A stretch of 64,000 nucleotides of DNA from Sulfolobaceae archaeon (GTDB taxonomy: Archaea; Thermoproteota; Thermoprotei_A; Sulfolobales; Sulfolobaceae). Location of the stretch: positions 62,001 through 126,000 of the forward strand of contig JAPNVD010000005.1 of NCBI GenBank assembly GCA_026627305.1. The letters are read 5' to 3'. Made by a program: the position numbers and the translations under genes. The notes under the pieces were generated by a model that was not told where the DNA came from, made no database searches, and worked only from the letters and a program-made list of their open reading frames with translations. Shown piece by piece: positions 1 through 64,000 of the stretch (its first letter is position 1; each line of letters begins with the position of its first letter).

Positions 1-797
1 GGGGATCATCTTATGCATTGTCTAAGCTAGCACTTTATTACTCCTCGCCATTTGTACTCACAGAGTTTAGGGTCGCAGTGGGAACAATATTTCTCATAAT
101 CCTCACAAGGAGCGTTAAGATAACTAGACATGAGATAATTTCAGGGATATTAAATATAGGGGCCTTTTTAATACTATTGAATTTAGGAATCGAGTTCTCA
201 CCCAACCCCTCTTTAGCCGCAGTTTTCGTATATACTGAACCAATATTTGCCTTAATACTCGCTAGGATTTTCTTAAACCAAAGAACCACTATACTTCAAA
301 CCTTTGGGATCGTTTTAGCATTCATTGGAGTAGTTATAGCCTCTGGTTTAGGAGGGTTCGGTTACGGTGATATTTTTGCTCTAATAGGGGGTTTCATATG
401 GGCAGTGGGGACAGTATACTTTAACATTCACTTAGCTGGAAGTGATCCCTTGAAGGAGAACGCAAGCATGAATTTAATATCAGCCATATTTGCCCTACCC
501 TTCATCTCATTACAACCTAGGCTAATCCTCAGCCTTATGGGTGTGTTTTACCTAGTGCTAGTAGCCTTGATTGCACAAGTGCTAGGCTTCTGGATATGGT
601 TTAGAACTGTGAAGTCTTTAGGTGCAGTTTTAGCTAGTAGCTTTGGATTACTAGTCCCCGCCTTCTCTTACCTCTTTACATTTCTCATATTAGATGAAAT
701 CCCAACATTGTTCCAGATAACAGGTTCTATAATAACACTAGTTGGAGTGTTCCTAACGTATGTAGAAAAAATAGTGAAAACTTCAAGAGCCCCTTAA
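1..797 (+). CDS. EamA/DMT-family transporter, 5' end cut by window edge
   Basis: A membrane permease of the drug/metabolite transporter superfamily (EamA type), which usually moves small metabolites or amino acids across the cytoplasmic membrane. The frame is open to the left edge (first full codon at base 3, reading GSSYALSKLALYYSSP), which matches the usual first-helix motif of EamA proteins, so the true start lies outside the window and the TTG at 18 is not the start. The visible part has about eight to nine hydrophobic segments and a second EamA repeat beginning near YGDIFALIGGFIWAVG. The end overlaps the convergent arnB gene by 15 bases. The family is clear; the substrate cannot be told. 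Confidence 0.85.
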   Translation, partial: GSSYALSKLALYYSSPFVLTEFRVAVGTIFLIILTRSVKITRHEIISGILNIGAFLILLNLGIEFSPNPSLAAVFVYTEPIFALILARIFLNQRTTILQTFGIVLAFIGVVIASGLGGFGYGDIFALIGGFIWAVGTVYFNIHLAGSDPLKENASMNLISAIFALPFISLQPRLILSLMGVFYLVLVALIAQVLGFWIWFRTVKSLGAVLASSFGLLVPAFSYLFTFLILDEIPTLFQITGSIITLVGVFLTYVEKIVKTSRAP

Positions 798-1946
798 CTT
801 TCTTGTAACCTCACTTGTAACCTCTTTTGAAAGCTTTCTGGTCTGCTCAACACTACTTCCAACCCTTCTGGTCTGATCTAAAGCATCTGCTAACCTCCTT
901 GTCGTCTCCATGAATTCAATTCTCCTAGTCTGCTGTGATATCTGTGTTAGCTGATTTAGAGTCCTTGTAGCCTCAACTAGGTTTTGGGCCTGGATATCGC
1001 TAGCGTATTTAGCCAATAACTCGTAATACCTGTATTCTAAAGTTACATCCTTATTTATGGAAGATAAGAAATCATTGTTATCAATTGCCTTACTCACACC
1101 TACCTTCTTTATTATCTCTTGGACTCTATCTTGAACTGGATCGACGTAGCTAACCTTAACGGTAAGTAGATCTGAGCTATAGTTTGGCGGTATTGTAACC
1201 TCGCCATAAATTCTAACAGCACCTTCAACCACACCTAAATTCACTGGGGGACCTTGATAGTTCAATAACTTAACAGGTGTTCCAGCCTCCGATATTATGT
1301 CAACCACTACGTTTTTAGCGCCTATCTCTGTAGCAACACTGCTGGGCAGTTTCTGTTCTATTTCAGTGGGATCTTGAAGATGGTAGAATATCCCACCAGA
1401 CTTATCCGCCAGAATCTTGAGGATCTCCTCTTTATAATCATCTCCTATCCCGAAAGCATAAATCTTTGTATTTGGTGGAATATCTAACTGTTCATATGCC
1501 TTCACTTCAATGATATCTGTGGGCATTCCATCTGTAAGGGCTAACATATATGCTGGCTCATTGTATTTCTTGACTATTTCAAATGCTTTAGAAAGAGTAG
1601 AGTAAAACGGTGTTGTTCCCTCAGCTATAATGTTGTCAACCACATTCTTATCGATAGAGGAAATATCTACATGTTCACTTAAGACTTTAACACCGCCTTG
1701 ACCTGAAAACGTAATTAATGTAACATAATTTCCTTGCGGTATCTTATTCAGAATTTCTCGAGTGCTCTTCTTAGCTAATTCTATCTTCATTCCCTTCATG
1801 GATCCACTAGTATCAAGTAAGATAATATAGTGAACATTTCTTGCTACAGCAACCTTTTCTGGGACCAGCAGCATTTTAAAATATCCCTTAACTTCTGTAT
1901 TAAATGACTTAGGGTGACTGAACTCTACTCTTACGCTAATGGTCAT
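783..1946 (-). CDS. arnB: ArnB-type von Willebrand A domain protein
   Basis: A cytosolic vWA protein that in Sulfolobus acidocaldarius works with ArnA to repress archaellum (motility) genes, the pair being controlled by phosphorylation. The vWA domain covers about residues 35-210 with a complete metal-ion site: D45-T-S-G-S49, a Thr at 111/112 and the Asp of LTDGMPTD (D139). A beta-rich region follows to about 300. The C-terminal 65 residues carry six T-R-x-[L/I/V] motifs with Thr at 327, 340, 349, 359, 369 and 381, possible phospho-threonine docking sites for the FHA domain of ArnA. It lies 6 bases downstream of arnA on the same strand, so the two are one transcript. Identity as ArnB is inferred from domain order and pairing with a Zn-ribbon FHA gene. 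Confidence 0.88.
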   Translation of the reverse strand: MTISVRVEFSHPKSFNTEVKGYFKMLLVPEKVAVARNVHYIILLDTSGSMKGMKIELAKKSTREILNKIPQGNYVTLITFSGQGGVKVLSEHVDISSIDKNVVDNIIAEGTTPFYSTLSKAFEIVKKYNEPAYMLALTDGMPTDIIEVKAYEQLDIPPNTKIYAFGIGDDYKEEILKILADKSGGIFYHLQDPTEIEQKLPSSVATEIGAKNVVVDIISEAGTPVKLLNYQGPPVNLGVVEGAVRIYGEVTIPPNYSSDLLTVKVSYVDPVQDRVQEIIKKVGVSKAIDNNDFLSSINKDVTLEYRYYELLAKYASDIQAQNLVEATRTLNQLTQISQQTRRIEFMETTRRLADALDQTRRVGSSVEQTRKLSKEVTSEVTRKLRGS

Positions 1947-1952
1947 TAAATT

Positions 1953-2564
1953 TCACTCCTTAACGAATTTAACAATAGTGCTATTCCCTAACTTGATCAC
2001 AGCATTGTTGTCTAATTTAGTCTTTGACTTTATCGGCTGAAATTGTTTCCCGTCGTATAGCCAAGTACCATTTGTGCTGTTTAAATCCTCTATGAACACT
2101 TCGTTATTTTCTAGACTTATTAAGGCGTGCTTTCTTGATATAGCGGGGTCAGGAATTACTATTACGTTCTCAGGACTCCTACCTATAGAAATGTTGGGAA
2201 ACGTTTCGAAATCTAGAGGAAGCTTAGTCTTTATTAATGATTCCACGGGAGAAGCTATGAAGATGATGTAATACCTATTAGAGACTGAAACAGGTTGTTG
2301 AGGTACAACCACTTGTTGAGCGTTCTGCTCAGGTTGCTTAGGGGCACTCTGCTCTGGTGTAGACTGCTGTTGAGGTAAACTCTGCTCAGGTTGCTGAGAC
2401 TGCTCCTGTACCTGTTGTGCAATTGCTGAAGTATTAGATTGCTGTTGAGCAGAGACAGATTCAGGCTGAGGACTAACTTGCTCAGGCCTCTTCGCACCGC
2501 AGTTAGTGCAATAAAGTACATTATCGTCATTCTCAGTCCCGCAAACAGGACATTTCCATGGCAT
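1953..2564 (-). CDS. arnA: ArnA-type zinc-ribbon FHA domain protein
   Basis: The phospho-threonine reader of the archaellum repression module. An N-terminal zinc ribbon has C5-x2-C8 and C19-x2-C22. Residues 28-95 are a low-complexity linker very rich in Gln, Ser and Pro. The C-terminal FHA domain (about 105-203) has the family's phosphopeptide-binding signature: G128-R-S130, S143-R-K-H146 and N162-S-T-N-G166. The start ATG lies about 29 bases from a TATA element centred near 2593, so the mRNA should be leaderless. First gene of the arnA-arnB transcript and divergent from a second vWA gene. The role is taken from the S. acidocaldarius homologues; binding partners here are inferred. Confidence 0.9.
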   Translation of the reverse strand: MPWKCPVCGTENDDNVLYCTNCGAKRPEQVSPQPESVSAQQQSNTSAIAQQVQEQSQQPEQSLPQQQSTPEQSAPKQPEQNAQQVVVPQQPVSVSNRYYIIFIASPVESLIKTKLPLDFETFPNISIGRSPENVIVIPDPAISRKHALISLENNEVFIEDLNSTNGTWLYDGKQFQPIKSKTKLDNNAVIKLGNSTIVKFVKE

Positions 2565-2586
2565 AGTTTGTATTATGGATTCCCTA

Positions 2587-2600
2587 CTCTTAAATATTGC
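2587..2600. promoter_or_regulatory. Shared TATA element between arnA and the second vWA gene
   Basis: The only TATA-like run in the 62-base divergent gap is TCTTAAATATTGC. It reads CTTAAATATT on the plus strand and AATATTTAAG on the minus strand. Its centre (about 2593) is 29 bases from the arnA ATG and 33 bases from the vWA ATG at 2627, giving leaderless or nearly leaderless mRNAs on both sides. Confidence 0.5.
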
Positions 2601-2626
2601 TCAAATAATATACTTCATGTATACAC

Positions 2627-3664
2627 ATGACAGTTAACGTTTCAGTTAAATTAACCCACACCTACGGTAACACAAATAAAAAGACCGAAGTAGGAGCTGT
2701 AGTCTTTATAAATCCTGAGACGAAATCAGCTATTACTGGTGTTAACTACTTTATAGTCATCGATAACAGCCCCTCAATGATGAAAGATGGAAAAATCGAA
2801 AAGGCTATAGATGGTGCTAGGCAACTAATTGGTTCAATACCACCTAACAATTACGTTATGGTAGCTACGTTCGCTAATGATCTAAAAATAGTGTACCAGG
2901 GGAATTCAGGAAATGACATCAATGTCGATATAAAGGAACATGGATATACCACGAACCTCTATAAGGCTATGAACGAGATCGTTAAACTAGCGGAACTGAG
3001 CAATAAGCCCACTATAGCTTTTTTGATAACAGATGGTGAACCGACTGACAAGAGAAACCCTAAGGATTACGAGAAGTTAAAGAACGTGAAAAACCTAAAA
3101 ATAATAACTATAGGCGTAGGGAAGAAGTATAATGAGAGGATTCTAGGAAAGATAGCTTCTAAGTTTAACGGGGTAATGTATAACGTGAGCCAAATAGAGG
3201 AGGTAAAGAAGATATTTTCAGAATATGCTGTCAAGGAAGCTGGAGGTTATAACGCTGAACTCGAAACCCCTAAGGAGTTCATACCATTAAATTTCAACCT
3301 CCCAATAACTATTCCAGTAGTGGATAAGAGCTATGCGATTTATGGTCTAATTGAAGTACCGCCAGGAAAAGATCCCTTCATATCCCAGTTCAAACTGGTG
3401 TATGACGACCCTGAAGTTAATGATAGGATAGCCAAAGTGGTGAACATAAGGATAGAGAGGAGTAATAACGAGAACCTAATCAAGGAGACAATAGATTCCA
3501 AGCTCATGGACTTGGTAAACTACTATAGGCTATTGAATGAAATATTGGATTCTGAGATATCAGGCAAGGAACCAACTAAGAAGCTAGAAATTATAGGTCA
3601 AAAAGGGAAAGACTCCAAGGAAGTTATATCTGAAGTCACTAGGAAGTTGAGGAATGAGGCTTAA
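2627..3664 (+). CDS. Second vWA domain protein of the arn cluster
   Basis: A cytosolic vWA protein, paralogous to ArnB. The metal-ion site is kept (D46-N-S-P-S50, and the Asp of FLITDGEPTD). The C terminus SKEVISEVTRKLR differs by only one residue from the ArnB tail SKEVTSEVTRKLR, although the preceding linkers have diverged, so this tail is probably a conserved docking motif, plausibly for the FHA domain of ArnA after phosphorylation. It lacks the upstream series of Thr-Arg motifs seen in ArnB. Start ATG fits a TATA box about 33 bases upstream. Its end overlaps trm10 by 11 bases, so both are translated from one mRNA. It could act as a competitor or alternative partner in the ArnA-ArnB network; that is inference. 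Confidence 0.85.
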   Translation: MTVNVSVKLTHTYGNTNKKTEVGAVVFINPETKSAITGVNYFIVIDNSPSMMKDGKIEKAIDGARQLIGSIPPNNYVMVATFANDLKIVYQGNSGNDINVDIKEHGYTTNLYKAMNEIVKLAELSNKPTIAFLITDGEPTDKRNPKDYEKLKNVKNLKIITIGVGKKYNERILGKIASKFNGVMYNVSQIEEVKKIFSEYAVKEAGGYNAELETPKEFIPLNFNLPITIPVVDKSYAIYGLIEVPPGKDPFISQFKLVYDDPEVNDRIAKVVNIRIERSNNENLIKETIDSKLMDLVNYYRLLNEILDSEISGKEPTKKLEIIGQKGKDSKEVISEVTRKLRNEA

Positions 3665-4583
3665 GGAAATACTCTGCAGGGAACTGAAGGAGAGAGGTAT
3701 AACAGAAATCTTTGTTGGCAACTTAAAGAAGAAGTATGGTAAAAGTTACATGCAGACCCTAGCAGTAAAGATGCTTATAGAAGGTTTAACAGTTGTGAAA
3801 AGTACCGTTAAAGGAAAGAAGATCGGTGAAGAGTGTGGTATTGAGCTTTATGCTAAGGGTGATGAAAAAGTTGTAAGTTATACAGTTGAGAGGAGTAATA
3901 AAGGACTTATAGAGCTAGACCCTCCTAAATATCCGTTTTTCTTGATAGACTTTAGCTTATGGGATAGAATGCTTGAAGACGAAAAGAAATCTTTACTCTT
4001 ACAGTTTATTCTATCCTTAAACGTTATACGCAGTTATCTGTGGGATAAAAACCTTGGGATTTATAATGCACCCGACGATTTTTTCAAAATGTTTAACTCG
4101 TTCCAAAGGGGATTAAAACATTCCTTAACTATAGTCAACAAATTGGAATTTTCAGGGGTAAAGGCAATAGTGCTTAATCCTTATGGCAATATAGATGCAA
4201 ACGAACAGCTGTTGAAGGAATCAGAAGTCTTTATTCTAGGTGGCGTAGTAGATAAGGGGAGGAGGATAAGGGAGGCTACCACAGAACTCTCTAAAATCTC
4301 TGGATACTACGACTTACCTCAAGTTAGGATAGCACTTAAGGGCTCTATTGTAGGAGTGCCAGATAGGTTGAATTCTATCATAGAGATAATCATGAAGGTA
4401 AGGGAAGATTGTTCAAGTTTAGAGGAGGCAATAATTTCGTCCCAGTCAAATGCTGATAAATTAAGGAGGATTTACTATGAGATCTCAAGAGGAAATAGAG
4501 ATGTTGAAGGACTAGTGAACTGGTTAAGAGCAAAAAACCTGTTGAGTAAGCTGAGTAAAAACTTTCAGTCAAACTCCTCTTGA
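3654..4583 (+). CDS. trm10: Archaeal Trm10, tRNA position-9 N1-purine methyltransferase
   Basis: A SPOUT-class enzyme that uses S-adenosylmethionine to methylate N1 of the purine at tRNA position 9; the characterised S. acidocaldarius homologue makes m1A9. The N-terminal 85 residues form a basic RNA-binding region. The SPOUT domain (about 90-275) shows FLIDFSLWDRM (96-106), then the cofactor knot segments VLNPYGNIDAN (173-183), FILGGVVDKGRR (193-204) and ALKGSIVGVPDRLN (227-240), all matching the Trm10 pattern. Length 309 residues is normal for archaeal Trm10. Translationally coupled to the vWA gene upstream by an 11-base overlap; it overlaps the convergent gene at 4565-4882 by 19 bases. I found no specific reason from sequence to link it functionally to the arn genes. 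Confidence 0.88.
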   Translation: MRLKEILCRELKERGITEIFVGNLKKKYGKSYMQTLAVKMLIEGLTVVKSTVKGKKIGEECGIELYAKGDEKVVSYTVERSNKGLIELDPPKYPFFLIDFSLWDRMLEDEKKSLLLQFILSLNVIRSYLWDKNLGIYNAPDDFFKMFNSFQRGLKHSLTIVNKLEFSGVKAIVLNPYGNIDANEQLLKESEVFILGGVVDKGRRIREATTELSKISGYYDLPQVRIALKGSIVGVPDRLNSIIEIIMKVREDCSSLEEAIISSQSNADKLRRIYYEISRGNRDVEGLVNWLRAKNLLSKLSKNFQSNSS

Positions 4584-4882
4584 ATCTTTGTCTTACCTTC
4601 AATAAGCCTCATTGGGAAAGGTGGCTTATTCACCTCTTCAACGCTAACTCCTAACTTCTTTATCTCCTCAATTGCCTTCTTAAGGTCATCCTCATGGGTT
4701 GCATATTTCACCATATCTCTAAGCTTCATCAAGTTTGAATCGTTTGTCCTAAACTTTTCAGCACTGATTGAAGTCCAGTTATTCCCATTTTTGTATATAA
4801 AAACAACATCCTGAAAATATCCAGGTACTACATGAGCTACTCCAGCAATATAGTAATCACCTATTTTGTAAATCCTCGCCAT
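4565..4882 (-). CDS. Hypothetical protein, 105 aa
   Basis: Not recognised. A small soluble protein with a beta-rich N-terminal half (MARIYKIGDYYIAGVAHVV...) and a helical, charged C-terminal half containing DDLKKAIEEIKKLGV. No Cys motif, signal peptide or membrane segment. Start ATG fits a TATA element in the 43-base gap shared with the divergent CoA-transferase gene, with a leaderless mRNA expected. The 3' end overlaps trm10 by 19 bases on the other strand, which is common in this window. It is probably a real, lineage-specific gene. Confidence 0.65.
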   Translation of the reverse strand: MARIYKIGDYYIAGVAHVVPGYFQDVVFIYKNGNNWTSISAEKFRTNDSNLMKLRDMVKYATHEDDLKKAIEEIKKLGVSVEEVNKPPFPMRLIEGKTKIQEEFD

Positions 4883-4898
4883 AGTCCTCTAAACATTC

Positions 4899-4913
4899 TT
4901 ATATTTAAATAAC
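4899..4913. promoter_or_regulatory. Shared palindromic TATA element, 4882/4926 gene pair
   Basis: The 43-base divergent gap holds one near-palindromic element, TTATATTTAAATAAC, centred near 4906. It lies about 20-24 bases from the plus-strand ATG at 4926 and 24-26 bases from the minus-strand ATG at 4882. One TBP site could serve both leaderless genes. Confidence 0.45.
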
Positions 4914-4925
4914 CTAATTAAAATT

Positions 4926-5651
4926 ATGCAAGTAGATTATATGATAAAAGCTATTGCTGAATCCTTACTTAATGATAGAGAGATAGTGTTCATCGGTTTA
5001 AACTCCTTTATACCTTACATTGCGTCATTTATGGCTAGGGATTTTTACAAGAAGAAAATTAGGATAACTGGAGTCTTTGAAACCGATAACCCAGAACCTC
5101 TCATCCTATCACCATCCACTGGAAATCCAAATATTGCTGAAAAGGGTCCAATATTTACAACGTATGAAGCCTTTGATCTAGCACAAAAGGGTAAGCTTGA
5201 TGTAATGTTCTTAGGACCTGCACAGATAGACGATAAGGGAAATGTTAATATATCCGTTATAGGCAGTTACGATAAACCTAAGGTTAGGTTACCAGGAGGA
5301 GCTGCCACGGCTTTTCTAGTCCCTCTGGTCAAAAGGGATATATTCTGGAGCGTAAAGCACAGCAAAAGAGTTGCAGTAAAGAGGGTAGATTTCATAACAG
5401 GGAGCTTCGCTAATTCTAATAACGAGGCTTATTTCGTAACGAACTTAGGGGTTATGAAATACTCAAGAGAAGAGAGGTGTTGGATAACAATAGCAGTTTA
5501 CGAAAACACTAGCTTCGACGATATAGCCCTCAATTCAGACTTCTGTGTAAAGCCTAGCGAAAAAGTGGACATCATTAAGCTCAATGAGGAGGAGAGAAAG
5601 TTTATAGATAGGTTAGATCCCTATTCCCTTAGAAGTTCTCTAGAAAGTTAG
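4926..5651 (+). CDS. CoA-transferase family I, beta-type subunit
   Basis: Subunit B of a glutaconate CoA-transferase/IpdAB-like enzyme of the family I CoA-transferase fold, which moves CoA between acids or, in IpdAB, hydrolyses a ring-opened acyl-CoA. Family features are FIGLNSFIPYIASFMARDFY near the N terminus, the segment GPAQIDDKGNVNISVIG (about 100-116) and RLPGGAATAF (about 122-131). The length (241) is usual. Its likely partner, the A subunit, is the next gene but on the opposite strand and convergent, overlapping by 23 bases. The segment where transferases carry the catalytic Glu reads GVFETDNPEPLILSPSTG, so activity type cannot be settled by eye. Cytosolic heteromer expected. Confidence 0.8.
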   Translation: MQVDYMIKAIAESLLNDREIVFIGLNSFIPYIASFMARDFYKKKIRITGVFETDNPEPLILSPSTGNPNIAEKGPIFTTYEAFDLAQKGKLDVMFLGPAQIDDKGNVNISVIGSYDKPKVRLPGGAATAFLVPLVKRDIFWSVKHSKRVAVKRVDFITGSFANSNNEAYFVTNLGVMKYSREERCWITIAVYENTSFDDIALNSDFCVKPSEKVDIIKLNEEERKFIDRLDPYSLRSSLES

Positions 5652-6384
5652 CTATAGCCTCATAGTCAGGATCATATAGCCCATACATACCTGTTGGTTC
5701 AGCTCCCCTAGGTGCGTGAACTACTGCTGTAACATAAATGCCGTTAATTGTAGGTCTCCTGCCATAAAAGTAGCTTTTATCAACTATCTCCTCAGCTGTT
5801 ATTATAACCTTTTTAGCAGCCCTAGCCTTAAACTCGTCTTCATATAGAGGACCTAGAATCTCTGCGTTACCCTCCTCATCAGCCTTATGTACATGAATTA
5901 TAGCCACATCTGGGTTAATTGCCTTAACTAAAACGATTTCATCTCCATTAAACGGATCTTGAATTACCTTCCAAGTTCCATATCTTTCATGTAATTTAAC
6001 CAGATCAGAGCCTAAAACTCCTCTAACTGGGATAAACGGTACCCCCATAGCCCCTGCCCTGATCCCTGCCATAAAAGCACCACAGGTATCTTCTAACAAC
6101 TCCACTTCTTTACTTTCTATCTTCTTTCTAAAATATGGGGGTATTCCAAACCATTCTAGCGTAGACATCGCAACTCTGACCTTTTTAACTATTCCATGCC
6201 TCAAAAGGACTTCAAGCCCAAACCCAGGCTCCCTATCAACGAAATATAGATCCTTTTTATTGGACTTAACCAACTCATAAATGAATGCCATAGGATTTCT
6301 ATAAATCGAGATCCCACTGATCGTAATCATATCGCCATCATTTATCAACTCTATTGCGTCTCTCATGCTAAATATTTTGCTCAC
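5629..6384 (-). CDS. CoA-transferase family I, alpha-type subunit
   Basis: Subunit A of a GctA/IpdA-like CoA-transferase. The sequence FMAGIRAGAMGVPFIPVRG followed by VLGSDL (about 111-135) is the conserved glycine-rich core of this subunit, and DVAIIHVHKADEEGNAEILG (about 174-193) is the matching second core segment. The length (251) is normal. It should pair with the product of the convergent gene at 4926-5651. Family knowledge places such enzymes in dicarboxylate or steroid/aromatic acid breakdown; the substrate here is unknown. Start ATG at 6384 precedes SKIFSMRDAIELINDGDMI, the expected N terminus. It has its own promoter region upstream (6385-6448), so subunit balance must be set by two separate promoters. 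Confidence 0.82.
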   Translation of the reverse strand: MSKIFSMRDAIELINDGDMITISGISIYRNPMAFIYELVKSNKKDLYFVDREPGFGLEVLLRHGIVKKVRVAMSTLEWFGIPPYFRKKIESKEVELLEDTCGAFMAGIRAGAMGVPFIPVRGVLGSDLVKLHERYGTWKVIQDPFNGDEIVLVKAINPDVAIIHVHKADEEGNAEILGPLYEDEFKARAAKKVIITAEEIVDKSYFYGRRPTINGIYVTAVVHAPRGAEPTGMYGLYDPDYEAIANFLENF

Positions 6385-6448
6385 AAGTTATTTTACGTTA
6401 GGGGGATAAATAAAGTAATGAGATCAAATAGTCGAAATGCATCCAATT

Positions 6449-7093
6449 CTATCCCTTTATTGCCCTCTTCCTACCCTCGATTATCCAGAACTTCCTCTTC
6501 TCCCTAATAGTATTTACCGCAAATTTATAAGAGAGCACTTTCACAGCCTCTACAGGGTTCACTCCTCCCAAACTCTTATCCTTTATTACCAGGATTGCTT
6601 TCCCGTTATGTTTTAACACCCTTTCAGCTTCCTCAACTATAAGGAAGTCTAGAATGTCAAAAATTAGCACAAAATCAAAAGAGCTGTCCCTAAAAGGAAA
6701 AGGTACTAAAGAGATAACATCATCGTTACCTAGCAGAGAAGTACCTATCATTACGCCGTTATCTACAATTTCTCCACCTATTTGTAGAACCTTACCCGAA
6801 ATCTTTCCATTTAACTCCAATTGATATACCTGCTCTGCTGAAGGAATAAACGTTTTTACGTTATCTTTAACCACGACTAGTTTACAGATGTTTGAGAACA
6901 GCCTAACCTCTCCATCCAATAGAAAATCATCAGCTATTAAAACATCACAGCCGTTATTTATGGAGAATGTGAAAACTTTTAATGAATTATAGGGAGAAGA
7001 TATTTCCTTTCCATCCACTATAACCTTAATTACGTTTTTCAAACCCTTGCCTTCTAACGCTATGAACCTTACTTCACTACTACTGTGTTGCAT
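6449..7093 (-). CDS. Class I methyltransferase-like protein, divergent
   Basis: The C-terminal half looks like the end of a Rossmann-type SAM-dependent methyltransferase: SLVPFPFRDSSFDFVLIFDI followed by AERVLKHNGKAILVIKD, equivalent to motifs post-I to III. The N-terminal SAM loop is weak (KVLQIGGEIVDNGVMIGTSL at about 100-119 replaces the usual E/DxGxGxG), so cofactor binding is doubtful. The gene overlaps the DsbA-like gene by 14 bases and is cotranscribed with it. The substrate is unknown. It could be a non-catalytic relative. Confidence 0.65.
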   Translation of the reverse strand: MQHSSSEVRFIALEGKGLKNVIKVIVDGKEISSPYNSLKVFTFSINNGCDVLIADDFLLDGEVRLFSNICKLVVVKDNVKTFIPSAEQVYQLELNGKISGKVLQIGGEIVDNGVMIGTSLLGNDDVISLVPFPFRDSSFDFVLIFDILDFLIVEEAERVLKHNGKAILVIKDKSLGGVNPVEAVKVLSYKFAVNTIREKRKFWIIEGRKRAIKG

Positions 7094-7760
7094 ATGCCTC
7101 CCAATAAGCTTTCAACTGAACCCTTCTAGGCTCACCATATTTTATTAAGTCTTCAAAGAGGGTAACCAGGAAGTCCTCTGATTGAACACCCCTGATCAAC
7201 CAATAATCGTTAACCAGGATCGCTGGAACTCCTCTTATGCCCTTAGCTTTGGCATCAGCCTCATCTTCCTCTACAGCTAACCTAGCCTTTTTTGACTTAA
7301 AGTCTCTCTTAAACCTATCCAAATCGAGCCCTGCCTCTTTAGCTATTTCTATTAGTACGTTATCATCAGCTATGTTTTCCCCTTCTTTAAAGAACTTATC
7401 CTGAGCTATATCGAAATATCTCCAATGTGCTTCGCTTCCCCCTTGAAATTCTGCTGCTTTGCAAGCCATTTGGGGTGGTAAAGACCAGACGTATGTTATC
7501 TTTCCTTTACCTATTACAGCTTTTGGATCATAATCTGGATAAAACCTTTTTAAAATAGAAAATTCCTCCTCGAAGATATGTCTAGCCTCTTCTTCAGTGG
7601 GCGCTATCTCCCTAAGTTCCTCAATGGATGGCAATAACATGAAAGCCTTATGGATTATATCTATTTCTCCTTTGAAGTCTTTTATTGCCTTTTGTAGTCT
7701 CTTTGACATAACATAACAGAAGGGACATAATACATCGTGATAGAATACTAGGGTTATCAT
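7080..7760 (-). CDS. DsbA/FrnE-family thiol-disulfide oxidoreductase
   Basis: A thioredoxin-fold protein of the DsbA family (FrnE-like), expected to be cytosolic because there is no signal peptide. The active site C12-P-F-C15 follows the first strand (VFYHDVLCPFCY), a helical insertion covers about 60-160, and the cis-Pro loop is RGVPAILVNDYWLIRGVQ near 182-199. The length (226) fits the family. First gene of a two-gene transcript with the methyltransferase-like protein. The family covers disulfide isomerases and some CoA-linked isomerases (HCCA isomerase-like), so the reaction is open, but the intact CxxC favours redox work. Confidence 0.85.
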   Translation of the reverse strand: MITLVFYHDVLCPFCYVMSKRLQKAIKDFKGEIDIIHKAFMLLPSIEELREIAPTEEEARHIFEEEFSILKRFYPDYDPKAVIGKGKITYVWSLPPQMACKAAEFQGGSEAHWRYFDIAQDKFFKEGENIADDNVLIEIAKEAGLDLDRFKRDFKSKKARLAVEEDEADAKAKGIRGVPAILVNDYWLIRGVQSEDFLVTLFEDLIKYGEPRRVQLKAYWEAYATQ

Positions 7761-7905
7761 TTTTGACTACCTTATTCCATTAGCCAACTAAATTTTATAT
7801 TTTGTTTCATAACCTATAACGATAAAAAAATTTAAAGAACTGATGTTTATAAAACCATTAAATAAACCCAACATTTTTATCCTCTAAGAACAATTATAGT
7901 TTGCC

Positions 7906-9240
7906 ATGAAGTATACTGAAACAGCACCCAAACTTTTTATGAATACAGGAACTAGGTTTCCTAGAAAGATTATCTGGAGTTTGGGCTTACTGAAATACAC
8001 AGCTGCTGTGGCAAATCAAAAATTAGGCTTACTTGAGCCTCAAATAGCCGATGCCATAAAGAGGGCTTCAAAGGAGTTGATGGATGGAAAATATGACGAT
8101 CAGATAGTTTTAGATGTATTTCAGACAGGTTCTGGAACTGGACTTAACATGAACGTTAATGAGGTTATAGCTGAAGTAGCCACTAAATATGCTGGTAAAC
8201 CGGTACATCCAAACGATCATGTAAACATGGGACAATCGTCTAACGATACTGTACCAACTGCCATAAGAGTTGCAGCAGTAGCCGAGTTTTATGAGAAACT
8301 ACTACCAGCTTTAGATAAGATGATCTCGTCACTGGAAAGAAAATCACAGGAGTTTATGAACATAATTAAGAGTGGAAGGACACACTTAAGGGATGCCTTA
8401 CCTATAACGCTTGGACAAGAATTATCAGCCTATGTAGATGCTTTTAAGCATGACAAGTCAGTCCTCGAGAGCATTATAGAATACGTAAAGGAATTGCCAA
8501 TTGGCGGAACTGCAGTTGGAACGGGTTTGAACGCTCATCCTGAGTTCCCTAAGTTAGTTATTGAAGAGTTCAACAGGCAAACAGGCTATGGATTTAAAGA
8601 GGCTAACAAGTTTAGGGCTATGAGGTTATTAACCGATTTACTGGAGCTTTCAGGAGCTCTAAGGACGCTAGCTGTAAACATGTATAGACTAGGACAGGAC
8701 ATGAGGTTAATGTTTTCAGGTCCATTGACAGGCTTAAACGAGATAGACCTACCTACACAGGAGGAAATAGCCGGGAGTTCAATAATGCCCGGTAAGACAA
8801 ACCCAGTGACTGTAGAAGCGTCATTACTAGTCTCAGCACAAATAGTTGGGCTTGATCACGCTAACCAGTTCGCCTCAATGTTGGGAGAGTTTGAACTAGC
8901 TATGGGCGTTCCGTTAATAGGCTATAACATAGTTACTGAAATAAACTTAGCTGCTGAAGCCTTAAATAAGTTTGCAAGCCTGGTAATTGATGGAATGAAA
9001 CCAAATGTGGAACAGATGAGAAGATATGCCGAAAGTTCACCTTCGTTAATAACCGTTATCTCCCCAATAATAGGTTATGATAAAGCTTCTCAAATAGGCA
9101 AGAGGTTGTCAAAAGGCTATTCAATAAGGGATGCATTAAGGGAGCTGGGCTTCAAGGATGAGGAGATAGACAAGCTCCTTAACCTTGAAAACTTAGTTAA
9201 GCCAGGTATACCCGCAAAGGGAAGCAATAATAAGAAGTAA
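7906..9240 (+). CDS. fumC: Fumarate hydratase, class II
   Basis: Catalyses reversible hydration of fumarate to malate in the citric acid cycle; a cytosolic homotetramer in the family. The superfamily signature [11 protein letters not shown] (about 285-295) contains the catalytic Ser loop. [17 protein letters not shown] (about 150-166) has GRTH, typical of fumarases, where aspartases have [19 protein letters not shown] carries the active-site His. The length (444) is slightly shorter than bacterial FumC. Start ATG follows a TATA-like ACATTTTTATCC about 30 bases upstream. It ends in a Lys/Asn-rich tail (KGSNNKK), and a T-rich terminator lies just downstream. Confidence 0.95.
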
Positions 9241-9242
9241 TT

Positions 9243-9273
9243 AATTTCTTATTTCTTCTTTTTCTTACTCTTT
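9243..9273 (+). terminator. T-rich terminator after fumC
   Basis: A pyrimidine-rich run with several T blocks (AATTTCTTATTTCTTC, then TTTTTCTTAC) directly follows the fumC stop. Such T-rich runs end transcription in Sulfolobales. No hairpin is needed or seen. Confidence 0.45.
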
Positions 9274-9276
9274 ACC

Positions 9277-9735
9277 GTGTTTGAATCCTGCGTAAGTATA
9301 ATAAAAAAGGGAGATGAAATACTGCTTATAAAGAAACTGAGAGGTTTAGGACAAGGACTTTACAACTTCCCAGGAGGAAAGAAGGAAGAAAACGAGTCCA
9401 TAGAGCATTGTGCAATAAGGGAGACAGAGGAGGAAGTGGGTTTAAAGATTAAGAGCCTTGAAAAAGTAGGGGAGATATGGTTTTATGTGAATAGTAGGCT
9501 TGAGGAGATAATGCACGTTTTCTTGGTTAACCAGTATGAGGGTGAACCAAAGAGTTCGGAAGAGGCTATACCAATTTGGTATAAGATAGCCTCCATACCT
9601 TATACTAACATGTGGGAAGACGATAAGATTTGGCTACCAAAAGTTCTAAAAGGAGAAAAGATAAGATGTAATTTTTATTTCGGCGAGAATTGGAAGGGGT
9701 TTCTGGGCGGAACTTGCTCACCTGAAGAATATTGA
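9277..9735 (+). CDS. Nudix hydrolase (MutT/MTH1-like)
   Basis: A small cytosolic hydrolase cleaving nucleoside diphosphates linked to another group, perhaps oxidised dNTPs. The Nudix box is complete, from GGKKEENESIEHCAIRET at about 32-49 to EEEVGL, with the RExxEEVG helix. The C-terminal region (EEAIPIWYKIASIPYTNMWEDDKIW) resembles the MTH1 branch of 8-oxo-dGTP or 2-hydroxy-dATP hydrolases. GTG at 9277 is the first usable start in the frame, only 36 bases after fumC, so it may be read through from fumC or use a weak promoter in the T-rich gap. It overlaps the convergent small membrane gene by 18 bases. Confidence 0.85.
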   Translation: MFESCVSIIKKGDEILLIKKLRGLGQGLYNFPGGKKEENESIEHCAIRETEEEVGLKIKSLEKVGEIWFYVNSRLEEIMHVFLVNQYEGEPKSSEEAIPIWYKIASIPYTNMWEDDKIWLPKVLKGEKIRCNFYFGENWKGFLGGTCSPEEY

Positions 9736-9921
9736 TGCAACTATAGCTAAACCTATTCCCACTACTATGAAAATCGTTCCAACATAAAGAAAAACATCAC
9801 CAAACTTCGGATACAATCTTATCTTCCATAGGAAGAGATACCCCACACCTAGAATTATGAAGACTACAGCTATTATGTAAAAAGAGATCTGAAGAGGAAA
9901 AATGGGTGAGATGACCATCAA
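9718..9921 (-). CDS. Small two-helix membrane protein
   Basis: Sixty-seven residues with two strong membrane segments (about 9-31 and 43-64) joined by a basic loop (KIRLYPKFG). No known family recognised. It sits between convergent neighbours and begins 16 bases downstream of the esterase gene stop on the same strand, so it may be the last member of the minus-strand transcript running from 12127. Confidence 0.5.
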   Translation of the reverse strand: MMVISPIFPLQISFYIIAVVFIILGVGYLFLWKIRLYPKFGDVFLYVGTIFIVVGIGLAIVASIFFR

Positions 9922-9937
9922 TTATATTATGCTAAAA

Positions 9938-10894
9938 CTAACTATTAATGATTTCTCTAGCTATATACGGAATACTAACGTCAAGCCTAAAAGCTGTATC
10001 CATATGACCACCTTCAAACTCCTCAAAATAGTGAGGTATGCCAAATTTTGTAAGTTTCATATGGATCATTCTAACTCCATATTGTAAATTAAACTCATCT
10101 TTCCTCCCTACATCTAAATAGATTGCTTTTAACCTCCTTAAATTGCCTACAAGAGAATCAATAAACCTAACTGGATCCTTCTGTAACCACTTATCCCACA
10201 CACTACTAATTATCTCACCTGTCTCAAGGTCAAAGGGCAGTTCAAATTCACCATTTAACTTAGGGGAATAGAACGCAGAAAGCCCAACTATCATTAAGGT
10301 TTCTAACAGCTCATATTTCTTCTTAGATTTAAGAGACCAGAAGTAATCCACCCATTCTTTAGGGTTCTTAAATTTGCTTAGGTTCCTTATAGCTAAGGGA
10401 AATGAAGGTATATATGCATACTCAAAGTAGGCATCAGGTGAGTGGGAGGCTATAACGTTTATTAAACCAGCATACTTCATCCCTAAATAAAGTGCACCAT
10501 AACCTCCAGAGGATTTACCGATTAAACCTATTTTGTCAGATTTGTAAATGTCCTTGAAATACTTCACCACATCATTTATTATAAAATCCTCATAGTTGCC
10601 TACAGCTGGACTGTTTAGATATTGGTTACCGCCATATCTGGTAAAGGTATCAGGTAAAATGAATATTATATCCTTAATTCCTAGCCTCTCTAACCTTTGG
10701 ACTATAGGCTCTGAATAGGGATCATAGTTTAACTGTGTTATCGAAGATGAATGATATCCGCTTAAATAGACTACTATAGGTTTACCTTGTGGATTATCTG
10801 GAAGTATTTGATAAACCTTTCTCTTATAAGGGTCTTTCAAGGGATTATCCTTAAGACTTTCGCTCTCGATTTCAACGCTTTTAACTTCAAGCAT
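9938..10894 (-). CDS. Alpha/beta-hydrolase, esterase D/antigen 85-like
   Basis: A predicted cytosolic serine esterase of the putative-esterase (PF00756-like) group. The nucleophile elbow is G-K-S-S-G-G in IGLIGKSSGGYGALYLG (about 121-137). The likely acid is in YLDVGRKDEFNL and the catalytic His in EFEGGHMDTAFR near the C terminus. The length (318) is usual. No signal peptide: the N terminus is MLEVKSVEIESESLKDNP. It lies 15 bases downstream of the DUF429 gene on the same strand and is probably cotranscribed. Natural substrate unknown; S-formylglutathione hydrolase activity is unlikely in an archaeon without glutathione. Confidence 0.8.
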   Translation of the reverse strand: MLEVKSVEIESESLKDNPLKDPYKRKVYQILPDNPQGKPIVVYLSGYHSSSITQLNYDPYSEPIVQRLERLGIKDIIFILPDTFTRYGGNQYLNSPAVGNYEDFIINDVVKYFKDIYKSDKIGLIGKSSGGYGALYLGMKYAGLINVIASHSPDAYFEYAYIPSFPLAIRNLSKFKNPKEWVDYFWSLKSKKKYELLETLMIVGLSAFYSPKLNGEFELPFDLETGEIISSVWDKWLQKDPVRFIDSLVGNLRRLKAIYLDVGRKDEFNLQYGVRMIHMKLTKFGIPHYFEEFEGGHMDTAFRLDVSIPYIAREIINS

Positions 10895-10909
10895 GTGAAA
10901 CAGTTCACT

Positions 10910-11440
10910 TTAGAGCAATTTAAATGTGCTATCGTTTACCCTCATAATTTTTACACTGTAGCCCTTTGGAACTAAATATATCCTACCATCAACTGCCTTA
11001 ATCTCCATTGCCTCCTTCCTATCATATAGGTAAGCTACTAGAGAACACAGCAATGCATCAAACTCGTCCTTGACTTTGCTGTAATCCTTCCAATTTAAAC
11101 CTAAATTTTTAGCTGAGGATGTAGGATGGGTTTCTATCACTTTATTAAAGGCTTTAGACAGATTTAAAGCCCTTTCAACAAGCGAGTTCATCCATGATGG
11201 TGGCAAGACCTTATAGCCTCTCCTAATCATTTCCTTATCTACCTCTCTGAATCCCTTAGTATACGATAGCGGAGAATCTATGGCAACTACTTCTGAGCCT
11301 TCACAATATTCAATAATCTCCTCATCATTATTCTTTGGGAATACATGGACTTCGATGCCTTCTTGCTTTTTCAGCAATAAGGCTACATAAGTCTTCCTCT
11401 TTACTGCTAGATCTATTCCGCAGTATTGATTCATATCCAT
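10910..11440 (-). CDS. DUF429 protein, RNase H-fold predicted nuclease
   Basis: A member of the DUF429 group, thought to adopt an RNase H-like fold with acidic metal ligands. Visible acidic positions are the N-terminal CGIDLA, VVAIDSPLSY in the middle and DEFDALLCSLVAYLYD near the C terminus; HPTSS (about 104-108) is also typical. No tested function is known to me. It overlaps the upstream small gene by 10 bases and is followed 15 bases later by an esterase, forming a tight minus-strand group starting at 12127. Confidence 0.75.
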   Translation of the reverse strand: MDMNQYCGIDLAVKRKTYVALLLKKQEGIEVHVFPKNNDEEIIEYCEGSEVVAIDSPLSYTKGFREVDKEMIRRGYKVLPPSWMNSLVERALNLSKAFNKVIETHPTSSAKNLGLNWKDYSKVKDEFDALLCSLVAYLYDRKEAMEIKAVDGRIYLVPKGYSVKIMRVNDSTFKLL

Positions 11441-11796
11441 ATCGTCTTCGCTGATGTTATCCTGACTACCTTAGAGACATAAGGTACTAACTCCATGTAT
11501 TCTTCCCTTACAAACTTAACAATATCCTCATCTTCAAAACCTAATAGTCGCATGTATTCTACTAAATAAAAGGCTTTTATACACCTTTTACTTTCATCGA
11601 GATTTCTTGCAAAACCTTCTATTGGAATAACGTTTATCCTTATCTCTCTTTCAGCTTCTGAAAAGCTAACATAACGCCAAAGAGGGTCTGCTACAAGTTT
11701 ATAATTCACGTGGATTTCTTTTTTGTACTTCCTCTTTATCCTATTTTTTACCTCGTTAATCTCCTCCTCAAGACTATTATAACTGTACAATTTCAA
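11431..11796 (-). CDS. Hypothetical protein, related to its upstream neighbour
   Basis: Not recognised. 121 residues: an N-terminal charged helix (SLEEEINEVKNRIKRKYKKE), beta strands (HVNYKLVADPLW, REIRINVIP) and a long C-terminal helix pair (CIKAFYLVEYMRLLGFEDED). The order of elements and spacing match the next gene upstream (11777-12127), suggesting an old tandem duplication. The helix-strand-strand-helix order recalls small zincin-like proteases, but there is no HExxH motif. It overlaps both neighbours (20 and 10 bases), so it belongs to the same transcript. Confidence 0.6.
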   Translation of the reverse strand: MKLYSYNSLEEEINEVKNRIKRKYKKEIHVNYKLVADPLWRYVSFSEAEREIRINVIPIEGFARNLDESKRCIKAFYLVEYMRLLGFEDEDIVKFVREEYMELVPYVSKVVRITSAKTIWI

Positions 11797-12127
11797 TCAT
11801 CTTGTATATAATTGAGTCTTTCCCATATTTTTCGTTTACTATCGTTAGAAGCTTGTTTTTCCAATCATCTCCATAATATTCTCTTAATACAGCATACAAT
11901 ATCACTAATAAAAGATAGGAGGAGATTATTCCATACTCATTACCGCTCTCAGCTGTAATATATTCATAATGCACAGAGTTTATGTATACTGTTCCGTTCT
12001 CGTATCTTGCGTGCTGACCAAAGGGCAATGATTCAAATAAAACTGAGTTCACACGCAAAGGTACTTTATATTCTTCAAGTATTTCATTAGCCTCCTTAAG
12101 CACACAGTCTAAATCCTTACAGTACAT
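11777..12127 (-). CDS. Hypothetical protein, first gene of small-protein pair
   Basis: Not recognised. 116 residues with an N-terminal helix (LDCVLKEANEILEEYKVPLR), strands (RVNSVLF, GTVYINSVHYEYI) and a hydrophobic helix (GIISSYLLLVILYAVLREY). The architecture parallels the downstream protein at 11431-11796. Two Cys occur at the N terminus (MYCKDLDC). Start ATG at 12127 lies near TATATAA (12151-12157), a plausible promoter on the minus strand. First gene of the 12127-9938 group with a DUF429 protein and an esterase. Confidence 0.6.
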   Translation of the reverse strand: MYCKDLDCVLKEANEILEEYKVPLRVNSVLFESLPFGQHARYENGTVYINSVHYEYITAESGNEYGIISSYLLLVILYAVLREYYGDDWKNKLLTIVNEKYGKDSIIYKMIEIVQL

Positions 12128-12159
12128 TATGATAAAACTTCTGCATTACTTATATAAAT

Positions 12160-12206
12160 CTGAGCTCCTCCCCGCCTTAAAAGGTGAGGTTTGCCTCATT
12201 TTATCA
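12160..12206 (+). repeat. Structured 47-base element, copy A
   Basis: Begins CTGAGCTCCTCCCCGCCT and ends ...GCCTCATTTTATCA. A hairpin CCCCGCCT-TAAA-AGGTGAGG has eight pairs with one mismatch, and a second short stem GAGG-TTTG-CCTC overlaps it. A second copy lies at 48914-48962. The C-rich palindrome resembles the hairpins at ends of IS200/IS605 (tnpB) elements, so it may be a solo end or guide-RNA scaffold remnant. No transposase gene is nearby. Confidence 0.6.
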
Positions 12207-12243
12207 TGCTCGTTTCACAATAATAAGGAATTAGATCCTTGCA

Positions 12244-12540
12244 TCAGCATTCGAATTGCGAACACAATATCTCATCCAATTCGGAAACCAAATCCCTTAG
12301 TAAAACGTAGTATTTATATAACTCGTCTAATCCCTTATCGGTTACTCCGAATATTATATCGTTATAAATGTATGCCTTCTTCTCCACTAAACCTTTTCTT
12401 TCCATATTCTTCAATCTTTTTACTAACTCTTTAGTTTCAAGGCCTAGTATCTCTTTGAGTTCTCTAATGCTCAACTCGTCGTATTCAGCTAATTTCGACA
12501 ATATCGTTATTGAAGTTATATCCACAAGTTCGTATATCAC
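12244..12540 (-). CDS. Winged-helix transcription regulator, 98 aa
   Basis: A small DNA-binding protein of ArsR/MarR-like winged-helix type. The helix-turn-helix is at about 22-48 (LSIRELKEILGLETKELVKRL) and the wing at 50-75 (GLVEKKAYIYNDIIFGVTDKG); a C-terminal helix may give dimers. It is divergent from the amino-acid permease gene at 12787 across a 246-base gap, so it could control that permease or itself. Four Cys-free core residues show no metal site; two Cys lie at the extreme C terminus (LCSQFEC). Confidence 0.75.
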   Translation of the reverse strand: MIYELVDITSITILSKLAEYDELSIRELKEILGLETKELVKRLKNMERKGLVEKKAYIYNDIIFGVTDKGLDELYKYYVLLRDLVSELDEILCSQFEC

Positions 12541-12786
12541 AGCAATCCCTTATAAATTATTAGCTTAATCGCACTTTCAGTTAAAAATTTTTTCATTTAA
12601 TAGATAAAAAGATTTAATTTTATAATACGATATAAATCATAATTATCAGTAAACATGGAGAAATGATTATGTTTTATTCCATAATAGTTATAAAATGATA
12701 GTTTTTAAAAGATTATCTGAAATATGTCTGTATCATTTTACTATGTTGTTGAAAGCTTATATTTTTGTATTTTTAAAAGATCATTT
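12541..12786. promoter_or_regulatory. AT-rich divergent promoter region of permease and regulator
   Basis: This 246-base gap is about three-quarters A+T. A TATA-like GCTTATATTTTT (12755-12766) is centred 27 bases before the ATG at 12787 and supports that start. CCCTTATAAATTATT (about 12547-12561) may serve the regulator on the minus strand. No clear operator palindrome was found. Confidence 0.4.
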
Positions 12787-14694
12787 ATGGCAAAAGAAAG
12801 TAAAGGTGGAGCTGCAAAGGATCTCGGATTAGAAACAGATAAGCAGTTAAGAAAAGTATTAGGCAAATGGGAGCTACTTTATCTATCTCTAGGAGGAATC
12901 ATAGGTTCTGGTTGGTTATTCGGATCGTTATATGCCGGAGCGTATGCTGGAGGCGCGGCAATCATATCATGGATAATAGCAGGGATCTTAGTCCTCTTCA
13001 TTGGATTAGCCTATTCTGAAATAGGCTCTGCGATACCGAAAAGCGGTGCAATAGTTAGATATCCCCACTATACGCACGGAGGATTGGTAGGTTACTTATT
13101 GGCTTGGGCTTATTTCTTATCAGCAGCTTCAGTAGCTCCTATCGAGGCGACAGCCGCGGTAACATACCTCAGTTATTTCTTCCATCCACTAACAGTTTCT
13201 GGAGTACTAACACCCTTAGGCTATGCTTTAGCATATGTGTTACTAGTGCTCTTCACTATACTGAACTACTTTGGAGCAAAAGCTGTGGGATTAGTTAGCC
13301 ACATAGCAGGATGGTGGAAGCTGATAATACCCACTGTTACCATTGTATTACTGATTGCACTTTATTTTCATCCGTCTAACCTTACAGCGGGAGGAGGCTT
13401 CTTCCCTAGCGCAAGCCTTACCGCGAGCGGTTTCTCAGGATTCGCTGCAGTACTTTATGCTATACCAACTACCGGAGTTATATTCGCTTACTTGGGCTTC
13501 AGGCAATCTGTAGATTACGGAGGTGAAGGTAGGAATCCGAGAAAGGATATACCATTTGCAGTAATCGGCTCGTTACTTATTGCTTTAGTTATCTATACAC
13601 TACTACAAATAGCGTTTACAGGCGCTATAAACTGGAAGGCTGCCTGGTATGTAAACTCTTCAGGAGTGCCAGTATTTCCATTAGCAGTAGGTAACTGGTC
13701 AGGTCTAGCGCATTCTAATTATACTACAGGTCCATTTTATGCTGAATTCGTTCACGCTAGTGTGTTTGGACCAGTTCTAGCCTTATTCTCGATTTGGGCT
13801 ATAATATTACTAATAGATGCTGTGATATCACCGAGCGGAACTGGCTGGATCTATATAGGAACTACAACAAGGGTCATATATGGTTTCGCTGCAGATGGTT
13901 ATTTACCGTCGGCGTTCTTAAAGTTAGGAAAAACTAAAATACCAATATGGTCATTAATAGCCTCATTAATAATAGGAGCAATATTCCTAATACCATTCCC
14001 GTCATGGATATCTCTAGTAGGCTTCATATCCTCAGCAACAGTTTTCACATATATTATGGGAGGAATTGCCTTAACGGGTCTTAGAAGAGTAGCCCCTGAC
14101 CTAAAAAGACCTTATAAACTATCTGGGGCATCAATTATTGCACCACTAGCTACAATGGCTGCAGGATTAATAGTCTATTGGTCTGGGTTCACAACACTGT
14201 TCTACTTGTTCACTGCAATCTTTGTAGGCTTGCCAATCTTCTTCGGCTTCTACGCCTTAAAAGAGCTGAAATTAAATAAAGCACTAGCTGCAACCCTAGG
14301 TATAGTAGATATTGTTATAACCCTAGCTCTAGCGTTCCTGTTTTATGGAGCCACTAGCGGATTAACAGCTGCCAATAATTTATGGTTCGCAATTTACTAC
14401 ATTGTAATGGCTGCCTTAGTTTTTGGAAACATATTTGCATTACTGAAACTAGTTAAGTCTGAAGACGTTAAGAACGAGATAAAGGCTGGTGTATGGCTAC
14501 CAGTCTATATGTTTGTTATGTATCTGTTATCATACTTTGGAGCATTTGGGCTATATACAGTAATTCCATTCCCATACGACACGATCGCCGCAGCAGCAAT
14601 AACAATAGGGTTCCACTACTGGGCATCATATAGTACGATCAGAACTAAAGCGTTGGATGAAATCATTGAAACTGCTGTAAAAGAAGGAGTTTAA
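12787..14694 (+). CDS. APC-family amino acid permease
   Basis: An integral membrane transporter of the amino acid-polyamine-organocation superfamily. About 14 hydrophobic segments; the first contains the family substrate-binding motif GGIIGSGWLFGSLYAG with the unwound GSG. A longer frame starts at ATG 12724, but its first 21 residues look unrelated, and a TATA box centred 27 bases upstream of ATG 12787 points to a leaderless start at MAKESKGG (635 residues). Length above 600 is at the long end for the family because of extra C-terminal helices. The substrate is probably an amino acid but is not deducible. Its end overlaps the convergent hypothetical gene by 4 bases. Confidence 0.88.
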   Translation: MAKESKGGAAKDLGLETDKQLRKVLGKWELLYLSLGGIIGSGWLFGSLYAGAYAGGAAIISWIIAGILVLFIGLAYSEIGSAIPKSGAIVRYPHYTHGGLVGYLLAWAYFLSAASVAPIEATAAVTYLSYFFHPLTVSGVLTPLGYALAYVLLVLFTILNYFGAKAVGLVSHIAGWWKLIIPTVTIVLLIALYFHPSNLTAGGGFFPSASLTASGFSGFAAVLYAIPTTGVIFAYLGFRQSVDYGGEGRNPRKDIPFAVIGSLLIALVIYTLLQIAFTGAINWKAAWYVNSSGVPVFPLAVGNWSGLAHSNYTTGPFYAEFVHASVFGPVLALFSIWAIILLIDAVISPSGTGWIYIGTTTRVIYGFAADGYLPSAFLKLGKTKIPIWSLIASLIIGAIFLIPFPSWISLVGFISSATVFTYIMGGIALTGLRRVAPDLKRPYKLSGASIIAPLATMAAGLIVYWSGFTTLFYLFTAIFVGLPIFFGFYALKELKLNKALAATLGIVDIVITLALAFLFYGATSGLTAANNLWFAIYYIVMAALVFGNIFALLKLVKSEDVKNEIKAGVWLPVYMFVMYLLSYFGAFGLYTVIPFPYDTIAAAAITIGFHYWASYSTIRTKALDEIIETAVKEGV

Positions 14695-15485
14695 CTTAAC
14701 TTGTGCACGTAAGCCTCAAGTAAAACCTCTTTTTCTTTTTCTAATTTTTTGGTCTTATAGTCATAATATATTTCAGCCTTAGTCTTCAGCCTAAGAGTGT
14801 TACCGTTTATCACATCATCTTCAGGTGCCTTACCACTAAATTTTGAAACATCGCCCTTTTCGAACTCTACTTCATTATTAAAAGGATATACGTTATTCGC
14901 TAAAATTCCAGATATCAAGAGTAATTCCCTTTGCATTATTATATTAGTTACTAATGGTAACTTTGAGGATAAAGAGATATCAACTGCACGTTTTTCCATA
15001 AATATGTTACGTTTTGACTTTACCGATACTACACGCGAGTTAGAGACCTCGATAACTACATCGTCTTCATCTTGTTTTTCAATAGTTCTGTTTAACTCTT
15101 GTAAATCGTTATAAAATTGAAAAGTTAGCCTAAATGTTCCATCAACTAGTTTTGCCTTTACAGGAAGCCAGTTATTCTCTACAATAGTTATCTTAAAGCT
15201 ATCGCTTATAGGAAAGGCGTAATATGAAAAATAGTGGTAAGCTTCCTGTCTTTCCTCACTGGAAACTTTATTTATGAAGATATCTCTACTCCACTTCAAT
15301 TCCTTATAATATTCACTAAATTTTCCATCTAATGATTTTATTAGATTTTTCAAGAGCTTATCCTCAAAGTAAAATGATAATAAAGGCACTAGGTTGAGCT
15401 CTTGAGATTTCTTTTCCGCGAAATTTATTAAATTGTTTAAATTTTGATATTTTCTTAATATTTCTAATGATTTTGTCTTAATCAA
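14691..15485 (-). CDS. Hypothetical protein, 264 aa
   Basis: Not recognised. A soluble protein with a helical N-terminal part (residues 1-70), then alternating beta strands rich in charged and aromatic residues, for example FRLTFQFYNDL and NSRVVSVKSKRNIFMEKRAV, and a lysine-rich C terminus. No membrane segment or Cys cluster. It overlaps the permease stop by 4 bases on the other strand. A TATA-like TATATAAGAGG on the plus strand (15492-15502) reads as CCTCTTATATA on the minus strand just upstream of the ATG. Confidence 0.55.
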   Translation of the reverse strand: MIKTKSLEILRKYQNLNNLINFAEKKSQELNLVPLLSFYFEDKLLKNLIKSLDGKFSEYYKELKWSRDIFINKVSSEERQEAYHYFSYYAFPISDSFKITIVENNWLPVKAKLVDGTFRLTFQFYNDLQELNRTIEKQDEDDVVIEVSNSRVVSVKSKRNIFMEKRAVDISLSSKLPLVTNIIMQRELLLISGILANNVYPFNNEVEFEKGDVSKFSGKAPEDDVINGNTLRLKTKAEIYYDYKTKKLEKEKEVLLEAYVHKLS

Positions 15486-15603
15486 TTCATTATATAAGAG
15501 GGGTATATATTTTTGAAATTATCTAGCGTTTCGCAATGAAAAACAGTGAAACACGGGCTATATTTATAAATATGAAACGTTGAACAAGGAATCAGAAAGC
15601 AGT

Positions 15604-16095
15604 ATGAGGACAACTGCTCTAATAGCCTTAAGCCTTATAGCTGGATTAATGGGAGGAATAGCAGTAGCTGGTGTTGCTGGATTTGGACCTCTAGCATATA
15701 TATCCTACCATATAATGGCACCACAGGCACAGCAAGGAGCGATGATCATACCTGCCTATATAAACTTAGGAAATCTAACACCATCACAGGCAGGTGTAGT
15801 GAAAGCTAGTGCCACACTTGATCTAAAAACAAATGGAACTTTCAAAGTAATACTATTGCACAGAGAAAAGTTCTCTAAAGTATTCTCAAACTTCACCGTT
15901 GTCCTACAATTCTCTAATAATAAAACAGTAGTGCTTAGCTTAACACAAACCATGGAAAACATAACGTTAAGCAGTGGCAACTATACTGTGCTAATAACGC
16001 TTTACTTCACAGTCTCTTCTAGTCCTCACGGAGACCTAAACGTTTTCAAAGAACCATTCATAATAATACATCCGGTAGGACAAGGAGAAGATTAA
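15604..16095 (+). CDS. Secreted or membrane-anchored hypothetical protein
   Basis: An exported protein of unknown role. It opens with a hydrophobic signal/anchor (MRTTALIALSLIAGLMGGIA) followed by a beta-rich domain with several N-x-S/T sites (NGTF, NFTV, NITL, NYTV), as expected for glycosylated surface proteins of Sulfolobales. An upstream TTG at 15580 is in frame, but the TATA box TTTATAAA (15563-15570) would start transcription near 15591, downstream of that TTG. ATG 15604 is therefore preferred, with a leader of about 13 bases. It ends in HPVGQGED. Single-gene transcript. Confidence 0.65.
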   Translation: MRTTALIALSLIAGLMGGIAVAGVAGFGPLAYISYHIMAPQAQQGAMIIPAYINLGNLTPSQAGVVKASATLDLKTNGTFKVILLHREKFSKVFSNFTVVLQFSNNKTVVLSLTQTMENITLSSGNYTVLITLYFTVSSSPHGDLNVFKEPFIIIHPVGQGED

Positions 16096-16154
16096 AATAA
16101 AGTAAACATTTTTTATCGTGTTTTTATTTATATAATATCTTCTCTTCCTCCTCT

Positions 16155-16694
16155 TCACTTTCCTCTGACAATATAGACTAAGTGACCCACTTCTGGTAAG
16201 ATCAACTCCCTCATAGCTAACTTAACTGCATCAGGAGATCCTGGAAGCATAAATATAACCTTACCGTTCAACACACCAGCTGATGCCTTACTTAAGTAAG
16301 CGGCAGATTTAACCTCAGGTTGTGCATAACTGACATACCTGAAAACCTCACCAAATCCCTCTATTTCCCTATCAAGAATTCTTCTAACCACCTCTACAGT
16401 CATATCAGTAGTTGAATAGCCAGTTCCACCTGTTGATACTATAACATCGACCTCAGGTATCTCAGCAGCTTCTATAAAGGCTTTAAGGATCTTCATCTTA
16501 TCGTCTGGTATTAGGGTGTAACCAACTAGTTTATGCCCTGAAGATATTATCATCTCCTTAATGGCATCTCCAGACTCATCTACAACTGGCTCCCTCTTCA
16601 TCATCTTCTCATATCTAGAAGTGCTTATTGTAATAACGTAGAAGTTTAGAACTTTAGGAGCCATCTCCCTATGTTTTTTGTGAGCCTCTGACAA
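16155..16694 (-). CDS. moaB: MoaB/MogA-family molybdopterin adenylyltransferase
   Basis: Activates molybdopterin by adenylylation for insertion of tungsten or molybdenum, a step in cofactor synthesis for aldehyde oxidoreductases and related enzymes. The MoaB/MogA fold motifs are [19 protein letters not shown] (about 85-103), the Gly-rich MPT loop, and [14 protein letters not shown] near 148-161. The length (179) fits MoaB. No other molybdopterin gene is in the window. It is 23 bases downstream of the nucleotidyltransferase gene on the same strand and probably shares its transcript. Confidence 0.9.
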
Positions 16695-16717
16695 AACTTA
16701 ACACCTAATCATATTTT

Positions 16718-17521
16718 CTATGTCAGGATTTTAACCCTTCTTGCAGTGTCCAAATCATAATCTATAATCCCCTTCCTCACGTAAACAGTACCCTCAAAGA
16801 AGATCTTAGCTCCCTCTTTCAATTCCGTGAACCTGATCCTAAAGCTAGTAGCAAACCCAGACCCTACATCATAAATTACAGGTAAAGAGAAAGGTTTTAA
16901 GGACCTTCTTATCTCCAGAACGCCTTCATAATACCTCTCTTCTAGGACTTCGCCAAAATCAGTACATTCAACAATCTTAAAGGTATAAGGAATACCTTTA
17001 AAAGTACCCTCTAAAACCCTATTAGCCTTTAATGACTTGAAGTCTTCATAATCTAGTGTTTCTATCTCCTCATCATTAACTACATCTAACGCTTTGGTCA
17101 CGCCGTTTTTCCTTAACCTCAACAGCTTTTCGTAATAGCTATTATTAAATGTCAAGAAATCCATATCCTTGGCTTCTGAAGGATTATAGAGGAGACTGCC
17201 TGTAATACCTACATCACCCTTAGAATTCAGGGCATCAAGGAACTCGGTTACATGTTTAGGCAGGTTACTGAGCTCAAATGGATCCAGTATTTCAGAATCT
17301 TTTAGGGGAACTAGAGGTACCTCAAATCCTATTTGCTTTACATATTTTAGCAGCTCTGGAAACTTCTGCTTAATTAAGGCAATACTATCGCTTAACCTCT
17401 TTATCTTCATACCGTTGAAATACCTAATTATAGCTACAGCAAATCCCTCAGGGTGATAACAACCTTTAACAGCCCAAATACCTCCCCTATACTTCAGCAT
17501 ATAACCCTCTACAAGATTCAT
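16718..17521 (-). CDS. Predicted nucleotidyltransferase (COG1665-like)
   Basis: A predicted cytosolic nucleotidyltransferase of the polymerase-beta superfamily. The signature is DVGITGSLLYNPSEAKDMDF at about 103-122, a G-S-x-n-D-x-D arrangement with two metal-binding Asp residues. An N-terminal domain (1-95) and a beta-rich C-terminal domain (200-267) flank it. No tested substrate is known to me. Likely cotranscribed with moaB, and divergent from an FAD oxidoreductase across only 34 bases. Confidence 0.7.
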   Translation of the reverse strand: MNLVEGYMLKYRGGIWAVKGCYHPEGFAVAIIRYFNGMKIKRLSDSIALIKQKFPELLKYVKQIGFEVPLVPLKDSEILDPFELSNLPKHVTEFLDALNSKGDVGITGSLLYNPSEAKDMDFLTFNNSYYEKLLRLRKNGVTKALDVVNDEEIETLDYEDFKSLKANRVLEGTFKGIPYTFKIVECTDFGEVLEERYYEGVLEIRRSLKPFSLPVIYDVGSGFATSFRIRFTELKEGAKIFFEGTVYVRKGIIDYDLDTARRVKILT

Positions 17522-17555
17522 TAATTTTTAATCTGAATCTGGACTTTTGAATTGA

Positions 17556-18581
17556 TTGTTGAAGACAGTCATAATAGGTGGAGGAATAGTAGGTAGTGTA
17601 CTATATAGGTTACTTAAAGAAACAGGAGATGAAGTAATAGTAGTGGACAATAGATCTAAGGCATACTTTCAAACCCTTATACTATCCCTTCTCCTAAAAG
17701 GTAAAGATATAGAGCTCGCCAAAGAAAGCCTGAGGTTATACAGGAGGTTTAATATACCATTATATCCCTTCACCTCTTATACCATAGGCGGAAAAATTGA
17801 TGAAAAGACAATAGAGGAATGGAAAGAGGCTGGGGCTGAAATAGAGGAAAAATACGTTGATTGGCTCAACGTCAGTGCCATAGTGTCTAATAACTCTGAT
17901 TGGTTAGTACATGTTAGCAAGCTTATACGTTCAACTCCATTTATTAAAGGTAATGCGAAGGTTATAGTTAAGGATGAGGGAAAGAAAACAGTTGTAACTA
18001 TCGATAATAAGGAATATAATTTTGATAGAGTAATACTAGCGGCTGGGCCTTGGAATAGTTATATAGCAGAGGGTATAAGGATTCCAACGAAGTCCTACTA
18101 CTGTTGGGCTTTATTGGTTTACAACAATAAAGGAAAAATTTATGATAAGGCTATAATTTATGATTACGAGCTGAGGTTCTACTCGAGACCGTTTTTAGGC
18201 ATAGGATTGCCCTTCTGGGTTGTAGGGGATGGGAAAGCTATACCGTCTGAACCAGATCCTAAGAAGAGGATAGTGCCATGTGATGAGAAACTGTTAATTG
18301 AAAGGGTTAGGAAGAGGTTAGGGAAATTCACTAAGCTTTACAGAAGGGGGAGTTATTGTGAAGCTACACCAGATATGAGACCTGCCTATGGAATCCTAGC
18401 TGATAACCTATATTACGCTGGCGGGTTAAACGGTTATGGTGCTGAAGTTGGACCAGGTCTAGCTATGTTACTCTTTAGACTACTGAAAGAGAACTATGAG
18501 GAAAAAGAATACTTATTAAGCAGATTTAAGGACGTAAAGGATTTTGAAATCCAGGACCTAGAACCTCACGAACTATTGTAG
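17556..18581 (+). CDS. FAD-dependent oxidoreductase, DAO/DadA type
   Basis: A cytosolic flavoprotein of the D-amino-acid/glycine oxidase family. The dinucleotide-binding motif GGGIVGSVLYRLLKETGDE is at residues 8-26 and VVDNRS closes the first Rossmann strand. The C-terminal FAD segment is LYYAGGLNGYGAEVGPGLA (about 288-306). The length (341) is short for the family because the substrate domain is compact. TTG at 17556 is the only start that keeps the whole GGG motif. The substrate may be an N-methylated or D-amino acid; the sequence does not decide. The end overlaps the next convergent gene by 16 bases. Confidence 0.82.
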   Translation: MLKTVIIGGGIVGSVLYRLLKETGDEVIVVDNRSKAYFQTLILSLLLKGKDIELAKESLRLYRRFNIPLYPFTSYTIGGKIDEKTIEEWKEAGAEIEEKYVDWLNVSAIVSNNSDWLVHVSKLIRSTPFIKGNAKVIVKDEGKKTVVTIDNKEYNFDRVILAAGPWNSYIAEGIRIPTKSYYCWALLVYNNKGKIYDKAIIYDYELRFYSRPFLGIGLPFWVVGDGKAIPSEPDPKKRIVPCDEKLLIERVRKRLGKFTKLYRRGSYCEATPDMRPAYGILADNLYYAGGLNGYGAEVGPGLAMLLFRLLKENYEEKEYLLSRFKDVKDFEIQDLEPHELL

Positions 18582-19009
18582 ATCTCTAAATGCTTCCTCA
18601 CAATCTCTTCTATACTCAAACCGTTTTCATTTATTTCCAAGTGCTCTTTCTGTTTACTCTTGCAGTTCTCACAATCGTATAACACCCAGGCTCCAACAAA
18701 CTTCCAATCGATGAACTGTTCATAAGCCCTCCATCCCCAGAACTGGGTCAGCCTCTCTGCTACTTCTAATCTCTTTGTAGGGAAAGCAACGAATCTAGCT
18801 AACTTCAAATAGAATGGCCTTAGCTTTTCTAAGTAGCTTGGGGGCAGCAAAACAGACGTTGGTTCTTGAAATTCATCTATATCACTTACCTTTACGACTT
18901 CTATTACACCTTCCTCGTTTACATATACTCCAGCGTTCCTATAATCCGCAAAGACGTCGTCGAGATACTCCCAAGATTTGGGTTTACTACCTAATAATAA
19001 GCTCATCAT
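18566..19009 (-). CDS. Hypothetical protein, 147 aa
   Basis: Not recognised. Soluble, with several aromatic residues (AERLTQFWGWRAYEQFIDW) and a lone C-x2-C in YDCENCKSKQ (about 112-121) that might bind metal with partners elsewhere. A minus-strand TATA (AATTTTATAACT, centred near 19038) is 29 bases before the ATG, so the mRNA is probably leaderless. It overlaps the FAD oxidoreductase end by 16 bases. Confidence 0.6.
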   Translation of the reverse strand: MMSLLLGSKPKSWEYLDDVFADYRNAGVYVNEEGVIEVVKVSDIDEFQEPTSVLLPPSYLEKLRPFYLKLARFVAFPTKRLEVAERLTQFWGWRAYEQFIDWKFVGAWVLYDCENCKSKQKEHLEINENGLSIEEIVRKHLEIYNSS

Positions 19010-19052
19010 TACAATAAAGTTTAAACCCAGATAGTTATAAAATTAAAAACAA

Positions 19053-19102
19053 ATGATGAAGTGACGGTTTCCTGTATCGATGAAGAACGTTTCCCAGACT
19101 GA
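19053..19102 (+). ncRNA. C/D box sRNA (2'-O-methylation guide)
   Basis: The boxes occur in correct order and spacing. A perfect C box ATGATGA (19053-19059) is followed by a 12-base guide (19060-19071), a D' box CTGT (19072-19075), a C' box TCGATGA (19077-19083), a second guide (19084-19098) and a D box CTGA (19099-19102). The total of 50 bases is normal for archaeal C/D sRNAs, which pair with rRNA or tRNA and direct methylation of the base paired to the fifth guide position before D or D'. A plus-strand TATA (AGTTTAAACCC, 19017-19027) lies about 26-30 bases before the C box. It lies in a 93-base gap between minus-strand genes. Confidence 0.72.
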
Positions 19103-19759
19103 TCAGATAATCCTCGTAAGTAATATAAGGACAACTAATGTAGTAATTGGAACTGAGATGTTATCGTCTAAGCCCTTTAACCTTTCCACAACTGTTGCAA
19201 TTATCCCCGAGATCAAACCAGGTATTGATAACAAAAAATACCCTATAATGGTTGAAAATATAAGCATACCAACACTGCCCCAAAAACCCTTAATTCTCTT
19301 ATGGTAGACATAGTTACGAATGATCCCAGTTATGCCATCACCTATACTCATGAACAATAATGGCAATAAGGCAATATAGATGGTCGGGGGATCCCATACC
19401 CTATAGATTAACCAATAAACTAAAAGTATTGAGCCAAAGGAGATAGTGAAATAAACTTCACCTTTATTGTCCTTTTCCTGAAACCAATAGAGATATTTAT
19501 GTCTTCTATGGAGCAACAGATAAACGGTTAACGCGTAAGAAAGTATTATTGGTATTAATGGAGACGAAAAGAGATATGGCATGAGTATTGCAACAACTCC
19601 ACCAGCAAGGATGTGAATAGATTTTCTAGCTACATAACTGTTGGTCTTCTTATATATTATCCTGGAGATGAAGATAACTACAAATGCCACCCAAACGGTT
19701 AACACTAGCCCCCATATTATGTCAGTAAGTGTGATATACATAACAGAAGTGTATTCCAT
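19103..19759 (-). CDS. Polyprenol/dolichol kinase-like membrane protein (SEC59/VTE5 type)
   Basis: An integral membrane protein of the CTP-dependent polyprenol kinase/CDP-diacylglycerol synthase-like group, likely phosphorylating a lipid alcohol such as dolichol. About seven hydrophobic segments. Conserved polar motifs are [13 protein letters not shown] (about 42-54) and [20 protein letters not shown] (about 137-156) followed by GFWGSVGML, typical of the family. The length (218) fits. Dolichyl phosphate carries glycans for N-glycosylation in Sulfolobales; that role is inferred. Its 3' end abuts the C/D box sRNA on the other strand. Confidence 0.75.
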
Positions 19760-19944
19760 GCTTTTATAAAAATATCTGATATTTTTTATCTATTAGTCTT
19801 TATAAATAATTACTGTAATTATGTGAATCAATTAATTAGCAATTGTTATTAACTTGTATAAACTTTAGGCTTCGGTGTTTATATCTTACTGTTTTGTATT
19901 TTTATTAATCGAAACTTTTTTGAACCTACTATAAAAGTATATAA

Positions 19945-20655
19945 ATGATGATCATGAATTTTTATGATGTTATAAAAAGGGCCAAAGAGGAGGGGAGAAG
20001 AAAACTATTGGAGCATGAGGCTTTTGAGCTTATGAACTCCTTTGGTCTACCAGTACCCAAATTCGGGCTCGCTAGAAGCCCTGATGAGGCTGTAACTATT
20101 GCATCAAAGATCGGCTTTCCCATAGTATTAAAGATAGTAAGTCCAGATATAATTCATAAAAGTGATGTTGGAGGAGTAGTCCTAAACCTAAAGGATGAGG
20201 ATGAGGTTAGAAAAGGATTTGAACAGATAATGAACAACGTTAAGAAAAACGCACCTAGTGCAAAGATTGAGGGAGTACTAGTCCAAGAAATGGTGCCCGA
20301 GGGTTTAGAGGTCATCGTAGGTAGTACTAGGGATAGGATATTCGGTCCTGTTGTGATGTTTGGTCTTGGAGGTATTTTCGTTGAGATATTAAAAGATGTT
20401 TCGTTAAAGATAGCTCCTGTAACTGAAGTTGATGTTGATGATATGATGGGAGAAATAAAATCTGGTAGAATCCTAGTTGAAGGTTATAGGGGCATGGCAC
20501 CTAGAGATATAAAAGCAATAAAAGAAATCGTAACTAAGGTTTCTGATATAATGATAGAAGTACCTGAAATCAAGGATATAGATTTAAACCCAATTATGCT
20601 TTATGAAGAGAATAGAGGAGCTAAGGTAGCAGATGCGAGAGTGTTATTGGGGTGA
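19945..20655 (+). CDS. ADP-forming acyl-CoA synthetase, beta (ATP-grasp) subunit
   Basis: Half of an archaeal acid-CoA ligase that turns acyl-CoA, ADP and phosphate into acid, CoA and ATP. This subunit carries the ATP-grasp domain: LEHEAFELMNSFGLPVPKF near the N terminus, IVLKIVSPDIIHKSDVGGV (about 61-79) with the His that takes part in phosphoryl transfer, and DLNPIMLYEE near the C terminus, the usual metal/ATP segment. The length (236) fits separate beta subunits. Its stop lies just upstream of the alpha start, so the two are coupled. The starts ATG 19945, 19948 and 19954 cannot be told apart. Confidence 0.88.
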   Translation: MMIMNFYDVIKRAKEEGRRKLLEHEAFELMNSFGLPVPKFGLARSPDEAVTIASKIGFPIVLKIVSPDIIHKSDVGGVVLNLKDEDEVRKGFEQIMNNVKKNAPSAKIEGVLVQEMVPEGLEVIVGSTRDRIFGPVVMFGLGGIFVEILKDVSLKIAPVTEVDVDDMMGEIKSGRILVEGYRGMAPRDIKAIKEIVTKVSDIMIEVPEIKDIDLNPIMLYEENRGAKVADARVLLG

Positions 20656-20660
20656 TAGGA

Positions 20661-22085
20661 ATGGTTGACTTGTATAGATTGTTTAACCCCAGAGGAATAG
20701 CAATAGTTGGGGCATCAAGAGAACCTAATAAGATAGGCTCCGTCATATTGAGGAATTTAATAGAAGCTGGATATGAAGGAAAGATCTATCCAATAAATCC
20801 GAACGCTCAGGAGATAATGGGATTAAAAGCATATCCGAGTATTTCTGCAGTTGAAGGTACAGTAGATGTTGCAGTTATATCTGTTCCAGCCCCTAAAGTC
20901 CCTGACGTTATAGAGGATGCTGGAAAAGCAGGGGTAAAGTTTGCTGTAGTAATCGCCTCAGGATTTAAAGAAGTAGGCAACGTAGCTTTAGAGGAAGAAG
21001 TCGTTAAGAGGGCTAAGAAATACGGTATGAGAGTGGTAGGTCCTAATGTATTTGGTTATGTCTACACACCCTCGAAGATAAACACCACGTTTGGTCCTAA
21101 CGATATAATCCCCGGAAATGTGGCATTTATCTCACAAAGCGGTGCTTTAGGAGTAGCCTTAATGGGTACGGCATCAGTAGAAGGACTAGGAATATCTGCA
21201 ATAATAAGCATTGGAAATAAGGCTGACCTTGATGATTCTGACTTCATAGAGTACTTAGGCGATGATCCAAACACTAACCTAATCCTAATATATATGGAAG
21301 GGATATCTGAAGGGCAGAGGTTCATGGAGGTAGCGTCAAAGGTATCTCTAAAGAAGCCAATAATTATCATAAAGTCAGGGAGGAGTGAAGCGGGAGCTAG
21401 GGCAGCTGCAAGCCATACAGGTTCATTAGCAGGGAATTACTCGTTATATAAGAGTGCGTTCAGGCAATCAGGAATACTACTAGCTGAAACGATAGAGCAA
21501 GCCTTCGATTGGGCAAAAGCTTTAGCTTGGAACCCGTTACCTAAAGGCGATAACGTTGTTATTATAACTAACGGTGGTGGAGCTGGAGTTCAAGCTACAG
21601 ATGCCCTGGCTGACTACGGCATTACTTTGAGGAGGATCTCTGATACTTTGGCTGCAAACCTTAAGCAGATATTACCGCCTTTTGCCTCGCTAGGAAACCC
21701 AATAGATTTAACAGGGCTAGCTAATGCAGAATGGTATTACCAGTCCATATCGTTAGCGTTAGACGATCCAAATGTCGATTCACTAGTGGTAATTTACTGC
21801 AGGACTGGGATGACTGATCCTAAGGAAATAGCTGGCGCAATTAAAGATGCGTTAAAGAGCTCTAAGAATAGGAAGCCTATAACCGTAGCGATGATAGGTG
21901 GAGAAGCGGAATATGAGGCTATGAGAGAGTTGACTAGAGAGCATATCCCAACTTATCCAACCCCAGAAAGGGCTTCTGCGAGTATGGGTGCTATTTATAG
22001 GTATTACTATGCTAAGAAGTATGTTGAAGAAAGGCTAAAAGAGTTAGATAAAAAGAAGCTAACTGCTTTAGAGAGAATAAGATAG
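20661..22085 (+). CDS. ADP-forming acyl-CoA synthetase, alpha subunit
   Basis: The CoA-binding and phospho-His subunit of the same enzyme. It opens with the CoA-binding Rossmann domain (RGIAIVGASREPNKIGSVIL), then IAFISQSGALG-type succinyl-CoA-synthetase motifs (residues near 150-165), and AAASHTGSLAGNYSLYKSAF (about 244-263), where the His is the phosphorylated catalytic residue. GTG at 20652 is also in frame, but GGTGAT at 20651-20656 is a good ribosome site for ATG 20661. The subunits are separate genes in the order beta-alpha. The acid used (acetate, aryl acetate or branched acids) is unknown; IorAB later in the window makes aryl-CoAs that such enzymes use. Confidence 0.88.
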   Translation: MVDLYRLFNPRGIAIVGASREPNKIGSVILRNLIEAGYEGKIYPINPNAQEIMGLKAYPSISAVEGTVDVAVISVPAPKVPDVIEDAGKAGVKFAVVIASGFKEVGNVALEEEVVKRAKKYGMRVVGPNVFGYVYTPSKINTTFGPNDIIPGNVAFISQSGALGVALMGTASVEGLGISAIISIGNKADLDDSDFIEYLGDDPNTNLILIYMEGISEGQRFMEVASKVSLKKPIIIIKSGRSEAGARAAASHTGSLAGNYSLYKSAFRQSGILLAETIEQAFDWAKALAWNPLPKGDNVVIITNGGGAGVQATDALADYGITLRRISDTLAANLKQILPPFASLGNPIDLTGLANAEWYYQSISLALDDPNVDSLVVIYCRTGMTDPKEIAGAIKDALKSSKNRKPITVAMIGGEAEYEAMRELTREHIPTYPTPERASASMGAIYRYYYAKKYVEERLKELDKKKLTALERIR

Positions 22086-22121
22086 ATAATTTTGTTTAAG
22101 TGATACGTTTCTATTTATTTT

Positions 22122-23288
22122 ATGGAATTAGGTACTGTATTTTTACAGGGTTCTAAGAAAGTACTCCTTTTAGGTTCATCAGGTCTATTAAAGCTTGTTG
22201 GCTTAAAGGCCCACGAGCTCTCTTTAGAGGTCATTAACATAAGCAGTTATGATCTCTCTCCTGCCTCGCAAATAGCCCATAGAAAATACATATCTGACCT
22301 AAATAACATAGAGACTATAGCGAGCCTCATAAAGAGGGAAAGCCCTGAGGTAATTATTGCAGATCTTGAGGAGGTTGATCCTAAGGAAATAATAGAGATA
22401 GAGAACGAGGGTTACAGAATTTATCCTAACTCATCTAGCCTAAAGTTCATAATAGATAAAAACAAGACAAGAGAGTTAGCCCTTAGTTCTACCTCACTTA
22501 AGATACCTAAGTTTACGATAAATGATAAAGCTGATGAAGTGTTTGAGTCCTGTAAAAAACTAGGCTTTCCTTGCGTTTTGAAGCCAAATAGACCTGGAGA
22601 GATGAATACTATTATTGTGAACAACGAAGAGGAACTTAAAGAAGCTATCAAAAAGTTACCACAAACACAGATAATAGCTGAGGAATATATAGCACCAGTA
22701 AAGGAAATAGCGGTCTTCTTCTTTAACTATTTATACAACGGGATAAACACGTTAGTTCTAGACCCAGTGGAATATCAAAGGAAAGGAGAGTACTTCATGG
22801 AAGCATGGATGCCTGCAAATATATCAGGTGAAGAAGTGAAGAAACTTACTAGCGCTACGGAAGAAGTAGCTAAGAATATGAAGACGATAGGAGGCTTCTT
22901 TATAACGTACTTTATAGATAAAAATAACGATATTTATATTAACGATATAAATTACGCACTATCCGAATTAGCCCTAGTAACGGAAGGCGGATATATGTGC
23001 AATGTCTTCGAGCTATTGCTGAGGTCATCATTGGAGTTACCATTGTCCAGTACCAGAACAACTTGTTCTGCTGCAATGCATTTACTAATCTCAACTATCA
23101 ATAAATGGTCACCTACTTACGTTAATATCGATAGGGTTTATTCCATTGAGAACACTCGTTTAATACTTTTTGGAGAGCCAAAGGTCTATGATGGCAAAGC
23201 AATTGGTGCTGTAATATCTACGGATTTAGATCCCAATAAGGCTAGAGAGAAGGCTAGAATAGCAGCCTCGATGTTCTTAATCCTATAA
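22122..23288 (+). CDS. PurT-like ATP-grasp protein with lost metal ligands
   Basis: Resembles formate-dependent GAR transformylase (PurT, purine step 3) along its length: [20 protein letters not shown] (13-32), ASQIAHRKY (48-56), GFPCVLKP (148-155) and a PurK/PurT C-terminal domain. The length (388) matches PurT. But the glycine-rich ATP loop after VLKP reads NRPGEMN instead of the usual SSSGKGQS-type loop, and the two Mg-binding Glu residues (E. coli E267, E279) fall at T262 and N274 by my hand alignment. It may be a non-catalytic paralogue or act on a different substrate. It follows the acyl-CoA synthetase by 36 bases and overlaps the convergent deacetylase-fold gene by 6 bases. Confidence 0.7.
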
Positions 23289-24335
23289 GTTATGTATCTC
23301 CTTTAACCTCTTCACCACATCTTTTACCCTATCCCAAACGAAATTTGAAGAGGTCGTCTTTTCCTGATCATGTAGTACCTCAAATTCGATATCATAAATC
23401 CCCGCTATTTCTGCAGTAGTAATTGCCCATTCTCTAGCTGTAGCGTCATAAGAATACCCACCGCCTCCTGTCATAAGTAGCCTTCCGTTTGAATACTTAT
23501 GAGCTAGATCATGAAGGCTTTTCACTACCTCTAAGTAGCCATGAGTGGAAAGCTTTAGCCCCACTAATGGATCAGTAAAGTGGGAATCACCGCCGTTCAT
23601 TATTACTACTACTTCCGGTTCAAATCTTTTAACGGCAGGAATAACTATCTCATTGAACGCATACAAATACGCATCATCTCCAGTTCCCGGTGGTAATGGT
23701 ATATTAATTGTAAATCCTTTTCCTTTACTCTCCCCTATCTCATCAACGTTACCGCTCCCTGGGAAGAAGTTTCTATGAAACATATGTAGCGATATCTTAA
23801 GGGATTTAGGATCATCACGCAATAACTCCTGAGTCCCATCACCGTGATGACCATCTATATCAACAAGTGCTATCCTATTGAACTTCTCCTCTCCTATTTT
23901 TATCGCTAAGGCTAAATCATTAAAGACACAAAATCCTGAAGCCTTATCTCTCTTTGCATGATGAAACCCACCTCCCAGGTTAATTACATGATTGTATTTC
24001 TCTTCCATCAATAGCCTCATAGCATATACAGTGCCACTAGTTCTAACTAGTGCTCCTTCAAATATCCCTTTAAATGCTGGTGTATCTCCTTCATCTAGCA
24101 AGCCTGAGCCCTTTTCATCCATCCTCTTAACGAACTCTACATACTCTTTATCATGAACTAAGTAAAGCAGTTCCTCTGGTATTAAGGGAGGTTCTAATAT
24201 GTCAATCGTCAGAAATGCACTTCTCTCTTCTAGAAATTTTTTAGCCATGAATTCCCTAATTGATTTAAACGGATGATCTCCTGGAAACGAATATAGGGAA
24301 TATCTATCTGACCATATAAATGCGGTTTTATGCAA
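23283..24335 (-). CDS. Histone-deacetylase-fold (AcuC-like) amidohydrolase
   Basis: A zinc amidohydrolase of the arginase/deacetylase fold, removing acetyl groups from lysines or polyamines. All key residues are present: the His pair in [20 protein letters not shown], zinc ligands in [11 protein letters not shown] (Asp and His) and GGDSHFTDP (Asp), and the catalytic Tyr in GGGGYSY. The length (350) fits the family. It starts at TTG 24335, about 25 bases from a TATA on the minus strand. Possible targets are acetylated chromatin proteins or acetylpolyamines; the neighbouring acyl-CoA synthetase hints at acetate metabolism as for AcuC. Divergent from the CBS gene. Confidence 0.88.
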
Positions 24336-24352
24336 GATCTCTTCTCTATGCT

Positions 24353-24366
24353 AACTTTAATACTAT
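24353..24366. promoter_or_regulatory. Shared TATA element of the deacetylase and CBS genes
   Basis: ACTTTAATACTATT is the main AT-rich element in the divergent gap. It is about 25 bases from the TTG at 24335 on the minus strand and about 28 bases from the ATG at 24387 on the plus strand. One TBP site may therefore drive both genes. Confidence 0.4.
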
Positions 24367-24386
24367 TAAAAATATAAATGATAATG

Positions 24387-25514
24387 ATGAGTGTTAGAGA
24401 ACTAGTTGAAGAACCGGAAATAATTACATCCCCTCAAGATAAGCTAAGTGATATAATAGGAAAGATGAGGGAGAAGAAGCAGTGGGTAATCCCAGTAGTT
24501 AAGGATAAGAAGCTCTATGGGATTTTCTCATATAAGGATTTACTAGCTAGGAGGATATCTCTGGAGACCCGTATTGGAACTTTGATGAGCCCTTCAGTCT
24601 CACTTAGCATAAACGATGATCTTACTAGGATAATTGCTAAGTTCTACACCTCAAATAGTAGGGCAATACCAGTGGTGGATGAGAAAAAGAGATTCCAAGG
24701 TATGATAACAAGAGAAGGATTATTGAAATACTTGTTAGAATCAGGACAAATAGATCCAGCGTGGAAAGTTAGAGAATATATGTCCTCTCCTGCAATAACC
24801 ATTGAAGCAGAAGAAACTGTGGCAAGAGCTAGATGGATAATGACGAGAGATAATATAACCAGATTGCCCGTAATGGAAAACGGAAAGCTAGCAGGGATCA
24901 TTACTACGAAGGATATAGTCGATAAACTGTATTCCTTTAGCGGGAGGAAAAGATCATCAATATTAACTGAAGAGGAGAGGATTGTAGCTATGCCAGTGAA
25001 GGAAATCATGGTTTACCCAGTTATCACTGTAACTGGAGGTATAAGCTTAAAGAACGCTGTAAGTACGTTATTAAATAAAGGGATCTCAGGAATGCCTGTA
25101 GTGGAAGGAGAAAACGTTGTTGGAGTTATAAGCGGTATTGATATCATAAAGGCAGTATCTAAGAAATATGAAATCAGCGTGCCTATAGAAGCAAAGCTGA
25201 CAAGAGACCTTAGAAGCTCCGATACCAAGGCGTTAATAGATGGTATAGTCGAACGTTATATGGGCAAGTTGGAGAAGTTGGTGGATGTAATGTCGTTTAA
25301 AGTATCTTTCAAGGAAGAGGCTAAAAGCCAGGATAAGAAGTACTATAAAGTCACAATAAAGGTTTCAACGAAGCTGGGTAACTTCGTTACAAGGGATAGC
25401 GATTGGGATCCTGCAGTGGCTGTAAAAAGGGCAATAGAAGCTCTAGAGAATAGGCTAAAAAGATATATAAGGAAAGTTGAAGAATCTCAAAAAAGACCGC
25501 CGAAGGAGGAGTAA
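24387..25514 (+). CDS. Four-CBS protein with HPF-like C-terminal domain
   Basis: Four CBS motifs in two Bateman pairs (about 1-115 and 125-260; for example VIPVVKDKKLYGIFSYKDL and GMPVVEGENVVGVISGIDI), which in other proteins bind adenine nucleotides. The C-terminal 105 residues (from LTRDLRSSDTKALI) are mixed alpha/beta with a pattern like ribosome hibernation factors: KYYKVTIKVSTKLGNFVTRD then AVKRAIEALENRLKRYIRK. A CBS-containing ribosome hibernation factor (Dri) is known from Pyrobaculum, as I recall, so this may park ribosomes when energy is low. Start ATG 24387 suits the TATA; ATG 24378 is also in frame. GGAGGAG before the stop serves the nitrilase gene. Confidence 0.8.
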   Translation: MSVRELVEEPEIITSPQDKLSDIIGKMREKKQWVIPVVKDKKLYGIFSYKDLLARRISLETRIGTLMSPSVSLSINDDLTRIIAKFYTSNSRAIPVVDEKKRFQGMITREGLLKYLLESGQIDPAWKVREYMSSPAITIEAEETVARARWIMTRDNITRLPVMENGKLAGIITTKDIVDKLYSFSGRKRSSILTEEERIVAMPVKEIMVYPVITVTGGISLKNAVSTLLNKGISGMPVVEGENVVGVISGIDIIKAVSKKYEISVPIEAKLTRDLRSSDTKALIDGIVERYMGKLEKLVDVMSFKVSFKEEAKSQDKKYYKVTIKVSTKLGNFVTRDSDWDPAVAVKRAIEALENRLKRYIRKVEESQKRPPKEE

Positions 25515-26231
25515 ATGAAAATAGGGATTGTTCAACCGACAAATAAGGAATCAGCAATTAGTTTAACTAAGAAGGCTTTAGATAGTGGAGCCTCTCTAAT
25601 TCTTTTACCTGAGAAATGGGTACAGCACTTAGATGAGGCACCTTTAGAGGAATTTAGAGAATTAGCGAGAAAGTACACTGCAGTAATAATTCCTGGAGCA
25701 TTTGAAGATGGGGTATCAGTTGTTTCACCGATAATATGGACTGATGGAAGCATAAAGGGCATAGCTAAAAAGATCCACTTATTTAAATCTGAAAGAGGAA
25801 GGCTTTTTTCGGGCGATAAGGCAATAATTTTCACATATGGTGGTATAAAATTCGGTATTGAGATCTGTTATGATATAGATTTCCCCGAGGTAACCAGGGC
25901 GTTAGCCCTCAAAGGGGCTGAAGTTATCCTAGTTCCCTCTAAGGTTAAATCAGAGGGAATTGAGATATGGAGAGAATACCTGAAAGTGAGAGTATTAGAG
26001 AACAGGATATCCGTTTTAAACGCAAATGCTTTACAACCCCCTGAATATCCTGGAATGGGTGTAGCTATAATCCCTGAAAAGAAAAACGATTTAATCATAC
26101 CCAAAGTTGTAGGTGAGCTGGCAAATGGTAAAGAGGATTACATGATAGTAGATATAGATCCTTTATTATACCTAAAGATTAGGGAAGATAGGTTAAAAGA
26201 ATACGTAAACTTCGATGTAATTGAGCTCTAA
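25515..26231 (+). CDS. Carbon-nitrogen hydrolase (nitrilase superfamily)
   Basis: A cytosolic amidase-type enzyme. The nitrilase triad is complete: Glu in LILLPEKW (about 35), Lys in AKKIHLF (about 85) and the nucleophile Cys in GIEICYDIDFPE (about 120). The length (238) is on the short side because the N terminus begins directly at MKIGIVQPT. It starts right after the CBS gene stop (TAA-ATG) with GGAGGAG as ribosome site, so it is cotranscribed and coupled. The substrate (omega-amide, N-carbamoyl or other) is unknown. The end overlaps the convergent helicase by 4 bases. Confidence 0.85.
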   Translation: MKIGIVQPTNKESAISLTKKALDSGASLILLPEKWVQHLDEAPLEEFRELARKYTAVIIPGAFEDGVSVVSPIIWTDGSIKGIAKKIHLFKSERGRLFSGDKAIIFTYGGIKFGIEICYDIDFPEVTRALALKGAEVILVPSKVKSEGIEIWREYLKVRVLENRISVLNANALQPPEYPGMGVAIIPEKKNDLIIPKVVGELANGKEDYMIVDIDPLLYLKIREDRLKEYVNFDVIEL

Positions 26232-28462
26232 ACTATTGGCTTACCCCACCTCTCGTTTTCGTTACTCTCCTTGTTAGAATGTATCAGGAAGTCTATTAGC
26301 CTCATTGACTTCTTCCTCGATAGAACCCTATTGTTATTACCACAATAAGGACTATAGATACACTTAGGACATCCATCTTCACAATCACATTTACTCACAA
26401 TATCTAAAGCAACCTCATAAGCATCTTCTAATCTTTCAAACAACTGTTTAGCTACACCACTTCCTCCAATAGCGGAATCGTATATAATCACATGACCGCT
26501 AGGATAACTTATTCCAGCTAAATCAGTTTGTGAAGCCCCTGCAACAACTCTACCCGCTGAGATTAAAACATGTTCAGTAGCATGAAATGCCTCCATTGAA
26601 TCATCAATAGTGAAATCGGGCAGTGATGGATGGGGTATTATAATCCCTTTTGTCCAATAACTAAAACTAATTGGCTCCTCATACATCACCATCCCTCTAT
26701 CTTTTTCCTTCTTTGCGTAAACATCCTTTATGACATAACCGGTGATATAAACAGTTATTAGCATCTCTCCATACTCAGCTTTCATTCCATATACCTCCTT
26801 ATTGGATATAGGTTTGAACTCCAGAAGGTTCACCTCATATAGAGGCTTCGTATAGTAGCTAAGATCATCGTTAACCCTACTAACTCTAACCTCAAGACCT
26901 TGAAGATCTAGCTTTTGAACTTTGTAAGTCCTCTTCGATATTAAATATATAGCATCAGGGTATAAATCATAAAGAGCCTCAGGTAACTGTCTCTCGCCCA
27001 AATTTTGACCACTAGTATCGCGGATCTTGATCGAAGGACCTATACCCCTTATGCTGCTCTTCAAAACGAACTCCCTAGCTTTAACTGTGGGATAAACGTA
27101 TTCGCCACTGATTTTTACAATTCCGTCTTTTTCCAACTCTACCAAAGCTTTTCTATAAACTTCAGGGAAAACACTTAACTGAACTCTCTGCTTTTCTAAA
27201 ACATATGCTGCCGCGTGGACTTTAGCAACCTCAACATTAGTGATATCTAAGGGAAGTGGAATTATTTCCCTATTGAAGAACTCCTGAGGTCTCCTCAAAT
27301 AGTAGGCATCTATCGGATCTGTGCTCAACAAAGTAAACACATAACCTATTTTCCCACCCCTACCAGCCCTACCAGCCCTTTGAAGATATTTCGAATAGCT
27401 AGGAGGTTGTTCAGCCATTATAACGGCATCCAGGCTTCCTATATCTATGCCTAACTCCAAGGTTGGTGTAGCAACAACCCCATCTAATCTTCCGCTTCTT
27501 AACCCCTCTTCAATTTTATGCCTCTCTTTTGCAGGCAACCCTGCCCTGTGAACGGGTAAATCAATACCAAACCTTTCAGCCCTTTTAGCTATTAGCTCAG
27601 CTAATTGCTGAGAATCCACAAAGATCAACGGCTTCAAACCCATCTTCACTAGTACATAAGCTAAGTAAGCTGACAAAACCCATCTACTGCCGCCAGCAGT
27701 ATCTATTAAGGAATGAATTGCTATACCTCTCCTCCTCTTAGTACCCTGAATTACAACCCCATCTTCCCCAAAAAGTTCTTGAAATAGAAATTGTGAAAAG
27801 CCTATGGTCGCACTGGATCCTATAATATTTATATTTCGTTTGAAATCCCTCAACCTATCTATTATCATCCTCAAATGAGCACCTAAGACTCCCTCATACA
27901 CATGAATCTCGTCAAAGACAAGATGATCCACACTTCTTATAAGATCCCTGAACCTCTTGCTTAAAGGTAAGCTTATATGGATCATGTCAGGGTTTGTTAT
28001 GAGTACTTCAGGAGGATTGTCATAGATCTCATCCCTCTCTTCTTTCGGCGTATCTCCATCTAGAACAGCTACTTTAACGCCTATTTCATCAGCAAATGCC
28101 TTTATTCTCGCCAGCTGATCCCTTGCTAACGCCTTAGTGGGGTAAACAAGGACAGATCTTTCACCCTCTAATGCCTTATTTAAAAGGGGTATAAGAAATG
28201 CCTCAGTTTTCCCTGTTCCTGTACCTGAAATGATTATGACGTTTTCGTTTTTAGATATCCTGTTAAAAGCCTCTTCCTGAAATCTATATAACCTCTTTAT
28301 TCCTCTTCTCTTCAATGCTTCTTTTAATTTAAAATTGATAGGCAAATCATCAATTAGCGCCCCGCTTTCTGGCTCTAAAGCTGTCTCAACATAAGTATGA
28401 ATTATCGATGCGTTAAACACCTTTAACTTCTCATTAATTTCACTGAGAAGGTTATCACTCAC
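26228..28462 (-). CDS. DEAD/H helicase, MrfA/Hrq1-like with zinc-binding C terminus
   Basis: A superfamily 2 3'-5' helicase of the MrfA/Hrq1 group, linked in bacteria and fungi to crosslink and mitomycin damage repair. Motif I is ISGTGTGKTEAF (about 79-90), motif II DEIH, motif III GSSATIG, and motif VI QRAGRAGRGG. The family's C-terminal zinc domain (about 600-720) shows C-x-C-x4-C-x2-C in CDCEDGCPKC followed by YCGNNNR, and EHVLIS earlier. The length (744) fits. A 65-residue winged-helix gene lies 32 bases upstream on the same strand and is probably its partner, comparable in position to MrfB in bacteria though not homologous. Confidence 0.85.
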   Translation of the reverse strand: MSDNLLSEINEKLKVFNASIIHTYVETALEPESGALIDDLPINFKLKEALKRRGIKRLYRFQEEAFNRISKNENVIIISGTGTGKTEAFLIPLLNKALEGERSVLVYPTKALARDQLARIKAFADEIGVKVAVLDGDTPKEERDEIYDNPPEVLITNPDMIHISLPLSKRFRDLIRSVDHLVFDEIHVYEGVLGAHLRMIIDRLRDFKRNINIIGSSATIGFSQFLFQELFGEDGVVIQGTKRRRGIAIHSLIDTAGGSRWVLSAYLAYVLVKMGLKPLIFVDSQQLAELIAKRAERFGIDLPVHRAGLPAKERHKIEEGLRSGRLDGVVATPTLELGIDIGSLDAVIMAEQPPSYSKYLQRAGRAGRGGKIGYVFTLLSTDPIDAYYLRRPQEFFNREIIPLPLDITNVEVAKVHAAAYVLEKQRVQLSVFPEVYRKALVELEKDGIVKISGEYVYPTVKAREFVLKSSIRGIGPSIKIRDTSGQNLGERQLPEALYDLYPDAIYLISKRTYKVQKLDLQGLEVRVSRVNDDLSYYTKPLYEVNLLEFKPISNKEVYGMKAEYGEMLITVYITGYVIKDVYAKKEKDRGMVMYEEPISFSYWTKGIIIPHPSLPDFTIDDSMEAFHATEHVLISAGRVVAGASQTDLAGISYPSGHVIIYDSAIGGSGVAKQLFERLEDAYEVALDIVSKCDCEDGCPKCIYSPYCGNNNRVLSRKKSMRLIDFLIHSNKESNENERWGKPIV

Positions 28463-28494
28463 AAAGGGAAAAGTAGTATTTTCACATATATAAG

Positions 28495-28692
28495 TTACAC
28501 TGTCCTAACATAGTAGAAATATCTGCCTCTTCTTGAAATCTTGTTCTCCTTGATTAGCTGAGTTAAAGCAATAGATATTTTATTAGCTGGATAGGGCATG
28601 TATTTTAGTAGATCACTATAGGTAATCCATTCCCGCTCCTTCAATAGGTCTTCTATTCTTTTCTTTATCTCTTCTATCTCATCGTTTGACAT
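28495..28692 (-). CDS. Small winged-helix protein upstream of helicase
   Basis: Sixty-five residues forming a compact winged helix: ITYSDLLKYMPYPANKISIA as the helix-turn-helix and NKISRRGRYFYYV as the wing. It may be a DNA-binding adaptor for the helicase gene 32 bases downstream, or its regulator. No other domain. ATG at 28692 is followed by a charged helix (SNDEIEEIKKRIEDLLKEREW). Confidence 0.65.
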   Translation of the reverse strand: MSNDEIEEIKKRIEDLLKEREWITYSDLLKYMPYPANKISIALTQLIKENKISRRGRYFYYVRTV

Positions 28693-28864
28693 AATATATC
28701 TACCCTTTTCTATTTTGTATTATTATTCATTTTCCATATATATAATATTATTCCCAATACCATTTATTTCTTTAAGGAAAAATATATGCACACGGTATAA
28801 CAATAATATAAACAGCATCGTTTAGGCTAGAAGTAAAGAAGAATGTTTTAAACTACAGCCGCAG

Positions 28865-29335
28865 CTAAACTTCCTTTACGATATATTTATCATCTCTTTT
28901 GACCAGCAAGCCAGAATAGATACCCCATTCAGATAATATAACCTCTAAATCGTATTCTGCAGTAGGCCCTTGATATTTTGTAATACCCTTTTTCTGGAGC
29001 TCATTAAGTAGCTGAGATATTGTAAACTCTTTTAACTCAATAGCAGTTTCAAAAGGTTCAACCTCTTTCAAGCTTTCCCTCAATAATTCCTTCCTGTGTT
29101 TTATATTCGAATTAACGAACTCAATTCCCTTATCTGTTATTATTATGTCCCCCTCCCCAACTGTTACAAATCCTAAAGCTGCAGCGGAGTACACTATCGG
29201 CATTAGATCATCCATATCCACTTCCATCTCCTTTTCGACTAGAAAGATGTCTGCCCTTCCTTCAAAGTCATTTATAAGAGTTGTGAGAAGTCCTAAAAGA
29301 TCCGCAACTCTAGAATTTGGATCTATCACGTCCAC
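28865..29335 (-). CDS. Stand-alone AAA-associated domain protein
   Basis: Matches the 'AAA-associated C-terminal domain' (PF09821-like) that is often fused to nitrate/taurine-type ABC ATPases but in archaea also occurs alone. Recognised from ADIFLVEKEMEVDMDDLMPI (about 33-52), AAALGFVTVGEGDIIITDKG (about 52-71) and HRKELLRESLKEVEPFETAI (about 80-99). The middle part looks like a winged helix. No ABC transporter gene is adjacent, so its partner is unknown. The 172 bases between this gene and the small winged-helix gene hold only AT-rich promoter-like sequence. Confidence 0.7.
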   Translation of the reverse strand: MDVIDPNSRVADLLGLLTTLINDFEGRADIFLVEKEMEVDMDDLMPIVYSAAALGFVTVGEGDIIITDKGIEFVNSNIKHRKELLRESLKEVEPFETAIELKEFTISQLLNELQKKGITKYQGPTAEYDLEVILSEWGIYSGLLVKRDDKYIVKEV

Positions 29336-29499
29336 AATTTATTATTATAGATATCGCCTATTTTGAAGTTTTCTAATTTTACTTAGTTATGATATAGAGA
29401 AGGAGGTGCAGATATCACATAACTTTTAATGAAAGTTTTCAGAATACAATTACTCTTCTTAAGATAATTTTTTAAAATTTGTAGATATATCTAAACCAC

Positions 29500-32079
29500 A
29501 TGAACTATAAGGTATTATTAGTCTCAGGTTTCTTGATACTATTGATAACAGGGTTTTTATCTCCGTTAATGGCACAAGCACAACCAGTAGGCTCGCCAAC
29601 ATTTCTTGCATATCCACACGCAGAACTAATAGCAGGTGGAGAGACATTCGTGCCAATAACGGTAACATTAGTTAATACGGGCGGAACGGCTTATAATGTT
29701 AACATTACACCCCTATCCTCTTATCCGTTTAAACCTGTGGCTAATCAATCCTCAATAATAGTGCCCGAATTATCAACAGGACAAGAGGTTAACGTGACCT
29801 TTTTATATGATATAGCAAACAACGTATCGTTAGGGTTTTACAAACTATACCTAAATTTGACATATCTCGCTTCCAATGGTTTACCTGGGACTCAAAAAAT
29901 ATCAACATCAATACCAATATTGGGCTACGTTAACTTCACCATAAAGGCTATATGGGGTAGTACAACATCACCTCTTGTAGTTGAACCAGGGGAGTCAATG
30001 GTACCGCTAACCCTAATAATTATGAATACAGGAAACGTGCTTGCTAGTAACGTAACAATTACGTTTAAATCAGGGTATCCCATTAAATTCCTAACTAATT
30101 CAACTACAATCGGTTATGTTCCAGCAGGACAGTTTAGTGAAACAACAGTTTATGCTGATGTTTATACCAATGCTTCAGCTGGAGTATATAACATTCCAAT
30201 TACAGTCCACTACTTTACCAATGCAAAACAGACAGTTATGGTAGAAGTGCCAATCAATGCAGGGAACTTCAGTGTAGATGCAGTATGGGGAACCCCAAGC
30301 TCTCCACTAACTGTAGGTCCAGGTGAGACAGACGTACCATTAACGTTAATTATATTCAACACTGGAAGCACTACAGTTGCTAATGTTTCTGTGAGCCTAA
30401 CCTCAACATATCCTGTTTACTTCCTAGAATCCTCTGCAACCGTTGGCTATATACCAGTAGGAGGATACAATGAAGTAACAGTATATGCTAATATTGCTAA
30501 GAACGCCACTGGAGGTGTGTATCATATACCTATAACTATTCATTACTTCTCAGGTGCTAAATATAAGACAAACTTCACCGTGCTAATAAATAACGCCAAT
30601 TTCAGTGTTGAAGCAATATGGGGAACCCCCTCTTCACCAATGGTAGTAGCACCAGGAGAGACTATGGTTCCATTAACGTTCATAATCTTTAATACAGGAC
30701 AGTTTGTCGCATCGAACGTTTCTTTAACGTTTACTTCAAGGTTTCCTGTGAAGTTCTTAGAGTCCTCTGCAACCGTTGGCTATATACCAGTAGGAGGATA
30801 CAATGAAGTAACAGTATATGCTAACGTTTATAATAACGCAACTGTAGGGATTTATACTATACCCGTAACGATACATTACTTCGATGGGTCTATTAAAGTT
30901 GTAAACGTTACGATAAGTATAAGCGGTAACGTATCAATAACCTTACAGACGGTCTGGGGCACACCTAGCTCACCAATTACCGCTTCTCCTGGTGAGCAAA
31001 ATGTACCTCTAACCATAATCTTTAGAAATACTGGAAGCGTAACTGCCTCAAATGTATCCATTTACTTTATAAAACACTACCCCATAAACTTCAGCAAGAC
31101 TTTCGAATCTGTTGGATTTGTCCCAGCTGGCGAGATAAATGAAATTACCGTAACAGCAACTGTCGCACCTAATGCAACACCAGGGATATACGAAATTCCT
31201 GTTATAGTCCATTACTTCTCCATGAACGTCACTGAGTACATGCAAGTAGTGATTTACAGCCCTAACATTACCATAACAGTAGTTACTTTGCCACCTCAGG
31301 TATTTCCAGGATTTTTCGATGTAAGGTTAGTCGCTATATTGTTAAACTACGGTGAGGGAATAGCTGAGAATTCTACAATATCCATATCTTCGCCTTTCGA
31401 GGTAATCACGCAACAGACACTAAAAATCGGTGTTATACCCACAGGTACACCAATAAACACTACTTTCCTGATCAATGTACCTAACGATACGAAACCTGGA
31501 ACTTACTACGTTAATTTCACAGTGAGATATGACGGAGGCAAACTCGTTTACTCCTATCCTTTAAAGATATATCCTAAGGCAAACCTAATTATTACAAACG
31601 TTTATTATCCTACCTTAAACCCAGGATCCTCTAAGGTTCCAATAACTGTAACTATAAAGAATATAGGAAACTCAACAGCCAAGAATGTTAGGGCTATATT
31701 AGGGTCTTCAGATGCCATATATCCCTATGTTAGCTCCTCCAATCCGTTAATGGCATTAACAGCCTCAGAGGCTTCGTTAGGAGACATAAAACCTGGTCAA
31801 GAGATAAACGTGACGTTTATAATAGAGGTATCTAGCGGTGCAAATACAGGCAAATATCAGATACCTTTAACCTTAGTGTGGAATCAAACTGGCTCGCTTT
31901 ACCCGTTTGTACAAAACGACATGTTTAACGTCACTGTCTCACCTACAATATACCAGCAGTTTGTATCAAAATACCTATCAAACCCACTAATCGACGCTAT
32001 GGCAGCTATAGTAATAATCTTATTAATAGTAGTAATAGTTGTAGCTGTTAGGGCATCGAGAAGGTCTGCAAACAAATAA
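29500..32079 (+). CDS. Large surface protein of about seven CARDB/NEW3-like repeats
   Basis: An exported, membrane-anchored cell-surface protein. It has a signal peptide (residues 1-27, ending near MAQAQ), then about seven immunoglobulin-like repeats of 105-111 residues, each with a W-G-x-P-S-S-P or similar opening, P-G-E-x-x-V-P-L-T, N-T-G, and a G-x-Y-x-I-P-(I/V) closing strand. One C-terminal membrane helix (about 832-853) ends in a basic tail (RASRRSANK). Many N-x-S/T sites suggest heavy glycosylation. Repeats 2 and 3 share a 62-base identical stretch. Such COG1361-like proteins may act in adhesion, S-layer linkage or as solute-binding scaffolds; no ligand can be named. Single-gene transcript with ATG start. 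Confidence 0.82.
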   Translation: MNYKVLLVSGFLILLITGFLSPLMAQAQPVGSPTFLAYPHAELIAGGETFVPITVTLVNTGGTAYNVNITPLSSYPFKPVANQSSIIVPELSTGQEVNVTFLYDIANNVSLGFYKLYLNLTYLASNGLPGTQKISTSIPILGYVNFTIKAIWGSTTSPLVVEPGESMVPLTLIIMNTGNVLASNVTITFKSGYPIKFLTNSTTIGYVPAGQFSETTVYADVYTNASAGVYNIPITVHYFTNAKQTVMVEVPINAGNFSVDAVWGTPSSPLTVGPGETDVPLTLIIFNTGSTTVANVSVSLTSTYPVYFLESSATVGYIPVGGYNEVTVYANIAKNATGGVYHIPITIHYFSGAKYKTNFTVLINNANFSVEAIWGTPSSPMVVAPGETMVPLTFIIFNTGQFVASNVSLTFTSRFPVKFLESSATVGYIPVGGYNEVTVYANVYNNATVGIYTIPVTIHYFDGSIKVVNVTISISGNVSITLQTVWGTPSSPITASPGEQNVPLTIIFRNTGSVTASNVSIYFIKHYPINFSKTFESVGFVPAGEINEITVTATVAPNATPGIYEIPVIVHYFSMNVTEYMQVVIYSPNITITVVTLPPQVFPGFFDVRLVAILLNYGEGIAENSTISISSPFEVITQQTLKIGVIPTGTPINTTFLINVPNDTKPGTYYVNFTVRYDGGKLVYSYPLKIYPKANLIITNVYYPTLNPGSSKVPITVTIKNIGNSTAKNVRAILGSSDAIYPYVSSSNPLMALTASEASLGDIKPGQEINVTFIIEVSSGANTGKYQIPLTLVWNQTGSLYPFVQNDMFNVTVSPTIYQQFVSKYLSNPLIDAMAAIVIILLIVVIVVAVRASRRSANK
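30430..30491 (+). repeat. 62-base exact direct repeat, first copy
   Basis: Bases TCCTCTGCAACCGTTGGC...GTATATGCTAA are identical to 30763-30824, exactly 333 bases (111 codons) downstream. The flanks quickly diverge at silent and coding sites, which suggests recent gene conversion between repeats of the surface protein. Confidence 0.9.
30763..30824 (+). repeat. 62-base exact direct repeat, second copy
   Basis: Identical to 30430-30491. It encodes the same ESSATVGYIPVGGYNEVTVY segment in the next repeat unit of the surface protein. Confidence 0.9.
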
Positions 32080-32118
32080 AAGAAGAAATTTTTATCTCTT
32101 TTAATTTATAAAAACTTT
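32080..32118. terminator. AT-rich gap between convergent genes, likely two-way terminator
   Basis: The 40 bases between convergent stops hold AATTTTTATCTCTTTTAAT on the plus strand and A-rich runs that read as T-rich on the minus strand, as expected for terminators of both genes. Confidence 0.35.
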
Positions 32119-32119
32119 T

Positions 32120-32614
32120 TTAAATACTAAAGTTCTTATACATCTTACCTAGTTGTTCTAAAATAGCAAAAACCACTCCTAAGCCTATCTTTACATCCTC
32201 ATTATACCTAAACCTCGAATACATATCCCCTATACCTTTAACAGGCTTTATTTCGCCTGGGCTTCCTATAGCCTGCACAAGATTTAGTGCATTTTTAAGG
32301 CTCTTCTCGTCTATACCTTTTAACGCGTTTAGCAAAACCTTTAACTTACTGACCGTTGACTGATCGGTCAAGAGGACTAATAGATCAGATAAATCCTTCC
32401 AACTTGAAGCTAATTGACCAACTATCCCCAAGACTTCTGGGGAAAGCAAGGCATCTAAGATCTGTTGTTTCAGATCCTCGTTTTCTAAAACAGCCTTTGT
32501 TAGGTCTAGAATACCGCTTTTATCCAATAGTTTAGCGATCTCCATTACCTTATCTATTACGCTAAGGTTTTCCTGAGAGACAAGCTTTTCGATTATTACA
32601 TCTTCCGAAGACAT
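32120..32614 (-). CDS. DUF1641 protein
   Basis: A helical protein of the DUF1641 family, often found near oxidoreductases such as formate dehydrogenase-like or sulfide:quinone reductase genes; its function is not established. Family-like parts are EIAKLLDKSGILDLTKAVL (about 20-40) and GEIKPVKGIGDMYSRF with DVKIGLGVVFAILEQLGKM at the C terminus. The frame is open further to 32692, but ATG 32614 has a TATA (AATATTATATCC on the minus strand) about 30 bases upstream, and the longer start would overlap the start codon of the divergent peptidase. No redox gene is adjacent here. Confidence 0.72.
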   Translation of the reverse strand: MSSEDVIIEKLVSQENLSVIDKVMEIAKLLDKSGILDLTKAVLENEDLKQQILDALLSPEVLGIVGQLASSWKDLSDLLVLLTDQSTVSKLKVLLNALKGIDEKSLKNALNLVQAIGSPGEIKPVKGIGDMYSRFRYNEDVKIGLGVVFAILEQLGKMYKNFSI

Positions 32615-32691
32615 CAATATAAAATAAAAGTGGAAGGATATAATATTTGTTATGATGAAAGCTTTTAAGATGAGAAAGATACAAAACTTCA

Positions 32692-33843
32692 ATGGCAGTA
32701 GAAGAAGTTTATAAATTAACGTCTGATTTAATCAAGATTAAGTCAATAACACCTGTTCAGGATAGTGGACTTTTAGAGGCTTCTGAATTTATAAGGGACT
32801 GGCTAAAGGATAAGGGATTTAACCCTGAAGTGAAGGAGTTCTACAAGGGATTTCCAGTAGTTATTGCCTCAAATAAGAAAGAGCCATTAAAGTTGTTACT
32901 TAATGGGCATTTTGATGTTGTCCCAGTAGGAGATCTATCGAAGTGGTCTGACGATCCTTTCTCAGGAAAAATTATTGAAGATAAGATATTTGGGAGAGGG
33001 GCTACCGACATGAAAGGAGGACTAGCCGTTCAAATGGTTACTTTCGCTGAGCTTGCAGATAAGGTAAATTATGGTATAGTTTTTACAGCAGTTCCGGATG
33101 AAGAGATAGGTGGTGATAAAGGAAGTAAGATATTAGCGGAAAAATATAAACCTGAAGTAGTCCTTATAGCAGAACCCTCAACTTCAACATCGATGAATGT
33201 TGCCGAAAAGGGGCTCTTTCAAGTAAAATTGGTAGCTAAGGGAAAATCAGCTCACGGGAGCTTACCTTCATTGGGAGAAAACGCAATAATGAAGGTAGTT
33301 GAAGATCTGAAGAGCTTGGCTAAGATCTCAGAAGTTAAAATAAATATTCCTGATGAGCTAAACGAAGTAATAAAGGATACGTTAGAAATCCTAAAGTCAC
33401 AAGACGTCTTAAGGATATCGTTCAATCCTGGAGTTATAAGAGGAGGGTCAAAGATTAATATGGTTCCAGACTATTGTGAGGTTGAGGTGGATATGAGGCT
33501 TCCACCAGGTATATCATCAAAGGAGGCTGAGAATATCTTGAAGGAGTTAGTTAAGAACTGTGAGTATGAGTTTCTAGACATCTCAGAGCCCAATTTCACC
33601 TCTCCCAATACAAAATACGTGAAGATCTTAGAGGATTCCATTTCAAAGGTCTTGGGGGTGAGGCCTAGAAAATACATGACTACAGGCGCTACAGATGGCA
33701 GATTCTTTAGGCAAAAGGGAATACCAACTATAGTTTACGGACCAGGAGAACTAGGAGTTGCACACTCATATAATGAATTTATTTCCTTTAAAGAACTAAG
33801 AAATGCTTATGAAGTTTACAAAGACTTTATGCTTAAGCTCTAG
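32692..33843 (+). CDS. M20-family metallopeptidase/deacylase (ArgE/DapE type)
   Basis: A di-zinc hydrolase of the M20 family, cleaving acylated amino acids or peptides in the cytosol. The zinc site is NGHFDVVP (first His and Asp), GRGATDMKGG (bridging Asp), VPDEEIGG (general-base Glu and ligand Glu), and TGATDGRFF/GVAHSYNEF near the C terminus (last His). The dimerisation domain lies at about 180-290. The length (383) fits. It could be a carboxypeptidase like the Sulfolobus CPSso enzyme, or an acetylornithine/acetyl-lysine deacetylase; LysW-type arginine/lysine genes are not adjacent. TATA CTTTTAAGA is about 26 bases before ATG, so the mRNA is leaderless. Confidence 0.85.
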   Translation: MAVEEVYKLTSDLIKIKSITPVQDSGLLEASEFIRDWLKDKGFNPEVKEFYKGFPVVIASNKKEPLKLLLNGHFDVVPVGDLSKWSDDPFSGKIIEDKIFGRGATDMKGGLAVQMVTFAELADKVNYGIVFTAVPDEEIGGDKGSKILAEKYKPEVVLIAEPSTSTSMNVAEKGLFQVKLVAKGKSAHGSLPSLGENAIMKVVEDLKSLAKISEVKINIPDELNEVIKDTLEILKSQDVLRISFNPGVIRGGSKINMVPDYCEVEVDMRLPPGISSKEAENILKELVKNCEYEFLDISEPNFTSPNTKYVKILEDSISKVLGVRPRKYMTTGATDGRFFRQKGIPTIVYGPGELGVAHSYNEFISFKELRNAYEVYKDFMLKL

Positions 33844-34209
33844 CTATTCATAAATAACCTCCTTAACGTTCTTGATGAAATCCTCAACCCTTTTTTCCGC
33901 TTCTTTCATGAATTCTTCATCAATAATTCCATCAACATAAATATAATAATGCAAACTTAAGGCTAGATCCCAGGTTTCGCTCACCCATGAACCCAAAATA
34001 TCAGACAACTTTATGGCTATCTCACTTCTAGTGCCATCGGTAATGTAAAAATAATCAGCTAAAGCTTTCAAACCTAAGTTAACTACCTCATACAGCATTT
34101 CTGCCCTTTCCCTAACATCTGCTTCCTTTATAGCCCTATCCAAGTAGAAATCTGCAAACTCCAGTTCTGTAAAAGTCTTCATCCCTATTGGTTGTAAAGA
34201 TAGGCTCAT
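33844..34209 (-). CDS. PaREP1/HEPN-like helical protein
   Basis: An all-helical protein like the PaREP1 family of crenarchaea, related to HEPN-type proteins. Typical parts: YLDRAIKEADVRERAEMLYE (about 23-42) and LGLKALADYFYITDG. The family often occurs with toxin-antitoxin style partners, but none is adjacent; function unknown. The frame is open to 34263, but ATG 34209 lies 27 bases from a minus-strand TATA (TTTATTTATA near 34236), so the shorter form of 121 residues is preferred. It directly abuts the peptidase stop. Confidence 0.65.
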   Translation of the reverse strand: MSLSLQPIGMKTFTELEFADFYLDRAIKEADVRERAEMLYEVVNLGLKALADYFYITDGTRSEIAIKLSDILGSWVSETWDLALSLHYYIYVDGIIDEEFMKEAEKRVEDFIKNVKEVIYE

Positions 34210-34285
34210 GATTAACTGTTTGAGAGGTATGTATAAATAAAGCAATAATCTAGCTATTACCACTAGCTAACAAATACTCTTTCTT

Positions 34286-35215
34286 CTAATCCCCCTGGGA
34301 TGCCTTAAACAGATTAGCTAACCCTCTAGGTATTTTAGCAGGTCTATTATCCTTTTGGAACAACTCTCTTCTTCTAGCCTCTAGTATTATAGGTTCTAAA
34401 TTCAAATATTCAGCAGCGGTAAGAACTCTAGCTCCTAGATCTCTGGCTACATCTTTTACAGGCTTCAATATGTTCTCATAATTTGGATCCCTCAACACAT
34501 GGTGATCCACTATCATGGTCTCCGCACCTTCCTTTATTATGCTTTCCATATTCTTTATAGAGTTATTAAGCTCCTCTTCACTCAACGCCCTTCCTAGGAG
34601 GTAACTAAGAGGACCGTCTATTATAATATAGTTGGGCTTTACTTCCTCAGTAAATCTCAAATGTTGATCTCTAGGTGCACCTTCAATATCTGAAGTCACG
34701 AGAAGGGTTGAATCTTTATCATTGATAGCTACTTGTACCACATATCCCAACCTTTCATCAGCTCCATGAGGAACGGCATTAGAAAACTTTATCGTAGTTG
34801 AGCCATACTTCACTTCTTTTCCCTCTGCAACCTCAATTTGCTTTGCTTGATCCCTTATAGCTCTCAAAAACTTGGGAGCTCTCCTATATTTCTGACTGTT
34901 ATTTATCATATTCTGAGGGTCTTTAATAAAAACGATCTTATCTTTATATATGGTTTCAGGAACTATATAACCGGGATCATGGTGGTCGTAATGATAATGA
35001 GTAACTATTATGATATCGGACAATTTAGCGTAATCAATTATGACCTTTGCCAGTTCTGTAAGTCTATCTACCTCTAACTGATGTGGAGGTAAACCAAACC
35101 TTCTAGGAGCTAAAGAGACTGCAGGATCTATAAGTATACGTAAATCCTTAGTCTCAACAAACGTAGCCTGAGACCTAACCCCTAAACTTTCAAATGCTAT
35201 TGGTGTGATCTTCAC
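34286..35215 (-). CDS. Metallo-beta-lactamase-fold hydrolase (UPF0282 type)
   Basis: A predicted metal-dependent hydrolase of the archaeal UPF0282 group. The metal-binding motif is [16 protein letters not shown] (about 67-82), with further ligands in [16 protein letters not shown] and [15 protein letters not shown]. The length of about 309 fits. The frame can be read from 35266, but the first 17 codons would encode a hydrophobic stretch not typical of the family. GTG 35215 ([15 protein letters not shown]) has a TATA CTTATATATATT about 28 bases upstream. RNA or cyclic-nucleotide substrates are possible; the reaction is unknown. Confidence 0.8.
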
Positions 35216-35271
35216 AATAAGAAAATATAAAAAGAAGTAATATATATAAGATGTGCTTTTGCCCAACTATA

Positions 35272-35505
35272 TTACAAGTCGTTTACCTCTCTAATTAACT
35301 CTTGATGCATAGCATATATATCCCTTAACATCATCTTTAGCCCATAGTTCGTCCTCTTCTCTCTCAGCTTTCCTATACCATACAGTGTCAATCCCGTTAC
35401 TGTAGTGATGTGAAATGGGTCGTCAAAAGCAAAAGCAATAATCTTCCCCACAGCCTTTAGTGTGTCACCCTTCTTTTCTTCATCTCCCAGAATTTCTCTA
35501 AACAT
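35272..35505 (-). CDS. Hypothetical protein, 77 aa
   Basis: Not recognised. A small, mostly helical, charged protein (GDEEKKGDTLKAVGKIIAFA at the N terminus, GLKMMLRDIYAMHQELIREV at the C terminus). No membrane helix is certain. It lies divergent from the phosphate permease; the TATA on the minus strand may be CTATTATAG close to 35515. Confidence 0.5.
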   Translation of the reverse strand: MFREILGDEEKKGDTLKAVGKIIAFAFDDPFHITTVTGLTLYGIGKLREKRTNYGLKMMLRDIYAMHQELIREVNDL

Positions 35506-35559
35506 CTACTATAATAGCTTGCATCGAACAAAATTTAAGTACTTAGGTATAGTAATATG

Positions 35560-35578
35560 ACTATATATTTTATATAGT
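35560..35578. promoter_or_regulatory. Perfect inverted repeat upstream of phosphate permease
   Basis: ACTATATA-TTT-TATATAGT is a perfect 8-base inverted repeat with a 3-base spacer, followed at 35579 by the related GCTATATAGG. It lies about 50 bases ahead of the permease TATA (CATTTTAAATCC near 35627) in the divergent gap. It has the form of an operator for a dimeric regulator, but AT-rich symmetry could arise by chance. Confidence 0.35.
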
Positions 35579-35661
35579 GCTATATAGGTCACATTGTTAT
35601 ATATATACTACTTACGTTATGCATTTTAAATCCAGTTACTAATGTAAAAGCAGAGATAGAA

Positions 35662-37080
35662 TTGCTACCTTATAAGAAGTTCGATAGTACTAAACTGAGT
35701 TGGGCTCACGTCAAGATTTCCTTCATATCTGGCGTCGGTTTCTTCACAGACGCTTATGATCTATTTATAGTAACTACTTTAATAACATTGTTCCTACACT
35801 CCAACGTTCCTGGATTTTCTAACTATCTGACAGGCCCTAGTAGTGCCTTCTGGCTCTCAGTTCTAACTTCTTCAGCAATATGGTCAGCCATTGCTGGACA
35901 ACTCATATTTGGAGGAGTATCTGATAAGAAAGGGAGGAAAAGCGTTTATGGAATAGAAGCGTTAATCCTTACGATAGGTGCGATAGCAAGTGCTTTTGCA
36001 CAAAACCTTCTAGAACTAGTAATAGCAAGAACGTTTTTAGGTTTAGGCATTGGTGGAGATTATCCTATTTCATCAGTTATAGCTAGTGAATACTCGAATA
36101 CAAATGATAGAGGTAAATTGATAGCCTTAGTTTTCTCGAATCAAGGGATAGGGATATTAGCAGCTATTGGTATAAGCTTTCTGTCAACTCTGTATTTACC
36201 ACCAACACTTGCTTGGCGAGTAATGGTCGGGATAGCTGCAATTCCTTCTGCAGTGGTAATATATTTGAGAAGGAAAATGCCAGAAACTCCTAGATATTCT
36301 CTGCTAGTTAAAGGAGATGTAGAAGAAGTAAAGAAAGCAGGAAAATTATTTAATATAGATGTAAAAGATCTTGATAACAACGTTCCAAAAGCTAGGGAAT
36401 TAAGCGTTAAAGAATTCATTAAGAATTACTGGATCACGTTGATCGGAACAACATTACCCTGGCTTATACTAGATGTAGCATTATACGGAATGGGACTCTA
36501 CTCGGATTTCATTACATTCGCAATCTTTCCCACGCTCAAGGGAAGCCTAATACTTAACGAGCTTAGGGCAGGAATACCATACATAATAGGATTGCCAGGA
36601 TACTTTGCAGCTGTAGCCTTAATAGATAAATTGGGTAGAAAGACACAACAAATTATTGGATTTATGATGATGAGCATCGTTTATTTGCTCACTGCTGTCC
36701 TATTGAATACGACATTTCCCTCAATAGTACTATTAGGTTTGTACTCGTTATCGTTCTTCTTCATAAACTTTGGTCCAAACACTACTACATTTATTATACC
36801 AGCTGAAGTATATCCAGTGACTTACAGAAGTAGAGGACACGGACTATCAGCTGCCTCTGGTAAGTTTGGTGCTGCGATAACAACCTACATATTTCCCGTA
36901 ATTTATCCGCTATTAGGAACTAAAGCCATAATGATGTTACTAGCACTACTCAGCATTGTTGGAGCTATAATAACAGCGTTTACCTTAGAGGAGACTAAGA
37001 GGAGGCCATTGGAAGAGGTAAGTAATGATCTGAAGATAATAACTAGTGAAGAATCTGTGCTTTCAATAAAAAATAAATAA
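35662..37080 (+). CDS. MFS phosphate:H+ symporter (PHS family)
   Basis: A twelve-helix permease of the phosphate symporter branch of the MFS. Diagnostic parts are FFTDAYDLFIV in helix 1, GGVSDKKGRKSVYG (loop 2-3), FLGLGIGGDYPISSVIASEY (helix 4), and NFGPNTTTFIIPAEVYP with SRGHGLSAASGKFGA (helices 10-11), close to yeast Pho84 and fungal PHS proteins. The length (472) is normal. TTG at 35662 is the first start in frame and lies 35 bases from the TATA. Followed by two membrane-protein genes on the same strand. Confidence 0.88.
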   Translation: MLPYKKFDSTKLSWAHVKISFISGVGFFTDAYDLFIVTTLITLFLHSNVPGFSNYLTGPSSAFWLSVLTSSAIWSAIAGQLIFGGVSDKKGRKSVYGIEALILTIGAIASAFAQNLLELVIARTFLGLGIGGDYPISSVIASEYSNTNDRGKLIALVFSNQGIGILAAIGISFLSTLYLPPTLAWRVMVGIAAIPSAVVIYLRRKMPETPRYSLLVKGDVEEVKKAGKLFNIDVKDLDNNVPKARELSVKEFIKNYWITLIGTTLPWLILDVALYGMGLYSDFITFAIFPTLKGSLILNELRAGIPYIIGLPGYFAAVALIDKLGRKTQQIIGFMMMSIVYLLTAVLLNTTFPSIVLLGLYSLSFFFINFGPNTTTFIIPAEVYPVTYRSRGHGLSAASGKFGAAITTYIFPVIYPLLGTKAIMMLLALLSIVGAIITAFTLEETKRRPLEEVSNDLKIITSEESVLSIKNK

Positions 37081-37103
37081 CATGAGTTGAAATTAGAATT
37101 GAA

Positions 37104-37700
37104 ATGAATAGGTATGTTGTGCTAGCCCTTTACCTATTGATAGCCTCTCTTTCTGAATATTTACTCATCAAGTTCCTCAATATGGGTTCGTTTTATACTT
37201 CGTTAATTCTTTCACTTCTAGTTTATCTTTCAATTGTCTTCATTGGGAAATTCACTATAAAGCTAAAAAATAACTACTTGTTCACAATTCCACTCATAGT
37301 AGTAATTCTCACTTACGTCTTATTCTCTTATTACACTATCCAAATAAAGCTCCTCCTTTTAAGTTTAAGTATATTGAGTGTTAGATTCCTATTTTATGAA
37401 AACCTGAACTGGAAGTCTGTACTTCTACTCGCCTTAATTGGTATCTATCCGTTTTACCTTTCAGCTTCATATTATTTACTCACATCCAGTGTAGTTTCCT
37501 GGATCTCCGCAGGAATTATCTTGTTTGCTTCAATGCCCTTTAAGTTATCCAATTCATATTATGGGCTTTTGAATGCACTTGCAGGTATGCTCTCTCTCGC
37601 GTTTTTAGTTTACGGCAACATATTTTTACTCTTGATTTCAGCTTCGTTGCTAGCACTAGAATTTACCATAAATAGATTCTTGGTGAATAAGCATGAATAA
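37104..37700 (+). CDS. Hypothetical polytopic membrane protein
   Basis: About six to seven hydrophobic helices in 198 residues with few charged residues; no family recognised. It begins 24 bases after the phosphate permease and overlaps the next gene by 8 bases, suggesting one transcript. The C-terminal tail NRFLVNKHE is cytosolic by the positive-inside rule. Confidence 0.6.
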   Translation: MNRYVVLALYLLIASLSEYLLIKFLNMGSFYTSLILSLLVYLSIVFIGKFTIKLKNNYLFTIPLIVVILTYVLFSYYTIQIKLLLLSLSILSVRFLFYENLNWKSVLLLALIGIYPFYLSASYYLLTSSVVSWISAGIILFASMPFKLSNSYYGLLNALAGMLSLAFLVYGNIFLLLISASLLALEFTINRFLVNKHE

Positions 37701-38919
37701 AAAGATAGTTGAAGCGATAATATTACTCCTGATATTCGTCCCAATAATACCATTGTTTAGAGTAAAAGCTTTTAGTTATACCACTCAGGTTTACGAAAAT
37801 TCGCTCAGCATATTAGAAACGTCACCTTTGTTGAAGGTTAAACTCCTAAACGATTCAGGGCTCTATCTTTTGAATTTTAAATTGATACAGCAAAACCTGA
37901 GTTATGGTTACATCAATATAAGTTTTATAAGTTATTCCTCACGTTTAGAAATAGTTAGCAACATTTCTCAGATATTGGATATACGTATTTCGTTTTTATC
38001 ATTAAAGAATGTCACAGTTTGGAGCGGATTTAACTTCAGTTATCTCGATTTCCTTCTGCCTTTAAACAGTGAAGTGTTAGTGACGTTTTTGATTCTATCC
38101 GGAAGTAAAACATTCGACGTAAGCGCTAAGGTCTATCCTAACTCAGACGTTTTGCTTGATTTAGCCTATACCAAAGATAAACTAGTCCTAGTGAATTCAA
38201 CTCATATCCCTCTTACTGGTCTTCAATCTAGTAGCCAAATTGTGCCAACTATCCCAACATTTATAAATTTCTCTGGTTATACGCTCCCCGCACTAGTCGG
38301 CGTAAACAATAATAGCTTTATTGTAGTCGGCTATGGTCTCAATTTTACAAAGGCGCTATTTTACTATATTGTGGAAGAGCCTAACTATACTTTTATCAAT
38401 ATAACATATAACCTAGACGAAATGAGTAAGTATTTGTTTGGCGGGATAGTCACAAATTTGCCCTATGCTATAACACCTAAAGGGTTAGAAGGTCCCATTA
38501 AGCCTAACGTAGTCTATACCTTAAATAGTGGTTTGCTAGTTCAAGTAAACGAGTCTGATCCGTTATACTTCATCGATAAAAACGGGACTACTTATGTAGT
38601 TAAAGAAGGACCTGTGAATGTTGTAAAGAGAACAATCCTATTTTACGGAATTACACCTACACTTTATGAGGAGATTATTTCGAGATCTCCAGAACTGCTT
38701 TCGTTGAACTCTTCGATATACAAATACGCCGGAGTTATTATTATATATAATGGTAAAAGGTACCTATTGATATCCCATGATATTACAGCCATAATATATA
38801 TGTACTATAAACCTAGAATCATTGAAGACTTTAACTTGTTTTTAACATCAATTTTAATATTTATAATTTTAGCTATTATAAGTATATTTATTAATAGAAA
38901 ATATATATTGAAAAAATAA
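37693..38919 (+). CDS. Exported, C-terminally anchored hypothetical protein
   Basis: Not recognised. It has an N-terminal signal peptide (IVEAIILLLIFVPIIPLF), a large extracellular beta-rich region of about 340 residues with many N-x-S/T glycosylation sites, and one C-terminal membrane helix (about 377-399, LTSILIFIILAIISIFI) ending in a basic tail. Translationally coupled to the upstream membrane gene by an 8-base overlap. The pair may form a surface complex; no enzymatic motif is seen. Confidence 0.65.
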   Translation: MNKKIVEAIILLLIFVPIIPLFRVKAFSYTTQVYENSLSILETSPLLKVKLLNDSGLYLLNFKLIQQNLSYGYINISFISYSSRLEIVSNISQILDIRISFLSLKNVTVWSGFNFSYLDFLLPLNSEVLVTFLILSGSKTFDVSAKVYPNSDVLLDLAYTKDKLVLVNSTHIPLTGLQSSSQIVPTIPTFINFSGYTLPALVGVNNNSFIVVGYGLNFTKALFYYIVEEPNYTFINITYNLDEMSKYLFGGIVTNLPYAITPKGLEGPIKPNVVYTLNSGLLVQVNESDPLYFIDKNGTTYVVKEGPVNVVKRTILFYGITPTLYEEIISRSPELLSLNSSIYKYAGVIIIYNGKRYLLISHDITAIIYMYYKPRIIEDFNLFLTSILIFIILAIISIFINRKYILKK

Positions 38920-38976
38920 TTTACTATTTATTGTGAAGATTAATCTTATTAAAAGGCTTACATTAATTCTAAATTA

Positions 38977-39375
38977 ATGAAGAAATTTAACGAATCCTCA
39001 ATCATTAACCTAATAGGTATAATAATAAGAGCACTACTTATATTCGTTATTTTCGCTCAACTAGCATACACATTATACCATATAACAGTAACAATAAGGC
39101 AGGGTTTTGAAGAATTCATAGATAGTACAATAATAGATACTTTACTAGTCCTCGTATTACTCGAGATATATTTAGGTATTGCTGATTATATAAAAGGTAC
39201 AGGCAGAACAGTCGTATATGTCATCGATGCAACGATTTCATATCTAGTTAGAGAAATAGTTATTCAAGCATTAAATCCTCAAGGGTTGACTATGACCACT
39301 ATAATAGCTTATGCCGGAGGAGTACTAGCTCTAGCTGCAAGTAGATTTTTAATCTCTAGGACAACACAAAAATAA
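38977..39375 (+). CDS. PsiE-like small membrane protein
   Basis: Four membrane helices in 132 residues with the PsiE-family pattern: IDTLLVLVLLEIYLGIADYI in the middle and VIDATISYLVREIVIQAL (helix 3). In E. coli PsiE is induced by phosphate starvation; its function is not known. It is the second phosphate-linked family in this stretch after the PHS permease. The next gene, a Kef-type antiporter, begins 10 bases later on the same strand. Confidence 0.7.
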   Translation: MKKFNESSIINLIGIIIRALLIFVIFAQLAYTLYHITVTIRQGFEEFIDSTIIDTLLVLVLLEIYLGIADYIKGTGRTVVYVIDATISYLVREIVIQALNPQGLTMTTIIAYAGGVLALAASRFLISRTTQK

Positions 39376-39384
39376 TAGTAGTTA

Positions 39385-41073
39385 ATGCAAAATGAGATAG
39401 CTATTCTAGCATTATTGTTGGCATTTGCGGGCGTTCTAGGCTATTTATTTAGATTAGCTAACATGTCCGCAACAATTGGTTATATCATCACAGGCATAAT
39501 CTTTGGAAGCGTTTTGCACATAATATCGCCCTCATCAAGCCTATTACAGTTCTTCTCTTCTTTAGGTATAGTACTAATCTCATTCGAGATAGGAATAAAT
39601 TTGAAGTGGAACTACTTAAAGGCTGACTTACCACAACTCCTTTTAATAATATTTATAGAAACCGTATTAGTTGGCTTAGCTACTTTCATACTGAGCAGGA
39701 TCCTTAACCTAAACTTGGGTGATAGCTTAGCTATTATATTTGCAGCTATAAACACTAGTACAATAATAACCTTTAAGTTCCTTGACGAGAAAGGCATGCT
39801 AAGCATCACTAAAATGAGAAACCTATTGTTAGGATTAGCGTCTATGGAGGATATTGTCAGCCTCTTAGAACTTTCAATTTATCCCATTTTAGTAGAGGGA
39901 GGTAACCCAATAAAGACTATAACAGCCTTGAACTACGTGATATTATCTATATTATCCGCAGGACTATTGGGCTTCTTAGTAATAAGAAGGATATTTAAGA
40001 GGTCATTAAGGCTAGGTTTAGATCTAGCCATTTTACTTACGATGTCTGTTTTGATGTTTTCAATACTAGTATCCCCTCTTTTCAACATATCAGCTGCATT
40101 ACTAGCACTGATATTTGGTATATCGTTCTCCATGGACAGTGAATCTGAAGTCATACTAAATAACATTAAACCCTTTGGTGAGCTCTTCTATGCGATATTC
40201 TTCGTCTCTGTTGGTGCTGAAGTTCAAGCCCTACCATCTTTAGCGGGATTTGTAGAAATAGCTGCGATGATTATCTTTATCATATTTGTAAAGTATGTAG
40301 GAACTGTAGTGAGTTTGGCTACTACAGGAATATCTATCAAGGATTCCTTAACCCTAAGTATATATCTATTACCCATAAGCGAGTTCGGTATTGTAATAGC
40401 GGCTTTTGGGTTAGAGAACGGCTATGTTTCTCAACTGGTTTACTTAGGGATAATATTAACAATTGTATCATCTTACATAGTAACATCTCTACTATCTAGG
40501 AACGAAAAGATCATCATAAATTATTTAGGTTCTAATATACCTATAACAATAGAGAACTTCTTCAAAAAGTTCTCAGTAATTCAGGAAACTTTAACCAAGA
40601 AGAACGAGATCTTCCAGGAGTTATTGGGAAACTTATTCAGAAAGGAGCTGAATGCCTTTATCCCTATCATAGTTACGATCTATCTCCTATTAATTGCAGT
40701 CTATCTAATGTATCTATATAATATTACTTCATTGCTTAGGATTTTGGGTTCCCCAATACTATTGGCTATAAATATCCTCCCAATTTATTTTGCACTTACT
40801 GGTATTAAGCAGATACCCTCCTTATCTCAAGTGTTTAAGGGCAGGCTGCCTAGAGTAATAGGAGCATTAGCGTCCATATCGATATATGTATTAAACGTTA
40901 TACTCGCATTCCTTATATCTATTGCCGCCTCAAATATTATAAGACCCCTCTCTAATTCGATAATGGATTATCCTATAGAGGGAATTGTAGCTGGTATAAT
41001 AATCATTACTATCTCGTTTATGACGTATAGATATCTAGAAAAAGAGATTATAGAAAGATCTAATTCTAAATGA
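39385..41073 (+). CDS. Kef-type Na+(K+)/H+ antiporter, CPA2 family
   Basis: A membrane cation/proton antiporter. About 12-13 helices; the first half carries MSATIGYIITGIIFGSVL, SSLGIVLISFEIGINLKW and ASMEDIVSLLEL, where the Glu-Asp pair corresponds to the ion-binding acidic residues of CPA2 antiporters. After about residue 400 there is an unusual C-terminal part with three more helices instead of a cytosolic TrkA-N domain. The length (562) reflects this. Cotranscribed with the PsiE-like gene. Ion specificity is not deducible. Confidence 0.82.
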   Translation: MQNEIAILALLLAFAGVLGYLFRLANMSATIGYIITGIIFGSVLHIISPSSSLLQFFSSLGIVLISFEIGINLKWNYLKADLPQLLLIIFIETVLVGLATFILSRILNLNLGDSLAIIFAAINTSTIITFKFLDEKGMLSITKMRNLLLGLASMEDIVSLLELSIYPILVEGGNPIKTITALNYVILSILSAGLLGFLVIRRIFKRSLRLGLDLAILLTMSVLMFSILVSPLFNISAALLALIFGISFSMDSESEVILNNIKPFGELFYAIFFVSVGAEVQALPSLAGFVEIAAMIIFIIFVKYVGTVVSLATTGISIKDSLTLSIYLLPISEFGIVIAAFGLENGYVSQLVYLGIILTIVSSYIVTSLLSRNEKIIINYLGSNIPITIENFFKKFSVIQETLTKKNEIFQELLGNLFRKELNAFIPIIVTIYLLLIAVYLMYLYNITSLLRILGSPILLAINILPIYFALTGIKQIPSLSQVFKGRLPRVIGALASISIYVLNVILAFLISIAASNIIRPLSNSIMDYPIEGIVAGIIIITISFMTYRYLEKEIIERSNSK

Positions 41074-41150
41074 TAAATTACTAAAATTTAATTGATATTT
41101 AAGCCTGATTTTATAAGTTAGAAAAGAGAAAAAACTGTTGTGAATATTTG

Positions 41151-42983
41151 ATGTTAACTTTAACAAAGTTGAGATATTTGTTATTAGGTAATGAGGCAAT
41201 AGCTTTTGGTGCTCTTTCTTCTGGCGTTTATGTTGCTGCTGGCTATCCTGGAACTCCTTCATCTGATATAATTGAAACCCTAATGAAATATGGAAAAGAT
41301 AGATACGTAGAGTGGAGCACAAACGAAAAGGTTGCTTTTGAGACTGCTTTAGGAGCAGCTATGATGGGAGCTAGAGCTATGGCTACGATGAAGCATGTGG
41401 GTGTTAACGTTATAGCAGATGCATTGATGAGCTCATCATACTCAGGAGTTGAAGGTGCATTAGTTATAGTTTCCGCAGATGATCCCTCTATGTGGTCATC
41501 GCAGAGCGAACAGGATAATAGGTATTATGGGCTAATGGCACTTATTCCTGTTCTTGAGCCATATGATCCACAAAGCGCATACGATTTAACTATTAAAGCA
41601 TTCGAGCTAAGTGATAGTATTAAGCATCCTGTGATGTTAAGGACTACAACGAGGATAAGTCATTCAAGAGGACCAGTGGAGCTTTTACCTCCTAAGGAAC
41701 CGGTTAATGGTAAACTGATCAAGAACCCTCAGAAATACGTCCTAGTACCTGAGAACGCTAGAAGGAACAGAGTGGAGCAGTTAAAGAGATGGGAGAGGAT
41801 ACAGGAAGAAGTAGAAAAACTGAACGCTGTAGAAGAAGGAGACGATAAAGTTGTAATATTAGCCTCAGGACTAGCTTATGCTTATGTAAAAGAAATAATA
41901 GAGGATATGAACCTAAATCCCACAGTAGTAAGGATATCAACCCCCGTACCTATACCCAAGAAGACAATCCTTAACGTTGTTTCTAACGCTAATAAAGTAT
42001 TGATAGTTGAGGAATTAGAACCAGTCGTCGAGATGCAGGTTAAGGAGTTATTATATGATAACAATATTCATGTTGAACTTCATGGAAAGGATTATGTATC
42101 TAGAATTGGAGAGTTGACTTTAGAGAGGGTTAGAAGCGCTGTAGGTAAGCTCTATGATATTCCTATAACAGAACCTCAAGTCATTTCAGTAAATCCTTCT
42201 CCAAGACCACCTGCATTATGTGCTGGATGTCCTCATAGATCCTCATTTATTGACCTGAAAAGAGGACTTGCATTAGCTTCCCTCAGCAATACTTTCTTCT
42301 CAGGTGATATAGGATGTTATACATTAGGCGTTCTTCCTCCGTTTAACGAACAAGATTCCGCACTAGAGATGGGATCTAGTCTAGGGGTTATAAATGGCGT
42401 TTATAGGGCTACTGGCCAAATACCTGTGGCGATAATTGGTGATTCAACATTCTTCCATGCCGGTCTTCCAGCTTTAGCTAATGCAGTATATCATAACTTA
42501 CCTGCGATAATATTGGTGTTAGACAATAGATCAACAGCTATGACTGGGCAACAGCCAAGTCCTTCAAAGGAAATAGATATAGCTAAGGTAGCTGAAGGTT
42601 TAGGTGTTGAGTTCGTCAAGACTTTTGATCCCTTTGATATGAAAAATGCGATAAAAATAATCAGTGAAGCAGCTAATTGGGTGAAGCAGAACAAGAAGCC
42701 TGCTGTGATAATAGCTAAGAGGGCATGCGCAATAGATGTATTAGAGACACTAAAAGGAAAAGAACTGCCCGTAGCTGAAGTGGACGAGAATAAATGCACA
42801 GGCTGTTCTATATGCTATGACTACTTCACATGTCCAGCTATCATACCTCTCAATAATAAAAAGGCTAAGATTGATCCCTTACAGTGTATAGGCTGTGGTG
42901 CGTGTGTCTCTGTATGTCCATATAACGCTATTTCAATTAAAGGTAAACCTCCAGAGGGGTGGGAGGAGGCATGGTTAAGTTAA
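41151..42983 (+). CDS. iorA: Indolepyruvate:ferredoxin oxidoreductase, alpha subunit
   Basis: The catalytic subunit that decarboxylates aryl pyruvates from aromatic amino acids to aryl-acetyl-CoA, reducing ferredoxin. It has the pyrimidine domain ([27 protein letters not shown]... at residues 10-38), a thiamine-diphosphate domain ([44 protein letters not shown]) and a C-terminal two-[4Fe-4S] domain with [14 protein letters not shown] and [12 protein letters not shown]. The length (610) is as in the family. ATG 41151 is preferred to TTG 41148; a TATA (TTTTATAAG, near 41113) gives a short leader. Followed by iorB. Confidence 0.93.
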
Positions 42984-43543
42984 ATATCTTATTAGCAGGA
43001 GTCGGTGGGCAAGGAATTGTAACTATGGGAAGGATGATAGCTGAAGCTGCGATAAATGAAGGTGTCAAAGCTCTTATAGCAGAAACACATGGCTTATCTC
43101 AAAGAAACGGCGCAGTCAACGTTCACGTAAGGATGGGAGATGTTTATGCACCACTTATAGAGAAGGGTAGTGCTGACTATCTAGTTGCCCTAGAGGCTAC
43201 AGAGGCCTTAAGAAATCTCTATTATGCTAACCCACAGAGGACTATTATAGTTTTGAATAATTACACATTAAGACCAGCCTTATCTAAGGCTAAGGAAATG
43301 AATATGAGCGAGATTTTGGAGAAGCTTTCAGCCTTCAGAGTTTATGTATTCAACGCTAATGACATAGCTATTAAAGCAGGAAACCCGAAGGCCTCAAACG
43401 CGGCACTTATAGGGTTCCTATGGAGTATAGGAGCCTTTAAGGATTTAATAGAGCATGAGGAAAGCTTCTACAAGGCTTTAAGGCTCGAGAGTAACATAAA
43501 GGCTTTTAAGATGGCGTTAGAAGAGGCTAAACAGCTACTCTAG
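42971..43543 (+). CDS. iorB: Indolepyruvate:ferredoxin oxidoreductase, beta subunit
   Basis: The gamma-domain subunit that completes the IorAB enzyme and contacts CoA. The N terminus [20 protein letters not shown] and [19 protein letters not shown] (about 43-61) are diagnostic. ATG 42971, placed just behind the GGAGGAGG ribosome site, is preferred to the in-frame GTG at 42959. It overlaps the iorA stop by 13 bases, so translation is coupled. The end overlaps the convergent exchanger gene by 17 bases. Confidence 0.92.
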
Positions 43544-44465
43544 TTAGAACAATAACGACAAAGTATGATAATAGTAAAGTAAGTGATTCCCATTTTTTCA
43601 CGTTTCCGTCTAATAACACTATCATTGAAACAACATTAATAATTGCAACAGTTAAGAGCTCTATTGTAAGCGAAGTTATCTTTATTGGCGTCCATGCTAG
43701 TAAACCTATTATTCCCAACAACATAGTACCGTTCTGGATCTTACTCCCTATTAGAGAGACCAGAGCTGTAGATCCCATCTCACTGTTTTTAGATAAGGCT
43801 AACCTTATGCCAGTTACAAGCTCTTCAGCATCTGAAAGGATTGGTATGAAAAACAGTGCAAACCATGCAGGAGTAATACCGAGTTCCGTAGAAAATTGAA
43901 CTATTGAGTCAACTAGTGGTCTTGCCAGAAAAACTATGAGCACTGAGGAAATAACTATCATTAACACGTCTTTCTTAATATTTACTTCTTCCTTCTCTAG
44001 ATCTCTTCTAGGTTTATGCTTAATCCTATATGCCACGTAATACACGTAAAGTAAGATAAATAATACGCTCAAAATTATATTTAAATAACCTATCAGTATT
44101 GCAATTGAGAGCAAAAATGTAGAGAATAGTAAAAATCTCTGTTCAACGTTATAATCCTCTTTCATTTTCAGATCTTTTTTCCACTTAATAGAATAGACTA
44201 GGCTAATTATGCCGATACCAAACGTGAACAAAATTACATTGCCTCCTATTGAAGCACTTATAGCTACGCTCATCTTGTTGTCTAGTATAGACTCGATAAC
44301 CACAATAGTCTCTGGCAATGCAGTTATTATCCCCGTTATTACTCCGCCCGCTAATCCTTGACCAAATAATACCTCTAAGTCCTCTGTTGCCCTCGACAGA
44401 AGTTCTGCAAGTAGAAATAGAGAAGCACTTATTATAATTAAACTAACAACTGTCTGAATATGCAT
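43527..44465 (-). CDS. Cation/Ca2+ exchanger family (CaCA) protein
   Basis: A membrane antiporter with the two inverted alpha repeats of the Na+/Ca2+ exchanger superfamily: [20 protein letters not shown] (about 40-59) and [18 protein letters not shown] (about 206-223), each with the ion-coordinating Glu. About ten helices. A basic cytosolic loop ([19 protein letters not shown]) separates the halves. The length (312) is normal for archaeal members. Ion specificity (Ca2+, Na+ or H+) is unknown. Confidence 0.85.
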
Positions 44466-44509
44466 TTACAAATAATTTATTTTATTTTTACCCTATAAGC
44501 TTTTCAATC

Positions 44510-44938
44510 CTAGTGACCTTTTAAATAATATATATCTACACTGAAATATTTGTTAAACTGAGTCGTGCTCAAGTTAGAATAACCGCTTATATAAACGTAA
44601 AGCATGTATCTACCATGTTTTAATGCCAACATATAAGGCTCGTTAGGGCTAACTACAAAGGATGAAATCTCTCTATCCCCCTTATAAATTACAACTAAGA
44701 CCTTTACATCTGTTATATTTGGATTATTAATCTCGTTAACTTCGATATAGTAAACCCTGTCCTCTTTAATATCAAGTACATAAGAGTACTGGATGGAAAA
44801 AGGCTTGGATAATGAAACTGTTGGCAATTGAGTAGTGTGGGGTGATACTATTATACTCTTGACCATTACATAACCTACAGTAACGTTAACAAGTATGGCT
44901 AAGGTAAGCAGTATTATTAACAGTTTAAATTTCTCCAC
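44510..44938 (-). CDS. Exported single-helix hypothetical protein
   Basis: Not recognised. An N-terminal helix (LLIILLTLAILVNVTVGYVM) acts as signal or anchor; the rest is an extracellular beta-rich domain of about 110 residues with sites such as NITD and NLSTT. It starts upstream of and on the same strand as the CaCA exchanger, with a 44-base gap, and may be cotranscribed with it. Confidence 0.55.
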   Translation of the reverse strand: MEKFKLLIILLTLAILVNVTVGYVMVKSIIVSPHTTQLPTVSLSKPFSIQYSYVLDIKEDRVYYIEVNEINNPNITDVKVLVVIYKGDREISSFVVSPNEPYMLALKHGRYMLYVYISGYSNLSTTQFNKYFSVDIYYLKGH

Positions 44939-45023
44939 AAGTTGAAATATTATAAAAACAGAATATTAACGTTTTCACCAAATTGAGGAAGCATTTTTAT
45001 GATTAGAGTTCGAATATTTAACT

Positions 45024-46145
45024 ATGATAGTTAAATATACTTCGGAATTCGCAAGGCTAACTAAAGTGCTAGTTCATACTCCTTCAGACGAGATCGATAG
45101 GCTCACTCCTAAGAACTATAGGGATCTGTTATTTGATGATATACCTGATAAAGAGGAGATGAAGAGGGAACATGACGAGTTCAAACAGATATTACGTAAT
45201 AATGGCGTAGAGGTATTAGATGTGAAATCAGAGCTTAGCAAGTTACGTAAAGAAGAACTATTAAACATTTTGGAACAATACAACTATTGTAACATACCCT
45301 TTTCCTCCCTAGACGTCCCACAACTTGTAAACATTGTAATAAATGGGCTCACTATAGAGGAAGCCAAGAAATTAGGTTATGAACCAGCAGTTAACGTTGA
45401 TGATGAGTTCTGTATACCTCCAATACCTAATATACTCTTTACTAGAGATCCTGGAATAATAGTTAAAGATTCGTACATAGTAAGCAATATGAAGTTCGAA
45501 GCTAGAAAGAGAGAGCCTAGCGTGTTAAGGGCTATAGTAAGCCCTGAAAAGGTAATAACGGTGAAACAGGGAGTTATTGAGGGAGGTGATGTTATGCCAA
45601 TAGTTGAAGGTGTAACTCTATTTGGTTTTGGAGTGAGGAGTGAAGTTAAGGGTTTAACAGAAGTTCTTAAAAAGCTTAAAGAGTACGGAGATCTTGATGA
45701 GGCAATTCTTCTCCGTATTGAAACACCTGAAGCCAGACCAGGAAGAGCTATGATCCATCTAGATTCAATATTGGGGATCCCTTCAGATGATATCATGGTA
45801 TACTATCGCTATGTAGATAACTTGAAAGTTTACGTGTATAAGAATAAAGAGGCGGAATTGCAGTCTAAAAACCTCATAGAAGTTATGAGAGATTACTTAG
45901 GAAGAGATCTTAGACCTATTAGAGTGGGTGAAGGGACTTATTTTGATGAGGAAAGGGAGCATTGGCTATTAGCCAGCAACTTTTTAACAATTAATAATGG
46001 AGTAGTGGTATCATTTGAGCATAATAGGTTGACGAATAGATTATTAGAAGAAAACGGTGTAAAAGTATTAACTTTCAGAGGGAATGAACTCATAAAGGGC
46101 GGTGGAGGACCTCGTTGTATGAGTTTACCAGTGGTTAAGGCATAG
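45024..46145 (+). CDS. arcA: Arginine deiminase
   Basis: Converts arginine to citrulline and ammonia. The guanidine-modifying enzyme residues are all visible: LFTRDPGII (Asp), VIEGGDVMP (Glu/Asp), RAMIHLDSIL (His and Asp), and the nucleophile Cys in GGGGPRCMSLPV at the C terminus. It starts with TSEFARLTKVLVHTPSDE..., typical of arginine deiminases rather than agmatine deiminases. The length (373) is slightly shorter than bacterial ArcA (about 410). No ornithine transcarbamylase or carbamate kinase is next to it, so a full deiminase ATP pathway is not shown here. Confidence 0.88.
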   Translation: MIVKYTSEFARLTKVLVHTPSDEIDRLTPKNYRDLLFDDIPDKEEMKREHDEFKQILRNNGVEVLDVKSELSKLRKEELLNILEQYNYCNIPFSSLDVPQLVNIVINGLTIEEAKKLGYEPAVNVDDEFCIPPIPNILFTRDPGIIVKDSYIVSNMKFEARKREPSVLRAIVSPEKVITVKQGVIEGGDVMPIVEGVTLFGFGVRSEVKGLTEVLKKLKEYGDLDEAILLRIETPEARPGRAMIHLDSILGIPSDDIMVYYRYVDNLKVYVYKNKEAELQSKNLIEVMRDYLGRDLRPIRVGEGTYFDEEREHWLLASNFLTINNGVVVSFEHNRLTNRLLEENGVKVLTFRGNELIKGGGGPRCMSLPVVKA

Positions 46146-46201
46146 ACTATCCCTTTCCCCAATTAACAATCTTTTTATACTTATTCTCTTAATGAGTGAC
46201 T

Positions 46202-48838
46202 ATGAAATATAACTACTCCTATGCCCTAGATTCTGGCGTTGCATTAGGTGGTATAGGCACAGGCATTATAGAAATAAAGGCTGATGGGAGGCTTTACAAT
46301 TGGTCGATCTTCAATAACGGATTTTTCACTACTTTAAGTGAGTATAGAAGAACGTATTACCTCACGCCCAGAGATTTTGCCTTCTTCGTGAGGGTCAAGG
46401 ATTCTAATGGTAGAATAAAAGTTAGGGTCTTACAGGCTTATGACTATTACTATGCGGGAAGCCCCTATACATTCCCTTGGGTAAGACCTATTAAGGGAAT
46501 AGAATTTAACGGAGAGCCGCCATTTGCATTTTTAGAATATAAGGATGATGATCTACCAGTCAACATAACTCTAGAGGCTTTCTCACCATTGATACCTGGA
46601 GATCTAAAGAACTCTACAATACCAGTAGCGATATTTAAATTCGTAGTTGAGGCTAAGGACGATGTGGAAATATCCTTATTATCACTACTACGCTCGCCAT
46701 TCGAGTTAACTGAAGTATTTGTAAGATCTGACGGTTTCTCTATAGTTCCTAGAGAATTAAGTCAAAACGACCCAAGATATTGGGGTTCGATGAGCTTATC
46801 AGCAATAGTTGATCAAGGTAAGATCTTCGCTGGTGCAATAAGGCAACAAAAGGATATAGCGCCTAGCTATCACGATTCAAAAGAACTAATAGATATCCTA
46901 ATTCAGCTTAGAAGCAAAGGTTACGTGGAGGTAAAAGAGCTGTTAAAGGCTGAAAAAGATATCTGGGGATTCACTGGCGCCATGAAGAGCTTAAAGAAGG
47001 GTGAAAAAACGGAAATATATTTCATCTTAGGTTGGTATTTCCCAAACCATATTGATAATTATGGTGAAAGGCTTGGTCATTATTATGAAAGATTCTTTGG
47101 CTATTCAGAAGATGTGGTAAATTATGTGAAGCAAAACTTAAAGTATCTGGAGGAGAAGACCAGGAAATTCCATGATATATTATATAACCCAGAAGGAGTT
47201 GAGAAGTGGATAGCAGACCTAGCAGGCGCACAGCTCTCAACGCTTCTTAAGGGTACTTGGCTAACCAAAGATGGAACCTTTGCTTGGTGGGAAGGGATTT
47301 GGGAGAGCTATAGCGAGAGAACATTTGGAAACGGCTATTATTATGATGGACCCATGAATAATGCTCTTAACACCACTGACGTGATGCTCTATGCGTTGCT
47401 TATGTTAGTTTCGTTATTTCCCGAACTAGCTAAAAATTATGTGAAGAGACAATACTCTTATGTTCTAAAACCTGATAATCCAATGTATATCCTTTATGTA
47501 TTATCAATACCTGAAAACCTTCAGGAGTATAGGAAACTACTACAGCAGAACCCTGAGATCAGCACAGATCTCGAGAAGTTAAGAGCTGCGGTTGAAGAAA
47601 TAGTAAAGAAGACTGGCAAGGATCCGAAGTACAGGGCACCACACTTCTTCTCTAAATCAATAAAGAGGGTAGATCAGTACCACATGATCAGTAACGTACC
47701 TGAACTGGTCATTAGTGCTCATCTTGTAGCCTCGTATACCGGAGACCTAGATATGGTAAAAGAGCTAATAGATACGATGTTAGAGAGCATGAGAAGTATT
47801 GAGAGAACGTCGTTCATAAATGATCTTCCATATCACACATTGCCTAGTGGTATAGATTGGATTAATAACATAAATAGAATGTTTAACGATTTAGATCCCT
47901 TCTTGAGGAACTTTCTCATATCCTTACTAGGCAATTCCTCTGTACCTATTGGCTTTACAACATACGACGTATGGTCTTGGATAGGACATTCAGCTTATGT
48001 ATCTATATTGTGGACTGCAGCGTTAAAGTCCTTGATTACCTTAACAAAATTGCTGAATAGGCAAAAGGATTATGAGGAGCTGGATATTAAATACAAGAAG
48101 GCTATAGCTACAATAAATTCAGAACTGTGGAACGGAACCTATTTCAGGGCTTGGAAAGATCCCATTAGCGGTCTACAAGATGATTTTATAGTAGCAGCCC
48201 AACTAGTGGGCGAGTATTTCGCAAAGATCCTGAATTTAGGTTATATCACTTCAAAAGAACAAGTTAGGGCAACGTTGAAGACGATATTTGAAAACAACTA
48301 CTTTGATGAGGAGGGATTAATAAATGGCATATATCCAGGTGCTGAGAGACCTGCATTTAAGGGAGAGATGAGATATGAATTCAATATACCCTTACTCCCA
48401 GGATACCATGCTGATACACCATGGTCTGGCATAGAGTTTATGGTTGCCTCTCATATGATTTACGAATCCATGGTTAATGAAGCTAAAGAGATCTTAAAGA
48501 ACATCAAGGAAAGATATGAAGTTGCTGGACACTTCTGGAACCATGTGGAGTGGGGTGCAGGTTATATGAGACCAGCTTCAGCGTGGGGTCTAATTCACGC
48601 CTTTGAGGGACTAGTATATGATGGTCTATCTAAAACTCTATATATATCTCCTAAAGCAGAGAAATTGAAATGGCTATTCGCAGTTAGTGGAAATTGGGGC
48701 ATTATAGAGTATAATAACGGAAAAGTGAGGATACAATTAGAGAAGGGCAACTTAACGCTGAATAAGATATACGTTAATGATAAGTTAGTAAAAGAGGGAG
48801 AAATAGTAATAAAAGAGGGAGAATCCATAGAGATCTAA
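46202..48838 (+). CDS. GH116-family glycosidase (GBA2-like)
   Basis: Related to bile-acid beta-glucosidase GBA2 and to Sulfolobus GH116 enzymes with beta-glucosidase, beta-xylosidase or N-acetyl-beta-glucosaminidase activity. The N-terminal beta-sandwich opens ALDSGVALGGIGTGIIEIK, and the C-terminal alpha/alpha-barrel contains FTTYDVWSWIGHSAYVSILW, NRMFNDLDPF and WGAGYMRPASAWGLI. By hand alignment with the GBA2 motif LEGQEYRMYNTYDV this protein has YDGPMNNALNTTDV (D382, M385), so the nucleophile position may be altered. No signal peptide. ATG 46202 (878 residues) lies 26 bases from a TATA (TTTTTATAC) and is preferred over GTG 46196. Next to an amino-sugar locus. Confidence 0.8.
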   Translation: MKYNYSYALDSGVALGGIGTGIIEIKADGRLYNWSIFNNGFFTTLSEYRRTYYLTPRDFAFFVRVKDSNGRIKVRVLQAYDYYYAGSPYTFPWVRPIKGIEFNGEPPFAFLEYKDDDLPVNITLEAFSPLIPGDLKNSTIPVAIFKFVVEAKDDVEISLLSLLRSPFELTEVFVRSDGFSIVPRELSQNDPRYWGSMSLSAIVDQGKIFAGAIRQQKDIAPSYHDSKELIDILIQLRSKGYVEVKELLKAEKDIWGFTGAMKSLKKGEKTEIYFILGWYFPNHIDNYGERLGHYYERFFGYSEDVVNYVKQNLKYLEEKTRKFHDILYNPEGVEKWIADLAGAQLSTLLKGTWLTKDGTFAWWEGIWESYSERTFGNGYYYDGPMNNALNTTDVMLYALLMLVSLFPELAKNYVKRQYSYVLKPDNPMYILYVLSIPENLQEYRKLLQQNPEISTDLEKLRAAVEEIVKKTGKDPKYRAPHFFSKSIKRVDQYHMISNVPELVISAHLVASYTGDLDMVKELIDTMLESMRSIERTSFINDLPYHTLPSGIDWINNINRMFNDLDPFLRNFLISLLGNSSVPIGFTTYDVWSWIGHSAYVSILWTAALKSLITLTKLLNRQKDYEELDIKYKKAIATINSELWNGTYFRAWKDPISGLQDDFIVAAQLVGEYFAKILNLGYITSKEQVRATLKTIFENNYFDEEGLINGIYPGAERPAFKGEMRYEFNIPLLPGYHADTPWSGIEFMVASHMIYESMVNEAKEILKNIKERYEVAGHFWNHVEWGAGYMRPASAWGLIHAFEGLVYDGLSKTLYISPKAEKLKWLFAVSGNWGIIEYNNGKVRIQLEKGNLTLNKIYVNDKLVKEGEIVIKEGESIEI

Positions 48839-48913
48839 CGCTACTTAACATATTTTTGAATGAAGTGCTCAACGTTTCTGGTTATTGACTGTGCATAATG
48901 AAGTAACCAATAA

Positions 48914-48962
48914 CTGACCTCCTCCCCACCCTAAAGGGCGAGAGTCGCCACTCTTTTTATCA
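48914..48962 (+). repeat. Structured 49-base element, copy B
   Basis: Second copy of the element at 12160-12206, starting CTGACCTCCTCCCCACCC and ending in CTTTTTATCA. Central hairpin CCC-TAAA-GGG replaces CCT-TAAA-AGG of copy A, a compensated base-pair change. It stands in the 220-base gap between the glycosidase and the APC permease, about 100 bases before the permease promoter. Confidence 0.6.
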
Positions 48963-49058
48963 ATTGATTTTTACAGAAATTAGCAAAATTGTTATTAACA
49001 CTACACATTTTTAGCAAAAACTTTAAATTGCAAACTATTTGCTTTTCATACATCCCAA

Positions 49059-50651
49059 ATGGGAGAAACAAGAGGTTTATTTATACGTGAAACCTCAGGT
49101 CTAGTAAGGGAAATAAGTCCATGGGCTTCATTAACAGCGACTTTTGGTCTAGTAACTGGAGGAATACCAATAATTATAGTGTCTTGGCTATATTTAGCTC
49201 CAGGTGCAAATTGGACTCTAGCATATTTAATAACTCTACTGCCAGTACTCGCCCTGGCCTTTCTCTTTTTTGTAGGCGGGGCGTCAATGCCCAGATCTGG
49301 AGGAGACTATGTGTTCAACACTAGGGCAGTACACCCTCTGATAGGTTATATGAACTATTTCGGGTTATTTATCGGCTTTGCACTATCATTAGGTTATTAT
49401 AGTTATCTTGCAGCACAATGGTTCGGTTACTTATTCTCCGGTATTGGATTATATTATAATTCTTCTTTTTTGATTAATCTGGGTAATTTCTTTAGCAGTG
49501 TAGAAGGCAGTCTGATTGTTGGGACAATTGTCGTAATCCTTTCAGCTGGTTTAGCCATGTTACCCAGAGCCCAATGGAAGTTTGTGTTGTATTCTGGTAT
49601 AATAACTCTAATTACAACAATTATCATGTATATAGCCCTATGGAAAATTACACCCACAGTATTTGCTAACACTTTAGCTCATTTCACGGGAGTCCCTAAC
49701 GCTTACTCACAAGTAATCTCAGATGCAGAGAAAAATGGCTTAACTTTCGTATCACCAATTTATGGTGCCATGCTTGCAGTGCCGGTTGTATGGTACTATT
49801 ATAGTTGGTATAATTTACCAGCTTCATGGGCAGGGGAGCTAAGAAAGGCGAGATATAATCTGCTACTTTCAATAATAGTAGGAATAATAATAATTGCAAT
49901 ATATTACATGAGCTTTACTTACTTCATACTCAGGTCTTTTGGACAGCAGTTTTTAGTTTCGTGGAGCTATATAACAGCTAATGGTATAAATGATACAGTT
50001 TATAACCAATTGTCATCCATAGGGCCGTTCATACCGTTCTTCGGACTTCTAGTACTCCATAGCCTACCGCTTTACATTATAATGTTTATAGCGCTCTGGC
50101 TACCTAACTTCTATAGTAATCCTCCCTTAGTTACAGGTCTAGTTAGATACCTGTTTGCATGGTCTTTCGATAGGATTATGCCAGAGTGGATGGCTGACGT
50201 AAATGAAAGGTTTAGGGCTCCAATAAAGGCTACAATAGTAGTGACACTCCTAGGTGAATTGGGCTTATTAGCTTATGCATACAATACTGCGATAAGTATA
50301 GTGGATGTAACAGTGATATTCCAGATCTCATACGCTATATTTGCATTATCCGCAGCCCTAATGCCCTATTTGAGGAAAGACCTGTTCAAAAACGTGGTGA
50401 TAGTTAAGAGAAAAATACTAGGTATTCCAGTGCTTACTTGGATAGGCTCAGCAACTTTCGCGTTCTTATTATGGTCACTGATATATACATGGGGTAATCC
50501 TGTGCTACTACCAATTAACTTACCTACAATATTGTCTTTAGTAATAATTTACGGTGTAGGACTTGGAATATATATCATAGCTAGGGAGGTTAGAAAAAGA
50601 AGACTAGGAATAGATATAAATCTTGTATTTAGAGAAATACCACCCGAATAA
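49059..50651 (+). CDS. APC-superfamily permease
   Basis: A membrane transporter of about 12 helices with the APC-type N terminus ([19 protein letters not shown]) and the loop motif [18 protein letters not shown] after helix 2, which is typical of amino-acid/polyamine permeases. The length (530) fits. It stands between the GH116-like enzyme and the GlmS-NagA pair, so its substrate could be an amino sugar or peptide released by the pathway, but APC proteins mostly carry amino acids. A TATA (CTTTAAATT near 49026) precedes ATG by about 33 bases. Confidence 0.85.
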
Positions 50652-50674
50652 GAAAAATTCTTTTCCTTTTTTCT

Positions 50675-52465
50675 TTAATAGATAACTGCTTTTACCAACG
50701 CTGGTGGAGTATCTATGGGCATGTTTCTCTTCACTCCTATTTTATAAGCTAGCATTTGAAGAGCTACTGCGACTGAAATGGGCATTAGATCCTTAACCGT
50801 CTTAATAACAGATAGCCTCAGTAACCCCTCTTCCCCTTTTTGCCTATCGTCATAGCTCTCTATAGCAATTAAGTTAGCCCCCTTCTGTTTAGAGTTCTCT
50901 AGTACTTTATAGTATAGCTCCTGAGCCTCATCCTCTACTGGTCTTATAAATATTATAGGCAGACCTTTAGTAGCCAAAGTTAAGGGGCCATGCATCAATT
51001 CTCCCATTTGAAATCCTTCTGCATGAACACCTGAAGCTTCCTTAAGCTTTAATGCACCCTCTAATGCTAGTGGATACATTATACCACTACTTGCCACATA
51101 GAAATCGCCCCACGTATATATCTTTTCAGCGATCTCTTCAGCGCTTTTCTCTAATCTAGGCATTATTTCTTTCAGACTTTTACTTAATGCTTTGACGTTT
51201 TCGTTAAGGCTCGAAATGTCAGATTGAGTCCTTTTGTTCGTGTTTAATCCAACGTAATACGAGAGTTCTAACAAGGCAAGTATAGTAGAAGTAAAAGTCT
51301 TCGTCGCAGGTACAGCCATTTCTGGACCTGCTGCGATAGGTAAGTAAACGTTAGATTCCAGAGCTAAACGCGAGCCGACATAGTTCGTTACACCAACTAT
51401 TACAGCCCCCCTCTGCTTTGCCAATTTTACACTTCTTATGACGTCAGATGTCTCACCGCTTTGGCTTATAGCTACTATTACAGTTCCAGTTGTTACGTTA
51501 TTTAACGCATAATATGGAAACTCTGCTGCACTTATTACATTAGCGTTTAACCCGTTCTGGAGTAGATAATAGGAAGCCAACATTCCCGCATGTAAGCTCG
51601 TGCCGTTTCCAATTATATAGATGTTTTTAGCACCATAAAGTATCATAGATGATAGCCTAAGATATTTATCCATTAAGGATAGGCTAGTACTTATTAGGGC
51701 ATCTGGGACTTCATAAATTTCCTTCAACATGTAGTGTGGAAATCCAGCCTTTTCACCACCAGGAAAAGGCTTCACCCTCTTCTTTTCCCTCAATTCGACT
51801 TGCTCACCAGTGTAGATATTTACAGCCTTTATACCATCTAGGGAGATCTCAACGAGCGTGAAATCTGGAACTATCAACGCCTCTTCCGCGAAGTTATTTA
51901 GGCTTTGGATATCACTGGAGACGTAATAGCATTCTTCTTTATCGTTTATGCCTATTACTAGAGGCTGATCCATCTGCACAGCGTAAATTACATTCTTTTT
52001 AGAAAAAAGAGCCACAAATGCAAAAAGACCTTTCAGCATGTTAGCGGTATCAAACACACTATTTTTCTCGAGCAAGTGAGGTATGACTTCTACATCTGTA
52101 GTTGAAACAAATTTATGGCCTTTACTTTTAAGATCATCCCTGATTATCTCATAGTCATAAATTAATCCATCAGCAACTACACCTATTTTTGAATTACAGT
52201 CTAACAAAGGATGAGTGTTTTCATATGTTGGCCAACCTCTACTGGCATATCTTGTGTGACCAACAGCTATATTAGCAAAGTAGTCCTGGTCAAGCTTAAA
52301 TTCATCAACTTTTACAGGCTGTTTGACAACTTTTAGCTCCCCATTTGCATCTAGAAACATTATTCCGGTACCGTTATAACCCCTATATATGAGCCTCTTT
52401 AACCCTTGAATAATATCACTAACCCTTCTCTGCTTCTTACAGATGAAGCCGAATATTCCTCCCAA
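50675..52465 (-). CDS. glmS: GlmS-like protein with inactivated glutaminase domain
   Basis: Full-length homologue of glutamine:fructose-6-phosphate aminotransferase, with an N-terminal glutaminase-type domain (1-235) and two SIS sugar-isomerase domains. The start codon is followed by GGA-GGA instead of a Cys codon (MGGIFG), so the N-terminal Cys nucleophile is missing; the oxyanion Asn-Gly is replaced (A98-D99-G100) and RWATHG by RYASRG. The isomerase part keeps GNGTSLHAG, ISQSGETSDV, LEGALKLKEAS, ELMHGPL and the C-terminal DTPPALVKAVIY Lys. It therefore cannot use glutamine in the normal way and probably deaminates glucosamine-6-phosphate, or uses ammonia. Divergent from nagA. Confidence 0.88.
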   Translation of the reverse strand: MGGIFGFICKKQRRVSDIIQGLKRLIYRGYNGTGIMFLDANGELKVVKQPVKVDEFKLDQDYFANIAVGHTRYASRGWPTYENTHPLLDCNSKIGVVADGLIYDYEIIRDDLKSKGHKFVSTTDVEVIPHLLEKNSVFDTANMLKGLFAFVALFSKKNVIYAVQMDQPLVIGINDKEECYYVSSDIQSLNNFAEEALIVPDFTLVEISLDGIKAVNIYTGEQVELREKKRVKPFPGGEKAGFPHYMLKEIYEVPDALISTSLSLMDKYLRLSSMILYGAKNIYIIGNGTSLHAGMLASYYLLQNGLNANVISAAEFPYYALNNVTTGTVIVAISQSGETSDVIRSVKLAKQRGAVIVGVTNYVGSRLALESNVYLPIAAGPEMAVPATKTFTSTILALLELSYYVGLNTNKRTQSDISSLNENVKALSKSLKEIMPRLEKSAEEIAEKIYTWGDFYVASSGIMYPLALEGALKLKEASGVHAEGFQMGELMHGPLTLATKGLPIIFIRPVEDEAQELYYKVLENSKQKGANLIAIESYDDRQKGEEGLLRLSVIKTVKDLMPISVAVALQMLAYKIGVKRNMPIDTPPALVKAVIY

Positions 52466-52489
52466 CTCTTATCAACATAAGATTAGCTC

Positions 52490-52505
52490 AGAAATATATA
52501 AAAAT
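52490..52505. promoter_or_regulatory. Shared TATA element of glmS-like and nagA genes
   Basis: AGAAATATATAAAAAT is the only clear TATA in the 61-base divergent gap. Its centre (52497) lies 32 bases from the TTG at 52465 and 30 bases from the ATG at 52527, so one symmetric element can serve both leaderless or nearly leaderless genes and coordinate the pathway. Confidence 0.5.
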
Positions 52506-52526
52506 GGATACGTGTAAAATGCCTTA

Positions 52527-53666
52527 ATGAAGACGCTCTTTAAGAACGCTAAAATAGTGAGCCCCGAGTATGAGTTTATCGGTTACTTTGTTGTAGATAA
52601 TGGCAAGATTGTAAAGGTTAGAGAAGGGCATACGTTAGAACAAGGAATTGATCTTAAGGGTAAGATTGTAATCCCAGGTTTTATTGATATTCACGTGCAT
52701 GGAGGTTTCGGAATAGACTTCACTGAGGAAGCCAGCAAGGGAAAACTAGTTGAAGCGATAGAGAATTACAGAAGGAAAATAGTAAAGCTAGGCGTAACCT
52801 CTTTTTCTCCTACAACTGTTACATCTCCGCATGAGGTTCTATTACAAGCGTCCAAAGAAATAAGCGAAGTAAATATGGAGAGCGATGAAGGGGCTAGAGT
52901 TCTAGGACTACACCTTGAGGGACCTTATATAAGTCCGCAAGCTGCAGGCGCACAGGATGTAACTTACATTAGACCTGCAAATATAAAAGAGCTAGAGGAG
53001 TATTGGAAGTCATCTAATGGAAGAATAGCTAGTATTACTGTAGCTCCTGAAATAGAAAACGCCTTAGATTTCATAGAGTACGCAACACTACTGGGAATCC
53101 ATGTATCTATAGGTCATACTAACGCCACATACAAGCAAGCGATTGATGCGATAAGGGCAGGTGCAGATAGGGCAACACACTTGTTTGATGCCATGACTAA
53201 GATTCATCATAGAGATCCAGGAGCTGTTATAGCTATATTACAGAGCGATATAATGGTAGAGCTCATAATGGATACAATACATGTTGTGCCCGATATGATA
53301 AAGTATGTTATCTCCACGATAGGTGTCAAGAGAGTAATTGCAGTAACAGATGCCATGGCTGCTGCAGGTTTGGGCGATGGAGAATACGTTTTAGGCTCTA
53401 AAAAGGTGAAGGTAACATGTAATACTGCAAGAACAGAAGATGGAAGACTAGCGGGTAGTGTTGCAACGATGGATAGGTATTTTTACACTCTCTTGATGAT
53501 GGGATATAGCCTTTCAGATGTGAGTAGGATGCTATCCTTAAATCCCGCTAGGGCATTGAATTTGAAACTAGGCTGTATAAAACCAGGTTGTAATGCAGAT
53601 TTTATAGTTTTAAATAGCGATATGAAAATTGAAGAAGTCCATATAAATGGTAAAAAAATAGTTTGA
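52527..53666 (+). CDS. nagA: N-acetylglucosamine-6-phosphate deacetylase
   Basis: An amidohydrolase-superfamily enzyme removing acetate from N-acetylglucosamine-6-phosphate. Zinc and substrate residues are in IPGFIDIHVHGGFGID (about 49-64), GLHLEGPYISPQAAGAQ (about 131-147), SIGHTNATYKQAID, RATHLFDAMTKI (His) and AVTDAMAAAG (catalytic Asp). The length (379) is normal. Leaderless ATG. Divergent from the glmS-like gene and convergent with the sugar kinase gene (gap of 4 bases), forming a compact three-gene block. Confidence 0.93.
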   Translation: MKTLFKNAKIVSPEYEFIGYFVVDNGKIVKVREGHTLEQGIDLKGKIVIPGFIDIHVHGGFGIDFTEEASKGKLVEAIENYRRKIVKLGVTSFSPTTVTSPHEVLLQASKEISEVNMESDEGARVLGLHLEGPYISPQAAGAQDVTYIRPANIKELEEYWKSSNGRIASITVAPEIENALDFIEYATLLGIHVSIGHTNATYKQAIDAIRAGADRATHLFDAMTKIHHRDPGAVIAILQSDIMVELIMDTIHVVPDMIKYVISTIGVKRVIAVTDAMAAAGLGDGEYVLGSKKVKVTCNTARTEDGRLAGSVATMDRYFYTLLMMGYSLSDVSRMLSLNPARALNLKLGCIKPGCNADFIVLNSDMKIEEVHINGKKIV

Positions 53667-53670
53667 ATTC

Positions 53671-54693
53671 TTAACCCCAACCTCCAGGGGGTTTCTCGAA
53701 ATAGAAATACTTAAGTAATAGGGGTTTTCCAAGCTCCGTAATTTTCTGGTCTAACTGTTTAAGCAAACTACTAAGTAAATCGAAATCTACATCGTAATTC
53801 ATATCCTTTAATAAAATCATCAAACCTCCTACTACCACTTGATATCCATAAAATACGTGAATTTGATGAGAAACCCTTTTTCTGACTTCATCTATTAAAA
53901 CATTACCAGCTAGTGCCAAACCTCCTACAATCGAAATCCTAGGTGGGGATTCAAACTCTTTTAACAATCTCTTTATAACAGAGGCTATATAATCAGCAGC
54001 CTCCTCAACTACCATCTTAGCTGCCTTATAGTTTTTAGCAGCTAGAGCAGTAACTTTGGGTGCAAAACTAGCTACTTCAGGCTTACTATGGTTTATTTCT
54101 AATCTCCAAATTACTTCCTTAAACTTTCCACCGAAATGCTCCTCAACTGCTTTTACCAACTCATCACCTTCTAATAGGCCATCGTATTGCCGTACGGCAT
54201 ATGTTATAGCTCTCCTAGCAATCCAAGAAGCGGAGCCCTCATCACCTGCAAACCATCCCCAACCGCCTACCCTCTTTAACACGCCATTCTTTTGATAATA
54301 ATTTACATTTCCAGTGCCTACATATACCAATATCCCGTCTTCGAAGAGATTAGCTAGTCTATAACCTGCAATCCCGTCGTTAAATAATAGGTATGGTTTT
54401 GACTCGGAAATACTATCCGCTATGTCTGTAGCTATCCTATCGGACTCTTCTGAATCCCCTACTCCAGCCAAGCTAAAAAGCAACTTATCTATATCATTAA
54501 GGGTTAGTGACGAATTATAAAAGGCCATATTAATAGCATCCCTTATATTATCAGTAGCCACTTGAGCCCCCACAGCATTAAAATTTGAAGGACCTCCTAC
54601 ACCTATCCCCGTAATTTTCATATCCTTAGGATTTAAAATCGCAGACACTGTCTTAGTAGCTCCTCCATCTATTGAAAGTAAATAGCCTGCCAT
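53671..54693 (-). CDS. BadF-family hexokinase/N-acetylglucosamine kinase
   Basis: An ASKHA-fold sugar kinase. The phosphate motifs are LLSIDGGATKTVSAIL at the N terminus and YVGTGNVNYY in the middle; GGWGWFAGDEGSASWIARRA is the BadF/GlcNAc-kinase signature, and SIVGGLALAGN closes the adenosine site. The S. tokodaii hexokinase of this type phosphorylates glucose, mannose, glucosamine and N-acetylglucosamine. ATG 54693 lies about 27 bases from a TATA (TTTATTTATAAC on the minus strand); ATG 54711 is also in frame. It would supply GlcNAc-6-phosphate to NagA next door. Confidence 0.88.
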   Translation of the reverse strand: MAGYLLSIDGGATKTVSAILNPKDMKITGIGVGGPSNFNAVGAQVATDNIRDAINMAFYNSSLTLNDIDKLLFSLAGVGDSEESDRIATDIADSISESKPYLLFNDGIAGYRLANLFEDGILVYVGTGNVNYYQKNGVLKRVGGWGWFAGDEGSASWIARRAITYAVRQYDGLLEGDELVKAVEEHFGGKFKEVIWRLEINHSKPEVASFAPKVTALAAKNYKAAKMVVEEAADYIASVIKRLLKEFESPPRISIVGGLALAGNVLIDEVRKRVSHQIHVFYGYQVVVGGLMILLKDMNYDVDFDLLSSLLKQLDQKITELGKPLLLKYFYFEKPPGGWG

Positions 54694-54797
54694 CAAGTTA
54701 ATTATGCCCATTGTTATAAATAAATTTTCAGTACTCTATCTTTGCATATAAATTACAAATTATTGAGAGTATAAACAATAATAAAAAATGATGAGAT

Positions 54798-56192
54798 TTA
54801 AAATACAGCGTTTCTCGCTGCTTTCTGAACGCTTTCGAATATTGACGGATGAGCATCTGCAAAATCCGCTAGGTCTCTTGCCGTTAAGCCTCTCGCTACA
54901 GCTAACCCTATCATATTTATAACCATACCTGCGTCAATACCTATAACCCATCCTCCTATGACTCTCTGATTTCTCTTATCAAGGAATATCCTTATCTCGC
55001 CTTCTAGTTCACCATAGATCTGTGCCCAAGCATCTTTCTCTAGAGGGAACGAAACTTCCTGAACTGGAATACCCATTTTTTGAGCGTCAGTCCTTGTTAT
55101 TCCAACGGTAGCTATTTCAGGAATTGTATATATTACAGATGGTATTGCATTGACATCGACTTTATCTACTGGTCTATTACCCGCAACTATGTTTCTAGCT
55201 GCAGTCATAGACATCCTAACAGCTGCATGGAACAACATCTTCTGACCATTTACATCACCTGTAGCATAAACTCCTTGAACACCAGTCATCATGCTCTCAT
55301 CAGCCTCGATTCCCTTCTTTGTAACTTTTATCCCTGGAATGTTTTCTATACCCTTTGGAACTACAGGTCTTCTTCCTGTTGCACATAGTACATAGTCTGC
55401 ATCAATAGTCTTCTCAACGCCTTCAGGTGTTGCATAATGTACCCTTACACCTTTTTCTGTCTTTTCTATTCTCTTCAATGGAGAGTTGAGATGAATCTTT
55501 ATTTGAGGATCTAATGACTTATACAGCATATCAGCAAGTACGGGATCTACAGCACCAGGTAAGATGGTAGGCATCATTTCGATAACTTCAACCTTACTGC
55601 CAAATATGTTGAACATGACCGCAGTCTCTAACCCTATATACCCTGCACCTACAACGGCAAGAGTATCTGGAACGTCTTGTATTTTAGGATGTAACCTAAA
55701 TATATCAGAACTGGTTATGCACAATTCTTTGCCCTCTACAGGTGGTAGAGCTGAATCGGAACCGCTAGCAATTATGAGGTTCTTAGTATTGTATATGACA
55801 TCACCGTTATCAGTCTTAACTCTAATCGTTCTAGCATCTATGATTTCAGCAACGCCTTTCACTAAACTTACGTTTTCTCCTGCTTCTCTTAACTCCTCAT
55901 CATGTTGCTTATATCTCAATTCCTGAACCCAATCCTTATGGGCGACAACCTTTTTGTAGTCTACCTTAACATCACCTAAAACCCCGTAATCTTGGAACTT
56001 CTTCTTTCTTAATAACGCTAGAGCCATCTCCCTAACTGCTTTACTGGGAATACAGCCTTCATATAAGCAGTTACCGCTCATAACGCCCTTCTCATCAACC
56101 ATTACTACCTTATACCCAGCAGCTGCTAACATGAAGGCTCCAGGATAGGCTCCACCACCAGCTCCTATAGTCAAAACATCTACCTGTGGCAT
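54798..56192 (-). CDS. lpd: Dihydrolipoamide dehydrogenase-like flavoprotein
   Basis: An FAD/NAD disulfide oxidoreductase. The FAD motif is TIGAGGGAYPGAFMLAAAG (8-26), the redox Cys pair is in GNCLYEGCIPSKA (C-x4-C), NAD binding is AVVGAGYIGLETAVMF, and the C-terminal dimer interface has the active-site His and Glu in FADAHPSIFESVQKAAR. YATGDVNGQKMLFHAA closes the FAD site. The length (464) fits. It could serve 2-oxoacid dehydrogenase or glycine cleavage complexes, or a related reductase; none of those partner genes is adjacent. Start ATG begins MPQVDVLTIGAGG. Confidence 0.88.
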   Translation of the reverse strand: MPQVDVLTIGAGGGAYPGAFMLAAAGYKVVMVDEKGVMSGNCLYEGCIPSKAVREMALALLRKKKFQDYGVLGDVKVDYKKVVAHKDWVQELRYKQHDEELREAGENVSLVKGVAEIIDARTIRVKTDNGDVIYNTKNLIIASGSDSALPPVEGKELCITSSDIFRLHPKIQDVPDTLAVVGAGYIGLETAVMFNIFGSKVEVIEMMPTILPGAVDPVLADMLYKSLDPQIKIHLNSPLKRIEKTEKGVRVHYATPEGVEKTIDADYVLCATGRRPVVPKGIENIPGIKVTKKGIEADESMMTGVQGVYATGDVNGQKMLFHAAVRMSMTAARNIVAGNRPVDKVDVNAIPSVIYTIPEIATVGITRTDAQKMGIPVQEVSFPLEKDAWAQIYGELEGEIRIFLDKRNQRVIGGWVIGIDAGMVINMIGLAVARGLTARDLADFADAHPSIFESVQKAARNAVF

Positions 56193-56343
56193 AAAGATCT
56201 ACAAACATTAAACGTTTGGAAACTTTTTATAGCTTTCTCAGATAAAACTTTTTAATAAAATCGCAAATAAAATTTTTTAATAGAAAAAACGACTTATTTA
56301 TCATCTAAATTATTTCATCAGTGTTTATATACTAATACAGGAA

Positions 56344-57363
56344 TCACCTTACGACAACTATTGGAGCGATTACGCTTCTCTCTTCTTTTCTAAGTTCTTT
56401 CTTACTATTAGCCATTAACTGCAATATTGAAAATACACCACCCAATGTAGATATACTGATTAACGTCAATAACGCATCCATTGGATAGAACATTACTATT
56501 GCTAGCGTGAAGTTGCTTACTAGCGATTCGATAGCTAAAGCTCTCCTCGTGTTAAATATTTGTGCATATATTGTAGTTCCTGGTCCTATCTGCAGAAAAG
56601 CATTGGCTAATAAGTATATTACCAGATCGATCCTTACATCAGAACGGAAGATCAACATAAAGGCTAAAGCCACGCTAGAAGCTAAAAAGCCTAGGATTTG
56701 CAATGAAGGTAATGATATCCTTCTCGCCAAGATTGAAGATATCAAACCAGATGGAATTATAATTCCTATCTCGGTCATTATAAGTAACTCGACAGGGTTT
56801 ATCTTTAAATATGAGGAGATAACTGTAACATTTAACGCAGATTCTGCAGTAGCCAATACCTCAAAGGCAACTCCAGCTATAGCAGTAATAATTAGCATTG
56901 ATCTACTAATCTTTTTTCTACTAGGTAATGACTTCACTGTAATATTTACTTGATCTACTAAAATGAGTACTGATAATATCGCTATTAATGCTAGCCCAAC
57001 ATTCCACATCGATGGATCAAATGCGATATATACTAAGCCAGCTAGAACAGCCCCCACATCCCACATTATTGGTGTAATAGTAGCCTTCTCTGAAGTGTCT
57101 CTGCTCAGTAGGAATAGAGCCCCAAATGAAACACCAATGATAAACCTAAGTATTGCTAAAAGTGCTAATTCAGTGAAAAGATATTGAAGTATTATGCTTA
57201 GCATTAAAGTCAATGATAGTAGCTTCGACGTTAAGTTATTCCTTATAAATAATGCTAGAATTGAACCTATTGCTACTCCTACAAACAATGAAGATTCTAG
57301 TATATTCGCATACCTAGGGATAAATAAACTGGCTGCAATTATTTCATAACCTTCGACTATCAA
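56344..57363 (-). CDS. MFS transporter with damaged 5' end
   Basis: A major facilitator-type membrane protein; recognisable parts are LLIVEGYEIIAASLFIPRYA (helix 1), RFIIGVSFGALFLLSRD (helix 4), and the central loop TVKSLPSRKKISRS. The frame is open upstream through TGC-complement codons to a TGA at 57394-57396, so the coding of helix 1 starts before TTG 57363 (RAFNIRRAILL). A well-placed TATA (centre 57441) and ATG at 57417 precede, but ATG and gene are separated by the in-frame TGA after seven codons. Either translation begins at TTG 57363 with helix 1 shortened, or the gene is mutated. With 339 residues it is short for an MFS protein. Confidence 0.6.
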   Translation of the reverse strand: MIVEGYEIIAASLFIPRYANILESSLFVGVAIGSILALFIRNNLTSKLLSLTLMLSIILQYLFTELALLAILRFIIGVSFGALFLLSRDTSEKATITPIMWDVGAVLAGLVYIAFDPSMWNVGLALIAILSVLILVDQVNITVKSLPSRKKISRSMLIITAIAGVAFEVLATAESALNVTVISSYLKINPVELLIMTEIGIIIPSGLISSILARRISLPSLQILGFLASSVALAFMLIFRSDVRIDLVIYLLANAFLQIGPGTTIYAQIFNTRRALAIESLVSNFTLAIVMFYPMDALLTLISISTLGGVFSILQLMANSKKELRKEERSVIAPIVVVR

Positions 57364-57675
57364 GAGAATAGCTCGACGAATGTTGAATGCCCTTCAAAAA
57401 ATTTCACCCCCTTTCATATATTATATTGTATATGCATATTTAAAAATTTTTTCTTTTTCTAATTTTTACTTAAAAAATTCTTTGAGCTAGATTCGAAAAG
57501 TGAAAAAGAGAAAGGGATTCATAAGAAGCAAAAAAGACAGGAAGGGGTAACGGTGAGGTCGTGCAACCCTTTCCTAATCTATTTCTCTACTATATTATCT
57601 AATTATTATATTCGCCAAACCCCTTTAAATAAGTTACCGTAAGTCATAATTTACCCAACCTTATATAAGTCATAT
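57364..57675. other. 312-base gap with promoters and a possible structured RNA
   Basis: It holds the mini-frame ATG-TGA at 57394-57417 (minus) ahead of the MFS gene, that gene's TATA TTTTAAATATGC (near 57441, minus), a possible hairpin RNA at 57507-57588, and TATA-like elements CCCTTTAAATAA (57621-57632) and TTATATAAGT (57661-57670) before the oxidoreductase. No protein gene is seen. Confidence 0.5.
57507..57588 (+). ncRNA. Possible structured RNA with two nested stems
   Basis: An outer stem AGAGAAA (57507-57513) pairs with TTTCTCT (57582-57588), and an inner stem GGAAGGGG (57540-57547) pairs with CCCTTTCC (57567-57574) with one G-T pair. The 19-base loop contains CGGTGAGGTCG. A TATA-like CTTAAAAAATTC (57469-57480) lies about 25-30 bases upstream on the plus strand. 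The G-rich core stands out in a very AT-rich gap. No known RNA family is matched, and it is not an H/ACA RNA by eye. Confidence 0.3.
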
Positions 57676-58959
57676 GTGAAGATAGCAGTAATAGGTGCGG
57701 GTCATAACGGTTTAATCTCAGCCATATACTTAGCACAAAAAGGTTTTGATGTATCAGTTTATGAGTTAAGGGACAGACCAGGTGGCATGGCGTATACAGA
57801 AATAATAAAAGGCGTTAAAGTAAGTAGGGCATCTTACGTCTTAGGATTGATGCCCGAGAGGATTATAAGGGAGACAGGAGTTAATATTCCTATAATAAGG
57901 CAAGATCCATTCCAAGTCATCTATCACAACAACAAGGCCATACCCTTTTGGAGGGATAAGGAAAGAAGATTAAGAGAGTTAGAAAAGGCGGGAGAAGAGA
58001 GGTATAAATATTATGAAGAGATTGTTATGAAGTTTAAGCGTTTCTTTGAAGAAAAAATAGCGTTCACGGATGAGCCCCCATCACTAGAGGTGGTCAAAGA
58101 AGAGGCGGAGAAAGAAGGGTTAGAGGAATTATTTGAAGAACCCCTTCAGAAGTTTGTTAGCAATTACATATCGCCAGAACTCGAAGACTTCTTTATTTAT
58201 CCAGATTCTCCTAACGAGTTAGCCTTCATGACAGCTTACAGGTTCTCCTTAGATTGGTCTTATGTAAGAGGAGGAACTGGAACTATCGGTGAAAAACTAG
58301 CTGAAAGAGCTAGGGAACTTGGTGTTAAGATCTTTTACAATACAAAGGTTACTAAAATATTAACTAAGGATTCAAGAGTGGTTGGGATAGAAACAAACGG
58401 TAAACAGAAGGTTGAGCTTGATGCGGTTATTAGTGCTATAAGCCCCATAGCCACATCAATGATGCTAGATGAGGGCTTAAAGGGTATTAAAGATATTAAA
58501 CTACCGCATGCAGGATGGAGGAAGTATAACATAATCCTCAAGGAAATGCCCTCAATACCTGATGAGCTAAAACCATTTGCCCACTCGATAATAGATTACG
58601 ATTACGGTGAAATGACGTTTCCGTCTTTAGCGGATGATTCATTAGGAGGTTTGGTTATAACGTTGATGGGCTCTATCGATGAAAACCCATTTAAAGGCTT
58701 AAGGGAAAAAGCCCTAATCATAGACACTTTCACACCCGAGGAATTGGAAGAGAGATTCAACGTACCTTATGGTTATTTGGATCATTTACCTATGAGAGGA
58801 CAATTTCTACTTGACAAAAGGCCCAAATATAGGACTGAAATCTTAGGCCTATATCTTAGTGGAGTTGGCACCTACCCTGGGGGTCAGATAACTGGAATTC
58901 CAGGAAGGAACGCAGCATTCGCGTTAATAAAGGATTATGAGTCAGGAAAACTAAAATGA
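57676..58959 (+). CDS. FAD-dependent oxidoreductase, CrtI/PYROXD2-like
   Basis: A flavoprotein of the phytoene-dehydrogenase-related group. It opens with VIGAGHNGLISAIYLAQKGF (5-24), then YELRDRPGGMAYTE, and ends with the second FAD motif LGLYLSGVGTYPGGQITGIPGRNAAFAL (about 393-420). The length (427) is at the short end for CrtI enzymes. Carotenoid desaturation is not implied; the group also includes enzymes of unknown substrate. GTG 57676 is the only start preceding the full FAD motif. The end overlaps the next convergent gene by 25 bases. Confidence 0.82.
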   Translation: MKIAVIGAGHNGLISAIYLAQKGFDVSVYELRDRPGGMAYTEIIKGVKVSRASYVLGLMPERIIRETGVNIPIIRQDPFQVIYHNNKAIPFWRDKERRLRELEKAGEERYKYYEEIVMKFKRFFEEKIAFTDEPPSLEVVKEEAEKEGLEELFEEPLQKFVSNYISPELEDFFIYPDSPNELAFMTAYRFSLDWSYVRGGTGTIGEKLAERARELGVKIFYNTKVTKILTKDSRVVGIETNGKQKVELDAVISAISPIATSMMLDEGLKGIKDIKLPHAGWRKYNIILKEMPSIPDELKPFAHSIIDYDYGEMTFPSLADDSLGGLVITLMGSIDENPFKGLREKALIIDTFTPEELEERFNVPYGYLDHLPMRGQFLLDKRPKYRTEILGLYLSGVGTYPGGQITGIPGRNAAFALIKDYESGKLK

Positions 58960-59198
58960 GGTTTTAAACAGGCTTCAACTAGGTCTACCAACCTCTCGAA
59001 ATCATCATCAGACATATATTTAGGTATAAACATAGACCAACTCTCATCATTTAACGCAGGTATAGTTTTTAAAAATTCTTTAACTCTTATACATTCTTCG
59101 TCATCGTCCCTTAACTGATCAGCATACTCCTTAAGGAACCTCAAGGCGTTTAATTGCCTACCTTTTCTAGCCAGTTCCCTAATACTATTTAAGCTCAC
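58935..59198 (-). CDS. Hypothetical helical protein, 87 aa
   Basis: Not recognised. Mostly helical and acidic (LKEYADQLRDDDEECIRVKE). No DNA-binding or metal motif is certain. It overlaps the oxidoreductase end by 25 bases and is divergent from XPB across 40 bases, so its promoter shares the XPB promoter region. Confidence 0.55.
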   Translation of the reverse strand: MSLNSIRELARKGRQLNALRFLKEYADQLRDDDEECIRVKEFLKTIPALNDESWSMFIPKYMSDDDFERLVDLVEACLKPHFSFPDS

Positions 59199-59238
59199 AA
59201 TAACACTTAATTATTCTAGGGTTATAAATTATATTGAA

Positions 59239-60567
59239 TTGGTAACGCTAACATACTATAAAGGACTTATACTTAGTGACGCTTTCGCTCCAGGTCTAAA
59301 GTGGAACTCCCATTTCAAGAAATACATAGGTTTTGCATCAAGCTATAGAGATCTATTAGATTACTTCTCAGAAACTGAGATAAACGACCACGTGCTTGAC
59401 CTCTTGCCTTTCCCACCCATAAACGATAAGATAGAACTCAGGGATTATCAGAAGAAGGCATTAAACGCTTGGCTTAAGGAAAAAAGGGGTATAATAGTTA
59501 TGCCGACAGGTGCTGGAAAGACTAGAGTAGGAATCGCTTCTATTGCAAAATTAAAGATAGCCACATTGATTGTAGTCCCAACTATAGACCTGCTAAACCA
59601 ATGGCATAGAGAAATACATGAACTTTTAGGCGTTGAGGCTGGAAGGATAGGCGGAAATTACGATGAGTTAAAGGGAATAACTGTGATAACTTACGATTCA
59701 GCATACAGTAGGGCTGAAGAACTAGGAAATCGCTTCGGTTTTCTAATATTCGATGAGGTTCATCATTTACCATCAGAGGGTTATATGCAAATAGCCCAAC
59801 TCTTTGCCTCACCCTATAGGTTAGGTTTAACAGCCACTCCAGAAAGGGAAGATGGAAGGGATAGCCTCTATCCACAACTAGTGGGTCCAATAGTTTATAG
59901 AGTTTCAGTAAGTGAACTTGCAGGGAAATATCTGGCAGAGTATGATATCGAGAGAGTTTATGTTAGCCTTACTGAAGAGGAGATGAAAAAATACAAACGG
60001 TTGAGGCAAATTTATAGGTCATATCTACAGGAGAAGGGATTGAAGCTTAAAAGTTTAGAAGATTTCTACAAGTTCTTAAAGATCGCTGTAAAGGAAAAGG
60101 ATGGTAGGAACGCCATATTAGCCTGGTACGAGGCTTTGAGGATTGCAGTGAACTCTAGATCAAAGATAGAGAAGTTAAGGGAGCTCCTCTCACAATATCC
60201 AGAGGACAAGATAATCATCTTTACTAGGGATACTGAACTAGCGTATAATGTATCTAGGGAGTTCCTGATCCCAGCAGTAACATACAAGACACCAAAGAGT
60301 GAGAGGACTGAAATCCTGGATAAGTTCAGGAAGGGATTTTACAGAGTTATTGTTGCATCGAGCGTGTTCGATGAGGGTGTGGATGTGCCAGATGCATCTA
60401 TAGCAATAATACTAGGAGGCTATGGAACTACAAGACAGTTTTTACAGAGGTTAGGGAGAGTTTTAAGGAAAAAGGAGGGAAAGAGAGCAAAGTTAATAGA
60501 AATAGTGACCAGAGGGACTTCAGATTATAACTTAAGTAGGAGAAGGAGACAGAATGTTTCCGTTTGA
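59239..60567 (+). CDS. XPB-family helicase
   Basis: A superfamily 2 DNA helicase, the archaeal counterpart of eukaryotic XPB, acting in DNA repair. Motif I is IIVMPTGAGKTRVG (about 85-98), motif II FDEVHH, motif III LTATPEREDGR, which contains the XPB-specific RED motif, and motif VI QRLGRVLRKKEGKR. The N-terminal damage-recognition domain is short (1-60). The length (442) fits archaeal XPB. It overlaps bax1 by 14 bases, and the pair forms a known helicase-nuclease complex. Start is TTG 59239, with CTTAATTATT about 28 bases upstream as possible TATA. Confidence 0.9.
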   Translation: MVTLTYYKGLILSDAFAPGLKWNSHFKKYIGFASSYRDLLDYFSETEINDHVLDLLPFPPINDKIELRDYQKKALNAWLKEKRGIIVMPTGAGKTRVGIASIAKLKIATLIVVPTIDLLNQWHREIHELLGVEAGRIGGNYDELKGITVITYDSAYSRAEELGNRFGFLIFDEVHHLPSEGYMQIAQLFASPYRLGLTATPEREDGRDSLYPQLVGPIVYRVSVSELAGKYLAEYDIERVYVSLTEEEMKKYKRLRQIYRSYLQEKGLKLKSLEDFYKFLKIAVKEKDGRNAILAWYEALRIAVNSRSKIEKLRELLSQYPEDKIIIFTRDTELAYNVSREFLIPAVTYKTPKSERTEILDKFRKGFYRVIVASSVFDEGVDVPDASIAIILGGYGTTRQFLQRLGRVLRKKEGKRAKLIEIVTRGTSDYNLSRRRRQNVSV

Positions 60568-61987
60568 GCTAGCAAGGTATAAAATAATAAACGATGAGGT
60601 AAAACCCCTATTCGCTACAGAAGAGGATTATGAAGCAGCAGAATGGGTAATAAGTTTCTTCAAAGAGGGCAGAAAGGTTGGCGATATTCTTGAAGATATA
60701 AAATACTTAGCTAAGGTATACGATGAGAAGCTAGTAAAAGGTTTAGCTAGAGAATATCTAAAACGTTGCAAGCTAGATAAGGAGTCCCCTATTGAGCCTA
60801 TAATAATAAGGAGAGAACTATTCACAGGAGGACCCGCATTAACGGAAGAGGAAAGGGAGAAAAGGGTTAATGAGGTAAAGACGAAGTTGGGCTTGGATCC
60901 GCTGAGATTTCTCTACTCTGATCTAGATGAAGAGAGAGTTATAGTTCAACTGCCGTTTATGACCCCTGAAGAGCTGATAAAACTCTACAATATGTCATTA
61001 CTCCAAACCCTCTTACTGAAAAGTTATAGAATGTTAGTTTACGTTAAGGGAAATTGGAAGGAGATCATAAGGAACTCTAAGTACTTAGGCTTAATGTATT
61101 TCGCATATGATAATCCAATAAGGTTAGAGTTCGTAGGACCTGGAGCGTTGTTAAAGATGACTGAAAAATATGGCAGAAACCTAGCTATTTTATCCAAATT
61201 CGTAGTTAATAGCCCTGAGTGGGTAATAGAGGCTGATGTGATTTTAGGTAAGAAAAAGAACACGTATAGGATGAAAGTGAGGAAATTTCCGCTGATAAAG
61301 GCTGAAATTGAAGAGGAAGATAAAAAACGCTTTGATAGCAGCGTGGAGGAGAACTTCTATAAGGATTTTAGGAGGATAGTTAAGGATTGGGATCTACAGA
61401 GAGAACCTGAACCGCTAGTAGTGGGTGATAGATTATTTATACCAGACTTCGTGGCGGCTAAGAGAAACTTAAAAATATACATAGAGATCGTCGGCTTTTG
61501 GACTAAGGAATACTTAGAGAACAAGTTAGAGAAGTTAAAAATGGTAAATAAGCCAATGCTTGTATTAGCTAATGAAGAACTCTCTTATCAAGACTTCTCG
61601 GATCTAAATGTAATACTCTATGAAAAGAAAGTAGACATCACGAAGGTTTATAACTGGTTAAAGGAATATGAGGCTAAGCACCTAACTATCGAAAAGGTTG
61701 AGATCAACATAAGCGATAATATGGTGAGCATTGACGAATTGTTGAGGAGGTTGAACGTTGATAGGACTAGCCTTCTGAAGAGTTTAGAAAACTTACAAAA
61801 CTATATAAAGATAGGGAACTGTCTAATCAGAATTGATTACCTAGAGGAGTTGAAGAAGAAGCAATTCAAAGGACAGAAGCTTAGCCAATTGACTAAAGAA
61901 TACGGGGAGTGCATACATTACGTTCTAGAACATTTGGGTTACAAATTAAAGTGGATTAATATTAGTGATGCGGTAGTGGAGAAATGA
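60554..61987 (+). CDS. bax1: Bax1, XPB-binding nuclease
   Basis: The structure-specific endonuclease that binds XPB and cuts branched or bubble DNA. N-terminal and thumb-like regions (1-270) precede a nuclease domain with the conserved pattern RLFIPDFVAAKRNLKIYIEI (about 294-313) followed by VGFWTKEYL and then the Lys pair KLEKLK, the core of the DUF790 nuclease site. The last 80 residues form a winged-helix-like DNA-binding end. The length (477) is normal. Coupled to XPB by a 14-base overlap and to the glycosyltransferase by 4 bases. Confidence 0.9.
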   Translation: MFPFELARYKIINDEVKPLFATEEDYEAAEWVISFFKEGRKVGDILEDIKYLAKVYDEKLVKGLAREYLKRCKLDKESPIEPIIIRRELFTGGPALTEEEREKRVNEVKTKLGLDPLRFLYSDLDEERVIVQLPFMTPEELIKLYNMSLLQTLLLKSYRMLVYVKGNWKEIIRNSKYLGLMYFAYDNPIRLEFVGPGALLKMTEKYGRNLAILSKFVVNSPEWVIEADVILGKKKNTYRMKVRKFPLIKAEIEEEDKKRFDSSVEENFYKDFRRIVKDWDLQREPEPLVVGDRLFIPDFVAAKRNLKIYIEIVGFWTKEYLENKLEKLKMVNKPMLVLANEELSYQDFSDLNVILYEKKVDITKVYNWLKEYEAKHLTIEKVEINISDNMVSIDELLRRLNVDRTSLLKSLENLQNYIKIGNCLIRIDYLEELKKKQFKGQKLSQLTKEYGECIHYVLEHLGYKLKWINISDAVVEK

Positions 61988-63195
61988 TGAAGAAAAAGAT
62001 AGCAATAATAAATTATGGCCTCGTAGTCCCCAGATTCTCAGGTGGTGGTCCAGTACATACCAGCGAAGTGGTGAAGAGGTTAGCTGAAAGTTTCGATATA
62101 ACATATTTCCCAGCTTCGAACCTCTTCCCTCTAACACAGAGAGATAAGGAAGTAGTTAAGGAAAAGGTAAAGGAATTGGAGAGCAAGAGAATCAAGGTAA
62201 GCGAGAGCTTCAAGCAGTTCTTGGAAACTGATAAAGAGGCTTTAGACAACATGATATATCTATATAGGAAAGAGATGGAAGATTTTGACTTCATCTACGA
62301 TCCGGACTTGCTCGTTACAGATGTAATCGAGCTCAACATTAAGAACTATGGCTTTACAGTCCACGGTCCGCTTCTTTTACACTCTTCTCTATATAGATCG
62401 ATAATTAACACGATAAAGATCTACGGTTACTCCCCCATAACTATTAGAAAGGTCGGCAGGAGGATTTTAGCATATAGATTCTGGAAAAGGTTGGCTAGCC
62501 TGTTAAAGAAGAATCCACCTAAGTTTATAGCAGGGGTTAGTAAGTCCGCAATTGAAGTGTCTAAGCTAGACTGGGTTAATACTAAAAAATACGTGCTTAA
62601 ACCAGCTAATGCAATAAATAAGGATATAATGAAGTTTAGGGGAGAGAAAAAGGAGAATTATATAGTTTATTGGGGTAGAATACTCCCTGAAAAGGGGATT
62701 CTAGAGGCTTTAGACGTTGTAAAACTTACAGGAATGGAGTTAAAGGTTATGGGCTCTTTCGCCAGGGATATAGAGGGTTTATTCTACAAAAAAGTTGAAA
62801 GGCTAAACATAAAGGATAAGGTTGAGGTCTTGGGGTTCGTTGACGAAAGGACAAAGTATGAGGTGGCGTCTAAGGCAAAGGCATTAATTTATCCCACACA
62901 CTTTGACGCATTCTCCATCACTGTTCTGGAATCCCTAGCTGTAGGAACTCCTGTGGTAGCTTATGGGATACCGGCAATTAAAGAGCTATATAGTGGATTA
63001 AATGCGGTAAAGATCGTTAAGGAATTTGACGTAAATGGGCTAGCGGAAGAGGTTAAGAAGATAGCTAGCTTAAACGAGAGCGAGGTAGAGAAAATTATGG
63101 AAGATCCAAAATTAATGGACTTTCTAAACTTGCACTCATCCTGGGATAAAGTAGCTGAAGGCGTAAAGAATATATTATTAGAGAATATGGAGTAA
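61984..63195 (+). CDS. Glycosyltransferase family 4-like (GT-B fold)
   Basis: A retaining GT-B glycosyltransferase. The N-terminal acceptor domain starts IINYGLVVPRFSGGGPVHTS, and the C-terminal nucleotide-sugar domain shows VYWGRILPEKGILEALDVVK (about 228-247), KVEVLGFVDERTKYEVASKA and the E-x7-E region HFDAFSITVLESLAVGTPVVAYG (about 310-332). The length (403) fits. It may act in N-glycan or lipid glycosylation. It starts with ATG-ATG overlapping the bax1 stop by 4 bases, so it is in the XPB-bax1 transcript, an unexpected partner for repair genes. Confidence 0.85.
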   Translation: MMKKKIAIINYGLVVPRFSGGGPVHTSEVVKRLAESFDITYFPASNLFPLTQRDKEVVKEKVKELESKRIKVSESFKQFLETDKEALDNMIYLYRKEMEDFDFIYDPDLLVTDVIELNIKNYGFTVHGPLLLHSSLYRSIINTIKIYGYSPITIRKVGRRILAYRFWKRLASLLKKNPPKFIAGVSKSAIEVSKLDWVNTKKYVLKPANAINKDIMKFRGEKKENYIVYWGRILPEKGILEALDVVKLTGMELKVMGSFARDIEGLFYKKVERLNIKDKVEVLGFVDERTKYEVASKAKALIYPTHFDAFSITVLESLAVGTPVVAYGIPAIKELYSGLNAVKIVKEFDVNGLAEEVKKIASLNESEVEKIMEDPKLMDFLNLHSSWDKVAEGVKNILLENME

Positions 63196-63227
63196 GATTA
63201 TTCTTCTCCGGAGATAAAGAGTAATTT

Positions 63228-63641
63228 ATGAAAGTATATTTTGAAGAGATCCCCGTTTCAACAAATAAAAGGTTTGAACTAATTGATATCACAGACAAGG
63301 TTGAAGAAGCTGTAAGGAATAGCAATATAAGGAATGGTATATGCCTAGTTTTCGCACCACACGCTACTGCAGCTATAGTTGCGAACGAACACGAAAGAGG
63401 GTTAATGGAGGATATCCTAACTAAAATCCAGGAAATAGTTCAACCGGAAAGGAACTGGAAGCACAACCTAATAGATGATAACGCCCATGCACACCTTGGA
63501 GGCGCATTAATAGGGGCTGATAGAGTATTTCCAGTTAAAGATGGAGAGCTTGTCAGAGGAACGTGGCAGAACATATTCTTAGTGGAAATGGACGGTCCTA
63601 GAAGTAGGAGGCATGTGATCGTTGAAGTTTTAGGCGAATGA
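63228..63641 (+). CDS. YjbQ/UPF0047 family protein
   Basis: A small conserved protein found in all domains; some members show weak thiamine-phosphate-synthase-like activity but the role is unsettled. Diagnostic parts are FAPHATAAIVANEHERGLMED (split about 43-63) and HNLIDDNAHAHLGGALIGAD (about 79-98), with conserved His residues forming the active site, and TWQNIFLVEMDGPRSRRHV at the end. The length (137) is normal. It follows the glycosyltransferase by 32 bases and may be cotranscribed. Confidence 0.88.
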   Translation: MKVYFEEIPVSTNKRFELIDITDKVEEAVRNSNIRNGICLVFAPHATAAIVANEHERGLMEDILTKIQEIVQPERNWKHNLIDDNAHAHLGGALIGADRVFPVKDGELVRGTWQNIFLVEMDGPRSRRHVIVEVLGE

Positions 63642-63680
63642 ACTAACCATTTTTATAAGCTTGTGCTATAAATTAAGATT

Positions 63681-64000
63681 ATGGACGAGAACGAGATAAG
63701 AGAAGCAATCGTTGAGACTTTGAAGAACTTGTACCTAAAGGGAATGATAACTCCAACAGCAGGAAACATAAGCGTAAGGCTAACAAATGATAGGATAATA
63801 ATTACTCCTTCAGGCTATTTGAAGTTTAACCTAAAGCCTAATGATTTATCGGTAGTAGATATAAACGCAAACCATATTTCAGGTCCTAAACCATCATCTG
63901 AGATAAAGATGCACTTAGCTATATATAGAGTATGTAAGGAATGCAACGCAATAGTCCACATCCACGGCTTATTGGCACCGTTTCTAGATCTAAGCTATTT
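63681..64000 (+). CDS. Class II aldolase/adducin-family protein, 3' end cut by window
   Basis: The start of a class II (metal-dependent) aldolase such as L-fuculose-1-phosphate aldolase. The first 106 codons are visible: MDENEIREAIVETLKNLYLK, then TPTAGNISVRL (the substrate loop), IITPSGYLKF, SEIKMHLAIYR (Glu) and AIVHIHG, whose His pair binds zinc. The frame runs off the right edge. A TATA (TTTTTATAAGC, centre 63655) lies 26 bases before the ATG, so the mRNA is leaderless. The sugar phosphate used is not deducible. Confidence 0.85.
   Translation, partial: MDENEIREAIVETLKNLYLKGMITPTAGNISVRLTNDRIIITPSGYLKFNLKPNDLSVVDINANHISGPKPSSEIKMHLAIYRVCKECNAIVHIHGLLAPFLDLSY

Follow-up and report, generated by a model that had tools for sequence, protein, structure and literature searches.

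A Sulfolobaceae protein with four CBS domains and an HPF-like tail: a very probable member of the HibA family of ribosome hibernation factors

HibA is a recently published archaeal family whose members plug idle ribosomes (PMC13324472). As set out in the main text of that report, the combination of four CBS domains and an HPF domain is present in 47% of archaeal genomes, and for the P. abyssi member there are structures, PDB 9SR9 and seven others, 9SR9 being that of HibA with ATP. By cryo-EM the HPF domain is fixed on the 30S subunit and the CBS module is in three positions on the 50S. P. abyssi HibA is ribosome-bound, at an abundance like that of ribosomal proteins, and inhibits translation; its isolated CBS part gives no such inhibition, and deletion of hibA in T. 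barophilus lowers the 70S pool and gives a longer lag. Do nucleotides matter for it? The CBS3/4 site of the P. abyssi protein binds AMP with a Kd of 12 uM as against 113 uM for ATP, but its ribosome-bound states are hardly altered by either, and no nucleotide is visible in the native complexes. Its pull-down partners in Thermococcales include proteins of DNA recombination and replication initiation (PMC13324472).

The DNA considered here, a stretch of 64,000 nt from a Sulfolobaceae genome referred to below as the window, carries a single gene of this architecture. Coordinates are those of the window, and residue numbers those of the 378-aa ORF product.

24378..25514, plus strand: probable hibA, 378-aa protein with four CBS domains and a C-terminal HPF/RaiA domain; translation probably from 24384 or 24387
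24393..24551, plus strand: CBS1, PF00571 match (G000:C35:86393-86551)
24576..24737, plus strand: CBS2, PF00571 match
24768..24929, plus strand: CBS3, PF00571 match
24930..24995, plus strand: CBS3-CBS4 loop, residues 185-206, in the same place as the 'PTC loop' of P. abyssi HibA
24996..25160, plus strand: CBS4, PF00571 match
25182..25511, plus strand: HPF/RaiA domain, residues 269-378, pI 9.6; Pfam core 25239-25478

An earlier note on this DNA had read the plus-strand ORF 24378-25514 as a protein with four CBS domains, and that reading stands with its exact coordinates, apart from a slight correction of the start, which is placed as listed since alignments with relatives begin at Met3/Met4. Pfam finds CBS in four stretches of the protein (E 4.3e-46), and a scan of the whole genome puts four PF00571 matches within the ORF. 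The same note's proposal of an HPF/YfiA-like beta-alpha tail is borne out both by the predicted fold, described below, and by a match to Ribosomal_S30AE (HPF/RaiA, PF02482) over residues 289-367, E 5.9e-7, 30.6 bits against a cut-off of 23.7, which is the sole S30AE match of the genome at E <= 10. Among the NCBIfam matches listed for the ORF all are sub-threshold. The CBS and HPF/RaiA calls are well beyond chance, and the protein is basic in both halves (pI 9.4 and 9.6).

Which family does it belong to? In a profile search the first PDB match is P. abyssi HibA, 9sr9_H, at E 2.6e-41, with residues 3-369 aligned on 5-379, and the same chain comes first by phmmer (E 1.2e-24) with both parts covered. 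When the C-terminal part is used by itself for a profile search of the PDB, HibA is again first, at 4e-7, with HPF/RaiA chains following from E 0.0016. In the phmmer alignment residues 187-204 lie against the P. abyssi PTC loop, 190-207, the two being of about equal length; in the profile alignment P. abyssi HibA is some 5 residues longer near the putative place of the first of the two archaeal-specific HPF insertions. There is therefore little doubt that ORF 24378-25514 encodes a HibA of Sulfolobales, and the CBS module and HPF-like tail together point by homology to a role in ribosome hibernation. As a protein type it is already known, an ordinary member of the HibA family whose membership is well supported. 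A further PDB chain, 9l96_a, entered as a 406-aa 'CBS domain-containing protein', matches both the CBS and the HPF profiles (C-terminal E 0.0065) and, judged by these matches, is perhaps a second solved HibA.

Predicting the structure and comparing it with HPF, the check that the earlier note had named, gave a clear match of the tail to HPF/RaiA. The full-length AlphaFold2 model, built from 3 sequences and with a mean pLDDT of 80.6, has four CBS units, a CBS3-CBS4 loop with a short helix at 193-204, and a helix-strand-strand-strand-helix at its C-terminal end; the last 111 residues modelled alone (mean pLDDT 76.8) form strand-helix-strand-strand-strand-helix. With that C-terminal model, Foldseek ranks 1-30 are all HPF/RaiA/protein Y (E 2e-4 to 0.014), as are the top 32 VIA-align rows, Z 8.9-13.6, the best being the RaiA 8rd8_D (Z 13.6, rmsd 2.1 A, 101 aligned, 12% identity). 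For the full-length model HibA is not among the first 50 Foldseek rows (library to 2026-04-08), all of which are CBS proteins because the CBS module dominates.

Could the protein instead be a CBS regulator of some other target, for instance proteins of DNA replication or recombination, with its HPF-like tail binding a different RNA? The Thermococcales pull-down partners mentioned above lean that way, as do a helicase gene nearby (26228-28462) and the fact that dsRBDs have the same fold at lower Z. However, the HPF/RaiA rows of the VIA-align comparison stand clearly above the dsRBD rows, the first of which, with Z 8.0, comes next after them, and P. abyssi HibA is on ribosomes at the abundance already noted (PMC13324472, main text), so that a target elsewhere is very improbable. 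For the HibA reading, analogy with P. abyssi and T. barophilus would give the window protein ribosome binding, inhibition of translation and preservation of 70S ribosomes. The four-CBS module would swing over the 50S subunit and cover vacant tRNA sites, the CBS3-CBS4 loop would reach towards the peptidyl-transferase centre, the CBS3/CBS4 cleft would probably bind AMP, ADP or ATP, and idle 70S ribosomes would in this manner be kept together, silent and protected. A search of the literature for Sulfolobales HibA yielded no data on ribosome binding, inhibition or knock-out. SBDS, the companion of HibA in P. abyssi, gave no SBDS_N match in the genome of the window, an assembly that is 79.5% complete.

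The other described factor that comes to mind is Dri of Pyrobaculum calidifontis (PDB 9E6Q, 9E7F), also a CBS-module hibernation factor, and the earlier note had raised the question of whether the window protein is its Sulfolobales counterpart. On that account it would bind both ribosomal subunits via CBS modules and its tail would be incidental. The CBS modules are indeed structurally alike (9e6q_3, Foldseek E 7.6e-17; profile E 2e-22 over 4-258), and each of the two families has a link to hibernation. But Dri has two CBS modules, i.e. eight CBS domains, and is without HPF, whereas the window protein has four CBS domains and a true HPF fold, and the isolated CBS part of P. abyssi HibA was not inhibitory (PMC13324472, main text). 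Distribution speaks to the same point. A HibA match is present in all 31 Sulfolobaceae genomes, in 42 of 147 Sulfolobales genomes (E <= 1e-30) and in 50 of the 197 of a class sample (E <= 1e-40), all of these last in families f1, f2, f3 and f5; the protein of a Sulfolobus sp. record (L050) is 52% identical, and in a control set Sulfolobus acidocaldarius has an S30AE match. PF02482 itself has matches in 45 of the 147 genomes (E <= 0.01), 41 of them in HibA frames and the remaining four (G017, G112, G124, G132) weak; one genome, G092, has HibA and no PF02482 row. With a 634-aa protein of G007 as query, whose best PDB match is Dri 9e6q_3 (E 9.4e-51), Dri-like proteins appear in 43 of the 147 (E <= 1e-30), the long open frames, mostly of 616-737 aa, being in other families of Sulfolobales. 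In five of the 43, all from f7, only the N-terminal half is matched, which leaves five families with long Dri-like matches.

HibA and Dri-like proteins occur together in none of the 147 genomes, Dri-like ones being in 0 of the 42 with HibA. If, among the 11 families, six are counted as having Dri and four as having HibA, a complete lack of overlap has a probability of 0.015, or of about 0.045 with five Dri families; genomes within a family are non-independent and a genome-level Fisher value overstates the exclusion. Since the two were never found together, it is more likely that HibA takes the place of Dri in Sulfolobaceae, with Dri filling the niche in other Sulfolobales families. Identity as the counterpart of Dri is accordingly rejected, on the four CBS domains with an HPF domain and on the mutual exclusion, and is scarcely credible. 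Exclusion between CBS modules had already been reported (PMC13324472, main text), and the pattern here agrees with it while sharpening it within one order. With HibA and Dri swapped between families of a single order, the choice of a CBS-based hibernation factor becomes testable, and HibA is placed in a family with well-studied members. A contig titled 'Euryarchaeota archaeon' (L051) has a HibA locus in Sulfolobaceae-type gene order and is probably from a mislabelled bin.

What of the nucleotide site? The Asp of the T/S-x-x-D motif is, we take it, the ribose contact of CBS domains. In an alignment of 32 HibA proteins, 24 from Sulfolobaceae and 8 from other families, Asp179 of CBS3 is invariant (32/32 rows), as are Ser252 and Asp255 of CBS4; the equivalent position of CBS1 is Asp in 17 of the 32 rows, and position 114 of CBS2, the place of the usual Asp, in 5. 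The invariant pair, Asp179 and Asp255, would fit P. abyssi HibA, for which one nucleotide site is reported, at CBS3/4, and nucleotide sensing by the window protein is plausible. Might AMP at CBS3/4 then directly turn on ribosome binding, with ATP turning it off? The invariant Asp pair, the tighter binding of AMP by the P. abyssi protein, and the solution of another Sulfolobus CBS protein, SSO3205, with AMP favour such a switch, but with AMP and ATP leaving the P. abyssi ribosome states largely unchanged, and the native complexes nucleotide-free (PMC13324472, main text), it is on the unlikely side. In the loop, E199 and E200 are invariant in all 32 rows and K191 in all 24 from Sulfolobaceae; the stretch 186-205 ranks 52 among 359 windows for conservation within Sulfolobaceae and 178 of 359 over all rows, so that, E199/E200 apart, it is well conserved only within that family.

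On either side of hibA are genes for enzymes.

25515..26231, plus strand: CN-hydrolase (nitrilase superfamily) gene, 238 aa, with E33/K86/C118 present
23283..24335, minus strand: HDAC/AcuC-type deacetylase gene, 350 aa, with zinc-site residues present
24336..24377, no strand: divergent intergenic region, 42 bp, common to hibA and the deacetylase gene

The nitrilase-type gene that the earlier note saw beside hibA is real and begins right after its stop: the ATG at 25515, preceded by a GGAGG-type sequence, follows the hibA TAA immediately. In 30 of the 31 Sulfolobaceae genomes a CN hydrolase is the next gene 3' of hibA and has the same orientation, with 2-23 bp between match ends; visual inspection of 15 other loci showed, in every one of them, its TTG start overlapping the hibA stop (TTGA). 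The HDAC-type gene is divergent from hibA in 29 of the 31, with 42-62 bp between matches. E33, K86 and C118, which we take to be the catalytic residues of the CN hydrolase, are kept in 25 of 26 rows; H125, H126, D161, H163, D250 and Y294, presumably the functional residues of the HDAC, are invariant in 25 of 25. No substrate is claimed for the CN hydrolase, as its best NCBIfam scores are far below the cut-offs (nitrile_Arch 62.9 against 500 bits) and its nearest solved relative is the nitrilase 3ivz (E 9.8e-14). Among the 147 Sulfolobales genomes it has no match outside Sulfolobaceae at E <= 1e-25, and neither enzyme gene was found in the HibA surroundings examined from other families, eight short-range loci (L041-L048) and six longer regions (L055-L060). 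We found no description of the hibA-CN hydrolase-deacetylase locus in the literature on Sulfolobus or archaeal hibernation; the main text of PMC13324472, which has no occurrence of 'Sulfolob-', 'amidase', 'nitrilase', 'operon' or 'deacetylase', mentions neither neighbour. The conserved enzyme neighbourhood appears to be a new element, and it gives the search for the missing HibA regulator two named candidates. Two further neighbours may be recorded. An ATP-grasp/PurT-like gene (22122-23288, plus strand) is about 22-35% identical to the same-place gene in relatives, its neighbours being 49-68% identical, and is possibly a diverged paralogue; the gene at 26228-28462 (minus strand), convergent with the CN hydrolase, encodes a DEAD-box helicase with an MrfA-type zinc-binding domain and does not adjoin the CN hydrolase in the relatives examined.

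Do the enzymes act on HibA? In Haloferax, according to PMC12607858, a HibA homologue, HVO_2384, was co-purified with the lysine acetyltransferase Pat2 in its Y154A variant. That result and the deacetylase neighbour make lysine acetylation a reasonable guess, though one of low probability. In Sulfolobaceae the HDAC-type deacetylase, perhaps with the CN hydrolase, might then modify HibA or the ribosome, for which the adjacency, the kept catalytic residues and the TTGA overlap can also be cited. Two genomes are instructive. In G148 hibA and the CN hydrolase are retained with no deacetylase match. In G147 the deacetylase and CN hydrolase flank a degenerate HibA copy (L061:3181-4296), with 84 of 362 aligned residues identical and Asp179 lost, and the CN hydrolase (L061:4293-5003) has lost E33, K86 and C118, while the canonical HibA is elsewhere in the genome (L054:4142-5296, minus strand). 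As one case, G147 points to joint decay of the partners at the locus, which favours a link, and also to HibA being able to do without both enzyme neighbours. Neither G147 nor the other families are compatible with an obligate HibA-nitrilase partnership. With G148, G147 and the inspected loci of other families against it, and synteny alone being no proof of interaction, gating by the enzymes is decidedly unlikely. A more elaborate version, in which the three genes form a module and the divergent deacetylase and translationally coupled CN hydrolase tune hibernation, e.g. by reversible lysine acetylation of HibA, is improbable; K191, on the loop that is predicted to reach into the peptidyl-transferase centre, could be one target, for example. 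If true, ribosome silencing would be gated by acetyl-CoA metabolism, besides or instead of adenylates.

How, finally, does this probable HibA compare with other systems? HVO_2384 of the haloarchaeon Haloferax volcanii, the protein that came down with the Pat2 variant, has tandem CBS domains and a C-terminal hibernation-factor domain according to its authors (PMC12607858). SriA-SriD, on the 70S ribosome of Methanosarcina acetivorans (PDB 9ZNF, 9ZNG, 9ZNI), are by the titles of these entries CBS-module proteins on ribosomes; their chains are of 270-339 aa and absent from the match list of the window HPF-domain profile, and the literature search turned up no relevant paper on them. The genome of the window also has a stand-alone four-CBS protein of 265 aa (L001:1066-1863, G000:C11), whose relatives include MJ1225, SSO3205 and a ribosome-bound chain, 9znf_5; it is a possible second CBS-module hibernation candidate. 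Bacterial HPF/RaiA/protein Y (PF02482) shares its fold with the C-terminal domain, yet the bacterial proteins matched have no CBS module, while the HPF domain of the window protein is CBS-fused. Closest is HibA itself. The P. abyssi protein has 392 aa against 378, sequence identity is low and the loop sequences are not visibly alike, but the alignment is full-length, the loop is alike in place and length, and the P. abyssi and T. barophilus proteins have, like that of the window, four tandem CBS domains, a long CBS3-CBS4 loop and a C-terminal HPF/RaiA domain.

Follow-up and report, generated by a model that had tools for sequence, protein, structure and literature searches.

Gene content of the locus

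The window, that is, the whole 64,000-nucleotide stretch of DNA that was analysed, carries a gene for a GlmS-like protein of 596 amino acids that starts with TTG and has the N-terminus MGGIFG. This gene is divergent from nagA, with 61 bp between the two (Table 1). The centre of a TATA-like box in the intergenic region stands ~28 nt before the nagA ATG and ~30-38 nt before the TTG of the GlmS-like gene; judging from its position, this single box could serve both genes. Pfam recognizes GATase_6/7 and two SIS stretches in the GlmS-like product. The preliminary description had placed nagA and a GlcNAc-type kinase next door, which agrees with the TIGR00221 and NAGK-like matches. Further out lie a possible importer and a GH116-family glycosidase; a GH116 enzyme from Sulfolobus is reported to have a link to GlcNAc. 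An arginine deiminase family protein is also encoded in the window (45024-46145, + strand; its Pfam ADI match of 207 bits falls short of the ArcA equivalog cut-off).

Table 1. Features of the nagA/GlmS-like locus (window coordinates; residue numbers are those of the window protein unless E. coli is stated)
Feature	Position	Strand	Remarks
GlmS-like gene, Met-Gly-Gly family	50675..52465	-	Pseudo-glutaminase (Ntn-fold) and SIS-SIS isomerase domains; putative GlcN6P deaminase
Predicted inactive glutaminase domain (approximate)	51774..52465	-	Residues about 1-231; GATase_6/GATase_7 match at residues 65-190
Gly for the Cys1 nucleophile, codon GGA	52460..52462	-	Gly in 49/49 aligned clade members and in the divergent f31 group
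Asp99 for oxyanion Asn98	52169..52171	-	Asp in 48/49, Glu in 1/49 clade members
Tyr73 for ammonia-channel gate Trp74	52247..52249	-	Tyr/Phe in 49/49; Ser in the f31 group
Arg72 (E. coli Arg73), amino-acid carboxylate clamp	52250..52252	-	Kept in all aligned
Asp124 (E. coli Asp123), amino-acid amino-group clamp	52094..52096	-	Kept in all aligned
Lys473...Glu476 (E. coli K485, E488), isomerase catalytic	51038..51049	-	Column mapping
His492 (E. coli His504), ring opening	50990..50992	-	Column mapping
Lys592 (E. coli Lys603), Schiff-base lysine	50690..50692	-	Column mapping
TATA-like box between the divergent genes	52494..52505		Sequence position; putative promoter role
nagA, N-acetylglucosamine-6-phosphate deacetylase	52527..53666	+	TIGR00221 290.9 bits, cut-off 225.65
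BadF/NAGK-type sugar kinase	53671..54711	-	Nearest solved: hexokinase 2E2N, MurNAc/GlcNAc kinase 8ZO3, human NAGK 2CH5/2CH6
APC-type permease, possible importer	49059..50651	+	Domain match
GH116-family glycosidase, possible GlcNAc source	46196..48838	+	Domain match

Active-site residues and predicted structure

Residues were mapped by alignment columns against E. coli GlmS, whose numbering is used below. The glutaminase half of the window protein is changed at C1 (G2), W74 (Y73), T76 (S75), H77 (R76), H97 (A98), and N98 (D99), and keeps R26, R73, G99, D123, and E125. Position 1, the Cys nucleophile of glutamine-dependent GlmS, is thus Gly, and the Asn98-Gly99 pair of those enzymes reads Asp-Gly. 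At position 1, Ntn amidotransferase chemistry needs Cys, Ser, or Thr; with none of them there, the glutaminase half must, on its sequence, be inactive. The isomerase half keeps S303, S347, Q348, S349, T352, K485, E488, H504, and K603, differs at C300 (N), A400 (P), Q408 (T), R599 (P), and A602 (V), and looks competent.

These results uphold the preliminary description, which had reported MGGIFG in place of Met-Cys-Gly, an Asp for the Asn of HNG, an altered RWATHG segment (W74Y, T76S, H77R), and an intact isomerase site. An upstream Met-Cys-Gly start, which would have overturned it, is impossible: the frame runs TGT TGA TAA GAG TTG GGA GGA, and two in-frame stops (TGA TAA) precede the TTG. Sequencing error at Gly1 or Asp98, already thought unlikely, is ruled out by the recurrence of Met-Gly-Gly and N98D in dozens of independently sequenced genomes.

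In the AlphaFold model of the window protein, both halves are confident (mean pLDDT 89.8). Its isomerase half aligns with the isomerase domains of GlmS structures at about 2.2-3.4 A, including a domain with bound GlcN6P. The model matches 2J6H and 3OOJ. The whole-chain TM score is about 0.55, a low value that probably reflects the hinge between the domains.

An ancient family across Thermoproteota

Homologues were sought in 214 genomes of the order (Sulfolobales) and, in a separate search, across the phylum (Thermoproteota). Within the order they fall into canonical GlmS, at ~35% identity to the window protein, and a second set at 36-59%. All 55 distinct order proteins of the second set that were examined have Gly-Gly after the initiator, as do all 13 additional proteins from other Thermoproteota groups whose N-terminus could be read; at least 67 further distinct Met-Gly-Gly homologues occur across the phylum. 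In a 96-protein tree, a single clade with support 100 unites the 38 Met-Gly-Gly proteins, apart from the canonical GlmS of the phylum and of bacteria. One change of the nucleophile suffices on this tree, which rules out multiple independent losses. Absence of the nucleophile, as described in the preliminary account, therefore stands; its loss by a single gene does not, because the whole clade is without it. The loss is one ancient, clade-wide event across Thermoproteota and is not peculiar to the window gene. Recent pseudogenisation is ruled out by this single origin, by the intact frames, and by the confidence with which a fold is predicted for the dead domain.

The Sulfolobales paralogues were aligned. 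Across 49 aligned members of the clade, Gly stands at position 1 and Pro at position 400 in 49/49. Also invariant are R73, G99, D123, and E125, together with K485, E488, H504, K603, S303, S347, Q348, S349, and T352 of the isomerase half. A divergent branch (f31) has Gly1, Asp98, R73, D123, and Pro400 in common with the others and carries Ser at 74 and 352.

A second, canonical glmS does exist in the genome of the window (G000:C15:49458-51212, on another contig). It has MCG, RWATHG, and HNG, directly precedes a nucleotidyltransferase-like gene, and encodes a protein 35% identical to the window protein. Most other near-complete carriers of the Met-Gly-Gly gene likewise hold a second, canonical-type match. 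Canonical glmS was undetected in the near-complete genomes G111 (99%) and G119 (97%), from which contigs may be missing; both have a Met-Gly-Gly protein and an isomerase-only protein. A full-text literature search, covering few subscription papers, found no description of the Met-Gly-Gly subfamily.

Linkage to nagA and to sugar uptake

nagA directly adjoins the Met-Gly-Gly gene in 16/59 loci, of which 7 are divergent, 5 tandem with nagA first, 2 tandem with nagA second, and 2 convergent. These four geometries indicate that the linkage arose more than once. Co-occurrence was tallied by hand from tables, unfetched genes being assigned to the second set by score. Near-complete genomes of the order comprise 36 with both genes, 18 with the Met-Gly-Gly gene only, 9 with nagA only, and 55 with neither (Fisher, p=3e-9), and the corresponding counts for genera are 23, 3, 4, and 48 (Fisher, p=1e-12); both p values ignore kinship and so are inflated by species relatedness. 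Expressed by genus, nagA is present in 23/26 with the Met-Gly-Gly gene vs 4/52 without it.

Classical NagB was detected in 0/214 genomes of the order, in a search in which control genomes were positive. An isomerase-only, GlmD-like protein is present in 6/9 of the nagA-only near-complete genomes, and in one of these six (G191) its gene lies immediately beside nagA. The two types overlap in part, since some Met-Gly-Gly carriers also hold an isomerase-only protein. In the G191 locus (L239, 407-3475), nagA, the GlmD-like gene, and an oligopeptide-type ABC ATPase stand in a row on one strand, possibly as a chito-oligosaccharide uptake operon.

PTS enzyme I and mannose/galactosamine-family EII are encoded at the locus in several lineages, among them the divergent f31 branch (L200). 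The genes for EI, EIIA, EIIB, and a fused EIICD (amino-sugar type; clusters 4, 35, 60, and 61) lie beside nagA and/or the Met-Gly-Gly gene. Such loci are L182, L186, and L200 and, in part, L185, L051, L187, and L183. To our knowledge, PTS are rare in Thermoproteota. A PTS is recorded in Thermofilum pendens (PMC2678158). Nine loci (cluster 3; L185:2035-2778 and eight others) also have, close to nagA and the Met-Gly-Gly gene, a SIS_2 protein of ~247 amino acids.

nagA was undetected in the searched genomes of three genera that carry the Met-Gly-Gly gene (g19, g41, and g65), and their fetched loci (L035, L036, and L063 for g65) adjoin unrelated genes. Where loci lack nagA, their conserved neighbours (TrpRS, YchF GTPase, dCTP deaminase-like, ABC ATPase, and others) gave no hint of function and seem to reflect inherited synteny. 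The role of the gene in these genera would be independent of nagA, either glucosamine salvage or action on another substrate.

Relation to known enzymes and annotation

The window protein shares with GlmS/GFAT (TIGR01135) the full-length two-domain architecture and the isomerase catalytic residues. It differs from them in having no Cys1, in N98D, the loss of W74, and A400P, in its catabolic linkage, and in belonging to a separate clade. It nevertheless scores 421.5 against TIGR01135, above the cut-off of 418.05, and relatives reach 492; as the nucleophile is missing from proteins that pass, this score does not establish glutamine use. Proteins of L047, L184, and L190 were also run against this NCBIfam model, which accepts proteins without the catalytic cysteine. 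The family is likely annotated as glutamine-dependent GlmS in public genomes.

GlmD (NF041128; PH0510 structure 2DEC) has the same SIS-SIS, GlmS-type fold and the same proposed reaction and pathway position, but it has no glutaminase domain, whereas the window protein has a folded N-terminal domain; the latter scores 76.4 bits against the GlmD model, below its cut-off of 580. NagB-II (SO3506 type, NF046059; 8EOL, 8FDB) is a SIS-fold GlcN6P deaminase that also has no N-terminal domain, and here the window protein reaches 139.1 bits, below the cut-off of 430. The Met-Gly-Gly family thus parallels GlmD and NagB-II but retains the N-terminal domain. Beta-lactam synthetase is reportedly another case in which a glutaminase-type Ntn domain lost its Cys and was retained, in the asparagine-synthetase lineage and with a biosynthetic reaction. 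The C1A mutant of E. coli GlmS (3OOJ, by its title a glutamate complex) is a nucleophile-less laboratory analogue of the natural Gly1; unlike the window protein, it is engineered, and the rest of its pocket is unchanged.

Proposed reaction and alternatives

The window gene probably encodes a catabolic glucosamine-6-phosphate (GlcN6P) deaminase built on a GlmS scaffold and serving GlcNAc breakdown; we put the probability at roughly three in four. Deamination of GlcN6P had been named as the likely reaction in the preliminary description, and this now gains support from several directions: the linkage to nagA, the phylogenetic profile shared with nagA, the GlmD-like substitution together with the absence of NagB, and the PTS uptake loci. 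The pathway context of a GlcN6P deaminase, NagA with a GlcNAc kinase or a PTS, is present. By the same evidence, GlcN6P deamination in GlcNAc catabolism is most likely the role of the family in many Thermoproteota.

In the proposed pathway, GlcNAc would be set free by a glycosidase, perhaps the GH116 enzyme in the case of the window, and phosphorylated by the NAGK-type kinase; in other species, a PTS would import the sugar phosphate. NagA would then deacetylate GlcNAc phosphate to GlcN6P. The SIS-SIS half would open the ring of GlcN6P by means of the His504 equivalent, and Glu488 and Lys485 with the Schiff-base Lys603 would isomerise it, so that fructose-6-phosphate and ammonia are released. 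With Gly for Cys1, Asp for Asn98, and the channel gate Trp74 gone, the N-terminal half would hydrolyse no glutamine and would be kept as a folded, non-catalytic domain.

The intact isomerase residues would also fit an ammonia-dependent GlcN6P synthase that works in the anabolic direction and has lost the use of glutamine, and G111 and G119, seemingly without canonical glmS, keep the Met-Gly-Gly gene. This reading is nevertheless unlikely, given that most other near-complete carriers hold a canonical-type match, that the association is with nagA and uptake genes, and that the ammonia-channel gate is gone. It is also quite unlikely that the substrate is a different amino-sugar phosphate (galactosamine-6-phosphate or mannosamine-6-phosphate, for instance), which the enzyme would deaminate or isomerise in the manner of AgaS. 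The linked EII proteins do match galactosamine and N-acetylgalactosamine subfamilies among others, and SIS_2 proteins recur beside the Met-Gly-Gly gene; yet the EII scores lie below the curated cut-offs, leaving specificity uncalled, NagA and a NAGK-type kinase are encoded beside the gene in the window, and none of the 25 top-scoring matches to the window protein is to the AgaS family.

The dead glutaminase half and the paralogue in the same genome would also be accounted for if the protein were a regulatory pseudo-enzyme, acting as a partner of the canonical GlmS to adjust hexosamine flux. The complete isomerase site is, however, invariant in all aligned members, and a stand-alone isomerase replaces the Met-Gly-Gly gene in nagA-positive relatives; neither would be expected of a pure regulator, and such a role is very improbable.

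Constraint on the dead domain and implications for the family

Mean constraint differs between the two halves of the protein. Pairwise identity among the 49 Met-Gly-Gly members is 39% in the glutaminase half and 53% in the isomerase half (log-identity ratio 1.51), vs 51% and 50% in canonical GlmS of the phylum (ratio 0.97). The dead half thus changes at about 1.5 times the rate of the isomerase half; constraint on it is loosened but still considerable. Nor is this mere decay: the clamp residues Arg73 and Asp123 are invariant, and the replacements Gly1 and Asp98 are constant, save for Glu98 in 1/49. In E. coli GlmS, R73 and D123 hold glutamine by its alpha-carboxylate and alpha-amino groups. 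Selective conservation of this amino-acid clamp makes some retained function of the dead domain likely. The preliminary description had suggested that the domain may hold the oligomer or sense a ligand; it probably retains the ability to bind an amino-acid-like ligand or else keeps the assembly in place. A more specific and tentative suggestion is that it acts as an amino-acid sensor, with Arg73, Asp123, and Gly99 as the clamp, gating the putative catabolic deaminase.

The proposed enzyme would fill the deaminase gap in the GlcNAc breakdown of an archaeal order in which NagB is undetected. Acceptance of the family by the TIGR01135 equivalog model indicates systematic mis-annotation as glmS. 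Should the sensor suggestion be true, a biosynthetic amidotransferase would have turned into a nitrogen-regulated degradative enzyme. The family is a natural, ancient, and well-sampled amidotransferase lineage without glutaminase activity, as predicted from its active site, in which the domain has been kept, and the purpose of a pseudo-glutaminase thereby becomes testable.
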